56,223 bases of DNA from a bacterium (GTDB taxonomy: Bacteria > Patescibacteriota > Minisyncoccia > UBA6257 > 2-01-FULL-56-20): NCBI GenBank assembly GCA_021827685.1, contig JAKAUM010000003.1:1-56223 (forward strand). Direction: 5' to 3'. Below are positions 1 to 56,223 of this stretch, in pieces (position 1 is the stretch's first letter; each line of letters begins with the position of its first letter). The notes under the pieces are model-generated. The model was given only the letters and a program-made list of their open reading frames with translations, did not search any database and was not told the DNA's origin. The position numbers were made by a program, and so were the translations under genes.

Positions 1-3
1 TTG

Positions 4-74
4 AGCGGGTAAGGGGAGTCGGACCCCTGTCATCAGCTTGGAAAGCTGAGGTAATGCCGTTATACGATACCCGC
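4..74 (-). tRNA. tRNA-Gly(TCC)
   Basis: Reverse complement GCGGGTATCGTATAACGGCATTACCTCAGCTTTCCAAGCTGATGACAGGGGTCCGACTCCCCTTACCCGCT folds as a cloverleaf with anticodon loop CTTCCAA; no encoded CCA. Confidence 0.95.
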
Positions 75-194
75 GGCCCTGAGTGCGCCGCCCGGCGCAT
101 GTCCGCGCCGCGCGCGGATTCCGTCGCCGCTCATCGTATCATTTTTACTTGCGTTTTTCAACCGTTTTTGATAGAAATGAGATAACCAATTCCG

Positions 195-794
195 ATGTTC
201 CGCTCGCATAAAGCAAGAACAATCATCATTTTTTTGGCAATCGTGGCGATCGGTTACGCGATTGTCCGGTGGAGCGACGGCCAAGGCGGCGTTCCTCAGG
301 ATTTTACGGGCGCGCGCACGCAAGGAGCCCTTATTGCGGAAAATATCGTGAACCTTTCCAACCAGTCGACGGCGACGCTTGATAAAGTAAGCAAGCTGGA
401 CAACGAGGGGAATTATAAAGATGCGCTCACGCTTACGACGGGGCTCGTGACGCAAAGTGCGCAAATCCGCAACCAGGCGGTCGCGCTTTCCGAGCAGATT
501 GCGACAATGACCCAGGCGCTGTCGGGCGTTTCCAATCTCAGCGCGCGGCAAGACGCGCTTGAAGCGATTTCGGACCAGGTGGCTCTCTTGAACCAGCTTG
601 TGAGCTACAGTGCCGATCTCGGCAGCCTGCTCGGCGTCCTCCGCGAGCGTTTTACTGGCGCGTACGGCACGACGGCGAAGGTGCAGGCCCTCGTGGACCA
701 GGTGAACACCGACGTGAACGCGATTAATAATTTTAACGCGCAGGCCGAGAAGGCGATGGCGAAATTTGACGCGAGAGAAGGGGGGCAGCAGTAA
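195..794 (+). CDS. Hypothetical secreted/membrane-anchored protein with N-terminal TM segment and helical ectodomain
   Basis: 199-aa ORF with N-terminal hydrophobic segment (TIIIFLAIVAIGYAIV); ends directly at the tRNA-Ile 5' end. Confidence 0.75.
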   Translation: MFRSHKARTIIIFLAIVAIGYAIVRWSDGQGGVPQDFTGARTQGALIAENIVNLSNQSTATLDKVSKLDNEGNYKDALTLTTGLVTQSAQIRNQAVALSEQIATMTQALSGVSNLSARQDALEAISDQVALLNQLVSYSADLGSLLGVLRERFTGAYGTTAKVQALVDQVNTDVNAINNFNAQAEKAMAKFDAREGGQQ

Positions 795-866
795 GGGCAC
801 GTAGCTCAACGGCAGAGCAGACGTCTTATACACGTCCGGTTCCTGGTTCGAATCCAGGCGTGCCCA
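795..866 (+). tRNA. tRNA-Ile(TAT)
   Basis: Cloverleaf GGGCACG-TA-GCTC..GAGC-A-GACGT-CTTATAC-ACGTC..CCTGG-TTCGAAT-CCAGG-CGTGCCC-A; anticodon TAT. Confidence 0.92.
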
Positions 867-868
867 CG

Positions 869-1396
869 ATGATCATCGTCTTTACGGGAAACGGGAAGGG
901 AAAGACAACGGCGTCTTTAGGGCAGATGGTGCGCGTTCTCGGGCGCGGAAAGGCGGCGCTCATGATCCAGTTCATCAAGGGGCCGTGGCTTGCCGGCGAG
1001 GATGCGTTCGGGAAGATGATGGGCATTCCGCCTGAGAAATTCGAGGTGCGGAAGCGGGGGCTCGGATTCGTGGGCATTTTAGGCGACAAGCTACCGATAG
1101 AGAAGCACCGCGAGGCCGCCCGCGCCGCGCTTGCGGAATTCGTCCGCGAGAAGGAATCAGGGCGCTGGCACCTTATTGCCCTCGATGAAGTAAACGTCGC
1201 GGTATCGATCGGGCTTCTCGTCGCCGCCGAAGTGCTCGAGGCCGTAAAGGATTATCCGGAGGACCGGCTGCTGCTCATGACCGGCCGCGGGGCGCCCCGC
1301 GAATTTATCGATGTCGCAGATCTCGCGACGGAAATGCGCGAGATAAAGCATCCATTCGCCGAAGGGAAAAAGGCGAAATCCACGGTAGAGTTCTAG
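869..1396 (+). CDS. Corrinoid (cob(I)alamin) adenosyltransferase-like P-loop protein, CobO/CobA/BtuR family
   Basis: N-terminal MIIVFTGNGKGKTTASLGQ P-loop, MIQFIKG and LIALDEVNVAVSIGLL motifs. The listed ORF start at 860 (GTG) lies inside the tRNA, so ATG 869 is preferred. Confidence 0.85.
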   Translation: MIIVFTGNGKGKTTASLGQMVRVLGRGKAALMIQFIKGPWLAGEDAFGKMMGIPPEKFEVRKRGLGFVGILGDKLPIEKHREAARAALAEFVREKESGRWHLIALDEVNVAVSIGLLVAAEVLEAVKDYPEDRLLLMTGRGAPREFIDVADLATEMREIKHPFAEGKKAKSTVEF

Positions 1397-1422
1397 GGCT
1401 ACCGGCGCACGCGCTCCGAAAA

Positions 1423-3252
1423 TTACGCCGCAACCGGCTTTATCTTGAACGGCTTCAGCAGGGCATAGAACTCTTCCTGCTCGAGGGTCTCTTTCTGGAT
1501 GAGCGTCTCCGCGATCTTATTGAGCGCCGCCTTGTGGGCCTTCAGCACTTTTTCTGCGGTCTCGTAGGCGCGCTTCAGGAATCCTTCCACTTGGCCGTCT
1601 ATCTCCTGCGCCGCCTTCTCCGAATAATCTTTTTCCGTCGTGATCTCGCGGCCGAGAAAAACGAGCTCTTCCGTTTTACCGAACGTGATCGGACCGAGGT
1701 CGCTCATCCCGTATTTCGTGACAAGCCGCCTCGCGAGGGATGACGCTTCCTTCAAATCATTGGAAGCGCCCGTAGAAATATCGCCGAAGGTAAGCTTCTC
1801 CGAGGCATAACCGCCCATCATCATCGCGAGATCTGCGACGAATTGCGCGCGGGTTTTCAAGTGCTGGTCTTCCGTGGGGAGCTTCATCGTATACCCGCCG
1901 GCAAAGCCGCGGCTTACGATGGAGACCTTATGCACGAGGTCGGTATCCTTGAGCGCCGCCGCGACGAGCGCGTGGCCGCCTTCGTGGTACGCGGTGATCC
2001 GTTTCTCCTTTTCGGAAATCACGCGGCTCTTCCTTGCGGGGCCGAGAATCACCTTTTCCGCGGCATCATAGAATTCTTCCTGGCCGATGGAGGACTTGCT
2101 GAGCCGCGCCGCCGAGATGGCGGCTTCGTTCACGAGATTTGCGAGGTCGGCGCCCGAGAATCCCGGCGTCCGGACGGCGATCTTGCGGAAATCGATGCCT
2201 TTGTCCAGGGTCTTTCCCTGCGCATGGATCTTCAGGATCGCCTCGCGGTCGGCAAGGTCGGGGAGGTCGAGAACGATGCGCCGGTCGAAGCGGCCGGGGC
2301 GGAGAAGCGCCGGGTCGAGAATGTCGGGCCGGTTTGTAGCCGCGAGGACGATGACGCGGGTATCGCGGTCAAACCCGTCCATCTCGACGAGGATTTGGTT
2401 CAGCGTCTGCTCCCGTTCATCGTTCCCGCCGCCGAGACCCGCGCCGCGCTGCCGACCGACGGCGTCTATCTCGTCTATGAAGAGCATCGCCGGCGCGGCG
2501 CGCTTTGCGGTGAGGAACGCGTCGCGCGTACGGGAGGCGCCGACGCCTACGAACATTTCGACAAATTCAGACGCGGAAATATAGAAGAAAGGCACGCCCC
2601 CTTCGCCTGCGACGGCCCGCGCGACGAGCGTTTTCCCCGTACCCGGGGGACCCATCAGCAGGATTCCGCGGGGGATGCGCGCGCCAAGGTCAAGAAACTT
2701 TTTAGGATTTTTTAAGAAATCAACGACCTCGATTAGTTCCTCTTTCGCTTCCTTAAGCCCCGCCACGTCCTTGAAAAGCACCTTGTCGCGGAAAGTGGAG
2801 AGGCGCAAATTGGAACGCCCGAAGTTAAATGCCTGGTTTACGCCCGTGCGCGCCTGTCGGAACATGAGCCAGAAAATAAAGCCGATCGCAATGAGGGTAA
2901 GAAGATCGGGCAAGAGCAAGCCGGCCCAAAACTGCCATCCCGACTGGCTCCGCACGGCGATATTCACCGCCTGCAGGGCTTTCGCGCTGACGCCGAAGTT
3001 ATTGAGCGTTTCGACTATTCCCGTTTCGGATTCCTTGTGCGCTGTCGCCGTCGAGCCGTCCGCCATCGTAATCGCGAGGTTGTTGCCGCTCACCGTTATC
3101 TGCTTTATCTGGCCGGCGTTGATGTCCTGGGCAAGCTCGTTCAGGGAAAGCGTTTTTGCCGCAGGCGCAGGCCCCGCAAAAAAGGAGAAAAGAAGCGCGA
3201 TTATGACAAGCGTGAGAATCGCCCATACGATGTTTTTTGCGAGATTGGACAT
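1423..3252 (-). CDS. ftsH: ATP-dependent zinc metalloprotease FtsH
   Basis: AAA+ Walker [12 protein letters not shown] region, HEGGH zinc motif, two N-terminal TM segments. Confidence 0.97.
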
Positions 3253-3280
3253 AGGCGTGCTTATTATAGGGAGAGGAGCA

Positions 3281-3904
3281 TTAACGGTCAACCGCTTCTT
3301 CGCGGAAGGCGCGGCCGAGAATCCTCGCGATCAGGTAATCCGCAAGGGCAAAGAGGCAGATGCCTACGAGGAGCAATATTTCAAAGTCGCGGAATATGGA
3401 CACGGTTCCGAGGGGCGAGAGGCCGGAGAATATGCCGAACGCCATGCCGAAAAGAATCGGCATCCATATAAAGACCGACGTAAGCGAGCTTTTCAAAAAG
3501 CGGCGGAATGGCATCTGCGTCCAGCCGGCGGAAAAGATGACCGGGAACGCGGTTGCATATACGAACTTTGAAAGGACGATCCATTTCCGGCCGTTTGTTT
3601 TAAACGCGCGTTCTATCCGGTCATGCCACCCGGGGAGCCGGTTGCGGATCCAGTTGCCCGGGCGCGTATTGCGGAGTCCGCGGCCGAGGGAGTACCAGAG
3701 CATGTCCCCCGTGAGGTTCGCCATGATCACGACCAGGATAAGAGTCGGCACGCCCCATGCGCCGAGGTAGCCTCCGAACGCGATCCAGGAGCTTGCGAAA
3801 GCCGAAAGATTGCCGATGATAATCGTGGAGAGGTAAATAATAAAATAAGCCAAGATTCGGTTCTGGCTCGCGAGGAGGCCTATATTGAAAACGATATGAC
3901 TCAC
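3281..3904 (-). CDS. DedA/VTT-domain family membrane protein
   Basis: [31 protein letters not shown] and [25 protein letters not shown], DedA-like pattern; multiple TM segments. Confidence 0.75.
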
Positions 3905-4035
3905 GCCTTTCCATTATAACAGAGGGCGAAACCGTCTCTTAGTGGCCGCACGAAGGCCCCGCCTGCTGTTTTCGCTTGCTATTTCCATGTCCGTCGCTAT
4001 TATAAATGTCAGCCGTCGCACGGCGGCACGATAAT

Positions 4036-4107
4036 GGTGCCTATAGCTTAATGGTAAAGCTCCGCTCTGTGGCAGCGGCTATCAGGGTCCGATTCCCTGT
4101 AGGCACC
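4036..4107 (+). tRNA. tRNA-His(GTG)
   Basis: Cloverleaf with anticodon loop CTGTGGC and G-1 opposite C73. Confidence 0.93.
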
Positions 4108-4217
4108 CTTTAGAGAGAATGCGGAATCTCCTTATGCCATAAGCGTTTTTAGCTCGAACTCGAACCAGTAGTATGCTTGCGGCTGTTGTTCTGCCTCGTC
4201 GGTGGTATAATGGAAGC

Positions 4218-4718
4218 ATGTCCTCATTTGAATCACCCAAGCGTATGTCAGAGGAAGAGGCTCATGACGAAGCCAATATTCTTCAGGCGGAGGTTAGGGA
4301 ACAGAAAATAAGACAGAGCAGGAAAAACGGAGCACCGGAAAGCCGCGAGACCACCGCGGCAGATTACGATAACGCGTTGGCGAAGCTTGAAGAATTGAAG
4401 CGGGCCATTGACGAAGAACCAAGTCAAGAGAAGGTACTGCGCCGGGTAGCAGGCCTTATGCAGATGCCCGGCTACGTGATGATTCAAGCCGCACCATATA
4501 TGGAAGGATTCTTTGGTAAGTTAGAGGTTCTGATCAGCCGGCTCAGCAAGAACCCCATCAGCGAAGAAGATGCAAAAGATTACTTTGAAAGTCAAAAGGA
4601 ATATGCCAGGAAAGCCTTCCGCGAAGCTGTCGATAAGCTATTTTCTGAGGAAGAAAATAAGCTGAGGCGGATGAAGGCTGCCGGTAATCAATTCGGAGAG
4701 GAGGAAGGGAAGGAATAG
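4218..4718 (+). CDS. Hypothetical protein
   Basis: ATG at 4218 (MSSFESPKRMSEEEAHDEANILQAEV...); charged helical protein. Confidence 0.6.
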   Translation: MSSFESPKRMSEEEAHDEANILQAEVREQKIRQSRKNGAPESRETTAADYDNALAKLEELKRAIDEEPSQEKVLRRVAGLMQMPGYVMIQAAPYMEGFFGKLEVLISRLSKNPISEEDAKDYFESQKEYARKAFREAVDKLFSEEENKLRRMKAAGNQFGEEEGKE

Positions 4719-4783
4719 ACCACCTCCGGCTTACTGGCGGTTTTATTGGATAATCGAGGTCGCCGCCGTTCACACCTCATCCA

Positions 4784-5479
4784 GTGAGTCGAGTATTAGC
4801 GGATCGTCTGAATATGGGGGTTCATTTTAAGCAGGCGGATTGCATAGAGGGGAAACGCGTCGACCTTCGCCAAGCGGAGTTGATTGCCCGGTATAAGCCC
4901 GACCTCATTTTTTTCGAGCTGCCCGCAAGGAACGGGAAACCGGATACTGTCTTTAATAAGTTCGCCGCCAATAGAAAACCACTCAGAGACCTGCTTGCCA
5001 TAAAAAGAAATCTCCTAAGAGAGGCTCGGAGGTTTCCCTATGCGTTGTCGGACGTTTACGTCTGGGACGCCATCCAAAATCTATGGGAAGAGGGGCGTAA
5101 CACTCTCGTGTTCAATGTTGACAGGCCAGAGGATGTTCGACGGGCATATTTTAAAAGGCATGGCCGCGTTTCCTACGCCCGCGCCAAGCGTCATTGGTGG
5201 TTTTGGGCATACCTCTTGGTGCGCGAATCAGAAATGGCCAGACATATTAAACAAGTTGTCGAGCTTCGTGGGCGAAGAAATATTATCGCCGTCGTATTAT
5301 TGCAAAGCATCCATTGGAACCACGTTCAATTTCTAATGAGGAACCCCTCTAAGAAAAAAATCTGGGATTATTATTTTGGGAGATTTCCGGATCTTACCCC
5401 GGCGAAACTTAGTGCGTTGCTTCGCACCCATGAACAAACCTTATTTAGGTATTGGCAGGTAGTTGACGCGGCTTTATGA
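4784..5479 (+). CDS. Hypothetical protein; possibly distant TraB/Tiki-like
   Basis: GTG-start ORF; LIARYKPDLIFFELPARNG and RRNIIAVVLLQSIHWNHVQFL loosely resemble TraB-type strands. Low-confidence family call. Confidence 0.5.
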   Translation: MSRVLADRLNMGVHFKQADCIEGKRVDLRQAELIARYKPDLIFFELPARNGKPDTVFNKFAANRKPLRDLLAIKRNLLREARRFPYALSDVYVWDAIQNLWEEGRNTLVFNVDRPEDVRRAYFKRHGRVSYARAKRHWWFWAYLLVRESEMARHIKQVVELRGRRNIIAVVLLQSIHWNHVQFLMRNPSKKKIWDYYFGRFPDLTPAKLSALLRTHEQTLFRYWQVVDAAL

Positions 5480-5593
5480 CCACGATCCGCGCCTCGCTCA
5501 CCCCTCTTGACCAGTACATAGGTCGAGGTTATATTTATGACAGCAACCGAGATGGGACAGTTGACAACTCTACACTTGAGGAGGAGGAATGAC

Positions 5594-6136
5594 ATGTTCA
5601 AGTTCTTGCGAAAGAAAAAAGTCGTGTTTGAAAACACGACGCCGCAGTTTGAATTTGTGAAAGATGGGCCAATGTCTGTTCCGGAAGATCTGAACGAAAT
5701 TTTAGAAACCGCCATCTTGCGCATTCGTGAGGCGCTAGCGTTCATGACCCTGCGTTACATCAAGCAGATCCACCCGGAAGACCTTCCGCACATTAAGGCA
5801 GCTACCGAGAGGCTTCGGAAGGACGACCCTTTGCGGTTCTTGATTACAACAAAGGAGGACGAAAACGGGATCATCGAAATCGACGGCAAGAAATATATTG
5901 AGGTTGCGACAGAGCTCCTCGGCAACCGTATCCGCGCCTTCATCGTAGAGCCGGACGGGCCGTTGGATGAAGGTCGCTCGGTGGAGGGGCAAAACTTTCT
6001 GGAGCACTACATCCTGTCTGCGATTATGGTGATGGAGGCGCATGAGCGCGATCCATATCTCTCCCAAGAAACACTAAAGGAGATACAAACAGCCGCATAC
6101 GGGGTCTGCCGACCAAGGGATTGGCACTTCTCATAG
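5594..6136 (+). CDS. Hypothetical protein
   Basis: ATG 5594 preceded by GAGGAGGAATGAC (Shine-Dalgarno); followed by a strong terminator. Confidence 0.75.
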   Translation: MFKFLRKKKVVFENTTPQFEFVKDGPMSVPEDLNEILETAILRIREALAFMTLRYIKQIHPEDLPHIKAATERLRKDDPLRFLITTKEDENGIIEIDGKKYIEVATELLGNRIRAFIVEPDGPLDEGRSVEGQNFLEHYILSAIMVMEAHERDPYLSQETLKEIQTAAYGVCRPRDWHFS

Positions 6137-6161
6137 TGGGTAGTAGAAAAATCTCGGCCAC

Positions 6162-6206
6162 AGGGGTTCGACAACGTAGCATACGTCGAACCCCTTTTTG
6201 ATTTTT
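6162..6206 (+). terminator. Rho-independent terminator
   Basis: AGGGGTTCGAC...GTCGAACCCCTTTTT hairpin plus T-tract. Confidence 0.85.
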
Positions 6207-6453
6207 TATATTTTGGGTAGGATGCTATGGTTGATACGCCGCCGTTCGCATCTGATCCGAGAAGTTATCTAAATAATTATAGATTATGACGCAGGGCAAT
6301 CTTGCAGTGCGGGAATATAGATCGCGGGGCCATTCAACTGTTTAGACACGGTTTTAATATCCTCTACGACGGCAACCCAAATACAAGATACAAAGGGCGA
6401 CCAGTGATGGTCGCCCGATAGAGCCCCTCTTTTCCCGTTAAGAACCAACCTGC

Positions 6454-6795
6454 TTAGGCCAGTAACGAGTTAAAGAAATTGATGAAGTCCTCCAGTAATT
6501 GGTCGTAGAATCGAACAGCTCGCTCGAGCTGTATGCGCTGAGAGTTCTCGTAAGCTTCCAGCGCCCGCGGGGGGATACCTCGCTCTCGCATCCGATTTAT
6601 GTTCGCAATCGATTTATTAAACCTGCATATAACTTCTTCCTTCTCGGCGTCGAGGCGCACCCGCATCCGCTGTATCCGTAATTCGGCTTCTTCTCTCAGC
6701 TCCCCGCGTAGCCGAGTTCGCAACTCCTCGATCCTTTGCTCGGAAGCTCGTCTTAGAGTTTCGAGCGTGTCTACTCGGTATTGTTCAGGGTCCAT
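6454..6795 (-). CDS. Hypothetical coiled-coil protein
   Basis: Start MDPEQYRVDTLETLRRASEQRIEELR with upstream AAGGAGAAATT Shine-Dalgarno; E/R-rich heptads. Confidence 0.65.
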   Translation of the reverse strand: MDPEQYRVDTLETLRRASEQRIEELRTRLRGELREEAELRIQRMRVRLDAEKEEVICRFNKSIANINRMRERGIPPRALEAYENSQRIQLERAVRFYDQLLEDFINFFNSLLA

Positions 6796-6844
6796 AATTT
6801 CTCCTTTGTCGGTGCTGGGCGTAGCATACAACTCGTCGTGGAGT

Positions 6845-7000
6845 TTAGCAACCACGACGTCGGTCGATCGCGTCTACGCGGCGAAGATTAGACGCCGCGA
6901 TAACGTTCAGCTCCGCCTCGCCCGCCACCATATATTCCCGATCATAGAGGACGGCCATAATTTTGCTCCCAAAATGACCCATACGAACGAAATCAAGCAT
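6845..7000 (-). CDS. Small hypothetical protein (51 aa)
   Basis: MLDFVRMGHFGSKIMAVLYDREYMVAGEAELNVIAASNLRRVDAIDRRRGC; same strand just downstream of the trmB-like gene; a decayed homologous copy lies at 8667-8732. Confidence 0.45.
   Translation of the reverse strand: MLDFVRMGHFGSKIMAVLYDREYMVAGEAELNVIAASNLRRVDAIDRRRGC
6915..6981. repeat. Imperfect direct repeat, copy 1 (partner 8667-8732)
   Basis: gcctcgcccgccaccatatattcccgatcatagaggacggccataattttgctcccaaaatgaccca aligns along its length with copy 2. Confidence 0.8.
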
Positions 7001-7029
7001 AACTACTCAAAGACAGATTTTTAGGTTAG

Positions 7030-7773
7030 TCATTTCCCCGACGTTCCTATCCACGCAAGTTCGAAAAGAGAACGGAAAGTGTTTGCAACATCCTTACTTT
7101 GGATTACGACGACAAAATCTTTCTCGTAGGAAAAAATACCGATTTTATCCATCCAAATAATGTTATCGGTGGAAAGTGGCGTTTTTGCAGTAGTGAAGCG
7201 AAATATGTGGTTTGGAAGCTGTTGCGCTGCCCTGAGGTAGTGGTGCCGTTTGTCCTGCGCATAGATTAATTCACGGCTTTTTACCTGCGGTTTTTCTCTC
7301 AGGAGTTTCAAAAACAATTTAAATGATTCGTCGGCCTTGGCCGATACGACTTCCGGCGAGAAAAAGCTCAGAAATTCTTTCTCTCCGGAATTTACTATTT
7401 CCTCGTAGAGGCGGTTGATTGCAGTCACTCCTTCAAAAAGCTGGACGGCCGGCTTTGCGGTATTCGTATTATAAAGCGCAGATAATTGGGGAAGGAACGC
7501 ATTCAGCGCTTCGCGCTTCTCCTCAAACGCTTTCTTTATTCTTTCTGGTGGTAGGGCAACATAAGTTTGCTTTCTTGCTTGCGGGATTGCGGCGACGTAC
7601 CCACGCCGCATCAGATCGTCCAAGATGAGATAGATTGTTGGCCGCTTTAAACCAACCCGGCGGCTTATTTGTACTACGGTAGCTTGCCCTAGCTGTAAAA
7701 GCCCAATATATACCTGCGCCGCCTTAGAGGAAAACCCTAAATCTTCAAGTAGGGTTTGATGTTCCATATCCAC
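7030..7773 (-). CDS. TrmB-family HTH transcriptional regulator
   Basis: LLEDLGFSSKAAQVYIGLLQLGQATVVQISRRVGLKRPTIYLILDDLMRRGYV winged-HTH typical of the TrmB family. Start GTG 7773 or ATG 7767. Confidence 0.85.
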   Translation of the reverse strand: MDMEHQTLLEDLGFSSKAAQVYIGLLQLGQATVVQISRRVGLKRPTIYLILDDLMRRGYVAAIPQARKQTYVALPPERIKKAFEEKREALNAFLPQLSALYNTNTAKPAVQLFEGVTAINRLYEEIVNSGEKEFLSFFSPEVVSAKADESFKLFLKLLREKPQVKSRELIYAQDKRHHYLRAAQQLPNHIFRFTTAKTPLSTDNIIWMDKIGIFSYEKDFVVVIQSKDVANTFRSLFELAWIGTSGK

Positions 7774-7883
7774 AGTATATATCTAGGCGAATCAGTATGT
7801 CAATTATTATGACAACAAAGCAAAATAGTGTTATTTCATACTGTATATAAGTTATATTCTATAGATATAATATGTAAGAAAAA

Positions 7884-7911
7884 TTGACATATATGGCGTA
7901 TATGGTAAGAT
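7884..7911 (+). promoter_or_regulatory. Sigma70-like promoter for the 7957 gene
   Basis: TTGACA, 16-bp spacer, TAAGAT; followed by a GTCCCG...CGGGAC 5'-UTR hairpin and AAGGAGG Shine-Dalgarno. Confidence 0.65.
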
Positions 7912-7956
7912 ACGTCCCGGAACCCGTAAAGTCGGGACATCACAAGGAGGTGGAGA

Positions 7957-8574
7957 ATGCATCGTCTTTCGTCGTTTATTTCGTTGGTTGTATTTCTGGC
8001 TTGTGCTACCGGGGCGAGGACGCAGGTGTTGGTTACTGGGCAAACCGCAGGGAAGGGCAATGGCGTGGCATTCGTCTCGAGTAATGGTGTTTTCGCCGAT
8101 GGCATCGACGCCGCCAACAACTGGGGCGGTGTCGAAGTCGGAATCGCGGGTCACATAGATCTGTTCGGGGGAGGCGGTGCTTTCTCACTCCCCGGACATC
8201 AATTCCCGTATGCCGTCGCAGGTGGGCTGTTCGGTCTGCCAACCCGAAAGCTTCATTTCGACGCGTCTACCTATCAAGTCGCGATTCTGCCATTGTATGA
8301 CCGAAAGGACGCATCAACGTCTATCATCAATTCGGCGCTTGTCGTGAGTAAAACGTTCACCCTGAAACGATTTACTATCACGCCCTACACGGGCGCATCG
8401 TGGCTGTACTCATTGGGGCCGAAAGATAGAATGTTTTCGATCCCGCACTGCACCTTTCAAATTCCTTTCGGTATTTCAATTCCAATCAGTGAAAAGCTTG
8501 GACTTGTTATCGAGTACGATGAAGGCTCAACGAAGTCGTTTGGTATCGCCTTGAGCTACTCGTTCCGAATTTAG
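7957..8574 (+). CDS. Secreted protein resembling a small outer-membrane beta-barrel
   Basis: Signal-peptide-like N-terminus MHRLSSFISLVVFLACATGARTQ, alternating strand pattern, C-terminus SFGIALSYSFRI; strong Shine-Dalgarno and terminator. Confidence 0.7.
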   Translation: MHRLSSFISLVVFLACATGARTQVLVTGQTAGKGNGVAFVSSNGVFADGIDAANNWGGVEVGIAGHIDLFGGGGAFSLPGHQFPYAVAGGLFGLPTRKLHFDASTYQVAILPLYDRKDASTSIINSALVVSKTFTLKRFTITPYTGASWLYSLGPKDRMFSIPHCTFQIPFGISIPISEKLGLVIEYDEGSTKSFGIALSYSFRI

Positions 8575-8616
8575 AAAGAGAGGCCTCCATGGACATCCGG
8601 AGGCCTCTTTCATTTT
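8574..8616 (+). terminator. Rho-independent terminator
   Basis: GAAAGAGAGGCCTCC...GGAGGCCTCTTTCATTTT. Confidence 0.85.
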
Positions 8617-8666
8617 CGCCCACTATTTCGCCCTAAACGCCCTGATAGTATCGGACTCCCATCCCC

Positions 8667-8732
8667 GCCTCGCCCGCCGCCATTATTCCCGGTCATAGAG
8701 GACGGTCATGATAGCGTTCTGAAAATGACCCA
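8667..8732 (-). pseudogene. Decayed second copy of the 51-aa ORF region
   Basis: Minus-strand translation GHFQNAIMTVLYDRE* matches GHFGSKIMAVLYDRE of 6845-7000 but is interrupted by a stop; nucleotide similarity extends about 66 bp. Confidence 0.55.
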
Positions 8733-8850
8733 ACCAAAAGATAGCCGAGCGCTCATTCCCGTGCGAGATGGGTCATCTCGTGATAGATTGACGCCATGAT
8801 TTCTCTTTTGAGCCTCCTGGAATTCATTACGAAGGGAATCCCGCATGACT

Positions 8851-9249
8851 TTATGCGACGCGAGGGGCGCTCCCACGGAGTAACCCCTTTATCTCTTCAC
8901 GAAGCTCGATTCGATCTAATTCCTTAAGCGACACCCATTCCAATTCGTAAGTATTGTCGGGCGATTGCCGTTTCTTTTCCGGTCCGCCGAGCTCTGGTTT
9001 GCCGCTGAACGAATGTGCGCGGTAGAAATGCTGCATTTCACCGTCCAGCTCAAGCGTACCGAGCCTCTCGCCAAGGATTATATCCAGTCCGGTCTCCTCT
9101 TTTACCTCGCGGACAGCAGTATCCTGTTCGGTTTCTCCGGGTTCTATGCCGCCGCCGGGCACGACATAATATTCTTTGCAGTTCTTGCGGCGGCGGATGA
9201 GAAGCACTGTCCCCTTGTCCGCTATGAAAACTGCTACGCGCTGCCTCAT
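8851..9249 (-). CDS. NUDIX hydrolase
   Basis: Nudix box GGGIEPGETEQDTAVREVKEETGL. Confidence 0.93.
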   Translation of the reverse strand: MRQRVAVFIADKGTVLLIRRRKNCKEYYVVPGGGIEPGETEQDTAVREVKEETGLDIILGERLGTLELDGEMQHFYRAHSFSGKPELGGPEKKRQSPDNTYELEWVSLKELDRIELREEIKGLLRGSAPRVA

Positions 9250-9824
9250 GCGCGAATAAACGGATTGTCCATGTCAAAAACAATCATCGGCAGGGAATTC
9301 ACCTCGTTAGGGTGGATTCCATATCTCATCTTATATAGCTTGCCGACGGCTCCGAATACGGCCTTGCCATAATCGAAGCCGATTTTCTCGGCCGCTCTTT
9401 TTACCGCCTGTTCGGAGGGCCCTTCCACTTCAACGAACGGCTCGAGGAACGGCCATTCGTCAATGGTTATCTCGACATCGTCCAGTATCCAAAGCTCCCG
9501 CTTTGTTTCCTGGTAGGATTTCCGCTCGCAGCCGATTGCCTCAAGCAGTTTCACAGCATCATCAAAGTCGCTCACCTCGAGCCGGATCTCTTTTTGGTCC
9601 TCTATCTTATCGCCATCGTTCATTTTTAGGCTCATAGTGACCTTATCGCCCTCGTCGCGCACGCGGAGCCATTTATATTTAGAGCGCCCGCCACCCGGCA
9701 AATCAAAAGGGATGCGACGTTGGAGATGCTCCGGCCGTACGAGCATCGCTCCCGCCCTGGCGAAGCGCCGCCGCACCTCACCTTTTTCGATATTGAGAAA
9801 TTTTGCTTCGTATTCAATGTCCAT
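9246..9824 (-). CDS. CYTH-domain protein (class IV adenylate cyclase/triphosphatase-like)
   Basis: N-terminal MDIEYEAKFLNI (ExExK), LRVRDEGDKVTMSLK, KRELWILDDVEITIDEWPFLEPFVEVEG; ATGA overlap with the downstream NUDIX gene. Confidence 0.85.
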   Translation of the reverse strand: MDIEYEAKFLNIEKGEVRRRFARAGAMLVRPEHLQRRIPFDLPGGGRSKYKWLRVRDEGDKVTMSLKMNDGDKIEDQKEIRLEVSDFDDAVKLLEAIGCERKSYQETKRELWILDDVEITIDEWPFLEPFVEVEGPSEQAVKRAAEKIGFDYGKAVFGAVGKLYKMRYGIHPNEVNSLPMIVFDMDNPFIRA

Positions 9825-9829
9825 CGAGT

Positions 9830-10189
9830 CTACAAGCGATTTTTTATCCAAAGATCCAAGCCGTCATCTGGGTAGCGGGGGACAATGTGAAAATGGAAAT
9901 GAGGAACCGATTGCTGGGCGTCCTTGCCGCTCGCATGGAGGAGGTTTATGCCGGTCGCATGTTTTTCTGCGGCCAGCTCTCTTGAGAGCGACTTTGCGTC
10001 TACGGCCAGCTGCTCAAGGTCAGATTTGCCGATGTCGAAAATATTCTCAAAGTGCTCCTTCGGGATAAGGAGAGCGTGACCCTTGGCGACGGGTTCGAGC
10101 GGAACGATGCCGAGGCTGGATGCGGATTCGAATATTATCGTTGCGGGTGCTTCACGGCAAACAATTTTGCAAAATGCGCAATCAACCAT
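9830..10189 (-). CDS. HIT family hydrolase
   Basis: CAFCKIV N-terminus and HFHFHIVPR histidine triad. Confidence 0.93.
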   Translation of the reverse strand: MVDCAFCKIVCREAPATIIFESASSLGIVPLEPVAKGHALLIPKEHFENIFDIGKSDLEQLAVDAKSLSRELAAEKHATGINLLHASGKDAQQSVPHFHFHIVPRYPDDGLDLWIKNRL

Positions 10190-10338
10190 AGCTATATTCT
10201 AGCAGGTCGGAACCTCTTCCTCTCACCGGAATGGTTTGCCAAGAAAAACTCTGATTTTCCGGCATTATTTTGGCCTTATTAATGGCTTGGCTCGCGAGGG
10301 GCAGGTTAAAAACTTCTAAATTCTGTATAATATATTTA

Positions 10339-10626
10339 ATGGGAAAAAAGATGGCGACCTGGGTTTTCGTCGGGGCTGTCGTTCTCGCGGTTGCGGCATG
10401 GTACGTCGTTTCGAGGCCGGCGGCTATTCCTCGTACGAAAACAAGCGCCTCCGCGCCGGAAACGAGTTCCACGGTTTCCGCCGCGAGCACTACGAATGCG
10501 ATTCTCCAAAGCGCCACGCAAGGGACGATACCTTCGCTGGGGAATGTCATAAATTCAGCGGGGAGCAGCTCTAACCCCATGAGTAAAACGAATCCCTTCG
10601 AGTCGCTTAAGACAAATCCTTTCTAA
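10339..10626 (+). CDS. Small membrane-anchored secreted protein, Ser/Thr-rich
   Basis: MGKKMATWVFVGAVVLAVAAWYVVSRPAA TM anchor and low-complexity tail; directly upstream of the Cys-repeat gene. Confidence 0.6.
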   Translation: MGKKMATWVFVGAVVLAVAAWYVVSRPAAIPRTKTSASAPETSSTVSAASTTNAILQSATQGTIPSLGNVINSAGSSSNPMSKTNPFESLKTNPF

Positions 10627-10634
10627 CGAGTGAT

Positions 10635-12188
10635 ATGAAAACGAAATACATGGGCGCGATCGTCATGCTGGCGGGAATATTCGCCGGTGGCATCGTGTTC
10701 GCTCAAACTGCCGCGCCCGCCAACGCGGGCGGGCCGAACATCCAGTATCCTGTCGCCGCGCTTGGAAATTGCGGAAGCAAGGATGCGTGCAGGACATACT
10801 GCAACGACCCTTCTCACGTTAACGCATGCCTGACCTTCGCGGAAGAAAATAATTTGATGTCGCCGGACGAGGTGGCTGCGGCGAGAAAATTCATTGCGGC
10901 CGGATCCGTAGGCCCCGGCGGCTGCACGTCGCCCGAGGCCTGCAAGGCATACTGCAATGACATAAGCCACATTAACGAATGCGTTTCCTTTGCCGAGAAG
11001 ACGGGCATTCTGCCGCCGGACCAGCTTGCGGAAGCAAAAAAGGTGCAAGCGGCGATTGCGAGGGGAATCCAGCCGCCGCCCTGCGGCGGGGAAGACGCCT
11101 GCAAGATATATTGTTCGGAACCGAGCCATATGGAGGCCTGCATTACGTTCGCGGAGGCCGCCGGCATGATGACGCCCCAGGACTCGCAAAATGCCGATAA
11201 GATGCTGGCCGCGATTAAAAAAGGAGTATACCCGCCGCCGTGCAATGGTCCGGACGCTTGCAATGCGTACTGTGCCGAAGCGGACCACGTCAATCAATGC
11301 ACCGCCTTTGCCGTCGCGGCGGGAATGATGACGCCGCAAGAAGCCGAGATGGCCCAGAAGACCGGCGGCAAGGGTCCCGGCGGTTGTATCGGGAGGGAAC
11401 AGTGCAACGCTTTCTGCAACAATCCCGATAATCAGCAAGCTTGCTTCAATTTCGCCAAGGACAACGGCTTGATTCCGGCCGCTGACCTACAGCAGATGGA
11501 ACAAGCGCAAAAGATGAACGAGCAGGCGATCGAGAATGCGCCGAAAGCCGTCATAAATTGTCTAAGTGCCGCCCTCGGGAGCAGCGTGCTTCAGCAAATT
11601 AAGGACGGTCAGATAATGCCGTCGCAAAGCATCGGCGCCGCGATGAGGCAATGTTTCTCGGAAAACCATCCGCAAGGGGGGCCGACGCCCCCTTCGGGTA
11701 CTATGCCCGGTCAGCGGTTTACTTCAGGCACTATTCCGAATATGCCGCCGGGGGGCGGAGAATTTCCGCAGAGCCGCGGGTATGGGCCTGCGAGCGGAAC
11801 GTTCCAGAATATGCCGCCGTATCCGCAGGGGCAGATTCCTGCCGGAGGGCCGCAGTGCGAGCCTGGCGCTCCTTGCAATCAAGGTTCAATGCCGCCGTGC
11901 CCGTCAGGCCAAAACTGCGGCAACTTTCAAGGAAACGGCTTTACTACGGGAACCGGCCCTATGCCGTTCCCGCCGAACGGCATGCTGAGTCCATCGGGAA
12001 GCCAGCAGCAGCCGCCGCAGGGTTCTTATCCTTACAACGGCCAAATGCCGCCAATCCAGAGCGGCACGCCATCGTTCCCGCCGCCGGCAACTTCTTCCCC
12101 GTCTTCCTTCCGGGGCGGCCCCGAGCAGGCGAATATCCTGAGCGTTTTCGGTTCTTTTATAAAAAACTTAATATCGTCCGGTCACTGA
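10635..12188 (+). CDS. Secreted protein with five tandem Cys-rich repeats and Pro/Gly-rich tail
   Basis: Signal peptide, then repeats C-x5-C-x2-[YF]-C-x4-[HN]-x3-C-x2-FA, e.g. CGSKDACRTYCNDPSHVNACLTFA, CTSPEACKAYCNDISHINECVSFA, CGGEDACKIYCSEPSHMEACITFA, CNGPDACNAYCAEADHVNQCTAFA, CIGREQCNAFCNNPDNQQACFNFA. Confidence 0.85.
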   Translation: MKTKYMGAIVMLAGIFAGGIVFAQTAAPANAGGPNIQYPVAALGNCGSKDACRTYCNDPSHVNACLTFAEENNLMSPDEVAAARKFIAAGSVGPGGCTSPEACKAYCNDISHINECVSFAEKTGILPPDQLAEAKKVQAAIARGIQPPPCGGEDACKIYCSEPSHMEACITFAEAAGMMTPQDSQNADKMLAAIKKGVYPPPCNGPDACNAYCAEADHVNQCTAFAVAAGMMTPQEAEMAQKTGGKGPGGCIGREQCNAFCNNPDNQQACFNFAKDNGLIPAADLQQMEQAQKMNEQAIENAPKAVINCLSAALGSSVLQQIKDGQIMPSQSIGAAMRQCFSENHPQGGPTPPSGTMPGQRFTSGTIPNMPPGGGEFPQSRGYGPASGTFQNMPPYPQGQIPAGGPQCEPGAPCNQGSMPPCPSGQNCGNFQGNGFTTGTGPMPFPPNGMLSPSGSQQQPPQGSYPYNGQMPPIQSGTPSFPPPATSSPSSFRGGPEQANILSVFGSFIKNLISSGH

Positions 12189-12233
12189 GATCGGACGGCG
12201 CCCATGGGAGTTGATTGACTTGTCCGCGCCTGC

Positions 12234-12881
12234 TTACCTGAGCGGCTGGGTATGTATGCCGCACTCGCCGCATGCGTTGGGCGTTCCTTTCCAGCGCCCC
12301 GCGCGCTCCGTTTCGTCCTCGCTCTCTTCCGGGAATGAGCAGAGCTTACAGCCGAGGCTCCTGTAGCCTCTCTGATATATCGGATTGATCGGGATCTCGT
12401 TAAGCGCCAGATACCGCCAGATATCGAGCTCGGTGAATTCAAGGATCGGATTGACTTTTACCAGCCCGTTTTTTTCTTCGACCGGCTCGAAGTCGGCGCG
12501 CGTGATCCCCTCCGTTTTCCGTACGCCGGAAATCCATGCGCCGTAGTTCTTGAGAGCCTCTTTCGTTTTCTCGACCTTCGGCCGCCCGCAGCACTTTTCT
12601 CCTTCTTGCTGGGAGAAAATGTATTCGGTGTAGTTCAAGCCGTATCGCGCCGCCATATCCTTCGCGAACGCATATGTTTCGGGAAATTCGGTGTCCGCCA
12701 TGATGGAAAATACGGGGATATCCGGCTTTACGGACAATACGAGATGCAGGGTGACCATCGAATCCTTGCCGAAAGAACAGCCGAGACAGATATTCGGATA
12801 TTTGGCGGCCGATTCGCGGATCAAGCGTTTTGCGTCCTCTACTTTTTTCAGATAGTTCATTTTTTTATTTAAAACTTGCAT
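12234..12881 (-). CDS. Phosphoadenosine/adenosine phosphosulfate reductase-like protein (CysH family)
   Basis: SFGKDSMVTLHL PP-loop, CCGRPKVEKTKEAL, SLGCKLC, C-terminal ECGIH. Confidence 0.82.
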   Translation of the reverse strand: MQVLNKKMNYLKKVEDAKRLIRESAAKYPNICLGCSFGKDSMVTLHLVLSVKPDIPVFSIMADTEFPETYAFAKDMAARYGLNYTEYIFSQQEGEKCCGRPKVEKTKEALKNYGAWISGVRKTEGITRADFEPVEEKNGLVKVNPILEFTELDIWRYLALNEIPINPIYQRGYRSLGCKLCSFPEESEDETERAGRWKGTPNACGECGIHTQPLR

Positions 12882-13003
12882 ATAAGTATCAGCTGGCGCC
12901 GGTGCGTCGTCAAGGGGAATTTGGGGATATTTACGTGCGGACCGATGCCCTCTGCGGCGCGACCGGCATCGCGCGGGCATCTTCCCGGGAGCGCCAGCCG
13001 CGT

Positions 13004-13459
13004 CTACGCGTGTTTACCTGCAAAATGTACGTGGAAAAAACGGTCGAGGCCGAGATAGCTTCCTGCGTCGGCGGCGATAAGGACGAGAAGCGCGGCCGCG
13101 GCGAAGACGGCATCGCTTGCGAACGCCGTGAATGCGAACGGGTGGAGGAATGCGCCCGGCGCGTAGCTTATGAGCGCGAGGGCGATTCCGACGAACGAGG
13201 CAAGGCGCGTTGCGAGGCCGGCGATAAGGCAGGCGCCGACGGCGAGAAAAGCCCAGCCGAGGAGCGGGTGGAGGGGCGTTCCGGCGAAAGCGCCGGCGGC
13301 CCATGCATAAAGCCCCGCGAGGGAGCGCGCGCCCAATTCGCGGGCGAGATCCGGCCTGAATACGGCGCTCCAGCCGATATAAAAGAAGTCCAGGCCGAGG
13401 ATGAGGCGTAGGATGAGTACGGCGAGCCGGACGGAATGAGGAAGCCGCTGACCGTTCAT
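13004..13459 (-). CDS. DoxX-like membrane protein
   Basis: Four hydrophobic segments, LRLILGLDFFYIGWSAVF and LGWAFLAVGACLIAGLATRLASFVGI pattern. Confidence 0.65.
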   Translation of the reverse strand: MNGQRLPHSVRLAVLILRLILGLDFFYIGWSAVFRPDLARELGARSLAGLYAWAAGAFAGTPLHPLLGWAFLAVGACLIAGLATRLASFVGIALALISYAPGAFLHPFAFTAFASDAVFAAAALLVLIAADAGSYLGLDRFFHVHFAGKHA

Positions 13460-13476
13460 GTTGCTATAATTATATA

Positions 13477-14019
13477 ATGGAGAATCATAAAAGGCATTCG
13501 CTCGGGCGGCGCGCCTTCTTTTTATTTTTCTCGAGGCGCATCAAGTGGCCCGTATTCATGCTGGCGGCCGCATCGGCGGCATGGCACGGATCGAGGGCGG
13601 GCTGGTTCGGGGCTACGGGATCCTCGGCGGGTGCGGGAGGAGGGATCGTCGTGGCGGAAGCGCTCGCCGCCGCCGGCCTCGCCTGGCTCCTTTTCGCGGC
13701 GCTTGCAACCTACGCCGCCTACCGCGTCCATAGATATTTTTTTACGGAAGAGGCGTTCATGATGACGAGCGGCATTGCGACGAGGAACGAGGTTGCGGCG
13801 CTTTACCACCAGATTCAGAACGTGAATATCACCCGCTCGCCCGCGGACAGGATATGGGGAGTGAGTCAGATCGTGATTTTCATGACGGGCTCCGACCGCG
13901 AGGCGGGGCATACCAGGATAGTCCTCCCTGCGCTTTCGAAATCCAAGGCGAAGCTGGTTCAGGGGGAACTGCTTTCCCGCGCGCGGCGGCATGTGGCGCG
14001 ACCGCAGGCAGAAGCGTAA
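13477..14019 (+). CDS. Membrane protein with bacterial PH (YdbS-like) domain
   Basis: Two N-terminal TM segments then YFFTEEAFMMTSGIATRNEVAALYHQIQNVNITRSPADRIWGVSQIVI. Confidence 0.75.
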   Translation: MENHKRHSLGRRAFFLFFSRRIKWPVFMLAAASAAWHGSRAGWFGATGSSAGAGGGIVVAEALAAAGLAWLLFAALATYAAYRVHRYFFTEEAFMMTSGIATRNEVAALYHQIQNVNITRSPADRIWGVSQIVIFMTGSDREAGHTRIVLPALSKSKAKLVQGELLSRARRHVARPQAEA

Positions 14020-14077
14020 CCGGAGCCGGCACGGCGCCCCGCTTGCGCCAAACGGATGCGGACGATACTATGAAAAT

Positions 14078-14452
14078 ATGAAACGCGCGAAGGAGAAACC
14101 GCATCACGCGGAAGCGGAAGAAGACGGACCGCCCGCCACTCCTCCGGAGGTATGGGCATCGTCCATGGAGGATGCCGAAAGAGGAGGTCCCAAGCCGAAT
14201 CCGAAACCCTACCGCTTCGGCGACCGCGCAGATTTTAAAGATAAGTCAAGAAGCCTGAGCCTATGTCCGGTATGCGGTTGGGGGACTTTCTCGCGCGATA
14301 TGAAATGGGTCGATGGGCACGCGATAGGGCTTTTTATCTGCAAAAGGGAAAAGGACGGCAAGGGGAAGGGGCACCGATGGATTTTCGATTATAAGGCAGG
14401 CATAGTGGAGCGGCCCGACGAGGCGCAATACAGGATGATATTTCCAGAATGA
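14078..14452 (+). CDS. Hypothetical protein with CxxC motif
   Basis: LSLCPVCGWGTFSRDMKW; stop overlaps the folA start (ATGA). Confidence 0.65.
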   Translation: MKRAKEKPHHAEAEEDGPPATPPEVWASSMEDAERGGPKPNPKPYRFGDRADFKDKSRSLSLCPVCGWGTFSRDMKWVDGHAIGLFICKREKDGKGKGHRWIFDYKAGIVERPDEAQYRMIFPE

Positions 14453-14964
14453 ACATCGCGATCATCGCGGCGATGGATGAGGGCCGCGCGATTGGCGCCG
14501 GCGGGAAAATCCCCTGGCATCTTCCGGCCGACCTGCGGCGTTTCAAAGAGCTTACCACGGGGCATCCCGTCATCATGGGGCGGAGGACTTTTGAGTCGAT
14601 TGGCGCGAAACCTCTTCCGGGCCGGACGAATATCGTAATCACGCGCGACCCGGCGTACGCGGCGCCGGAGGGATGCCGCGTCGCGAATTCGTTCCATGAC
14701 GCCCTTCGCGCGGCGGAAGGCGGCGCGATGGGGGAGGCCGGCGACATATTCGTCATAGGCGGCGAGGAGATTTACCGGCTCGCCCTTCCTTATGCAAAAA
14801 AAATCTATCTCACGCGGGTGCGCGGCGCCTTCGGCGGCGACGCGCATTTCCCGGAATTCGAAGACGGTCCCGGGGGCGGATGGCGGCTCGTGAGCTCCTC
14901 GCCGCATGAGAAGGACGAAAAGAATCAAGCGGACTACGAATTTCTCGAGTACGAGAAGAAATAG
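14449..14964 (+). CDS. folA: Dihydrofolate reductase
   Basis: IAAMDEGRAIGAGGKIPWHLPADLRRFKELTTGHPVIMGRRTFESIG. Confidence 0.95.
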   Translation: MNIAIIAAMDEGRAIGAGGKIPWHLPADLRRFKELTTGHPVIMGRRTFESIGAKPLPGRTNIVITRDPAYAAPEGCRVANSFHDALRAAEGGAMGEAGDIFVIGGEEIYRLALPYAKKIYLTRVRGAFGGDAHFPEFEDGPGGGWRLVSSSPHEKDEKNQADYEFLEYEKK

Positions 14965-14968
14965 CGCT

Positions 14969-15985
14969 TCAAGCCCCCTGCTGCCGCCCCTCCTCTTTTT
15001 TCTCGCGGACGAATTTTTTCCATGAATCGGTCACGATGCCGCCGACGACGGCGAGCTCCGCTTTGATCGGCGGGTGAGGATCGTAATTCTCCAATTTCAC
15101 GAGCTCCGGCGCGAAATCGTCTATGGTTTTCAAGGCGGGATCCAGCGTCACAGCGGGGAGCGGGCGCGGTGTGCGGGAGAGCTGTTCTTTCATTGCGCCG
15201 ATATGGTTCTCGTAAACGTGGACGTCGCCGAAGGTATGCACGAATTCGCCGGGTTCGTTGCCGGTCGCGCGGGCGAGGACCATCGTGAGGAGCGCGTAGC
15301 TTGCGATGTTGAAGGGCACGCCGAGGAAGATATCCGCCGAGCGCTGATAGAGCTGGAGCGAAAGACGGCCGTTTTTAACGTTCGCTTGGTACATATTGTG
15401 GCAAATGGGGAACCGCGCGGCCTCGTCGGGCAGAGCCATCTCATAGAGGTACTCCGGGTTCCATGAAGTGACGAGCGCATTATGCGCGTCGGGATCTTTA
15501 ATCAGGTCGTTTACGATCCATCGAACCTGGTCGATCGCACGGCCGTCTTTCGCGGGCCAGCGGCGCCAGAATTCGCCGTAAATGTGCCGGAGCTCGCCGT
15601 GTTCTTTCGCGAATTCCGCGTCCGCCGCGATCTTCGCGACAAACTGCTCTTTCGTCATTTCCGGCGCTGCGCCCTTATCTATCTTCTCGCGGTAAATGCG
15701 GTAGGGGTAGTCGTCCCAGATATGGACGCCGCGATCCACGAGATATTTGATGTTGGATTGCCCGGAGAGGAACCACGCGAGTTCGCAGACGATTCCTTTC
15801 CAATAGACCTTCTTCGTCGTGAGGAGCGGGAATCCGCCCGTAAGGTCGAACCGGATTTGGCGGCCGAATAGGCTATACGTACGGTCTCCGGTCCCCTTGT
15901 CCTCCTGTTTTACCCCGTGCTCGAGGATCTCGCGGGCGAGGTCGAGATACTGGTATTCGGGATGCCTGCGGGCGGGTTCGGGCAC
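14969..15985 (-). CDS. thyA: Thymidylate synthase
   Basis: GGFPLLTTKKVYWKGIVCELAWFLSG, FPICHNMYQANV, LQLYQRSADIFLGVPFNIASYALL. Confidence 0.95.
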   Translation of the reverse strand: MPEPARRHPEYQYLDLAREILEHGVKQEDKGTGDRTYSLFGRQIRFDLTGGFPLLTTKKVYWKGIVCELAWFLSGQSNIKYLVDRGVHIWDDYPYRIYREKIDKGAAPEMTKEQFVAKIAADAEFAKEHGELRHIYGEFWRRWPAKDGRAIDQVRWIVNDLIKDPDAHNALVTSWNPEYLYEMALPDEAARFPICHNMYQANVKNGRLSLQLYQRSADIFLGVPFNIASYALLTMVLARATGNEPGEFVHTFGDVHVYENHIGAMKEQLSRTPRPLPAVTLDPALKTIDDFAPELVKLENYDPHPPIKAELAVVGGIVTDSWKKFVREKKEEGRQQGA

Positions 15986-15989
15986 TGGT

Positions 15990-16652
15990 TTATTGCACGG
16001 TAAATGTTTTTTCCGTGCCGTAATAGTCGCGCCAGTGGGCGTTATAAAAATCGAACATGCGCGCGAGGCGGTTCTGCGGGAGCTCTTCGATGCCGAGTTC
16101 GGCCATAAGCGCGCGCAGTTCGGCTTTCGCCGCTTCCGCGCGAGATCCGTCGGATTCTATTTTCTCGAATTCGGCGAGGTAGCCGTAGCCGGCATTCCTG
16201 TCAATCGTAACATTGGTTCCCTTGAACCTGAATTCCTTGCGCTCGCGCGACCATTTTGCCTGGCAGGAAAAGCCCGCCTTTTCGATTTCCCCGTCCAATT
16301 TCTCTATCGGCATTTCCGATTCTGCTTCGAGTTCGCGCCGTGCCGTGCCGTTCGCGCTCGTCGTGTCGTCGATTGCCGCCTTGAGGACGAGAAGCACCCT
16401 GCCGTCCGCATCGCGCGTCCGGAGCGAGGCGTTTCCGGCTTTTCCGGCAAGGTCGAGGAACGCCGCGCGCGTCTCGGCGTCTTTTATAAGCGGCGCGAGC
16501 GCCGCGAGGTCGCCCTTGCCTTCGAAATAATGGTTCAGCTGGCGGTGCGCGCCGAGCGTTTCGAGCTGCGGATCGAGCTCGCGCATCCGCGCCTCAAGGC
16601 GCTCCGCGCTTTCGGGGCCGCCGAGCAGAGATTTGATTTCAATTTCATACAT
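15990..16652 (-). CDS. CYTH-domain protein (second copy in window)
   Basis: MYEIEIKSLL (ExExK), SLRTRDADGRVLLVLKAA, RKEFRFKGTNVTIDRNAGYGYLAEFEKI. Confidence 0.8.
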   Translation of the reverse strand: MYEIEIKSLLGGPESAERLEARMRELDPQLETLGAHRQLNHYFEGKGDLAALAPLIKDAETRAAFLDLAGKAGNASLRTRDADGRVLLVLKAAIDDTTSANGTARRELEAESEMPIEKLDGEIEKAGFSCQAKWSRERKEFRFKGTNVTIDRNAGYGYLAEFEKIESDGSRAEAAKAELRALMAELGIEELPQNRLARMFDFYNAHWRDYYGTEKTFTVQ

Positions 16653-17244
16653 GGTCTTTTCCCCGCGGCCCGCGCGCGATTTCCTCGGACAGTTTGGAGG
16701 CGAGAGGATTTTCCTGGCCGGCGTATTTATTATCCTTTTTCAGATGGTACGGAGTTTCCACCCTGCTTGAAACTTCTTCGAACGTGAAGGCGCAGACGCG
16801 CATGCCGGGATAGAGGAGCACGGGTACGACCCCCAGGTTGCCGAGCTCCATGACCGGCTTGCCGCGCCAGCCGGGATCAAAGACGGACGCGGTGCCGTGG
16901 ACGATGATGCCGAGACGGCCGAGGGAGCTTCTCCCTTCGATGCGGCCGACGAGGTCGTCCGCGATTTCGAGCCATTCGAGCGTCGTCGCGAGCACAAGGT
17001 CGCGCGGCTGGAGGACGAGGGGGTCGTCTTCCGTGATCGTAATGCATTCCATCATTTTCTCCGCGTTCTGCGGGTCGCGGAGGTCGATATGGGAAACCTT
17101 CGAATGGCGGAATATCTTTACTTCGCTTCCCATCCGGAGGTCGAGCGAGCAGGAGCCGAGCTGGGTTGCGAAGTCGGGCGCGGGATCGAGTTTTATGCGG
17201 CCCTCGGCGATGGCTTTCTTGATGTCCCGGTCAGAGAGAATCAT
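16645..17244 (-). CDS. dcd: dCTP deaminase
   Basis: MILSDRDIKKAI, GSCSLDLRMG, VGRIEGRSSLGRLGIIVHGTASVFDPGWRG. Confidence 0.92.
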   Translation of the reverse strand: MILSDRDIKKAIAEGRIKLDPAPDFATQLGSCSLDLRMGSEVKIFRHSKVSHIDLRDPQNAEKMMECITITEDDPLVLQPRDLVLATTLEWLEIADDLVGRIEGRSSLGRLGIIVHGTASVFDPGWRGKPVMELGNLGVVPVLLYPGMRVCAFTFEEVSSRVETPYHLKKDNKYAGQENPLASKLSEEIARGPRGKDHV

Positions 17245-17439
17245 AGTAGAAGAATTGTATCGTGGTCGGCGCGCATGGACAATCCGCGCTGTGGACAGGC
17301 GTGGGTATTGCCGGTGGACGGGGTGTGGATTCCGCAAGGATTTTCTGTCCCCTCCGCCAGCGGCCCGTCTTCCCCGCGCGCGGGTTGTCCGCGTCGCGCG
17401 GGGATTTTCGGGGCGTGGTATGATGTGTCGCATAAAGCG

Positions 17440-18702
17440 ATGATTCTGTCCAATCTCCAGGAAAACGACCGCGAGGTCTATGAAATCATAAAGCGCGAAG
17501 AAAAGCGCCAGGAGGAAGGCATCGAGCTCATCGCAAGCGAAAACTATGTCTCGCGCGCCGTCCTTGAAGCCATGGGGTCGGTCCTTACAAATAAATACAG
17601 CGAGGGGTATCCGGGCAAGCGGTATTACGGCGGGAACGGGGTTATTGACGACGCGGAAAATCTTGCGATCTCGCGCGCAAAAGAGCTTTTCGGCGCGGAG
17701 CACGTGAACGTACAGCCCCTTTCGGGATCGCCCGCCAACCTTGCAGTATACATGGCGCTCCTGAATCCCGGCGACAAGGTGCTCGGATTTTCCCTCGACC
17801 AAGGAGGCCACCTTTCCCACGGCCATCCTTTGAACTTTTCGGGAAAGCTCTATTCGATCATCCCGTATTTCACGAAGCGGGATACCGAGACGATCGATAT
17901 GGACGAGGTGGAGGCGATCGCGCTCCGCGAACGGCCGAAGATGATTCTTGCGGGATTCTCGGCGTATTCGCGTTCGCTCGACTGGAAGCGCTTCCGCGCG
18001 ATCGCCGACAAGGCGGGCGCGTTCCTCTTCGCCGACATCGCCCACATTGCGGGCCTTATCGCCGGGAAACAGCTCGAGAACCCATTGCCCTTTTGCGACG
18101 TCGTTTCAACGACGACCCATAAGACGCTCCGCGGTCCCCGCGGCGCCATTATTATGTGCAAGGAAAAATTCGCCGCGGCAATCGACCGCGCGGTGTTCCC
18201 CGGCGTGCAGGGCGGCCCGCACGATCATGCGAACGCGGCGAAGGCGGTGGCGTTCGGAGAGGCGTTGAAGCCGGAATTCGCGGAATATTCTAGGCGGACC
18301 ATCGCGAACGCGCGCGCGCTCGCGGCGGCGCTCGCGGCGAAGGGGTATCGGGTCGTCTCGGGAGGAACCGACAACCACCTTATGCTCGTCGATGTGTTCG
18401 GCAGCAAGGGGATCACGGGCAAGGAGGCGGAGGCGGCGCTTGAGCGCGCAGGGATTTCCGTAAATAAAAATATGATCCCGTTCGATTCCAGGAAGCCGCT
18501 TGATCCGTCGGGAATCCGGCTTGGGACGCCCGCGCTGACTACGCGCGGATGCGGAGAAACCGACATGGGCGCCGTCGCGGACATTATCGATGAAGCGCTC
18601 CAAAACCGCGCGGATGAAGCGCGTCTCGCCGCCACCGCGGAGAAGGTGAGGGAATTCGCCCTCCGGTTTCCGGTACCCGGAATCGATGAGCATGGTGATT
18701 GA
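17440..18702 (+). CDS. glyA: Serine hydroxymethyltransferase
   Basis: IELIASENYVSRAVLEAMGSVLTNKYSEGYPGKRYYGG; PLP motif TTTHKTLRGPRG. Confidence 0.97.
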   Translation: MILSNLQENDREVYEIIKREEKRQEEGIELIASENYVSRAVLEAMGSVLTNKYSEGYPGKRYYGGNGVIDDAENLAISRAKELFGAEHVNVQPLSGSPANLAVYMALLNPGDKVLGFSLDQGGHLSHGHPLNFSGKLYSIIPYFTKRDTETIDMDEVEAIALRERPKMILAGFSAYSRSLDWKRFRAIADKAGAFLFADIAHIAGLIAGKQLENPLPFCDVVSTTTHKTLRGPRGAIIMCKEKFAAAIDRAVFPGVQGGPHDHANAAKAVAFGEALKPEFAEYSRRTIANARALAAALAAKGYRVVSGGTDNHLMLVDVFGSKGITGKEAEAALERAGISVNKNMIPFDSRKPLDPSGIRLGTPALTTRGCGETDMGAVADIIDEALQNRADEARLAATAEKVREFALRFPVPGIDEHGD

Positions 18703-19522
18703 CGGGAAAACGATTGCGGAAGGGATAAAGGAACGCCTCCGCCGCCTGCCGAAGCCGGAGAGATTCCTCGGCGCCGCGCTCGTGGGCGGCGATCCTGCGT
18801 CGCTTAACTTCTTGAAACAGAAAGAGCGGGTGGCGCGGGAGCTCGGCATCGAATTCCGCCTTTACGAATTGCCGCCCGCAATCTCGACGGATGGATTGCG
18901 CGCGGAGATCGGACGGCTGGCGCGGCCGAAAAACTGCGGCGGGTTCATCGTCCAACTCCCCCTGCCTCCGGAAATAAACCGGCATTACGCGCTGAACGCC
19001 ATCCCTAAAGAGAAGGATGTGGATTTTCTAAGCGAGCCGGCGCTCGGCGCGTTCTATACCGGCCGCAGTCCGGCCGTCCCGCCGTCCGCCGCGGCCGTAG
19101 AGGAGATTCTAAAACTCGAAGAGCGCGACTTGCGGGATCTTACAGTGGTCATGGCGGGTGCGGGATTCCTCGTCGGGAGGCCCGTCGGGTTTTGGCTCCA
19201 AAATCGCGTGGGAGAGCTCGTGGTTCTTGACCGCAGCGTGAATGATTTTCATAAGCGGCTCGCGGGCGCGGACATCGTGGTGAGCGGAACGGGCCATCCG
19301 AAGCTTTTCGGCGCGGAACACCTGAAAGAGGGCGCCCTGGTTATCGATTTCGGTTTCAGCCGCGGGGCGGGCGGAGAGATTTCCGGCGACTTCGATCCTG
19401 CGGGCGCCGAGGCCAAGGGCATCCGCTACACGCCGACGCCGGGAGGCACCGGTCCGATACTCGTCGCAAAACTGTACGAAAATTTTTACGTCCTGAACGG
19501 CGCTATGCCCGCGGAGTCTTAA
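18686..19522 (+). CDS. folD: Bifunctional methylenetetrahydrofolate dehydrogenase/cyclohydrolase
   Basis: GGFIVQLPLPPEI, KDVDFL, TPGGTGPILVAKLYEN. Confidence 0.93.
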   Translation: MSMVIDGKTIAEGIKERLRRLPKPERFLGAALVGGDPASLNFLKQKERVARELGIEFRLYELPPAISTDGLRAEIGRLARPKNCGGFIVQLPLPPEINRHYALNAIPKEKDVDFLSEPALGAFYTGRSPAVPPSAAAVEEILKLEERDLRDLTVVMAGAGFLVGRPVGFWLQNRVGELVVLDRSVNDFHKRLAGADIVVSGTGHPKLFGAEHLKEGALVIDFGFSRGAGGEISGDFDPAGAEAKGIRYTPTPGGTGPILVAKLYENFYVLNGAMPAES

Positions 19523-19591
19523 GCCGGGGCGGCGGGGTGGACTGGCACTCCGCGCCGTATGCAGAGAGAAGGGATATAACAGTGTCCGCTG

Positions 19592-19663
19592 TGCGCGCTG
19601 AGGGAATCGGACCCCCGACCTGCTCGGTGTAAACGAGTCGCTCTGCCACTGAGCTAAGCGCGC
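19592..19663 (-). tRNA. tRNA-Val(TAC)
   Basis: Reverse complement GCGCGCTTAGCTCAGTGGCAGAGCGACTCGTTTACACCGAGC... anticodon TAC. Confidence 0.92.
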
Positions 19664-19737
19664 CGTTGTCCACATCTTAACCGTAGCGGATAGTTTTGCA
19701 AGTTCTATAATAAAAGAGCAGTTATCGGGAGGGAACC

Positions 19738-20265
19738 TTGAGTTCATCGTATTATCATCAGCGGCACCACGCAAAGGTGACCGCCATGTGGCCGCCGCGC
19801 GCGGCGGCGAATGAAGAGGAGGCGCTCCGAAAAATATTCGGAACGCCTTCGCTGAAGCGCTCGTTGCGCCTCTGCGTGCGCCTCCGGCGCATGAAGGGGC
19901 GAGCGAGAGCAATAGCCCCGCCGGCGGGGTTGGTGAGAAAGAAGGTGGCAGGAAGGAACTACCACCATCTCACGCCCCGCGCCCGCCGAGGAGCCCCGTT
20001 TTACGGGGAAACCTCGCGGAATTTACTTTTAATCAAGAGGTGGCGCCATGTCGCATGGCATAAGGCGTTTCACCTTTTGACGTTAGAGGAAATCATCAAT
20101 TTCCTCACTTGCCGGCTCCGTGGTACTCCTGCACAGCTGCCCGTGGAAGCGAGTTATCGCATCCCGAACAGTTTGCAGAATGCACGGAAACGGCGCCGTC
20201 GCCAAGGACGGCGCGGTCAGCAAGGGTGGCGTTACGAGCGCCACTGTGCCGCCAGATTATTTTAA
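19738..20265 (+). CDS. Small HNH-like protein (TTG start); C-terminal Arg-rich part doubtful
   Basis: Core GRNYHHLTPRARRGAPFYGETSRNLLLIKRWRHVAWHKAFHLLTLEEIINFL reads as a conserved HNH-like module; Shine-Dalgarno GGGAGGG before TTG. The C-terminal part overlaps hairpin-rich DNA. Confidence 0.55.
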   Translation: MSSSYYHQRHHAKVTAMWPPRAAANEEEALRKIFGTPSLKRSLRLCVRLRRMKGRARAIAPPAGLVRKKVAGRNYHHLTPRARRGAPFYGETSRNLLLIKRWRHVAWHKAFHLLTLEEIINFLTCRLRGTPAQLPVEASYRIPNSLQNARKRRRRQGRRGQQGWRYERHCAARLF

Positions 20266-20270
20266 CGGCT

Positions 20271-20300
20271 GGCCCCGGACATGTTCCGGGGCCGCATTTT
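20271..20300 (+). terminator. Rho-independent terminator
   Basis: GGCCCCGGA-catgt-TCCGGGGCC followed by GCATTTT. Confidence 0.7.
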
Positions 20301-20336
20301 GTTCCTGTTCAATTTTGGTGCTATAGTGGAGCCATC

Positions 20337-21041
20337 ATGCGCATCCTCGTCGTTGAAGACGACCGGGAGACGGCGTCCATTCTCAAGGCGTGCCTCGAGG
20401 CGGAATGCTACAGCGTTGACGTGGAGCACGACGGGGACAAGGGGTCGTACCGCGCGCGGACGAACCGGTACGATCTCATCCTTTTGGACAATATACTGCC
20501 GGGGAAGCACGGGCCGGAGATCTGCGCCGAACTCCGGCGGTATAAAATGGACGTGCCGGTGCTCATGCTCTCCGTACGCTCGGAAGTGGACGAGAAGGTA
20601 GGGGTTCTCGACTGCGGCGCGGACGACTATATGACCAAACCATATGCGTTCGCCGAAGTATCGGCGCGGGTTCGGACGCTTTTGCGGAGGCCTGCGCGGC
20701 GGGAATCCGAAGAGCTCCGCGCGGGAGACGTAGTCCTCAATCGTTCGTCGTTTGCCGTATCTTGCGCCGGCCGCCCGGCGCGCCTCACCCCGAAGGAGTT
20801 TTCGATACTGGAGTATTTAATGAAGCACAGGGGCCGCGCAGTGTCCCGCGCGGAACTTTTAGAACACGCGTGGGACGGCGAAGCCGATCCATTTTCAAAT
20901 ACCGTGGAAGCCCACCTCTGGAGCCTGCGGAAAAAAATCGGTGGGGCGCGGGGGCGGGATCGCGCGGCGGACGCCGCCGCGCCGGCGGGATTGATCCGCA
21001 CCATCCCCGGCCGGGGCTATATGATCTCCGATGCCGGCTGA
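20337..21041 (+). CDS. OmpR/PhoB-family response regulator
   Basis: MRILVVEDD, phospho-acceptor LILLDNILPG, C-terminal winged-helix LTPKEFSILEYLMKHRGRAVSRAELLEHAW. Confidence 0.93.
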   Translation: MRILVVEDDRETASILKACLEAECYSVDVEHDGDKGSYRARTNRYDLILLDNILPGKHGPEICAELRRYKMDVPVLMLSVRSEVDEKVGVLDCGADDYMTKPYAFAEVSARVRTLLRRPARRESEELRAGDVVLNRSSFAVSCAGRPARLTPKEFSILEYLMKHRGRAVSRAELLEHAWDGEADPFSNTVEAHLWSLRKKIGGARGRDRAADAAAPAGLIRTIPGRGYMISDAG

Positions 21042-22353
21042 TACGGCAATCGGCGGACAGGACGCGCGCGAACGGCTCTTAGAATTCGTCCTTCTTGGTT
21101 CCCTGGCGGCGCTCGCCGTTATCGATTGCTCAATCCTCTACTATTCCGCCGTCGACGGCGCGGCATACGGCGGCGTTTCATTCGCGGAATTTTCCGTTCT
21201 CCCGGCATTCTTCCTTTTTCTTTTCGTACTCGCGCGGCGCGGCCATCCAAAACTCGTATCATGGCTCCTCGTCGGCGCGTATTGCGCGGCCGTGGGCTAT
21301 GCCGCGTACGCATGGAATGCCGACCTCGAAACCACCGTGCTGAGCTTGGTACTCGTTACGCTTATCGCGGGCCTTCTCCTCGGCCCGCGATTCGGCGTTC
21401 TCACGACCGCGGCCACGGCCGCCTCGGTGGTTCCGATATGGTACGCGCAGTGGCACCATATAATCCCCGAATTCCAGGAGGACGGGCCGAACGCGATAAT
21501 CGCCATAGCTGCCGGCGGGTTGTACCTTCTCATCATCCTTGCGGCATGGTCGGCGAACCGCGGGACGGAGCGGTCGCTTTCGCGTGCGCTCCAATCGGAG
21601 GCGGAACTCAAGAACCGCCTCCGCGAGAGCGAGCTCGGGAAAATCGAACAACTATACCGCTTTGCGGAATTCGGCCGCCTCTCGTCGGGGCTTTTCCACG
21701 ATCTTCTGAACATCATGAACGCGCTCTCGCTCGGGGATGCGCGGCCGGACGGCGCGGCGCGCGGCGCGACAGAACGGGAAACAGCGCGCGAGACAAAAGA
21801 AAAAATGGACCGTGCCCTCAGGCTCAATGGGCGCGTCGAAAATTTCATGCGGGCGATCAGGCGACAGCTCGCGGGCGGCGGCGCAAGCGAGGATTTCTCG
21901 ATCGCCGAGGTGGTTGAGCAGGCCATGGGGCTTCTCTCCCACAAGGCGCAGGAAGCGCACGTGCGGATTTCTTTCGCGCACGACGTCCGCGACTCCCTGC
22001 AATGGCGCGGCAATCCGTTCAGATTCCATCAAGTCATAATGAACATCGCCGCGAACGCGATTGAGGCGTGCGAATTGGCGCCCCGCGGCGGCGCCCCGCG
22101 CACGGTGGAGATTTCCGCCCGCCGCCGCGGGGCGAAATTCGCGGTAACCGTACGCGACAACGGTTCGGGCATCGCGCCCCCGCTCCGCGTAAAAATATTC
22201 AATCCGTTTTTCACGACGAAGGGCCCCGCGCGCGGCATGGGACTCGGCCTCGCTATTACGAAACGCATCGTCGAGCGCGATCTCCGCGGCACGATTTCGG
22301 TCGAGAGCGAGGAAGGGAAAGGAACGGTCTTCACCGTGGAATTTCCCCGCTGA
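21031..22353 (+). CDS. Membrane sensor histidine kinase
   Basis: Six hydrophobic segments, H-box SSGLFHDLLNIMNAL, N-box IMNIAANAIEA, G-boxes DNGSGIAPP and GMGLGLAITKRIV; overlaps the response regulator gene. Confidence 0.92.
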   Translation: MPADTAIGGQDARERLLEFVLLGSLAALAVIDCSILYYSAVDGAAYGGVSFAEFSVLPAFFLFLFVLARRGHPKLVSWLLVGAYCAAVGYAAYAWNADLETTVLSLVLVTLIAGLLLGPRFGVLTTAATAASVVPIWYAQWHHIIPEFQEDGPNAIIAIAAGGLYLLIILAAWSANRGTERSLSRALQSEAELKNRLRESELGKIEQLYRFAEFGRLSSGLFHDLLNIMNALSLGDARPDGAARGATERETARETKEKMDRALRLNGRVENFMRAIRRQLAGGGASEDFSIAEVVEQAMGLLSHKAQEAHVRISFAHDVRDSLQWRGNPFRFHQVIMNIAANAIEACELAPRGGAPRTVEISARRRGAKFAVTVRDNGSGIAPPLRVKIFNPFFTTKGPARGMGLGLAITKRIVERDLRGTISVESEEGKGTVFTVEFPR

Positions 22354-22474
22354 AGAAGTGCGCTTTGGATGTTGACACGGGGGCAAAAACAATTCATTCT
22401 AAGCGTGCGAATAATAGGACGGCGATTTCATAATTACGAAATAATTCTCGGACGCGCTTAATAAAGAAATCCCC

Positions 22475-23701
22475 ATGAATGATTGGGTAAATATTAGGAC
22501 GGACACTGACTTTACTGAATTAAGAGGGCAGTCTCCCCTTTTACAATGCTTATTGCGGCCCGACATCGACAAGGAACTTTTTAGACGCTTGCTCGCTCGA
22601 GGGGCGCCCGCCAATTTATCTTCGGACGAAGCGGGTCGCATTGTTGCCGAAAAACTAAATAAGATTATCGAGTGGAGGGCAATGCTCGATGATAAATTTG
22701 TAGGTCGACAGGAAGACAGAATCTTTTGTTTGCTCTGCCTGGGGCATCTAATCTCGGCTCACTATTCCGGTAAGGCGCAATCCTTAGGTGCGATTGATTG
22801 GACGTTGATACGCTTGTCCAATGCCATAGCCGACAGAAAGCCCATTATTTTTACTTTTTGCTTCGGTGGGTATAAGTGCCATACTTCCCCATCGTATCCG
22901 GAGGTAGATTGGGCGGAGTTATTCAATCTGAATTATTTTGTCTCATACCTCTATCCGATTATCAAGGGATACCCGCATGGAGTCGAGATAGAATACGAGT
23001 CAGAAGAGGCATCTATCCAATTTAATAATGTTCCGCAAGAGCAAACCGATAGATACACGGCATCGTTCGGGAAGCTGCTGGAATACTATACGAGCAAATT
23101 ATTATCTAGGTACGGGCTACGTCTCGCGCTTAGGTTAGTAACCGCAAGGGGCCTTTATCCGGAAGGCGTGGATAAGCTTTATGAGCTGATGGATCAGAAG
23201 AAACCACATTACCGAAAACTTATTGACGGACTTCACGAAGCGGATAGAGATAAATGGCTTCAACGCGCCGCGTCTAATTATATGTGGGATCACGGGATCG
23301 TTAACCATGGTGATCTGTCTAAAATAGAACGAGATAAAATCGTAAGAGAAGCGCGCATCGACAACGAAGCCTTTTTAGATGCCGATTATACCTTGAGGGC
23401 GGGTTGGTTTGAGTATGCGTACAGGGTTCCCCTGGTCGGGACTTGGGGCCGGATGCCCAGCGCGCAGCCCTCCGATGGCTGGCTACATCTGAAATCTACC
23501 GCCGCATCCCTAGTGGATTTTTGGATCGGAACCGGCTTTCTAGAGGATATGGGTAACAAAAAATACCGTGAGACTATCCTATCGGAATCACAGATTGGAC
23601 ATCTTGGCAAAGATATATCCTATCTAGACAATACGGACCAGGAATTAAAACAAGTTTCCGCGAACTTCGATAAGGTTCCAGTGTTTAAGCGGAGGAGTTA
23701 G
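22475..23701 (+). CDS. Conserved-looking hypothetical protein of unknown function (408 aa)
   Basis: Long ORF with PIIFTFCFGGYKCHTSPSYPEVDWAELFNLNYFVSYLYPIIKGYPHGVEIEYESEE; upstream TTGACA-N17-CATTCT promoter-like element. Confidence 0.75.
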   Translation: MNDWVNIRTDTDFTELRGQSPLLQCLLRPDIDKELFRRLLARGAPANLSSDEAGRIVAEKLNKIIEWRAMLDDKFVGRQEDRIFCLLCLGHLISAHYSGKAQSLGAIDWTLIRLSNAIADRKPIIFTFCFGGYKCHTSPSYPEVDWAELFNLNYFVSYLYPIIKGYPHGVEIEYESEEASIQFNNVPQEQTDRYTASFGKLLEYYTSKLLSRYGLRLALRLVTARGLYPEGVDKLYELMDQKKPHYRKLIDGLHEADRDKWLQRAASNYMWDHGIVNHGDLSKIERDKIVREARIDNEAFLDADYTLRAGWFEYAYRVPLVGTWGRMPSAQPSDGWLHLKSTAASLVDFWIGTGFLEDMGNKKYRETILSESQIGHLGKDISYLDNTDQELKQVSANFDKVPVFKRRS

Positions 23702-23843
23702 TTGCGTGAGGGATATTACTGAATATTCGTCGACACTCGCTATCGCGAAAGTCGTCGGTGTCGCTGAACCCTCGCCTCTATAATTTGACTATATTCCGCC
23801 AAACGGCAGAAGGGGAATCGGAGTCATTCGTGCAGTATTGGTG

Positions 23844-23915
23844 TACCCCCGGAGGGAATCGAACCCCCATCAAGACCTTAGAAGAGTCCTGCTTTATCCA
23901 TTAAGCTACGGGGGC
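23844..23915 (-). tRNA. tRNA-Arg(TCT)
   Basis: Reverse complement GCCCCCGTAGCTTAATGGATAAAGCAGGACTCTTCTAAGGTCTTGATGGGGGTTCGATTCCCTCCGGGGGTA; anticodon TCT. Confidence 0.92.
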
Positions 23916-24075
23916 GTCGGTGGCGGGTGGCGCGCGGCGCGAACGCGCCGCGCGCCACCCGCTCGTCCTACGCGCATTGATTCTAAAACAGGAATAAGAT
24001 ACCGTGAAGAGGCATTTCGGCAACCGTTTTCGGCGGCGGGATGGCGGGCGGGGTGCCGCCGCATTGCGCCGTGCG

Positions 24076-24146
24076 CGGGCTGTAGTGTAACGGCAGCACG
24101 AGTCCTTTGGGAGGATTTAGTCCCGGTTCAAATCCGGGCAGCCCGA
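24076..24146 (+). tRNA. tRNA-Pro(TGG)
   Basis: CGGGCTGTAGTGTAACGGCAGCACGAGTCCTTTGGGAGGATTTAGTCCCGGTTCAAATCCGGGCAGCCCGA; anticodon TGG. Confidence 0.92.
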
Positions 24147-24170
24147 CAAAACTTTTATCTCTCCGTAACG

Positions 24171-24242
24171 TGCCGCGGGAGGGAATTGAACCCCCGACAC
24201 GACGCTCTTCAGGCGTCTGCTCTACCACTGAGCTACCGCGGC
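24171..24242 (-). tRNA. tRNA-Phe(GAA)
   Basis: Reverse complement GCCGCGGTAGCTCAGTGGTAGAGCAGACGCCTGAAGAGCGTC...; anticodon GAA. Confidence 0.94.
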
Positions 24243-25354
24243 TATCTTTTCATCTTCAGCATGATGCGCTTCTCCTCCGGCTTCACGGCATCTATCACGA
24301 AACGGTAGGTCTGGCCGGGCGCGAGCGCCGCCTTCATTTCGTCCTGCCCGCCGAATTCGGAAACATGGACCATGCCCTGAAGATCGCCCGGGAGCGCGAC
24401 GATCGCGCCGAACGGGTTCAGCTTGTACACGCGGCCTTCCACCGCTGAACCGGGAGCGATCTCGGCGGGGAGTTTCGTCCAGGGATCCTCCTTGAGCGCT
24501 TTAAGGGAGAGAAATACGCGGCCCTCCTTAATGTCCGTGATTTTCGCCGTAAGCTCGTCATTCACCTTTACGAGTTCCTTGGGATTTTCGACGAGCTTGT
24601 AGTCGAGTTCGGAGATGTGGATCATGCCCTCGATCTGCGGGTTGTCCGCAAAGCGGACGAATACGCCGAAGTCGGCGACGCCGGAGACGATGCAGGGGAC
24701 GACCTGTCCCACCGAGTAGGCGGCGAGCAGGTCTTTCATGTTCGCCGCAAGCACCTCGCGTTCGGAGACGATGATCTTGTTCGTCCGCGTGTTCACGTCG
24801 ATGATCTTCACGGAGAGCTCCTGCGCTTCGAGCTTCGCGAGCTCTTCGGCGATCTTCGTGCGGTCGCCGTCGGCCACTTTAGGATAATGCTCCGTCGAGA
24901 GCTGGGAAACCGGCAGGAAAGCGCGGAGTTCTTCGCCCGCCGGCGTGGCTACGGAAACCATGAGGCCTCCCGCGTTCGCCCCGATCACCTTCGCTTTCAC
25001 GACTTCGCCCGCTTCGGCGAGCTCTTTCGCGGCCTGCCAGAGCTTCTGCCTTCCGGCTTCGGCGATAGAAAGCTCGATATGGCCGTCCGGGCCGTCGAGG
25101 GAGACGATTTTCGCGTGCGCCCTGGCGCCCGGCTCCAGATCGCGGAGCGCCTCTTTCGCGTTCATGTATTCCACGCCGTAAACGATGCCCGTGCCGAACC
25201 GGCCCATATCGAAATACGCTTTGCGCGGGACCTTTTTCATAAGCGCGACCTCGATGACGGATCCTTCCTTCGGCCAGTCGGCCGCGGAGAGTTCCGTTTT
25301 CATCGTCTGGACGAGGCCGGTTCCCGCGCTATTTTTTTCTTCCTCCTTTTGCAT
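24242..25354 (-). CDS. rpsA: 30S ribosomal protein S1-like (tandem S1 domains)
   Basis: Repeated S1 domains, e.g. VVPCIVSGVADFGVFVRFADNPQIEGMIHISELDY and AVEGRVYKLNPFGAIVALPGDLQGMVHVSEFG; start ATGCAAAAGGAGG at 25354. Confidence 0.88.
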   Translation of the reverse strand: MQKEEEKNSAGTGLVQTMKTELSAADWPKEGSVIEVALMKKVPRKAYFDMGRFGTGIVYGVEYMNAKEALRDLEPGARAHAKIVSLDGPDGHIELSIAEAGRQKLWQAAKELAEAGEVVKAKVIGANAGGLMVSVATPAGEELRAFLPVSQLSTEHYPKVADGDRTKIAEELAKLEAQELSVKIIDVNTRTNKIIVSEREVLAANMKDLLAAYSVGQVVPCIVSGVADFGVFVRFADNPQIEGMIHISELDYKLVENPKELVKVNDELTAKITDIKEGRVFLSLKALKEDPWTKLPAEIAPGSAVEGRVYKLNPFGAIVALPGDLQGMVHVSEFGGQDEMKAALAPGQTYRFVIDAVKPEEKRIMLKMKR

Positions 25355-25444
25355 GTGGGCTCTATTATATACCGCGCCCGCACGGGTGTCCAGAACGGAA
25401 AATTTCGGTTGCATGTGCGCCGATTTTTTGATAAAATAGCCGAT

Positions 25445-26017
25445 ATGATCCTGAGCTATTTCGGGGGCGGTTCGTTTAGGTTGCAAAGCGGCGATACTTC
25501 GCTCTTGCTCGATCCGGAGAACAACCGCCTGAAGGCGGATCTTACTTTACGTACGCTCACGGACGCGGAAAATCCTTTCGCAGGCGCGGAGCAGGGCGCG
25601 GCGATATCTTTTCCCGGCGAATACGAAATAAAGGGGATTGAAATCACGGGATTCGCCGTACCGGACGAATCAACCGAGAAGTTCATAAAAACCGCCTATG
25701 CGGTCGGATGGGAAGAAATGAAATTCGTGTTTCTCGGCCATCTTTCCAGGCCGGTTGACGCGGCGTTGATGGAGGAATTCGGCGACCCCGACGTGCTTAT
25801 CCTCCCCGCCGGCGGAGGGCATTTTCTCGATCCCGAAGTCGCGGCGAAAATCGCGAAACAGCTCGAGGCGCGCATCGTCGTGCCGAGTTTCTGCAAGGAC
25901 CCGGACGAGTTTCTCAAAGCGCTCGGCCAGAAAGCCGAAAAGGCGGAGAAGTTCGTTTTTAGGGAGAAGGACATCGCGGGCGAGAAAGGGCGGCCGGTCG
26001 TCTTGAGCGCCGCATAG
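25445..26017 (+). CDS. MBL-fold metal-dependent hydrolase-like protein (COG2220-like), metal site probably degenerate
   Basis: MILSYFGGGSFRLQSGDTSLLLDP, SFPGEYEIKGIEI, FVFLGHLSRPVDAALMEEFGDPDVLILPAGGG. Confidence 0.7.
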   Translation: MILSYFGGGSFRLQSGDTSLLLDPENNRLKADLTLRTLTDAENPFAGAEQGAAISFPGEYEIKGIEITGFAVPDESTEKFIKTAYAVGWEEMKFVFLGHLSRPVDAALMEEFGDPDVLILPAGGGHFLDPEVAAKIAKQLEARIVVPSFCKDPDEFLKALGQKAEKAEKFVFREKDIAGEKGRPVVLSAA

Positions 26018-26020
26018 CGC

Positions 26021-26173
26021 ATGGAAGAGGCGCGTACGGGAAAGGCGCATGACGGGCTGCTCGATCGCGCGCGGGCGCTCCCCGGCGGGACGAAGAAGAA
26101 AATCGTCGCCTGGGCGACCGCGGCCGTGATGGCAGTAGTCCTCTATATATGGATCTCCTATTTTATCCGTTAA
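26021..26173 (+). CDS. 50-aa single-TM protein
   Basis: MEEARTGKAHDGLLDRARALPGGTKKKIVAWATAAVMAVVLYIWISYFIR, in the gap between the MBL-like gene and gyrA. Confidence 0.5.
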   Translation: MEEARTGKAHDGLLDRARALPGGTKKKIVAWATAAVMAVVLYIWISYFIR

Positions 26174-26195
26174 ATCACGCAATATAACTTTCGCC

Positions 26196-28631
26196 ATGGC
26201 TTTGGAAAAAAGAGAAATTACGAAGGAGCTCAGCGAGTCGTATCTTGACTACGCGATGTCCGTTATCGTCGCGCGGGCACTGCCCGACGCGCGCGACGGG
26301 CTGAAGCCGGTGCACCGCCGGGTGCTTTGGACCATGTGGGAAGCGGGACTCACCCATCTCGCAAAATTCCGAAAATCCTCCAACGTGATCGGCGAGACGA
26401 TGGCGAAATACCATCCGCACGGCGATACGGCGCTCTACGACACCCTTGTCCGCATGGCGCAGGATTTTTCCCTGCGCTATCCGTTGGTCCGGGGGCAGGG
26501 GAACTTCGGAAGCGTGGACGGCGATTCGCCTGCGGCGCACCGCTACACCGAGGCGAAGCTTTCCGCGATTGCGGAGGAATTGCTCGCGGATATTGAAAAA
26601 GAGACCGTTGACTGGATCCCGAATTACGATGCGACGCGTGACGAGCCGCTCGTCCTGCCCGCGAAACTGCCGAATCTGCTTTTGAACGGCACCCTTGGCA
26701 TTGCGGTCGGCATGGCGACGAGCATCCCGCCGCACAACCTGAGCGAAGTGGCCGACGCCGTCCTCCACCTCGCGGACAACCCCGATGCGACGAGCGAGGA
26801 TCTCGCGGAGATCGTGACGGGCCCGGATTTTCCGACGGGGGCCGTCATTTACGACAAGAAGGCGATCCGCGAAGCGTACGTTTCCGGCCGCGGTGCGATT
26901 CTCGCGCGCGCGAAGGCGGAGATCGTCGAAGCGAAAGCCGGCAAGCAGTTCAATATCGTCGTGACGGAAATCCCGTACCAGGTGAACAAGGCGGAACTCG
27001 TAAAGCAGATCGCCGAGTTTGCGCAGGAAAAAAAGATAGAGGGCATCCGGGATCTTCGGGACGAATCGGACCGCGAGGGCATGCGCATCGTGATAGAGCT
27101 GAGGAACGACGTGCCGCCCCAGCGCGTTCTGAACTGGCTCTATAAGCACACGGACCTCCAGCGCAATTTCAATATGAACATGACCGCGCTCGTCGCGAAC
27201 TCGCACGGACTCGAGCCGCGCCTCCTTTCGCTCCGCGACGTGCTCGCCGAATACCTCGCACACCGCAAAGAAGTGCTGCGCCGGCGCACGCAGTTCGACC
27301 TCCGGAAGGCGCAGGAGCGGGCGCATATCCTTGAAGGGCTTGCGAAGGCGCTTGACGCCATCGACCGCGTGATTGCGACGATCAGAAAATCGAAAGACAA
27401 GGAAGAGGCGCACGCGAACCTCGTCAAGCTTTTTAAGCTGAGCGATGCGCAAGCGACGGCGATCCTCGAGATGCGGCTCCAGACGCTTGCGGCGCTCGAG
27501 CGCAGGAAGATCGAAGATGAATTGAAAGAGAAGCGGGTGCTCATCGAGGAGCTCACGCTTGTCCTGAAAAACCCGGCGAAAATCGTAAAGATCATCAGGG
27601 ACGAGGTGAAAGAGCTGAAGGAAAAATACGGCGACGCGCGGCGCACGCAGGTTGTCGCGCGGGCCGTCGAAGCCGTGAGCGACGAGGATATGATCGCGGA
27701 CGAGGACGCGATCGTGACGGTTTCGGGCGGCGGCTATATCAAGCGCCTCCCGCCGGGGACGTTCAAGGCGCAGAAGCGCGGCGGCAAGGGGATCATCGGC
27801 TCCGAAGTCGCGGAAGACGATTTCCTTTCGCATTTCTTCAGCGCGCGCACGCGCGACAACATCCTTTTCTTCACGAACCGCGGCCGCGTGTTCCAAACGA
27901 AGGTGCACGAGATCCCGCAGGCGACGCGCACCTCGAAGGGCCGCGCCATACAGAATTTCCTCGAGCTCCCGTCCGATGAAACGGTGAGCGCGCTCGTGAA
28001 CTATGCGCCGACCGGCCCGAAGCATGCGGAGAAGAAATTTCTCGTCATGGCGACTCGCCGGGGGATGATCAAGAAGACGCCGCTTGAGGATTTCGCGAAT
28101 ATCCGCCGCACGGGCATCATTGCGATGGGCATGAAGAAAGACGACCGGCTCAAATGGGCATGCCTCACGAGCGGGACGGAGGAGCTCGTCCTTGCGACGC
28201 GGCAGGGGCAGTCCATCCGCTTCAGCGAGAAGCAGGTGCGCCCGATGGGGCGCGGCGCGGCGGGCGTCCGCGCCATCAAGCTCAAAAAAACGAACGACGA
28301 AGTGGCGGGCTTTGATATAATCAAAAGAGGCGAAGCGCGCCTGCTCGTCGTCATGGAGCACGGCTTCGCGAAACAAACCCCGCTCAAAGAATACAAGGTT
28401 CAGGGCCGCGGCGGATCCGGCATCAAAACCGCCGAGATTACGCCGAAGACGGGCCCTGTCGTATCGGCGCACGCGGTTTCCGAGGAAAAGGAGCTTTTCG
28501 CCCTGTCGGCGAAGGGGCAGATGATCCGCACGGAACTCGGGACGGTCCGCACGACGGGCCGCGCGGCGCAGGGCGTCCGCGTCATGAACCTGAGAGACGG
28601 AGACCGCATTGCGGGAACGGTGGTGATTTAG
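26196..28631 (+). CDS. gyrA: DNA gyrase subunit A
   Basis: [70 protein letters not shown], GyrA box QKRGGKGI. Confidence 0.97.
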
Positions 28632-28655
28632 GGCCGTAAGGCCGTTCTTGCCGGC

Positions 28656-29969
28656 ATGTCCAATCTTAAATTATCCCAGAAGCAGGTTGTTTTCATCATT
28701 GCAGGCGCGGTGCTCGCGATAGGAATTTTCGCGCTCATATTCCTCAATCTCAGGCCGACTGCGAGCAAGGGGCCCGCTCTCACCCTCAAAGTATGGGGGA
28801 CGGAGAGCAGCGGAGCGCTCCAGCAGGTGATCGATACGTATCCCTACGCCCAGGTTTCGTATACGCAGATCGACCCGGCGCACTATCAATCGGAGCTCCT
28901 TGCCGCGCTCGCGGCGGGAAACGGGCCGGACGTTTTCGAGATCGGCAACCGCGACCTCCCGCGCTTCGAGGATATCCTGTCTCCTTTTCCCTCGTCTTCG
29001 TCCGTATTCGGGATAGAACAGCTCTCCCAGCTTTTCCCCGACGTCGTTGCGCAGGATTTCGTCGCCAACGGGCGGATTTACGGCCTGCCGCTTTCGATCG
29101 ATACGCTCGCGATGCTCTACAACAAGGACTTGTTCAATGCCGCGGGCATCGCGGAGCCGCCTGCGACATGGGATGAATTCGACGCCGATGTGGCGAAACT
29201 GCGCGCGGTGGACGCCGCGGGCGGGCTCCTGCAGGCGGGCGCCGCAATCGGCGGGTCGTCGGCGAGCATCCCTCATGCGGCGGACCTGCTCGCGCTCATC
29301 ATGCTGCAGAACGGAACCACGATGACTAACTCCGCGGGAACGTCCGCGTCGTTCGCTTCGGCGGCGAATAAAAGCCCGGGCCTCGCGGCGTTCAAGTTCT
29401 ATCTCCAGTTTGCGAACCCGGCTTCCCCGTATTACACGTGGAACGATTCCTTCCCTTCCGGCGGCAATGCGTTCGACAGCTTCGCGGAGGGGAAGACCGC
29501 AATCGTATTCGCGTATCACTCCGACCTCGCCGCGATAAAGGCGAAGGCGCCGTTCCTCAATTACGCCGTCGCCCCGATGCCCCAGCTCTCGGCGCCGCCG
29601 GGCGGCGGGCCGGTGACGGTCGTGAATTATCCGAAATATCTCGGCTTTGTCGCCGCGAAAGCCGGCCAGACGGCGGCGGCATGGAATTTCATACTGTATC
29701 TTACGACTCCGCTCTCGGGCGACGCGAATGCCTACGGAGCCGCGACCGGGAACCCGCCCGCGCTCCGCTCTGCCATCGCCGCAGACGAAAACAGCCAGGA
29801 CCTTTCCGTCTTCGCCTCGCAGGCGCTTACGGCGCGTTCGTGGTATGAGGCGAACAGCACGGAAGACGAAGCCGCGCTGAATACGGCCATCGAGGACGCG
29901 GAGAACGGACAAGCCGCTTCCAGGGCGCTCAGCGAAGCCGAGGCGGCCGTGAGCGCGCTCATGCAGTAG
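28656..29969 (+). CDS. Extracellular solute-binding protein (family 1-like), N-terminal TM anchor
   Basis: LTLKVWGTESSGALQQVI, LLAALAAGNGPDVFEIGNRDLPRF, GLPLSIDTLAMLYNKDLFNAAGIAEPPATWDEF. Confidence 0.88.
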   Translation: MSNLKLSQKQVVFIIAGAVLAIGIFALIFLNLRPTASKGPALTLKVWGTESSGALQQVIDTYPYAQVSYTQIDPAHYQSELLAALAAGNGPDVFEIGNRDLPRFEDILSPFPSSSSVFGIEQLSQLFPDVVAQDFVANGRIYGLPLSIDTLAMLYNKDLFNAAGIAEPPATWDEFDADVAKLRAVDAAGGLLQAGAAIGGSSASIPHAADLLALIMLQNGTTMTNSAGTSASFASAANKSPGLAAFKFYLQFANPASPYYTWNDSFPSGGNAFDSFAEGKTAIVFAYHSDLAAIKAKAPFLNYAVAPMPQLSAPPGGGPVTVVNYPKYLGFVAAKAGQTAAAWNFILYLTTPLSGDANAYGAATGNPPALRSAIAADENSQDLSVFASQALTARSWYEANSTEDEAALNTAIEDAENGQAASRALSEAEAAVSALMQ

Positions 29970-30063
29970 CACCCCGCCGCGCCGCGCGCCGCGCGCCGTC
30001 CGCGATTGCGGCAATCCACCGCGCGGGCGGGCGTGCATGCGCGCAATGGGGTAAAATAAACGC

Positions 30064-30603
30064 ATGAGCCCCTTGGTCTTTAGGCTGAAAACGGTCGCCG
30101 CAATCGCCGCTATGGCGGCGTTCGTCGTCCTCCCGGCAATCGCCGCCGCAAGCGCCCTTACCACGATTCCGATCACTGTCACCGGGAGCCCCAGCAGTAC
30201 GGCTTCCCTTCCTTCTTCCGTTTCCGGGCCGACGAATAACGTATGGGATGTCCGCATCCTCGCCGGGCCGCTCGTCACGTGCACGGGGCTCGGAGGGCCG
30301 GGGGGAATGCCGCCGTGCCGGAATCTGTGCGACCTCATCGCGCAATTCGTCCATGTCGTCTATTTCATGATCGCGCTGGTCATCTGGATCGCGACGCCCG
30401 CGATGTTCGCATGGGGAGGGATAAAATTCATGACGTCGCGCGGGAATCCGGAAGGGATAGGCGAGGCGAGAAAGATGCTCAGGGGCACCGCAATCGGCCT
30501 CGTGATCATCCTTGTGGCTTATATTTTCGTCCTGACCTTCGTGCGGGTACTCGGCATCATAGGTGTCGGCGGCTTCGGGAGTCCCGACTGTAGCATCCAA
30601 TGA
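30064..30603 (+). CDS. T4SS-pilin-like small membrane protein
   Basis: Signal/TM, then FMIALVIWIATPAMFAWGGIKFMTSRGNPEGIGEARKMLRGTAIGLVIILVAYIFV, two-TM pilin-like core. Confidence 0.75.
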   Translation: MSPLVFRLKTVAAIAAMAAFVVLPAIAAASALTTIPITVTGSPSSTASLPSSVSGPTNNVWDVRILAGPLVTCTGLGGPGGMPPCRNLCDLIAQFVHVVYFMIALVIWIATPAMFAWGGIKFMTSRGNPEGIGEARKMLRGTAIGLVIILVAYIFVLTFVRVLGIIGVGGFGSPDCSIQ

Positions 30604-31355
30604 CCGCGGCCCACGTCACCATAAACCCGAGCATCCCCCTCGCCGCCGCCAACACGGTGCCGGGGATGGTGCAGGGGATCTACCTCTTTGCCCTCTCGCT
30701 TGCAGGGATCCTTGCCTTCGGCGCCATCGTCTATGGGGGGATAAAGTATGCATTAGGGAGGGGGAACCCCTCCTCCGAGAGCGAGGGCAAGAGCTGGATC
30801 ACGGGGGCTCTCCTCGGACTCCTGCTCCTTGCGGGCGCCTATCTCATCCTCCAGACCGTGAACCCCGCCCTGGTGACGCTGGGGAATCCGTTACTGCCGG
30901 CGCTTCGCGCCGAGCCGGTTCCCGTCCCCATCCCGACTCCGCCGGGAACCGCATCGTGTCTCGGCGGTACGTGCCTTTCCCTCTCGTCGGCGGGATTTTC
31001 CTGCAAGCCGGCGAATTTGCAGCCGAACGGGATGCTGAGCTGTGGAGCGACTCAAGACATGATTGACACGCTGAAGTGTATCCAGAGCCAGCCGGGAGTG
31101 CCTTCCTTCGAGATAACGGAGGCCATGCCCCCGACGGTGCCGCATATCTCCCACTGCCACAACGATGGCTGCTGCGTGGACGTAGTGGTGAGCAACTTCT
31201 CAAGCTGTTCGCAGGTGACCGCGCTCGTGAACGCGGCGGCAGCATGCGGGACGTCTGCGGCGAACGAATATATCGCGGCGAATTGTCCCGGCGCGGAGAG
31301 ATATGAAACCACGCAAGGGAACAATGTCCATATCAATGCAAAAGGGTGCAGCTAA
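30600..31355 (+). CDS. T4SS-pilin-like TM domain fused to a Cys-rich, possibly M15-peptidase-like C-terminal domain
   Basis: ILAFGAIVYGGIKYALGRGNPSSESEGKSWITGALLGLLLLAGAYLI followed by FEITEAMPPTVPHISHCHNDGCCVDVVV...ERYETTQGNNVHINAKGC. Confidence 0.7.
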   Translation: MTAAHVTINPSIPLAAANTVPGMVQGIYLFALSLAGILAFGAIVYGGIKYALGRGNPSSESEGKSWITGALLGLLLLAGAYLILQTVNPALVTLGNPLLPALRAEPVPVPIPTPPGTASCLGGTCLSLSSAGFSCKPANLQPNGMLSCGATQDMIDTLKCIQSQPGVPSFEITEAMPPTVPHISHCHNDGCCVDVVVSNFSSCSQVTALVNAAAACGTSAANEYIAANCPGAERYETTQGNNVHINAKGCS

Positions 31356-31941
31356 GACGGTCGTCGTGCTGATTGCCGCCGCGGCCGTGGCGGCCGCGGC
31401 GGTTTTTGCGGCGTACCTCTTCCTGCGCGGCGGGGCGGGCTCCGGGGGCGCGGGATCCGCGGCGGGAAGCTCCGGCGCCTCCGGGCCGGCGGCCGCCGCC
31501 GGACCCGGCGCGAACGCGGGCGCCGCCGCTACTGCGCTTGAGCCCGTCTCCGCCGCCTTTCCGAACGCCCCGACAGGTTCCGCGATTACAATCGGTACGC
31601 CGCAGGGCATGGTCGCGGTCAACAATTTCTATCTCACGAGTCCCGGGGTGGCGGGCGAAGGCAATGTAATGATCGCGATGGCGGACAATTACGATATTTC
31701 CTACGATCCCGCCAGCGGGAACTTCTCTCTTCTTATTAAGGGATCTCCGTTCAGCGCCGCGCGCGCGGCGGCGGAGCGCGCATTCCTCGGCGCGCTTGGC
31801 ATAAGCGAGGCGGATGCCTGCAAGCTCTCCGTCCAGGAAGGCGTGCCGTACCGCGCGGGCGACCCGCGGGACGGACAATCATATCCTCTGGATTTCTGCC
31901 CTCCCCCCGCGGGCTCGTCGAACGGCAATATAGTACAATAA
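31303..31941 (+). CDS. Membrane-anchored protein with Ala/Gly linker and extracellular domain
   Basis: N-terminal TM, low-complexity A/G linker, then AFLGALGISEADACKLSVQEGVPYRAG; start preceded by GGAGAG; overlaps the previous CDS. Confidence 0.65.
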   Translation: MKPRKGTMSISMQKGAAKTVVVLIAAAAVAAAAVFAAYLFLRGGAGSGGAGSAAGSSGASGPAAAAGPGANAGAAATALEPVSAAFPNAPTGSAITIGTPQGMVAVNNFYLTSPGVAGEGNVMIAMADNYDISYDPASGNFSLLIKGSPFSAARAAAERAFLGALGISEADACKLSVQEGVPYRAGDPRDGQSYPLDFCPPPAGSSNGNIVQ

Positions 31942-31946
31942 AAGGG

Positions 31947-33101
31947 ATGAAGAAGGGCCTGTTATGGATTATTCTCGCTGCCGCCGTTCTCGCGGGCGGC
32001 TATTTCGGCGCATGGGCGAGGCCCGCAAAAGGCATGTCAGGATGCACCATTGATTCGATGTGGACCGTGAACGGGGCGGACTACCTGCTTGGGCCGCCCA
32101 CGGTGAACACCGAGCAGGTGCAGACGACTTCGACGCTGGCGCATGTAAAATATATCAACTGCGCCGGGCTTACCCCGTATCTGGTATTTTTCGGGCCTGC
32201 ATTCGGCAAGGGCGGAGAGAAGGTCGGCTTGGGAGCCATGCGCGGAAACAATTCGGACAATACGGCAAACCTTACCCAGTTTACCGATACGGGAATTTAT
32301 TATTACATCGCATATGCTTCAGGCTCGTCCGGCACATATCAACAAAAATCAAATGATCTGACGGTAAGTCAGGCGAGGTGCAAGGTTTCATTAAATTTTG
32401 ATGCAACTCCTCACGAGGTCAATTCGATGAGCGAAAGCATCAGCCTGAATGCGCTTGTCGGAGAATCGTATCCAGCCGCTGATTGCAATCTCGGCGGGTT
32501 TGGATCTGGAATCGGCATAGACGTAGCTGTCAAATTCTATGGCAACGGCAGGTACCTGGATACGAGAATGGCGACGATCATGCCGCAGACCACGTCTACG
32601 ATTTCCATTCCTACGACGGCCGCGGATATTGGAGCCGCCCCGAGCTCAACCGCAAATTTCAAGGCTATCGTGACAGACCAGGATGGGCAAGGCATCAATC
32701 TCGTGAGCAGCCCCGTATATGTCGGAATCGGAGTTCCTCCTTCGTCTAGCATCGGCGGCGGCGGGGGAAGTGGCGGCGGCGGTAGCGGGGGCGGAGGTGG
32801 TGGCAGCGGCGTCACCTCCTTGCCGCCGACCACGCAGTCCATCACATTATTCAATCCGCTCACGGGATGTAATAACCTGACCTGCGCGCTTTCCAAAGTA
32901 CTCAATTTTCTCTTCACACTTGCCATCCCGATTTTCGGTATAATGATTCTGGTGGGAGGTTTTCAGCTCATTACGTCGTCCGGCAATCCTGAAAAAGTGG
33001 CGAAAGGGCGGAAGACGCTGCTTTGGTCCGTGGTCGGATTCATCGTGGTGCTCCTTGCGGGAAGCGTCGCGCACCTAATACAAAGCATCTTCGGCGGCTA
33101 G
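31947..33101 (+). CDS. Extracellular domain protein with Gly/Ser linker and C-terminal T4SS-pilin-like domain
   Basis: N-terminal TM, Cys-containing ectodomain, GGGGGSGGGGSGGGGGGSG linker, then FGIMILVGGFQLITSSGNPEKVAKGRKTLLWSVVGFIVVLLAGSVAHLIQ. Confidence 0.8.
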   Translation: MKKGLLWIILAAAVLAGGYFGAWARPAKGMSGCTIDSMWTVNGADYLLGPPTVNTEQVQTTSTLAHVKYINCAGLTPYLVFFGPAFGKGGEKVGLGAMRGNNSDNTANLTQFTDTGIYYYIAYASGSSGTYQQKSNDLTVSQARCKVSLNFDATPHEVNSMSESISLNALVGESYPAADCNLGGFGSGIGIDVAVKFYGNGRYLDTRMATIMPQTTSTISIPTTAADIGAAPSSTANFKAIVTDQDGQGINLVSSPVYVGIGVPPSSSIGGGGGSGGGGSGGGGGGSGVTSLPPTTQSITLFNPLTGCNNLTCALSKVLNFLFTLAIPIFGIMILVGGFQLITSSGNPEKVAKGRKTLLWSVVGFIVVLLAGSVAHLIQSIFGG

Positions 33102-33133
33102 ACGGCCAACCGGAATACCGCCAAACCAGAAAA

Positions 33134-33481
33134 ATGGAAACAATCCTTCACGCTTTCATCCCCGTCGCCAGGGCAGTCACCGTAACGACCGCCACTTTGC
33201 CGACGAGCGTCATTACGAGTACGGGGGACGTCACGAGGATATTCTGCGGCGGCGTGCAGTGGCTCTTTTGGGCGCTCATCGCCCTCTCGGTCGCCATGTT
33301 CCTTCTAGGCGGGATCCATTATGCGACTGCGGCGGGCGATGCGGAGAAAGTGTCCAAGGCGAACAAAACCCTCCTTTATGCGGCTCTCGCGGTGGTAATC
33401 GCGCTTTTTGCGCTCGGGGCGCCGGCATTCATAGGAAGCATTTTCGGCGTGAAGGGCGGCCTCAGCGTTTGCGGATTTTAG
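33134..33481 (+). CDS. T4SS-pilin-like small membrane protein
   Basis: WLFWALIALSVAMFLLGGIHYATAAGDAEKVSKANKTLLYAALAVVIALFALGAPAFI. Confidence 0.8.
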   Translation: METILHAFIPVARAVTVTTATLPTSVITSTGDVTRIFCGGVQWLFWALIALSVAMFLLGGIHYATAAGDAEKVSKANKTLLYAALAVVIALFALGAPAFIGSIFGVKGGLSVCGF

Positions 33482-33503
33482 GGAAATGTGATTTAATGGA
33501 AAC

Positions 33504-33857
33504 ATGAATTTTCTCTTAAGCGGACTCGTGAACAGGGCCATGGCTATCGTATATATCCCATCCCCGACTATCGTACCGCCATCGCCGCCATTCACGGGGG
33601 TGGACGATATCACGATTGTCGCGCATGAGATTGTAAACTGGCTGTTCTGGGGCCTCATCGTTCTCTCGATTGTTATGTTTCTTGTGGGCGGTTACCGTTA
33701 TGTGACGTCAGGAGGGGAGCCCGAGAAGATATCCGGCGCGAACAAGACCCTCCGCTACGCGGCCATTGCGGTCGTCATCGCAATCGTCGCGGCGGGAGTC
33801 CCGACGATCATCGGTTCGTTCTTCGGGGTTTACCTTGCTCCGTTCCTCTTCTTCTGA
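33504..33857 (+). CDS. T4SS-pilin-like small membrane protein
   Basis: WLFWGLIVLSIVMFLVGGYRYVTSGGEPEKISGANKTLRYAAIAVVIAIVAAGVPTIIGSFF. Confidence 0.8.
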   Translation: MNFLLSGLVNRAMAIVYIPSPTIVPPSPPFTGVDDITIVAHEIVNWLFWGLIVLSIVMFLVGGYRYVTSGGEPEKISGANKTLRYAAIAVVIAIVAAGVPTIIGSFFGVYLAPFLFF

Positions 33858-33897
33858 TCTTATGCGATTGAGAAAGGTCGAAACGAAAAATCACATT

Positions 33898-34281
33898 ATG
33901 AAAAATTTCAGCGTAGCGTTGGCGAAATGGGGAGCGGTCGCGGCGGCGCTCGCGGTTCCGACCATGGCATTGGCCATCGCGCCGGCCCCGCTTTCCATCC
34001 CGAACCGGTTGACCAACATTAATCAGATAACGAATGGCTCCGGACTGGTTTGTCAGATCATCAACTGGATCTTCTGGGCACTCATTGTCATGACCATCAT
34101 TTTCGTCCTCGTCGCGGCGTTCAAGTATCTCACGGCCGCGGGCGATTCCGAGAAGGTGAAGTCGGCGGGTGCAACCCTCCTCTATGCCGTGGTTGCAGTC
34201 GTAGTCGCGCTCATTGCAAAGGGGCTGCCGCTCATTATTTCGAGCTTTATCGGCGGCGGATTGACGGGAGTCGGCTGTTAA
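33898..34281 (+). CDS. T4SS-pilin-like small membrane protein
   Basis: WIFWALIVMTIIFVLVAAFKYLTAAGDSEKVKSAGATLLYAVVAVVVALIAKGLPLII. Confidence 0.8.
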   Translation: MKNFSVALAKWGAVAAALAVPTMALAIAPAPLSIPNRLTNINQITNGSGLVCQIINWIFWALIVMTIIFVLVAAFKYLTAAGDSEKVKSAGATLLYAVVAVVVALIAKGLPLIISSFIGGGLTGVGC

Positions 34282-34304
34282 GAAAGAAATTCTGGCATAG
34301 GTAC

Positions 34305-34333
34305 AAAGGGCCCCTTGCGGGGCCCTTTGGGTT
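34305..34333 (+). terminator. Rho-independent terminator of pilin-like cluster
   Basis: AAAGGGCCCC-ttgc-GGGGCCCTTT followed by GGGTTT. Confidence 0.75.
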
Positions 34334-34412
34334 TCCGGCGCGTCCGCCGCTATTCCAAGCGCGGCTTACGAAGTATACTTTTGTTGTCGCGGCGGAAGCC
34401 GAGAGGGGTATC

Positions 34413-34493
34413 GCTGGGGTGGCGAAATGGCAAACGCACCGGCTTTAGGAGCCGGCGCCGAAAGGCTTGCGGGTTCAAGTCCCGCCCCCAGCA
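34413..34493 (+). tRNA. tRNA-Leu(TAG)
   Basis: Class II tRNA with long variable arm; anticodon loop TTTAGGA. Confidence 0.93.
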
Positions 34494-34515
34494 CGAGGCA
34501 TGATATAATGGATTT

Positions 34516-34995
34516 ATGAATAAAAAAGTACTGGTGGCGGTCTTGATAGTTGCCGCCGGTGCCTTTCTCGCCGTGCGATTCGTAAGATGGGGCGGCGTTC
34601 CTTCTCCGGCAGGCGCGCCCGAGGCATCGCCAACTTCATCGGCGGCTTCCGCACCGGCAACCTCTACGCTCCCGTCATCGGGCATTTTCGGAACGGTCAT
34701 GGGGTGCGGGGGAACCGAGATGGTGGGGCCGGGCGGGCGCCCTCCCTCGGGCGGCGGGGGCTGCAGCAATGTGGCGGGGGCGCAGATCGTTTTGAAGTCG
34801 ATAAGCGATATAAGCGGAAAACGCATCATGACCAGCCTTCCGGGCACCTATACGACGGATCAAAATGGAAACTATAGGATTTCGACAAATCCGGGCGGCT
34901 ATGTGGTGTGCGTATCGGGAGGCCTCTGCAGTTCGGCGCTCACGGTACAGTCCGGGCAGTTCGTGAAAGCAAATATAGAGATCGCGTACCCCTAG
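34516..34995 (+). CDS. Membrane-anchored protein with carboxypeptidase-regulatory-like beta domain
   Basis: N-terminal TM, GIFGTVMGCGGTEMV...TYTTDQNGNYRISTNPGGYVVCV. Confidence 0.65.
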   Translation: MNKKVLVAVLIVAAGAFLAVRFVRWGGVPSPAGAPEASPTSSAASAPATSTLPSSGIFGTVMGCGGTEMVGPGGRPPSGGGGCSNVAGAQIVLKSISDISGKRIMTSLPGTYTTDQNGNYRISTNPGGYVVCVSGGLCSSALTVQSGQFVKANIEIAYP

Positions 34996-35082
34996 AGAGA
35001 AACCCGGATATGGGCGCCGGGCGGCGCACGCTTGGCGGTCGATGGTCCGGCCTCCGGCCGGCCGCCAAGTCCCATTTTTTTG

Positions 35083-35155
35083 TGCCCCCACCAGGACTTG
35101 AACCTGGAACCATCTCCTTAAGAGGGAGTTGCTCTGCCAATTGAGCTATAGGGGC
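35083..35155 (-). tRNA. tRNA-Lys(CTT)
   Basis: Reverse complement GCCCCTATAGCTCAATTGGCAGAGCAACTCCCTCTTAAGGAGATGGTTCCAGGTTCAAGTCCTGGTGGGGGCA; anticodon CTT. Confidence 0.92.
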
Positions 35156-35164
35156 TTCGCGCTC

Positions 35165-35728
35165 CTATATTATTTTATTCCGCCGTCTTTGTAAATCGCC
35201 TTCGTGTATAAAAAAATGCGCGGGAGAGTCTGCCTCCCGCGCATGGTTCGTCCTCGGAGGCACGGTGGCCAGGCGTCTCGCCGTCACGTATGCGACGATC
35301 CGGCGCGCCGCCCAGCTCGGAGTCCCTCTTATAAAGAACCCTCCTTCCCGGTGGCCAACCGCCACCCTTATGAATAGGCCGTAGACGTCGCCGCCGCCAA
35401 ACCGTCGCAGGGAGTGGGTTACGCTGAGCACGGCGACCGTAACCGCCAGTGCTTCCTTGCGCCTCCTCCCGCCGGCCATCCGGAATCCGGCAGACCGGAA
35501 CCGGGCGGCGAGCGCCGCACGGAACCGCCCGGCCTCTTCCGGCTCAAGGAGCCGGCCGGGGCGCAGAGCAAGCTCCACTATCCGCGGCCCGTCGGTCGGC
35601 GCGGGCGGCACCGGCGTGAGTACCGTCACGCCGGTGCCGCCCGCTTCGTGAAGACAGCCGGCGAGCTGCCCGCAGGCCGCCGCCAGGATGACGATCGCGG
35701 CGGCCGACTTCAATACCCTCGTGTTCAT
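35165..35728 (-). CDS. Putative lipoprotein of unknown function; 3' end may be misread
   Basis: MNTRVLKSAAAIVILAAACGQLAGCLHEAGG (lipobox LAGC), Shine-Dalgarno GGGAGGAGGTG; C-terminal codons overlap a terminator hairpin. Confidence 0.6.
   Translation of the reverse strand: MNTRVLKSAAAIVILAAACGQLAGCLHEAGGTGVTVLTPVPPAPTDGPRIVELALRPGRLLEPEEAGRFRAALAARFRSAGFRMAGGRRRKEALAVTVAVLSVTHSLRRFGGGDVYGLFIRVAVGHREGGFFIRGTPSWAARRIVAYVTARRLATVPPRTNHAREADSPAHFFIHEGDLQRRRNKII
35209..35244 (-). terminator. Rho-independent terminator on minus strand
   Basis: Minus strand ATGCGCGGGAG-gcagact-CTCCCGCGCAT followed by TTTTTTT. Confidence 0.8.
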
Positions 35729-35881
35729 ACGCACCTCCTCCCGCAAGGAATTTAGAGGCCGCGACTGCGGCCCCGCTTAATTTAGGTTCTCTCTTAACGA
35801 CGCTTCTGTCAATCTGGCGTGGATGTGATATGCTGGGGGCAGTTTGAATTTTATCCAGCAGAAGGGAAGGGAGAAAGAGTT

Positions 35882-36307
35882 ATGATAGCGATCCTCTTTT
35901 TCGGGGCCATTGCGGTCCTATTGTTCTATTGGCTGGTTCGCCTGAAATACTACGGTGGGATTACTCACCGTAGTGCTTCGCCCACCGCACGGGCGATAAA
36001 TGGCACCCGCCATGAGGGCTATGCCTGGAAGTTATTCGGGCTAGCCATCGTTGCGAGCGTCGCGATGCCGTTCGTGGCGCTCGTACTGCGCGGCGAGGCG
36101 AACAACCCGCCGCCGCAGGAGTTACTCAGGGTCAGCCGGTGGCTGGCCATCGCCCTCCTGACCATCCTCGCCGTAATATTTCTCGGCGTACATGGATTTA
36201 AGGAGGGCCGCGAACGGATCCATCGCGTGTTGGGATGGATCTCAATTGCGCTCTTCCTCGCTCTCGCCGCCGTCGGCGGGGTTGAGTATTTCCGTACGTA
36301 TCGTTGA
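35882..36307 (+). CDS. Small multi-TM protein of unknown function
   Basis: MIAILFFGAIAVLLFYWLVRLKYYGG plus three further TM segments; Shine-Dalgarno upstream and terminator downstream. Confidence 0.65.
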   Translation: MIAILFFGAIAVLLFYWLVRLKYYGGITHRSASPTARAINGTRHEGYAWKLFGLAIVASVAMPFVALVLRGEANNPPPQELLRVSRWLAIALLTILAVIFLGVHGFKEGRERIHRVLGWISIALFLALAAVGGVEYFRTYR

Positions 36308-36311
36308 CGGC

Positions 36312-36343
36312 GGGGCCGCGGCAGAAGCCGCGGCCCCTTTTTT
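36312..36343 (+). terminator. Rho-independent terminator
   Basis: GGGGCCGCGGC-agaa-GCCGCGGCCCC followed by TTTTTT. Confidence 0.85.
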
Positions 36344-36351
36344 ATATTAGA

Positions 36352-37479
36352 ATGGATCATATGGCGCCCGGTCACGGGAAAAAAAATTGGTCGCGGCGGT
36401 TCCGGACGGAGATGGTCATGGCGGCGTCAATCGTGGCGCTCGCGGCTTTGGCGACTTTCATCGCGAACCGTGTTTCCGGCGCGGGGACGGCGGAAGTGTG
36501 GCTCGTCTTTTATGCCGACGCGCTTCTCGGCGGATCACCGGCGGGATTCGCGTTCGGCATCGCGGCCGCCCTTTATTTTGTCGCCGCGGCATATTTCTTT
36601 TGGAAATTCGCGGGGCATCTGATATCCGTGGCCGCACCGCGCTTGCGGAAACCCTCTGAGCGCGACCATCCGCTCGCCATCCTGCGCACGGGCCTGCGCA
36701 ATCTTCCGCGCGTTCTCCTTATCATCCCTGCCGTCTGGCTTGTCGCGATTGCCGGTATTGCCATGGGCGAGGTGAACGGCATTGCCCGCGCGCGCCTCGC
36801 GGATGCGTGGCTCATCGGCGCGGAGCGCGCCATATTCGGGAATTACGTATTCGCCTTGCTCGGCGCCGTCCATTATCCGCATTGGCTCGCCGCGTTTATC
36901 ATCTGGTCGTTCTATAACCTGAGCATCGTCCTCCTCGCCGTCGGGATCGTGATCGCGTACGCAAGCCGCCGCCGTTTCCGGGAATTCCTCATCGCGTTCT
37001 GCCTCGGGATCATGATCATGCTGCCGATTTGGTTCCTTCTCCCGGCGCTCTCGCCGCAGGACCGCTATATCGACAACGTGTACCACTTGCCCATGCCTCC
37101 CGCGGTCGCGGCGGCGGTGGCGGAATACCGGCCGCAGCCGGAGATTGCCTCATTCCTAAAGTCGGTGCGGGCAGGAAAGGCGCAACTGCCTTCCATGCCG
37201 ACTTCGACTTTCCCTTCGGCGCATATCTTTTGGGCGGCCATCGCCGCGTGGTATCTCTTCCGGTCGCGGAAATGGCTCGGATGGATAGGCCTCCCGTTCC
37301 TCGCCGCGGCTTCTTTCGGCACCGTGCTCCTTGCCCAGCATTATTTTCTCGACGTGCCCGCGGGCCTCGCAGTCGCGGCGGTTTCTATCTGGCTTGCGCG
37401 CGACACGGAAGCGGAGATAGAAGAGGAGACGGAAAAGGGGGCGTCGCCCGCGGCCCCCGCGTCGCCCGCGGCGGCATAG
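36352..37479 (+). CDS. PAP2/inositolphosphotransferase-like integral membrane protein
   Basis: PTSTFPSAHIFWAAIAAWYLF and GTVLLAQHYFLDVPAGLAVA, PAP2 C2/C3-like motifs. Confidence 0.8.
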   Translation: MDHMAPGHGKKNWSRRFRTEMVMAASIVALAALATFIANRVSGAGTAEVWLVFYADALLGGSPAGFAFGIAAALYFVAAAYFFWKFAGHLISVAAPRLRKPSERDHPLAILRTGLRNLPRVLLIIPAVWLVAIAGIAMGEVNGIARARLADAWLIGAERAIFGNYVFALLGAVHYPHWLAAFIIWSFYNLSIVLLAVGIVIAYASRRRFREFLIAFCLGIMIMLPIWFLLPALSPQDRYIDNVYHLPMPPAVAAAVAEYRPQPEIASFLKSVRAGKAQLPSMPTSTFPSAHIFWAAIAAWYLFRSRKWLGWIGLPFLAAASFGTVLLAQHYFLDVPAGLAVAAVSIWLARDTEAEIEEETEKGASPAAPASPAAA

Positions 37480-37485
37480 CCCGCG

Positions 37486-38430
37486 CTATTTTTCTCCGCG
37501 GCGCCGTTTCCCGTGGAAGGCCTCGTGCACTTCGCGGAGCGCCTTGTTCGTGAGGTGGGTATAGATTTGCGTGGTCGCAATATTGGAATGTCCGAGGAGC
37601 TCCTGGACGGAACGCAGGTCGGCGCCGTTCATGAGGAGATCGGTGGCGAATGAGTGGCGGAGTTCGTGGGGGTGGATGCGCCGCGCAATGCCCGCTTCCC
37701 TGGCGCGGGCGGCGATTAACCGCTCCACCGCGCGGGGCGTAATGCGGCCGATCGGCTTGCCGTCGCGCGTCAAGCTGATAAAAAGCGCCGCATCCGCGTC
37801 GCTGCGCCTCGCAAGATATGCGTGGATTGCCGCGCGCGCGCGGTCGGAGAAAAAGACGATGCGGAGCTTTCCGCCCTTTCCTCGCACCGAGACCTCTCCG
37901 CGCTTAAGGTCGAGATACCGATCCAGTGCGCAGAGTTCCGCGAGCCGGAGCCCCGTGGAAAAAAATGTTTCGAGCACCGCCCGGTCGCGGAGCGCGCGCA
38001 ATCCGCCGCCCTTGGGCGCCGCCATCAGGCGTTCTAGGTCGGCGTAGTCAAGGATTTCAATCTGCCGCGAGGGCATTTTGGGGAGTTCAAGCTTGTCTGC
38101 CGCGAGGGTCGCGACGTCGCGTTTTGCCAGATAGCGGAGGAAATTGCGGAGGGCGATGGCATAGTACCCCTGGGTGTTTTTTTTAATGATGCCTTCCGGC
38201 CCGACCGCGCCGCGCGATATGCCGGCGCCCTTCGCCCGCCGCGCGAGCGCAATCCGGAAATCCCTCGCGACGGCGTCCGTAATGCCGGCCGCCGTCCGCA
38301 CGCGGGAGAACCGGAGGAACTCGCGGAGATAGCGCTCGTAATTCGCGCGCGTCCTCGGTGACCGCCCTTGTTCTATCTCCAGATGGTCGAGATATTCGCG
38401 GAGGAACCGTTCGATTTCGGTTTCGGGCAT
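37486..38430 (-). CDS. Tyrosine recombinase, Xer family
   Basis: Catalytic set: FFSTGLRLAELCALD, GKGGKLR, HPHELRHSFAT, LGHSNIATTQIYTH. Confidence 0.93.
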   Translation of the reverse strand: MPETEIERFLREYLDHLEIEQGRSPRTRANYERYLREFLRFSRVRTAAGITDAVARDFRIALARRAKGAGISRGAVGPEGIIKKNTQGYYAIALRNFLRYLAKRDVATLAADKLELPKMPSRQIEILDYADLERLMAAPKGGGLRALRDRAVLETFFSTGLRLAELCALDRYLDLKRGEVSVRGKGGKLRIVFFSDRARAAIHAYLARRSDADAALFISLTRDGKPIGRITPRAVERLIAARAREAGIARRIHPHELRHSFATDLLMNGADLRSVQELLGHSNIATTQIYTHLTNKALREVHEAFHGKRRRGEK

Positions 38431-38529
38431 GGCATGCATATTTTAAAATATCTGTCGCAAAACAGCGAGGCGCCCCGCCCGCCGCCGTTTTTCCTTGCAA
38501 AAATGCGGCGGAGGGTTTATAATCCTTTC

Positions 38530-38796
38530 ATGCTTACGAAACGGGTAAAGGCCCGCGTCATCGGCGAGCATCAGACGCATGAAAAAGACACCGGCTCCGC
38601 GAATGTACAGGTCGCGGTGCTTTCGCGCAGTATCGAGGAGCTCGCACTGCACCTGAAAAAGAATCCGAAAGACAATCACTCCCGCCGCGGCCTCCTGAAA
38701 ATGGTCTCCAAGCGCCGGAAGCTGATGTCGTACCTGAAGAAGCACGAGCCTTCCCAATACGAAAAGCTCGCGAAGAAGCTGGAGCTCAAACGGTAA
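38530..38796 (+). CDS. rpsO: 30S ribosomal protein S15
   Basis: THEKDTGSANVQVAVLSRSIEELALHLKKNPKDNHSRRGLLKMVSKRRKLMSYLKK. Confidence 0.96.
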   Translation: MLTKRVKARVIGEHQTHEKDTGSANVQVAVLSRSIEELALHLKKNPKDNHSRRGLLKMVSKRRKLMSYLKKHEPSQYEKLAKKLELKR

Positions 38797-39404
38797 TGAA
38801 GACTGCGCCGAAATATGCCGCGAACCAGCGGGTCGGTATTTTTGTGGATGTGCAGAACCTGTACCACTCCGCGAAGAATCTCTATCGCGGCCGCGTGAAC
38901 TACGCGGCGCTTCTCTCCCACCTTGCGGGCGAGCGCCAGCTCGTACGCGCGCTTGCGTACGTCGTGAAGAGCGAAGGCGTGGAGCCGCAGGGCGCCGCGC
39001 GCGGGGCGGAGCGGGGCGTTGCGCCGCGGCCGCGCGGCGCGGCCGCGGACGATGCGGCCGGCGGCCTCTCGTCGGAAGCGGCATTTTTCGAGGCGCTCGA
39101 GAAGGCGGGGCTGGAACTCCGCATGAAGGATCTCCAAATCTACGCCGGCGGCATGAAAAAAGCCGACTGGGACGTCGGCATGGCCGTGGACGCGATCAGG
39201 ATGTCCTCCTTTCTCGACGTGGTCGTGCTCGTGACGGGCGACGGCGATTTTCTCCCGCTCGTCGATTATTTAAAATGGGGCGCCGGACGGCTCGTCGAAG
39301 TCGCCGCGTTCCGCCGGAGCGCGTCGTCGAAAATCCAGGAGGCCGCCGACCGGTTCATCAATATAGAAGAAATCCCGCGGGCGATCATGCGGTCGCGCGC
39401 GTAG
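38796..39404 (+). CDS. NYN-domain (LabA/DUF88-type, PIN-like) protein
   Basis: VGIFVDVQNLYHSAKNLY, KKADWDVGMAVDAIRMSSFLDVVVLVTGDGDFLPLVDYLKWGAGRLVEV; start overlaps the rpsO stop (TAATG). Confidence 0.88.
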   Translation: MKTAPKYAANQRVGIFVDVQNLYHSAKNLYRGRVNYAALLSHLAGERQLVRALAYVVKSEGVEPQGAARGAERGVAPRPRGAAADDAAGGLSSEAAFFEALEKAGLELRMKDLQIYAGGMKKADWDVGMAVDAIRMSSFLDVVVLVTGDGDFLPLVDYLKWGAGRLVEVAAFRRSASSKIQEAADRFINIEEIPRAIMRSRA

Positions 39405-39435
39405 CGCGCCGCCGATCGGGGGAATTTATAAACAC

Positions 39436-41562
39436 ATGCTCAAGAAAAAAGAATATTCAATAGATGTCGCGGGGAAGAAGCTCACGATCGAGGTTTCCCC
39501 GCTTGCGGAACAGGCGAACGCGGCGGTGCTTGTGAAGTACGGCGAAACCATCGTGCTCGCAACGGCGGTCATGGGGCACAAGGACGCCTTCATGGACTAT
39601 ATGCCGCTCAAGGTGGACTACGAAGAGAAGTTTTATGCCGCGGGGAAGATCATCGGCAGCCGGTTCATCCGGCGCGAGGGCCGCGCTTCGGAAGAGGCGA
39701 TCCTCGCCGGCCGGCTTGTCGACCGTACGATCCGGCCTCTTTTCGACCACCGCATCAGGCGCGAGATACAGGTAGTCGTGACGGTTTTGCAGATTGACGA
39801 AGAGAACGATCCTGAATTCGTGGGGCTTATCGGGGCTTCCGCCGCGCTTCTCATCTCGGACATCCCGTGGGGCGGCCCGGTGGCGGGCGTCCGCGTGGCG
39901 CAAGTGGGCGGGGAGTTCAAGATCAACCCCGACAATTCGTTCATCGCGGCGAATCCGCCCGCGTACGACGCGTTTTTTTCCGGATCGCGCGACCGCGCGA
40001 ATATGATCGAGCTCGGTGGTCTTGATGCGGCCGAGGACGACATTATAAAGGGATTTACCCTTGCGCAGAACGAGGTGAACCGGCTCGTGGAGTTCCAGGA
40101 GAAGATCCGCGAAGAGATAGGGAAGGAGAAGGCGGAAGTGCCGGTGTCCGAGCCTGATGAGGAATTGAAATCTGCGGTTGCGGGCTTCCTCGCGGACAAG
40201 CTGGAGGGCGCGGCGTTCCGCCGGGACAAAATGGAACAGCAGAAAGCGTTAAGCGGCCTGAGGGACCAGCTCGCCGCGCACCTGCGGGAAAAATTCGAAG
40301 CGGCGGCAAGCGGCGCCGGCGCGCGCGGCCCGGTGAACCCGGGCGCCGTGGAATTCCTTTTCGAAGAGGCGATGAACGATCTCGTGCATAAGAAAGCGAT
40401 CGAGGAAGAGGCGCGCCCCGACGGGCGGAAACTTGACGAATTGCGGCCGCTCGACGGCGAGGTCGCAAAATTCTCGCGGACACACGGATCGGCGCTCTTC
40501 GTGCGCGGCAATACGCAGGCCCTTGCGATTACGACGCTCGCGCCGCCGGGCGCCGAGCAGATGATCGAGACGATGGAAACGACCGGCAAGCGCCGCTTCA
40601 TGCTCCATTACAACTTCCCGCCGTTTTCGGTGGGCGAGACGGGAACGTTCCGCGGCCCGGGCCGCCGCGAAATCGGCCACGGCAATCTCGCGCGTAAATC
40701 GCTCGAGCGCCTCATCCCGCCGAAAGAAGAGTTCCCGTACACGATCCGCGTCGTGTCGGAAATCATGTCATCCAACGGGTCGTCTTCCATGGCGACGGTT
40801 TGCGCGTCGGCGCTCTCGCTCATGGACGCGGGCGTGCCATTGAAAAAACCGGCGGCGGGCATCGCGATGGGGCTTATGATGAAAGACGTAAATACCTATA
40901 AAGTACTGACCGACATCCAGGGCCCGGAAGACCACCACGGCGACATGGATATGAAAGTGGCCGGGACGCGCGAGGGCGTGACCGGCGTGCAGATGGACAT
41001 CAAAGTCGGCGGCATTACGCTTGAAATAATCGGGAAAACGCTTGCGCAGGCGAAAAAAGCGCGCCTTGAAATATTGGATTTCATGGGCGGCTTGCTCGCC
41101 GCGCCGCGCGCGGAGCTTTCGCGCTTTGTGCCGGCCATCCGCCGCCTTTCGATATCCAAGGAAAAAATCGGCGCGGTCATCGGCCCTGGCGGGAAAATAA
41201 TCAACGGATTGATCGACAAGTACGGCCTTGCGGGCATCGATATCGAAGAGGACGGGAATGTCTTCGTTTCGGGCACCGACCTTGCGAAAGTGGAGGCCGC
41301 CGTTGCGGACATCCGCGCGATCACGCGGGAATTCAAGGCGGGCGAGGTCATCGAGGGGACGGTCGTGAAGATTATCGAAGTCGGCGCGATCGTGGATCTC
41401 GGCGGCGGCCGCGACGGCATGATCCATATCTCCGAACTGAAGGAAGGGTACGTGAAGAAAGTCGAGGACGTGCTGAAGGTGGGCGACTTCGTCCGCGCGA
41501 AAATCATCCGCGTCGGCGACGACGGGAGGATCGGGCTATCCGTAAAACAGCTGGGGGAATAG
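39436..41562 (+). CDS. pnp: Polyribonucleotide nucleotidyltransferase
   Basis: Two RNase PH domains (FIRREGRASEEAILAGRLVDRTIRPLF; NFPPFSVGETGTFRGPGRREIGHGNLARKSLERLIPP), KH and S1 domains. Confidence 0.97.
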   Translation: MLKKKEYSIDVAGKKLTIEVSPLAEQANAAVLVKYGETIVLATAVMGHKDAFMDYMPLKVDYEEKFYAAGKIIGSRFIRREGRASEEAILAGRLVDRTIRPLFDHRIRREIQVVVTVLQIDEENDPEFVGLIGASAALLISDIPWGGPVAGVRVAQVGGEFKINPDNSFIAANPPAYDAFFSGSRDRANMIELGGLDAAEDDIIKGFTLAQNEVNRLVEFQEKIREEIGKEKAEVPVSEPDEELKSAVAGFLADKLEGAAFRRDKMEQQKALSGLRDQLAAHLREKFEAAASGAGARGPVNPGAVEFLFEEAMNDLVHKKAIEEEARPDGRKLDELRPLDGEVAKFSRTHGSALFVRGNTQALAITTLAPPGAEQMIETMETTGKRRFMLHYNFPPFSVGETGTFRGPGRREIGHGNLARKSLERLIPPKEEFPYTIRVVSEIMSSNGSSSMATVCASALSLMDAGVPLKKPAAGIAMGLMMKDVNTYKVLTDIQGPEDHHGDMDMKVAGTREGVTGVQMDIKVGGITLEIIGKTLAQAKKARLEILDFMGGLLAAPRAELSRFVPAIRRLSISKEKIGAVIGPGGKIINGLIDKYGLAGIDIEEDGNVFVSGTDLAKVEAAVADIRAITREFKAGEVIEGTVVKIIEVGAIVDLGGGRDGMIHISELKEGYVKKVEDVLKVGDFVRAKIIRVGDDGRIGLSVKQLGE

Positions 41563-41632
41563 GCGCGGCGCGCGGCATCTTCCGGGCGGGGGGACATTCC
41601 TCGCGCCCGCTCCGCGCGCGTTTCATGATAGA

Positions 41633-42646
41633 ATGTCCGTAATGGGCAACGACGAATCTTTGGTTTCCGCGCCGCCTCCGCCGCCCGAGGTGAAAGTGCG
41701 CACCATGAAGTCGGATCTCGCCGCAATGACGGCGAGCGGCGGCGGACTGCCGCAGTTTTCAAAGGTGAAAGTGGAGGGGTGGGCGCCGGCGGCGGCCGCG
41801 GCGCCGCGCGGGCGGCGGAGCCTGACGCTCGCGCTTATCATCGCGGCGGCCGCGGCGGCCGCCGCGATAGTCGGATATTTCATCTACGCCTCATTTTTCC
41901 GCGGCGCTCCCGCGCCCGCCGCGCCGGCGTCCCAATCGGGAAATGGGCCAGCCGCCGCGGCGCCCGCCGCGCCGCCGGCCTCCTCGAGCTCTTCCTCCGC
42001 CTCTTCGTCGGCCCCTCAGGCCGAAGCGCCCGTCTCCCCCGCGGGCCCCTTCAAGCACATTTCGCTTTTTACGAGGTCTACGGATGAATCCTTGCCGCTC
42101 ACGCTTTCCGTGGGAGGAGCCGCTTCGACCGCTGCCGACCTTCTCACTTTCAATCAACAGCTCGAAGCGGCGCTCGCCGATGCGAAACAAGGGGCTTCGT
42201 TCATTGAAATCGACGCCGAAGACGCGAACGGCAACGGGATACCCTTCTACGAGATGCTCGCGCAGGAGAATGCGGCGGTTTTCGATCCGTCGTTCCTCGC
42301 CGCGCATTTCAGCCCGGATGCGACGTTTTTCGTATATCGCGACGCAAACGGCGTATGGCCGGGCTATGTGGCCGCGCTTCTGCCCGGAGCAAGCTCGTCT
42401 TCGGCGTCGGCCGGCGTCGGCGCGATGGAGGTGTCTCCGGAGATCGCTAACTTTTTCCTGACCGATGTCGGCGCGCCCGCGGCCGGCGGTTTCACGGACA
42501 GCACCGTGAGCGGAACCGCCGTCCGTGTTCTTGCATACCCGGGTGCGAACCCTCCTGCGGCGTTCGTCTATGGATGGTTCGGAAATGACCTGATTTTGAG
42601 CGCTTCGCGCGGCGGCTTCGCCGCCGCGCTCGCGCATCTGCATTAG
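41633..42646 (+). CDS. Membrane-anchored protein with Ala/Ser-rich linker and extracellular domain
   Basis: Cytoplasmic stretch, TM LALIIAAAAAAAAIVGYFIYASFF, Ser-rich linker, globular ectodomain. Confidence 0.75.
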   Translation: MSVMGNDESLVSAPPPPPEVKVRTMKSDLAAMTASGGGLPQFSKVKVEGWAPAAAAAPRGRRSLTLALIIAAAAAAAAIVGYFIYASFFRGAPAPAAPASQSGNGPAAAAPAAPPASSSSSSASSSAPQAEAPVSPAGPFKHISLFTRSTDESLPLTLSVGGAASTAADLLTFNQQLEAALADAKQGASFIEIDAEDANGNGIPFYEMLAQENAAVFDPSFLAAHFSPDATFFVYRDANGVWPGYVAALLPGASSSSASAGVGAMEVSPEIANFFLTDVGAPAAGGFTDSTVSGTAVRVLAYPGANPPAAFVYGWFGNDLILSASRGGFAAALAHLH

Positions 42647-42686
42647 GGCCGCGCTTGCGCGCGGCCGCCGGCGTGCGCGAGCGGCT

Positions 42687-43796
42687 CTACGCCGCTTTCG
42701 CGTCCGCGCTTTTCATCGCCTCCACGGTCGCCTTTTTTATTTCGCCGAGGAGTTTACGGTCTTCTTTGAGCTTGAGCCGCGCATTGTCGAAGCCGGCGCC
42801 GATCCGGTCGCCGTTGAAAACGAAGCTCGCGCCGGATTTTTTGACCGCGCCGCGCGCGACCGCCGCGTTCAGGACGTCGCTTTCGTAGGAAATTCCCTCG
42901 CCGAACATTATGTCGAATTCCGCGAGGCGGAACGGCGCCGCCACCTTGTTCTTTACGACCTTCGCCTTCACGCGGTTGCCGATCACCGCGTCGCCTTTTT
43001 TCACTTGCGCGATGCGGCGGATATCGATGCGCACGGATGCCGCGAACTTCAAGGCGAGGCCGCCCGGCGTCGTTTCGGGATTGCCGAACATGATGCCGAT
43101 TTTCATCCTGAGCTGGTTTATGAAAATAATCATCGTCCGGCTTTTCGCGGCGAGGGCCACGAGTTTCCGCAGGGCCTGCGCCATCATGCGCGCCTGGCGT
43201 CCCACGTGCTGGTCTCCCATTTCTCCTTCAAGTTCGGCCCGCGGCGTGAGCGCCGCCACCGAATCCACCACGACGACGGAGACCATGCCGGACCGCACCA
43301 AGCTGTCCAGAATATTCAACGCCTCCTCGCCGTTGTCCGGCTGGGAGATCAGAAGATCGTTCACCCGCACGCCGAGGCGCGCCGCGTATTCGGGGTCCAT
43401 CGCGTGCTCCGCATCGATGAACGCGCACTGGCCGCCCTGTTTCTGGGCCTGCGCTACGACATTCAGCGCGAGTGTCGTCTTCCCGCTGCCTTCGGGGCCG
43501 TATATTTCAACGATTCTTCCGCGCGGCAGGCCGCCCACGCCGAGCGCAAGGTCAAGAGAGAACGAACCCGTGGGGACGACCGCGACATCCGCATGCCGCA
43601 CGTCGCCGAGCTTCATAATCGCGCCTTCGCCGTATTTTTCCTGAAGCGACGCGAGGAGCGTATCCAAAGATTTCGATTCTTTCGCTTCGCTTTCCGCTCC
43701 CGCGGCCGGACTGTTCTTCGCCGCCGGCTCGATCTTCGCGGGCGCCTTGTCTCCCGCCTTGAGCCCCGCCCCGCTTTTTTTAGTGGATAATGGCAT
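42687..43796 (-). CDS. recA: Recombinase A
   Basis: [67 protein letters not shown]. Confidence 0.97.
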
Positions 43797-43865
43797 AGGC
43801 CAATTATACCAGATGTCGGTTAAATCCGTATTAAAGGAAGAGGCGGTGCGGCGGCCGCGCCGCCG

Positions 43866-44648
43866 TTATCCATGCGTCGGCGCACCCGGCGTGCTCGTGG
43901 CCGTCGAAGATGCCGGCGCGCTGTAGATTACCTGCTCCGTCGCGTTCGCCTCGCCGCCGAGGAATTTTTTCGCGGTTATCATAAAGGTGTTAAGGCCGTT
44001 TTGAAGGAGGACGGTTTTTTCCCATGTCCCGTCGGGAGCGATCGGGATCTGCTCGCTTGAAGCCGTGAAGTCGGTTCCGCTGCCTGCCGCGCCGCTGCTC
44101 GCCGAGCCGCCAACCCCGCCGTTGCCGATCGCATTGCTTCCGGCGCCGATTCCGTTCGAAAGGTAAAGCGTATCCGCATTGCGGACGGTTCCCCGAAGCA
44201 CGATGATCGTGGAGGTTGTTTCAAAGGGGCTCGAAACGGGATAGGAAACGGCGAGGAACGGGCGGCCGAGGACGCGCGGGAGCGCGAATGCGAGATAGGC
44301 GGCCGCGACCGCGGCGACTGCCGCGGCCGGCCATACCCATTTGGGAAGAGGCTGTCCGAGGAAGCGGTTTTTGGGGAGCGCATCCAATGGGCCGGAGCGC
44401 CGCACTTCCGCATTGCCGCGGAGTTTCTGCCACCATGCCTCTCCGTCGAAGCCGAGCGTCTGGCCGATGCGCATAAGGTATCCGCGCGCGTAGGGTGCCG
44501 AAGGGAGCTCCTCGAAATCGCCGCGGAGCATCGTTTCGATATAGGGAAGGGCGACGCCGGTGGCATCGGACAGCTTCTTCGCCGAAAAACCCCTTTCCTT
44601 CATCTGGCCGGCCAGGAATTCCCCGAATGCGAGTTCTTCGTTGCTCAT
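43866..44648 (-). CDS. RodZ-like HTH-TM protein
   Basis: Xre-like N-terminus GFSAKKLSDATGVALPYIETMLRGDFEELPSAPYARGYLMRIGQTLG followed by a TM segment and extracellular domain. Confidence 0.75.
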   Translation of the reverse strand: MSNEELAFGEFLAGQMKERGFSAKKLSDATGVALPYIETMLRGDFEELPSAPYARGYLMRIGQTLGFDGEAWWQKLRGNAEVRRSGPLDALPKNRFLGQPLPKWVWPAAAVAAVAAAYLAFALPRVLGRPFLAVSYPVSSPFETTSTIIVLRGTVRNADTLYLSNGIGAGSNAIGNGGVGGSASSGAAGSGTDFTASSEQIPIAPDGTWEKTVLLQNGLNTFMITAKKFLGGEANATEQVIYSAPASSTATSTPGAPTHG

Positions 44649-44649
44649 T

Positions 44650-46872
44650 TTACGAAAGATGAGATTCTATTTTTTCGAGATAGACGTCGCGCGGCTTCGC
44701 GCCTTCGCCGGGGCCGATAAGCTCCGCGCCTTCCATAAGGTCGAGGAGCCGCGCCGCGCGGGCGTAGCCGACTTTCAGCCGCCGCTGGAGAAGCGACGCC
44801 GATGCTTTTTTCGCTTCGGCGACGATTGCGAGCGCCTCGTCGAACAGTTCGTCGGAGTCCTCGTCTTCAAGATATTCGTCGAAATTTCCGGGCGCCGGGG
44901 CGCCGCCCGCGGCCGTTGCGAACATGTCCGGCGCGCCGCCGGGCGCGATTCCTTCGGCGCCGTCTCCCGCCGGCGCGCCGGAACTCCCCGATGCCGGCGG
45001 CTCCGGCTTATTATGGGCCCGGATGAAATCGGCGACATTCCTTATTTCCTCCTCCGTGACGAACGCGCCCTGGATGCGCTTCGGTTTGGAAAGTTCGGCG
45101 GACAGGAAAAGGAGGTCGCCGTGGCCGAGGAGCTTCTCCGCGCCCGCGGCGTCGAGGATCGTGCGCGAATCTATCTGCGAGGCGACCTGCAGGGCGACGC
45201 GCGCCGTGATGTTCGCCTTGATGAGCCCCGTGATCACCTCCACGGACGGCCGCTGGGTCGCAAGGAGGAGGTGGATGCCCGTCGCGCGCGCCATCTGCGC
45301 GAGGCGCACAATGGAGCCCTCGACGTCGCGCCCGAATGAAGTCATGAGATCCGCCATCTCGTCGACCACGATAAGGAGATAAGGGAGAGCTTCGTCCTTA
45401 TGGCCCGCGTTATAGCTCTTTATATCGCGGCTGCCGGCTTTCTGGAGAAGGTCATAGCGGCGGTCCATTTCCGAAATCGCCCAGCGGAAGACGCCGAGCG
45501 CTTTTTTATTTTCCGTGATCACGGGCGAGACGAGGTGCGGAATGCCGTCGTATACGGAAAGTTCGACGCGCTTCGGGTCGATCATGACGAGGCGCAGGGT
45601 CTGCGGCGAATTCTTGTACAGCAGGGAAGTGATGAGCGAATGGACGAGGATGGACTTTCCGGAGCCCGTCGCGCCCGCAACGAGCATGTGCGGCATCTTT
45701 TCTATATTCGCGAAGACCGGCTCTCCGGAGACGTCGCGGCCGACGATGAAGCCCAGCGGGCCCGACTGCTGGAATTCCGGATAATTCATCAAACTGCCAA
45801 GGCGGACGAGCGCCGCCGCCTTGTTCGGCACCTCGATGCCGACGAGGGATTTGCCCGGAATCGGTGCTTCTATCCTGATCGGATGTGCGGCAAGCGCGAG
45901 CGCAAGATCCGAGTTCAGCGCCGTGATGCGGGAGAGTTTTACGCCCTCCGCCGGTTTCAGGGTATAGCGCGTGACGGCGGGGCCGACGTTGATTTCCCCC
46001 ATGTCCACCGATATGCCGAAGCTTTCGAGCGTCCTCTTTATTACGTTCGCGTTCGCGAGGAGATCGCCCGTCGTCGGTTTGCCGATCTCCGCCTTAAGAA
46101 GCGAAAGCGGCGGAGGGACGTAGTTCGCAAAAACGGGCGCTTTTGCGGGCGCGGATGGTTTCGCGTCTTTCGGGCCGGCCGCCACGACGGCGCCCGCCGC
46201 CGCGCCTCCTTCTTTGCCCTTTGCGGCGTTCTTCCCGCCTTTTTCCGCCATCTCCTCCTCGGGCTCTTTCTCCTTCTCCGGCTGAGGATTGCCGTCCGGC
46301 GATCCCTCAGGTTCTCTTTCTTCCGTGCCATAGGGCGCAGTCTCCGCCCGCCGTTTCATGAACCGGAACCGGAGTGGCACGTTCGCGGTGACGAGGACCG
46401 CGATCGCGAGCACGAACGCATTCATGATCGCCGCGGCGATTTCTCCGAAGGGATAGCGGAGCGAGCCGAGGACCAGCCCGAGCAAGCCGCCGTGGGCGGG
46501 CGAGAATATGTCAATGAGGCCGAGGAAGGAAAGAATAAGGAGCCCGCTGCCGGCGAGCGTCGTGCCCACGAGCCGCTTTTGCGCCGAGAGGAAAAAGACG
46601 GCCGCGGCGAAGAGCAGGGTCGCAGGGAGAATGAAGTAGCCCCAGCCGAGCAGGGCGTCCAGCCCCCGATAAATAAGGGTTCCCGCGGGGCCCGCTTCGC
46701 CGAAGCCGGAAAGCGAAAGGATGACCGCGGCGGCCGTGAAGCTCAGCGCCCAGATGCTTTTTTTAGTGTCGGGATGGAGCCGTTCCTGCCCGCCCGCGGT
46801 GCGCGCCGCCGGGATCGCCGTTCCCGCCCGCCCGCCGCCGTTGCCGTTCCGCCGCCCGTTCCGTTTTGCCAT
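44650..46872 (-). CDS. ftsK: DNA translocase FtsK
   Basis: TM N-terminus, MLVAGATGSGKSILVHSLI, LLIVVDEMADLM, ATQRPSVEVITGLIKANI, C-terminal winged-helix domain. Confidence 0.95.
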   Translation of the reverse strand: MAKRNGRRNGNGGGRAGTAIPAARTAGGQERLHPDTKKSIWALSFTAAAVILSLSGFGEAGPAGTLIYRGLDALLGWGYFILPATLLFAAAVFFLSAQKRLVGTTLAGSGLLILSFLGLIDIFSPAHGGLLGLVLGSLRYPFGEIAAAIMNAFVLAIAVLVTANVPLRFRFMKRRAETAPYGTEEREPEGSPDGNPQPEKEKEPEEEMAEKGGKNAAKGKEGGAAAGAVVAAGPKDAKPSAPAKAPVFANYVPPPLSLLKAEIGKPTTGDLLANANVIKRTLESFGISVDMGEINVGPAVTRYTLKPAEGVKLSRITALNSDLALALAAHPIRIEAPIPGKSLVGIEVPNKAAALVRLGSLMNYPEFQQSGPLGFIVGRDVSGEPVFANIEKMPHMLVAGATGSGKSILVHSLITSLLYKNSPQTLRLVMIDPKRVELSVYDGIPHLVSPVITENKKALGVFRWAISEMDRRYDLLQKAGSRDIKSYNAGHKDEALPYLLIVVDEMADLMTSFGRDVEGSIVRLAQMARATGIHLLLATQRPSVEVITGLIKANITARVALQVASQIDSRTILDAAGAEKLLGHGDLLFLSAELSKPKRIQGAFVTEEEIRNVADFIRAHNKPEPPASGSSGAPAGDGAEGIAPGGAPDMFATAAGGAPAPGNFDEYLEDEDSDELFDEALAIVAEAKKASASLLQRRLKVGYARAARLLDLMEGAELIGPGEGAKPRDVYLEKIESHLS

Positions 46873-46910
46873 CGTGCTTTCATTGTACGGCAATTTTAAT
46901 GATTGCTACA

Positions 46911-47888
46911 ATGGAGATGATGAAAGCCGGCAGACTCGGCGCGAAGAAACTCATCGTGTTCGATCTTGACGGCACGCTCGCGCCGAGCAAGGGCAAGATT
47001 GACGCGGAAACGGCCGGCCTCCTCGCGCGGCTCCTTGCCGTAAGGAAAGTCGCCGTGATAGGCGGGGGAAAATATTCCCTATTCCGGTCCCAGCTCGCGG
47101 AGGCTTTCGCGCGCATCCCGAAGCCGCTCCTGCCGCGGCTCTTCCTTTTCCCGACGACTTCGACGGCGTTCTACCGGTATGACAAAGGATGGAAAAATAT
47201 CTATAAGCTCGCGCTTTCAAAGCGTGAGCGGGCGAGGATAAAGAAAGCTTTCCGGGAAGTGTTCAGGGAAGCAGGCTATCGCGGGCCGGAAAAGGTCTAC
47301 GGAAAGACGATAGAGGATCGCGGGACGCAGGTTACGTTTTCGGCGCTCGGCCAGGAAGTCGTCGCCCGCCTCGGCAAGAGGGGCTTCAAGATGAAGGATG
47401 AGTGGCGGAAAAAATACGCGCCGCTCAAGATTAAAATGGCGAAACTCCTCGCGCGCCGCCTGCCCGGGCTCGAGGTGCGCGCCGCCGGCTATACCTCCAT
47501 CGATGTTACGAAAAAGGGCATCGACAAGGCGTACGGCATCCGGCAGATTGAAAAATATCTCCGGATTCCGGCGCGTGACATGGCCTTCGTGGGAGACGCG
47601 CTTTTTCCGGGAGGAAACGATTACGCCGCGCGCCGGACGGGCGCGGATTGCGTCGCGGTGCGCGGCCCCGCGGACACGAAGTCGATCATTAAAAAAATAT
47701 TGACTGGCGCGGGCGCGGAGGATATGATGAGCTCACGACAAGCACATGCCGGAATTTCTCAACAGCTCTCTCGGAATAAGGATGACCGTGGACGAGGTCG
47801 TGCAAAGCATCGTGGATTTCATGCGCATGGAACCCGCGCGGCGCTACCGGGTGACGATCGGAACCGACTCCGAACTCCTGCGCGCTAA
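46911..47888 (+). CDS. HAD-IIB family hydrolase (true 3' end uncertain)
   Basis: KKLIVFDLDGTLAPSKGKI, MAFVGDALFPGGNDYAARRTGADCVAV. The reading after about 47700 overlaps the next CDS and looks spurious. Confidence 0.8.
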   Translation: MEMMKAGRLGAKKLIVFDLDGTLAPSKGKIDAETAGLLARLLAVRKVAVIGGGKYSLFRSQLAEAFARIPKPLLPRLFLFPTTSTAFYRYDKGWKNIYKLALSKRERARIKKAFREVFREAGYRGPEKVYGKTIEDRGTQVTFSALGQEVVARLGKRGFKMKDEWRKKYAPLKIKMAKLLARRLPGLEVRAAGYTSIDVTKKGIDKAYGIRQIEKYLRIPARDMAFVGDALFPGGNDYAARRTGADCVAVRGPADTKSIIKKILTGAGAEDMMSSRQAHAGISQQLSRNKDDRGRGRAKHRGFHAHGTRAALPGDDRNRLRTPAR

Positions 47889-48225
47889 GAACGCCGATTT
47901 CGTGACAGCCATCGTCGTGCACCGCGTGGGGAACGGCGGCCGCTATTTCTGGCGCCGGTTCGAACTCGGCAAATTCCACAATCTCCGCGACCGGATCATA
48001 AAGGAGGTGCTCGTCTCGCTTGAGGTCGCCGAGAAAGTGCTCGCCGCGCTGAAACGGTTCCCGCTCCCCGATTTCGATTTTGAGATCCATGCCGACATAG
48101 GCGAGAACGGCCCGACGAAGGCCGTCATCCAGGAGGTCGTCGCGATGATCCGCGGCAACAATTTCCAGGTGAAGTACAAGCCCGAGAGCTACGCGGCCTC
48201 GAATGTCGCCGACCGCCACGTGTAG
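47746..48225 (+). CDS. RNase H-like fold protein, DUF458/YkuK-like
   Basis: RYRVTIGTDSELLRAKNADFVTAIVVHRVGNGGRYFWRR, FEIHADIGENGPTKAVIQEVVAMIRGNNF. Confidence 0.78.
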   Translation: MPEFLNSSLGIRMTVDEVVQSIVDFMRMEPARRYRVTIGTDSELLRAKNADFVTAIVVHRVGNGGRYFWRRFELGKFHNLRDRIIKEVLVSLEVAEKVLAALKRFPLPDFDFEIHADIGENGPTKAVIQEVVAMIRGNNFQVKYKPESYAASNVADRHV

Positions 48226-48272
48226 CCGCGGCGCCTACGGCGCCGTTCCGCGGCAGGCATCGAATTGCGCAC

Positions 48273-48851
48273 ATGGACACCATCGTTTTCGACATTGAAA
48301 CGCAGAATTTTTTCACCGACCCCGGCGTGGGGCGCGACAATTTCGAGGCGCTCAGGATTTCGGTCGTCGGCGCGTATTCCTATTTGCAGGACCGGTATTT
48401 TATTTTTGAGGAAGGCGAGATCGGTTCGCTCGCGGAGCTTTTTCGGAGCGCCGGGCGGCTCGTAGGATTCAGCATGAACCGCTATGACGTGCCGGTCCTC
48501 AACCGGTACCTCAGGAAGCTCGGCGCGGATGCGCCGAACCTCTGGGACAAGGAACGCGTGGATCTTTTGGAGGAGATCGAAATGGCGGCGGGGCAGAGGA
48601 TAAGCTTGAGCCGCCTCGCCGAGGCGAATCTCGGCGTGAAGAAGGAACATCACGGATCGGAAGCCGGGATGCTCTACCGCGACGGCAGGATGGACGAGCT
48701 CAAGGAATATTGCCTGAACGACGTCCGGCTCACGAAAGAGCTCTACGATCTTTATCGGCGCGACAACTGCCTTCTCCTGCCCGACAAGAAAGCCGGGGAG
48801 GCGGTGCGCGTTTCGTTCGCGAAATCCTTCTCGGCCGCCGGATTGTTTTAA
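48273..48851 (+). CDS. RNase H-like 3'-5' exonuclease-type protein
   Basis: MDTIVFDIETQNFF (DxE), LVGFSMNRYDVPVLNRYL, YCLNDVRLTKELYDLY. Confidence 0.8.
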   Translation: MDTIVFDIETQNFFTDPGVGRDNFEALRISVVGAYSYLQDRYFIFEEGEIGSLAELFRSAGRLVGFSMNRYDVPVLNRYLRKLGADAPNLWDKERVDLLEEIEMAAGQRISLSRLAEANLGVKKEHHGSEAGMLYRDGRMDELKEYCLNDVRLTKELYDLYRRDNCLLLPDKKAGEAVRVSFAKSFSAAGLF

Positions 48852-48861
48852 CGAGCCATCC

Positions 48862-50082
48862 ATGAAAAGGATATATCTCGATTTTGCCGCCTCGACGCCG
48901 GTAGACCCCGAGGTGTTCGCCGCGATGGAGCCGTATTTCGCGAAAAAATTCGGCAATCCGGGGTCGCTTCACTCGTTCGGCCGGGAGGCGATTGCCGCCG
49001 TCGACCGCGCGCGGGAGACGGTCGCGCGGGCCGTCGGCGCCGATTTCAGGCAGATCGTTTTCACGTCGTCGGCCACGGAGGCGAATAGCCTCGCGCTCCG
49101 CGGCGCGGCGCGGAGGTTTCGGGAAGAACGGGGAGGCCGCGCCGCGCCGCGCCTCATCGTTTCGTCCGTGGAGCACGAATCGGTGCTCGAGACGGCGCGC
49201 GCCATGGAGCGCGAAGGAATCTCCGTGGCATACGCGCCGGTGGACGCCGCGGGCGCCGTGGACGCGGATTTTATAAAAAGGCATCTTGCTCCGGAAACAG
49301 CCCTCGTATCCGTCATGTACGGCCAGAACGAGACGGGAACGCTCGAACCGGTGCCGGAAATCGCGCGGATCGTGGCGGATTTCCGCCGCGCGGCCGCGCC
49401 GCCCCTCGCGCGGCCGCTTTTTCATACCGATGCCGCACAGGCGTTCCAGTTTTTCGACTGTTCCGCGGGGGCGCTCGGCGCGGATCTCGTTACGATTTCA
49501 TCCCAGAAGATCTACGGGCCGAAAGGGGCGGCGGCGCTTTTCGTAAAGGATCTTTCCGCGCTCGCGCCCGCCCTGGAGGGCGGCGGCCAGGAATTCGGCC
49601 TCCGTTCGGGAACGGAGAATGTTCCGGCCATCGTAGGGTTCGCGAAGGCGGTCGAGCTCGCCGTCGCCGCCCGCGAAAAAGAATCGGCGCGCCTCGCGCC
49701 GCTCGCCGCGCGCCTCGCGCAGGGGATCAGGACGCGCGTGCCGGGCGCCGAGATAAACGGCGCGGAGCCGGGCATAGAGGCGGGAGGAAGCGGCGGGCGG
49801 CGCCTGCCTCATATCGTGAATATATATTTTCCCGGACGCGCCGCGGACGAGCTCCTTACGAAGTTCGACCTTGCGGGACTCGCCGTTTCCTCGGGTTCCG
49901 CGTGCCGCGCCCGCGCGGCAGCGCCGTCCTACGTCATCGCGGCGCTTGCGAAAGCCGCGGGGTTCGGCGAAGTGCGGGCAAAGGACCGCGCGCGCGGGAG
50001 CATCCGTTTCAGCCTGGGGCGCGGAACGTCCGCGGATGAGATAGAAGAGGCGATCAAGCTTGTCGCGGAGGCCGCCGCGTGA
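48862..50082 (+). CDS. Cysteine desulfurase (NifS/IscS-like)
   Basis: IYLDFAASTPVDPEVFAAM, HTDAAQAFQFFDCSAGALGADLVTISSQKIYGPKG, VSSGSACRA. Confidence 0.93.
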   Translation: MKRIYLDFAASTPVDPEVFAAMEPYFAKKFGNPGSLHSFGREAIAAVDRARETVARAVGADFRQIVFTSSATEANSLALRGAARRFREERGGRAAPRLIVSSVEHESVLETARAMEREGISVAYAPVDAAGAVDADFIKRHLAPETALVSVMYGQNETGTLEPVPEIARIVADFRRAAAPPLARPLFHTDAAQAFQFFDCSAGALGADLVTISSQKIYGPKGAAALFVKDLSALAPALEGGGQEFGLRSGTENVPAIVGFAKAVELAVAAREKESARLAPLAARLAQGIRTRVPGAEINGAEPGIEAGGSGGRRLPHIVNIYFPGRAADELLTKFDLAGLAVSSGSACRARAAAPSYVIAALAKAAGFGEVRAKDRARGSIRFSLGRGTSADEIEEAIKLVAEAAA

Positions 50083-50143
50083 ACCGCGCGGACGATGAAA
50101 CTTTTTTTCAAACGGCCTCGTATTATGTAATAATAGGAACCAT

Positions 50144-51511
50144 ATGGAACATCACGCCGTGGAGGAACACGCAGTGGCAGTGGAAGAGCGCGGGCCGTCC
50201 GCCCGAAAGAAAACGCGCAAGGGGAAGGTGGCCGCCGTCACGCTTGTCGCGCTCGTCGCCGGGGTTTTTCTCGGGTTCGCGGCAAGCGCGCCGCGCGCGC
50301 ACGCGAATGCAGTGAGCGATTTTTTCAACAACCTCTTGGCGCCGCTCGGCCTCGGCGGCAATTCGTCGGGGACGTCTCAGGGCGCGTCCGCGCCGGCCGC
50401 CGGTTCTTCGTCCGTGCCGCTCTATGAGCCCGCGCAGAGTTACGAGCAGGCGGTCGTGGACGCGGTGAAGCAGGCCGCGCCGGCGGTCGTCTCCATCGTT
50501 ATTTCGAAGGAGGTGCCGGTCGTGAGCCAGTGCCCGTACAACCCTTTCAGCAGTTTGCCGCCGGGATTCCAGCAGTTCCTCGGCAATGGCGGGAGTGCTC
50601 CGCAATTCACCGAGCCGTGCAGTACCGGACGCACCCAGCTCCAGCAGGTAGGCGGCGGCTCCGGCTTCATTATTTCCTCGAACGGCCTCATTCTCACGAA
50701 CAAGCACGTCGTTTCAGACCCGTCCGCGTCGTACACCGTGATACTGAATAACGGGGCGAAGTACAAGGCGACCGTGCTCGCGCGCGATCCGATGCAGGAT
50801 ATCGCGGTCGTGAAGATAGATGCGTCCAACCTGCCTACGGTCACGCTGGGCGACTCGAGCGGGCTTGAACTCGGCCAGACGGCGATCGCGATCGGAAACG
50901 CGCTCGGCCAGTTTTCCAACACGGTGTCCGTGGGGGTCATTTCGGGCCTCCAGCGCACCGTAACGGCAACCGGGCCGGTGAGCGGCGGCGAGGAGACGAT
51001 CCGCGGCGTTATCCAGACGGATGCCGCGATCAACCCGGGGAACTCCGGCGGCCCGCTCCTTAATCTCCGCGGGCAGGTGATCGGCATTAATACGGCGGTC
51101 GCCTCGGGCGCGCAGAACATAGGGTTCGCGATGCCGATCAATCAGGCGAAGAACGACATCTCTTCCGTCGAGGCGACGGGGAAGATAGAGGTGCCGTATC
51201 TCGGAGTGCGGTACCTGATGGTCACGCCCTCGCTCGCGAAGAGCCAGGGCCTGGCCGTGGACTACGGCGCGCTCGTTCGCGGCGACGCGCAGGGCCCGGC
51301 CGTCATGCCCGGGTCGCCCGCCGCGAAAGCCGGGCTCCGCGCGGAGGATATCATCATTTCCGTGGACGGCCAGAAGATCGATCAAAACCACGATCTCGGA
51401 GAAGTCATTGGCGCCTATGCCGTAGGCCAGACGGTGAATCTGGAAGTGGAGCGCAACGGGAAGCAGATCCCGCTCTCTGCGACGCTCATTAACAGGCCTG
51501 CGGGGGCCTGA
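50144..51511 (+). CDS. HtrA/DegP-like membrane-anchored serine protease with PDZ domain
   Basis: Catalytic H (LTNKHVV), D (DIAVVKID), S (GNSGGPLL), C-terminal PDZ GSPAAKAGLRAEDIIISVDGQKI. Confidence 0.93.
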   Translation: MEHHAVEEHAVAVEERGPSARKKTRKGKVAAVTLVALVAGVFLGFAASAPRAHANAVSDFFNNLLAPLGLGGNSSGTSQGASAPAAGSSSVPLYEPAQSYEQAVVDAVKQAAPAVVSIVISKEVPVVSQCPYNPFSSLPPGFQQFLGNGGSAPQFTEPCSTGRTQLQQVGGGSGFIISSNGLILTNKHVVSDPSASYTVILNNGAKYKATVLARDPMQDIAVVKIDASNLPTVTLGDSSGLELGQTAIAIGNALGQFSNTVSVGVISGLQRTVTATGPVSGGEETIRGVIQTDAAINPGNSGGPLLNLRGQVIGINTAVASGAQNIGFAMPINQAKNDISSVEATGKIEVPYLGVRYLMVTPSLAKSQGLAVDYGALVRGDAQGPAVMPGSPAAKAGLRAEDIIISVDGQKIDQNHDLGEVIGAYAVGQTVNLEVERNGKQIPLSATLINRPAGA

Positions 51512-51615
51512 GCAGGTTGCGCCTTCGCCGCTTGCCCGCAGGCGGCACCCTATTAGCAATCTCATGCCGAGATTGACAATGGAAGCCCCCGCCCTATAAT
51601 AAAAACAATACCTAA

Positions 51616-54318
51616 ATGCCAAATTTCCACCGTTTTACGATAAAGGCTCAGGAGGCCCTGCAGAACGCCCAGGAGCTCGCGGCGAAAAAGAACCACGGCG
51701 AGCTCCGCGGGCTTCACCTCCTCGCCGCGCTTCTCGAGGACGGGCAGTCGCTCGTGGTTCCGGTGCTCGAGCGCTGCGGCGTGAACATCGAAAAATTGGA
51801 CGACCAGGTTGATCTCGAGCTCGACCGCATTCCGCCGATCCTCGCGAACTCGACGGTGGGCCAGCTTTATCTTTCCCAGGAGCTCCTTAAGGCGCTCGAC
51901 CAGTCGGCGAAAATCGCGATGCAGCAGAAAGACGAATTCGTCTCCTGCGAACACCTCCTGCTCGCTCTCCTCGAAGTTCCGGGCGGCGCGAAGAGCGTGC
52001 TTGAGAAGTTCGGCGTGAAGCGCGAGCAGGCGTTCCGGATACTCGCCCAGCTCCGCGGCTCCGTGCGCGTGACGGACGAAACTCCGGAGAGCAAATTCCA
52101 GGTACTCGAGAAATATGCCATCAACGTAAGCGAAAAAGCGAAGGCGGGCCAGCTCGATCCCGTGATCGGCCGCGAGGAGGAACTGCGCCGGCTTATGCAG
52201 GTGCTCTCGCGCCGCACGAAGAACAACCCCTGCCTTATCGGCGAGCCGGGCGTGGGGAAGACGGCCATCGTCGAAGGCCTCGCCCAGCGCATTATCGCGG
52301 GCGACGTGCCCGAGCCGCTCAAGGGCAAGCAGGTGCTAATGCTCGACCTTGGATCCCTTATCGCGGGCACGAAGTTCCGCGGCGAGTTCGAAGACCGCCT
52401 GAAGGCGTTCGTGAAGGAGATAAAGAACGCGGCGGGCCAGATCATCCTCTTTATAGACGAGATTCACACGATCGTCGGCGCCGGCGCCGCCGAGGGCGCA
52501 ATCGACGCGTCCAATCTCCTGAAACCGGCCCTCGCCCGCGGCGAGCTCCACGCGATAGGCGCGACGACCATCCGCGAATACCAGAAATACATCGAAAAGG
52601 ACGCGGCGCTCGAGCGGCGCTTCCAGCCGATCATGGTGGAAGAGCCTTCCATAGAGGATTCCATCGCCATCCTGCGCGGCTTAAAAGAAAAATATGAGAT
52701 GCACCACGGGATGCGCATCAGCGACGAGGCCATCGTGGAAGCCGTGAACCTCGCGGCGCGCTATATCACCGACCGCTTCCTCCCCGACAAGGCGGTTGAC
52801 CTGATAGACGAAGCGGCCGCCGCGCGGCGGCTGGAATCGGAGAGCTTGCCGAAGGAGATCGACGGCATCCGGCGTTCCGTCACGCGCCTCGAAGTGGAGC
52901 GGCAGGCGCTCGTGAAAGAGGGAGCCGCGAAGATGAACGCGCGCGTGAAAGAGATAGAAAAGGAAATCGCGAAGCTGAAGGAACAGAACGACGAGCTCTC
53001 CGCGAAATGGCACTCGGAGAAAATAAAGTTCGAAACGCTCCACCAGCTCCGGCAGAAGGTGGAAAACTTGAAGCGGGAAGCCGAGGTGTCCGAACGGGAA
53101 GGGAATCTTGAGCGCATGGCTCAGATCATGTACGGAGAGCTTCCCGAGGCGGAGAAAGCATTCCAGGTATTCGAAAGGAAGAATTTCGGAGGCCCCGCGG
53201 CGCCGTCGGACCGGCCGGCGGCGGCTCCGCGCGGCCGCCGTAAAAAGGCGCCCGCGGCAGGTTCCGCATCCGGCGCCGCAGGGCGCTTCCTTAAGGAATC
53301 CGTGGACAAGGAGGACGTCGCGGCAGTCGTTTCCGTCTGGACGGGGATCCCGCTGAAGCGGATGCTCGAGACCGAAATGGAGAAGCTTACGAAGATAGAA
53401 GACGTGCTCCGCGGGCGCGTCGTGGGGCAGGACGAGGCGATTTCGGCGGTGGCGTCGGCGCTCCGCCGCGCGCGCGCCGGCCTTTCGGATGAAAACCGGC
53501 CGATCGGATCGTTCATGTTCCTCGGCCCCACAGGCGTAGGGAAAACGGAGCTTGCGCGCACGCTCGCCGAATTCATGTTCAATGACGAAAAGGCGCTCGT
53601 GCGGATCGACATGTCGGAATATATGGAGCGGCACGCGACGGCGCGCCTCATCGGCTCGCCGCCCGGCTACGTCGGCCACGAGGAAGGGGGCCAGCTTACG
53701 GAAACCGTGCGCCACCGCCCTTACAGCCTGATCCTCTTCGATGAGATAGAAAAAGCCCACCCGGAGGTGTTCAACGTCCTTTTGCAGATCCTGGACAACG
53801 GGCGCCTGACCGACGGCAAGGGGAAAACCGTGAATTTCAAGAATACGATTGTCATCATGACCTCGAACGTGGGGAGCGAGCACCTGAAGGCGATGTCCCG
53901 CATCGGCTTCAATGCGGAAGGCGCTTCGGCGGCTGCGGCAGAAGAGGGCGACTATCGCGACAAGGTGATGGAGGCGCTGAAGCACCAATTCCGCCCGGAG
54001 TTCCTGAACCGCATCGACGATATCGTGGTCTTCAATCCGCTTCACCGCGAAGAAATCAAGAAGATCGTGGATATCCAGGTCGCGCTCGTCGAAAAACAGC
54101 TTGCCGGGCGGAATATCAAGCTGGAAATAGACGGCCCGGCCCGCGATTACCTTGCCCGCGAGGGTTTCAGCGCGGAATTCGGCGCGCGTCCCTTGAAACG
54201 GCTCATTCAGAAAGTTATCCTTGATAAGCTGGCCGACAGGATCATCCGCGGCCAATTCAAGGATGGCGGAAAAGTTAAAGTCAATTTCAAGGCAGATTCA
54301 CTGGTCTTCACTTCTTAG
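51616..54318 (+). CDS. clpB: ATP-dependent chaperone ClpB-like
   Basis: Clp-N repeat, two AAA+ modules ([37 protein letters not shown]), coiled-coil middle domain. Confidence 0.93.
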
Positions 54319-55012
54319 GGCGGCCGTTTTTAGCGCCGCCTGGCTTTTCCTCCCGTTTTGGGCGTTTGTCATCGTCGCCCTCTACCTCTATTTCGTGCCA
54401 TGGTTCGGGCCAGGGCGGCTTTTCGTCCCGTTCGCCGCCCTGCTTATCCTTGCATATATCGAGCCGGCGGCGCCGGACGCCGCGGGATTCTGGTCCGCCA
54501 TCGTATTCGGGGCGGTGTTCTACTGCATCCTCCTCGTAAAAGACCTTTTAGTCCTGGACCGCCGCGCCTTTTACGAAGCAATCATTTTCGCGCTTGCCCT
54601 GTTCCTCCTCCGCGATTTCTACCGCGGCTTCGATACGGGTGTCGGCGGCCCGGATGGGGGATGGGGACTATTCATGGCATTTTTCGCGGCGGGCGCGATC
54701 GCGCTCCTTATTAAGAGCTTTTTTGCCTCATTGGGGGAAGAGGGCGCCGGCGCCTCGCCGCACCGCCGCATGATCCACTGGCTGTTTTTCCTCATCCTTG
54801 TCCAACTCTGCGTCGCGGGGCTTTTCCTCCCGCTCGATTTCACTTACCAGTCAATAGCCGTTTTTCTTATAGCGGCGCCCCTTATAGACCTTACGGCGGA
54901 ATATCTCGTATCCGGCGGCGGCGGCCCTTCCCGGAATAAAGTTGCGGGCACCGCAGGCGTCGTCGCGATATTGTTCGTCTTTATCCTTTCGTCCGCGCAT
55001 TGGGGCCTGTAA
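54263..55012 (+). CDS. Multi-TM membrane protein of unknown function
   Basis: Several hydrophobic helices (LFLPFWAFVIVALYLYFVPWF etc.); start uncertain, overlaps the clpB 3' end. Confidence 0.65.
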   Translation: MAEKLKSISRQIHWSSLLRAAVFSAAWLFLPFWAFVIVALYLYFVPWFGPGRLFVPFAALLILAYIEPAAPDAAGFWSAIVFGAVFYCILLVKDLLVLDRRAFYEAIIFALALFLLRDFYRGFDTGVGGPDGGWGLFMAFFAAGAIALLIKSFFASLGEEGAGASPHRRMIHWLFFLILVQLCVAGLFLPLDFTYQSIAVFLIAAPLIDLTAEYLVSGGGGPSRNKVAGTAGVVAILFVFILSSAHWGL

Positions 55013-55026
55013 GCTTGCCTTTTCCG

Positions 55027-55712
55027 GATTGCCGGATTATCCTTTTCCGCATGCGTGAAAACGGCAATCAATCCAGCAACGGGGTCCTCACGAAGGCCTA
55101 CGAAATAAGCTATGCCGCTTTCCGGATCGCTTCGCGGACGGGAAGCGTCGCGCTCCGCGAACATCTCGAGCGGCAGGCGCTTTCGCTTCTGGATGCCGCT
55201 ACGGTGGAAAACTATGGCTGGATCAATATCGTTTCCCGCGCGATCGGATATCTTATAAGGTTCGGCGGCGACGTCGGACTGGTCAATGAGGAGAATAAGG
55301 AGACCATCCTCCGCGAACTCGCCGAGCTGGATGCCCGCGTCGCTGGCACGGAAAAACCGGCCGTCATCGAGCCCGTTCCGCTTGATGATATTTTTTCCGG
55401 ACAGGAGCCGCTTTTTCGAAATGAATTGATAAGGAAGGCGAGACCGGCAATCCGGCAAACCGAACGGAAAGAGGATCGGGATTCGGAACAATTGCGCGAG
55501 CGAGAGAGAGAATCCGCCGACCCGTCCATAAGGCAAGAGACGATATTTAATATAATTCGGCAATCCGGCAATTGCCGCCTCCGCGATCTTACTGCCGCAT
55601 TGCCGGATTATAGCGAGCGTACTCTGCGCTATGACCTTGAGACGCTCTCGTTGCAGGGGCTGGTTGAAAGAATCGGCAACGGAGGCCCTGCCGTTTTCTA
55701 TAGAATCCGGCA
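55027..55712. repeat. Dispersed TGCCGGATT/AATCCGGCA motif cluster
   Basis: Exact 13-mer ATTGCCGGATTAT at 55027-55039 and 55599-55611; reverse-complement AATCCGGCAAT at 55562-55572; AATCCGGCAA at 55449-55458; AATCCGGCA at 55704-55712. Confidence 0.75.
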
Positions 55713-55791
55713 GACCGCGGCAAACAGTCCCGCCGATATTGCCGCGGAAGGTTCCATTTCGGAAGGAGCCGTTCCCCGGGGATCCGTATAA
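55051..55791 (+). CDS. DeoR-like HTH protein with helical N-terminal domain
   Basis: C-terminal IFNIIRQSGNCRLRDLTAALPDYSERTLRYDLETLSLQGLVERIGNGG winged-HTH; helical N-terminus. Confidence 0.78.
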   Translation: MRENGNQSSNGVLTKAYEISYAAFRIASRTGSVALREHLERQALSLLDAATVENYGWINIVSRAIGYLIRFGGDVGLVNEENKETILRELAELDARVAGTEKPAVIEPVPLDDIFSGQEPLFRNELIRKARPAIRQTERKEDRDSEQLRERERESADPSIRQETIFNIIRQSGNCRLRDLTAALPDYSERTLRYDLETLSLQGLVERIGNGGPAVFYRIRQTAANSPADIAAEGSISEGAVPRGSV

Positions 55792-55846
55792 GATTTCCAC
55801 AGGATTGCGGGCTTCTTACGGGGTAACCTTTTTTTTCGACTTGCGT

Positions 55847-55852
55847 TATAAT
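55847..55852 (+). promoter_or_regulatory. Promoter -10 box for the structured RNA
   Basis: Perfect TATAAT in ttgcgttataattaccgcat about 10 nt before the RNA; -35 not clear. Confidence 0.5.
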
Positions 55853-55858
55853 TACCGC

Positions 55859-55990
55859 ATAGGTTCTGGTGTGAGGCTGGAACCGCTGAAGAGCGTAAAG
55901 CCGGGAAAGCCGGCACAAAGCGCCTCCGGATGAGATCCGAGGGCGCGGAGATGATGAAATCCAGCCTCGCCCAAAGCGAGCGTTTTCTTT
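55859..55990 (+). ncRNA. Candidate structured small RNA, multi-hairpin junction with intrinsic terminator
   Basis: Closing stem GTGAGGCTGGA (55871-55881) with TCCAGCCTCGC (55960-55970), hairpins CGCT-GAAG-AGCG, GCCGG-GAAAG-CCGGC and GCGCCTCCGGAT-GAG-ATCCGAGGGCGC, then CTCGC-CCAAA-GCGAG plus T-rich tract. Confidence 0.6.
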
Positions 55991-56223
55991 TATAAAAGAT
56001 AAAGACCCCGCGGCTTCTTCATTCTTCCTGCCGCCGCCTCCTCACAGCGGCTGCGGACAAGGGTGGAGAGACAGCGGTCCCTAAAAAAGTATTGCAACCA
56101 AAAGGTCGACGGCCCACGGCTCCATAACGGATCCAAAGGTCGATACCTCAAATAAACATTGTCGAAAACATAACTCATATAAATGTCTAGCAAAAAATTG
56201 GTTTCTGTGGTTCTCACGGTTTC

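What the first reader, a model, noticed from the sequence alone, without database searches (positions are those of the whole stretch)
55859..55990. Compact structured RNA with closed multi-hairpin architecture and overlapping terminator
Downstream of a perfect TATAAT box there is a non-ORF segment that folds well by eye. An 11-bp closing stem (GTGAGGCTGGA/TCCAGCCTCGC, one G-U) encloses three hairpins: CGCT-GAAG-AGCG, GCCGG-GAAAG-CCGGC, and a 12-position stem GCGCCTCCGGAT-GAG-ATCCGAGGGCGC with one mismatch. The 3' strand of the closing stem (CTCGC, 55966-55970) is also the 5' arm of an intrinsic terminator (CTCGC-CCAAA-GCGAG-cgTTTTCTTTT). The two folds are therefore mutually exclusive, as in a riboswitch or attenuator. 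The leader GGTTC (55862-55866) can also pair with GAACC (55880-55884), which competes with the closing stem. I do not recognise SRP, tmRNA, RNase P or 6S features. Retron-like or group II-like RNAs remain possible.
Basis: seen in the sequence. Interest (0 to 1): 0.75.

Follow-up and report, generated by a model that had tools for sequence, protein, structure and literature searches.

The report
RNA attenuator before bacterial surface-protein gene
This stretch is the start of the messenger RNA for a very large cell-surface protein in a group of ultra-small uncultured bacteria, and it carries a conserved RNA on/off switch, absent from the RNA family database searched, that probably decides whether the gene is read to the end.

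Summary
The structured RNA is real and conserved. Its mutually exclusive folds are as described, but the three inner hairpins are not conserved. Homologues occur in at least ten families of one order of Paceibacteria (Patescibacteria/CPR; Liptonbacteria, Harrisonbacteria). No Rfam family matches. They sit at one locus: ClpB, membrane protein, HTH_DeoR protein, RNA, giant (mostly 1,100-1,200 aa) exported peptidoglycan-binding protein. The window holds that gene's first codons (ATG at 56183).

The anatomy is an attenuator at the 5' end of the mRNA. P1 (55862-55884) has invariant loop GUGAGG. P2, the antiterminator (55871-55881 with 55960-55970), uses P1's loop and 3' arm. The terminator (55966-55991) uses P2's 3' strand. 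P1 covaries strongly and P2 keeps pairing through compensatory changes. -10 boxes are enriched before P1 and depleted between terminator and start codon, so the gene needs read-through.

Best reading: a leader-peptide-free transcription attenuator for a surface protein, possibly tuned by loop-loop pairing. Switching itself is inferred. Retron or group II RNA is not supported.

The parts
55847..55852 (+). -10 box TATAAT; predicted transcript start about 55859-55860, 2-3 nt before P1
   Evidence: Exact match. Exact -10 hexamers in the ~50 nt before P1 in 24 of 64 leaders against 4.1 expected.
55862..55884 (+). P1 hairpin (segments 1:2): GGTTCTGG-(TGTGAGG)-CTGGAACC; invariant loop GUGAGG 55871-55876
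   Evidence: Covariation: 6 of 7 pairs with changes on both sides, 30 such cells, 0 of 500 shuffles. Found in 27 of 30 orthologous leaders collected through the protein alone.
55885..55959 (+). Variable insert (three strong hairpins here); structured but not conserved in sequence or length
   Evidence: Insert lengths and sequences differ among homologues.
55871..55970 (+). P2 antiterminator (segments 2:3): 55871-55881 pairs with 55960-55970
   Evidence: 98.8% of cells paired in 29 sequences, compensatory U-A to C-G/A-U and G-C to A-U changes. P2 state more stable than P1 plus terminator in 49 of 57.
55966..55991 (+). Intrinsic terminator (segments 3:4): CTCGC-CCAAA-GCGAG then CGTTTTCTTTT
   Evidence: Found by scan. 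Stem plus U-tract kept in homologues; GC to AU double change in two.
56008..56077 (+). H2 hairpin with apical loop CTCCTCACA; CCTCAC (56040-56045) is the exact complement of the P1 loop GUGAGG
   Evidence: Fold. CCTCAC present after the terminator in 50 of 64 leaders; other hexamers 1-10.
56101..56145 (+). Two GGTCGA motifs before the start codon, function unknown
   Evidence: GGTCGA in 23 of 31 leaders against 0.8 expected.
56183..56223 (+). First codons (MSSKKLVSVVLTV...) of the giant exported PG_binding_1 surface-protein gene, cut by the contig end
   Evidence: Matches MNSKKLVSAVLTATT of the G005 orthologue.
55000..55791 (+). HTH_DeoR-type protein gene, conserved upstream neighbour
   Evidence: Pfam HTH_DeoR E = 1e-7; synteny.

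Best explanation
The RNA is the 5' leader of the mRNA for a giant exported, peptidoglycan-binding surface protein, and it works as a leader-peptide-free transcription attenuator. P1 (1:2) forms first at the very 5' end of the transcript. If P1 holds, its 3' arm and part of its loop cannot join the extended antiterminator P2 (2:3), the terminator (3:4) forms and a short RNA of about 130 nt is released. If P2 forms, the terminator is blocked and the polymerase reads into the gene. The GUGAGG loop of P1 is the switch point. The downstream H2 loop CCUCAC is its exact complement and can compete for it, in cis in the finished leader or in trans from other copies of the mRNA, giving feedback. Shown here by sequence: conservation, P1 and P2 pairing, terminator overlap, synteny, promoter placement, H2 complementarity. 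Inferred: transcription, actual switching, the signal, and the role of H2.
For: P1 covariation, 0 of 500 shuffles as good. P2 98.8% paired with compensatory changes. All three helices overlap as 1:2, 2:3, 3:4, and the two states lie close in energy (median 3.6 kcal/mol in favour of P2). -10 boxes enriched before P1 (24 against 4.1 expected) and depleted between terminator and start codon (4 against 13.3), so the gene needs read-through. Same downstream gene at a protein-blind pattern scan of 85,462 genomes: 10 of 11 hits. RNA-blind test from the protein side: GTGAGG in 30 of 30 leaders, P1 in 27, CCTCAC in 28. Tandem complete units before the gene in two genomes. One copy only in a near-complete single-contig genome. 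Hexamer control for H2: 50 of 64 against 1-10; CCTCAC 83% unpaired against a 45% background.
Against: No transcript data. GUGAGG is invariant in every instance, so the P1-H2 pairing has no covariation support, and most instances were found by requiring it. Two families (f21, f17) largely lack CCTCAC. In G198 (f17) the terminator has shifted so that it barely overlaps P2. The terminator stem is short (5 bp, -5.6 kcal/mol here). No effector is identified. Alignment A3 was collected partly by requiring P1 pairing, so one search is not fully independent of selection; the loci were not selected that way.
Confidence: 0.72

Rival explanations
1. A separate small RNA, made from its own promoter and stopped at its own terminator, that acts in trans through its exposed GUGAGG loop, for example on the CCUCAC loop of the downstream mRNA.
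For: Own -10 box and U-tract terminator; exposed invariant loop; tandem copies in two genomes; perfect complement in the neighbouring leader.
Against: No promoter between terminator and gene, so the gene must be read through this RNA. A single copy with its H2 in the near-complete genome G023. Pairing of the loop with its own terminator arm would be odd for a pure sRNA.
Confidence: 0.15
2. The same attenuator, but set by a bound factor: a metabolite or a regulatory protein (perhaps the exported protein, a chaperone or the neighbouring HTH protein) binds P1 and decides between P1 and P2. This is a sub-version of the best explanation rather than exclusive with it.
For: Attenuator architecture and the invariant 7-8 nt loop would suit a protein site; conserved HTH gene next door.
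Against: No conserved aptamer core in domain 1; the insert is free to vary. HTH_DeoR domains bind DNA as a rule (own knowledge).
Confidence: 0.3
3. A plain fixed-ratio terminator in a leader, with P1 and P2 merely setting a constant read-through.
For: No signal is known; the energies alone already favour P2.
Against: Conservation of competing helices and of H2 across ten families is more than a fixed leak needs.
Confidence: 0.2
4. Retron, group II intron or other reverse-transcriptase-linked RNA.
Against: The partner gene encodes a surface protein; no Rfam match other than chance hits.
Confidence: 0.01

Closest known systems
Leader attenuators of the trp/his type (1:2, 2:3, 3:4 segments)
   Same: Three mutually exclusive helices; 1:2 preserves the terminator 3:4, 2:3 blocks it.
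   Different: P1 starts within a few nt of the predicted transcript start, so there is no room for a leader peptide; downstream gene is a surface protein; segment 2 includes an exposed invariant loop.
pT181 repC antisense attenuator
   Same: A hairpin loop whose capture by a complementary hairpin loop (kissing) would favour the terminator; the kissing interaction of pT181 is described in PMC3753616.
   Different: The complementary loop lies downstream in the same transcript, not in an antisense RNA; chromosomal; kissing not tested here.
T-box and riboswitch leaders
   Same: 5' leader ending in an intrinsic terminator with an alternative antiterminator.
   Different: No Rfam match; no conserved aptamer.
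S-layer and other surface-protein mRNA leaders
   Same: Long 5' leader ahead of a major-surface-protein-like gene.
   Different: No leader of this structure found in the papers searched.

Membership tests
Intrinsic-terminator transcription attenuator | Terminator hairpin plus U-tract between promoter and gene | tested here: met
   kept across homologues.
Intrinsic-terminator transcription attenuator | Conserved antiterminator that overlaps the terminator and a competing upstream helix | tested here: met
   one exception with little overlap (G198).
Intrinsic-terminator transcription attenuator | Regulated read-through in vivo or in vitro | not testable with these tools
   No expression data.
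Leader-peptide attenuator | Translated leader peptide with regulatory codons before the terminator | tested here: not met
   P1 lies a few nt after the predicted start site.
Metabolite riboswitch | Conserved ligand-binding core | tested here: not met
   Only P1 and the P2/terminator strand are conserved in domain 1; insert varies.
Any Rfam 15 family | Match at gathering score | tested here: not met
   Window: only tRNAs at gathering score; RNA region at E up to 10 only chance hits below gathering; none in 20 homologous loci at E up to 1.
pT181-type kissing attenuator | Complementary hairpin loops | tested here: met
   GUGAGG and CCUCAC, 50 of 64 leaders.
pT181-type kissing attenuator | Separate antisense RNA from the same locus | not tested
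   No search for an antisense promoter was made.
pT181-type kissing attenuator | Loop-loop pairing induces termination | not testable with these tools
   Needs in vitro transcription.
Retron / group II RNA | Adjacent reverse transcriptase | tested here: not met
   Neighbour is a PG_binding_1 surface protein.

The most novel reading that the evidence does not exclude
An autogenous RNA-only feedback circuit: the CCUCAC loop of finished surface-protein mRNA captures the GUGAGG loop of nascent leaders by loop-loop kissing, stabilises P1 and triggers termination, so a bacterium with few regulators holds its coat-protein mRNA at a set level.
Probability: 0.22. Interest if true: 0.82.

Novelty: new variant of a known kind. 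Interest (0 to 1): 0.66.

Why it matters
I know of no described regulatory RNA in Patescibacteria/CPR (own knowledge; the searches found none). An apparently unlisted RNA family near-universal in one lineage, tied to its giant surface protein, gives a concrete handle on how these host-dependent cells control their coat. The complementary loops also make a plasmid-style kissing control directly testable in a chromosomal gene.

Tried and rejected
DNA search of relatives with the whole element found only three clear hits because inserts vary. Model R2 in 387 genomes of the class: the hits from outside the order that I inspected were bare terminators or unrelated stretches without the GUGAGG hairpin element; sensitivity is limited, since the model aligned only the 3' part of the window's own copy. 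A 3' pattern scan of the order gave mostly coding hits. Retron, tRNA-like, 6S, SRP and T-box readings dropped for lack of Rfam support and wrong partner gene. A pairing test of a second helix beside P1 gave only 42% paired and was dropped. AlphaFold model of the giant protein is weak (mean pLDDT 57, pTM 0.31), and the fold search gave multidomain Ig-like and beta-rich proteins at low TM, so the S-layer name stays tentative. Literature searches found no description.

Full report
Observation. No Rfam family matches the RNA at gathering score; relaxed searches gave only chance hits below gathering in the RNA region (E up to 10) and nothing in 20 homologous loci (E up to 1).

Homologues. One search found partial matches in three genomes of the same GTDB family. 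Reading them showed a shared plan: a 5' hairpin with loop GUGAGG, a variable insert, and GCCUCGC leading into a terminator. A covariance model searched over 244 genomes of the order gave many more. Filtering by hairpin and terminator gave 64 distinct instances, 58 with a large open frame starting within 700 nt. They cover at least ten families: f1, f6, f15, f16, f17, f21, f23, f24, f25 and f27. Names come from a pattern scan of 85,462 species genomes: Candidatus Liptonbacteria, Harrisonbacteria, Paceibacter and other Paceibacterota. Ten of its eleven hits are this locus; the eleventh, in a cyanobacterium, has no such surroundings. In the class outside the order, the hits inspected were bare terminators or unrelated stretches without the element.

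Locus. The usual order is ClpB, a ~250 aa membrane protein, an HTH_DeoR-type protein, the RNA, then an exported protein mostly of 1,100-1,200 aa (630-950 aa in a few) with PG_binding_1 near its N-terminus. The protein has a signal peptide, a coiled coil and a chain of beta-sandwich-like domains in a low-confidence model. The window ends 41 nt into this gene: ATG at 56183, MSSKKLVSVVLTV, like MNSKKLVSAVLTATT in G005. The last 127 bp of the window also end contig C3, which looks like an assembly overlap at a second copy of the gene's leader; in C3 a promoter and a short GGTTCTTAAGGACC stand where the RNA would be. The C-terminal end of the giant gene appears at the start of C13.

Pairing. On 29 trimmed sequences P1 has changes on both sides at six of seven pairs; P1 and terminator together have 30 such cells, no shuffle of 500 is as good, and slid controls drop to 15-39% paired. 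P2 is 98.8% paired with seven double-changed cells; slid controls 35-44%. Many of these sequences were chosen by requiring P1, so I also collected leaders through the protein alone in all 38 genomes of the family: 30 best loci, GTGAGG in 30, strict P1 in 27, CCTCAC in 28; the other three keep P1 with a mismatch or an internal loop. In 19 intergenic regions, stems of 6 bp or more close GTGAGG in 84%, against 1.2% at other positions.

Switch logic. P1, P2 and terminator overlap as 1:2, 2:3 and 3:4. The P2 state is lower in energy than P1 plus terminator in 49 of 57 cases, median 3.6 kcal/mol; in the window -60.8 against -53.9. P1 is transcribed first, so a kinetic choice is plausible. -10 boxes are enriched before P1 (24 of 64 against 4.1) and depleted between terminator and start codon (4 of 58 against 13.3). 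Hence the gene has no recognisable promoter of its own there and should be read through. P1 lies a few nt from the predicted start site, which leaves no room for a leader peptide.

Second hairpin. After the terminator comes a long hairpin of variable sequence whose loop holds CCUCAC. It is present in 50 of 64 leaders; in a first set of 31 it was in 22 against 1.1 on shuffles. The reverse complement of other hexamers from the same leaders occurs in 1-10 of 64. CCUCAC is 83% unpaired against 45% background and sits in an apical loop in 31 of 46 folds. It is the exact complement of the P1 loop. Because GUGAGG never varies, there is no covariation for this contact, and families f21 and f17 mostly lack it. 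In the near-complete genome G023 there is one P1-terminator element, with its own H2 nearby.

Mechanism. I conclude a cis-acting, leader-peptide-free attenuator (0.72). The H2 loop as a competitor for GUGAGG is likely functional, but whether it acts in cis or in trans is open; kissing-controlled attenuation exists in plasmid pT181 (PMC3753616). The signal is unknown.

Novelty. The logic is a known kind; the RNA family (no Rfam match), its leader-peptide-free layout with a complementary downstream loop, and its tie to a Patescibacterial surface protein were not found described.

Noticed in passing
Upstream of the RNA in relatives; window 55794-55802 (ATTTCCACA, imperfect): DnaA-box consensus TTWTNCACA, nearly always in the same orientation, mostly 45-95 nt before P1 in 24 of 63 leaders against 0.34 expected. 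Possible DnaA control of the surface-protein promoter.
   Followed up: partly
About 90 nt before P1 in relatives; window 55844-55852 (CGTTATAAT): CGTTAT motif in 37 of 63 upstream regions against 2.6 expected; possible operator, perhaps of the neighbouring HTH protein.
   Followed up: partly
56101-56145: Repeated GGTCGA motifs between H2 and the start codon, conserved across the order and kept in the C3 copy that lacks the RNA.
   Followed up: no
56097-56223 and G000:C3:7527-7653 (L002): 127-bp identical contig ends, the length of a common assembler k-mer: likely two copies of the giant gene's leader, one without the attenuator.
   Followed up: partly
L076 (G070), L068 (G068): Two complete P1-terminator units in tandem before the same gene.
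   Followed up: partly
L124: Contig filed as Armatimonadota carries the element and the giant gene; probably a misbinned Paceibacteria contig.
   Followed up: no
L110, L111, L185, L064: P1 with an extra hairpin inserted in its loop just before GUGAGG; the closing stem is kept.
   Followed up: no
L169, L177, L084 (family f17): Shifted or altered terminators, and GTGAGGTCGA in the second domain in two of them: a divergent version of the leader.
   Followed up: no
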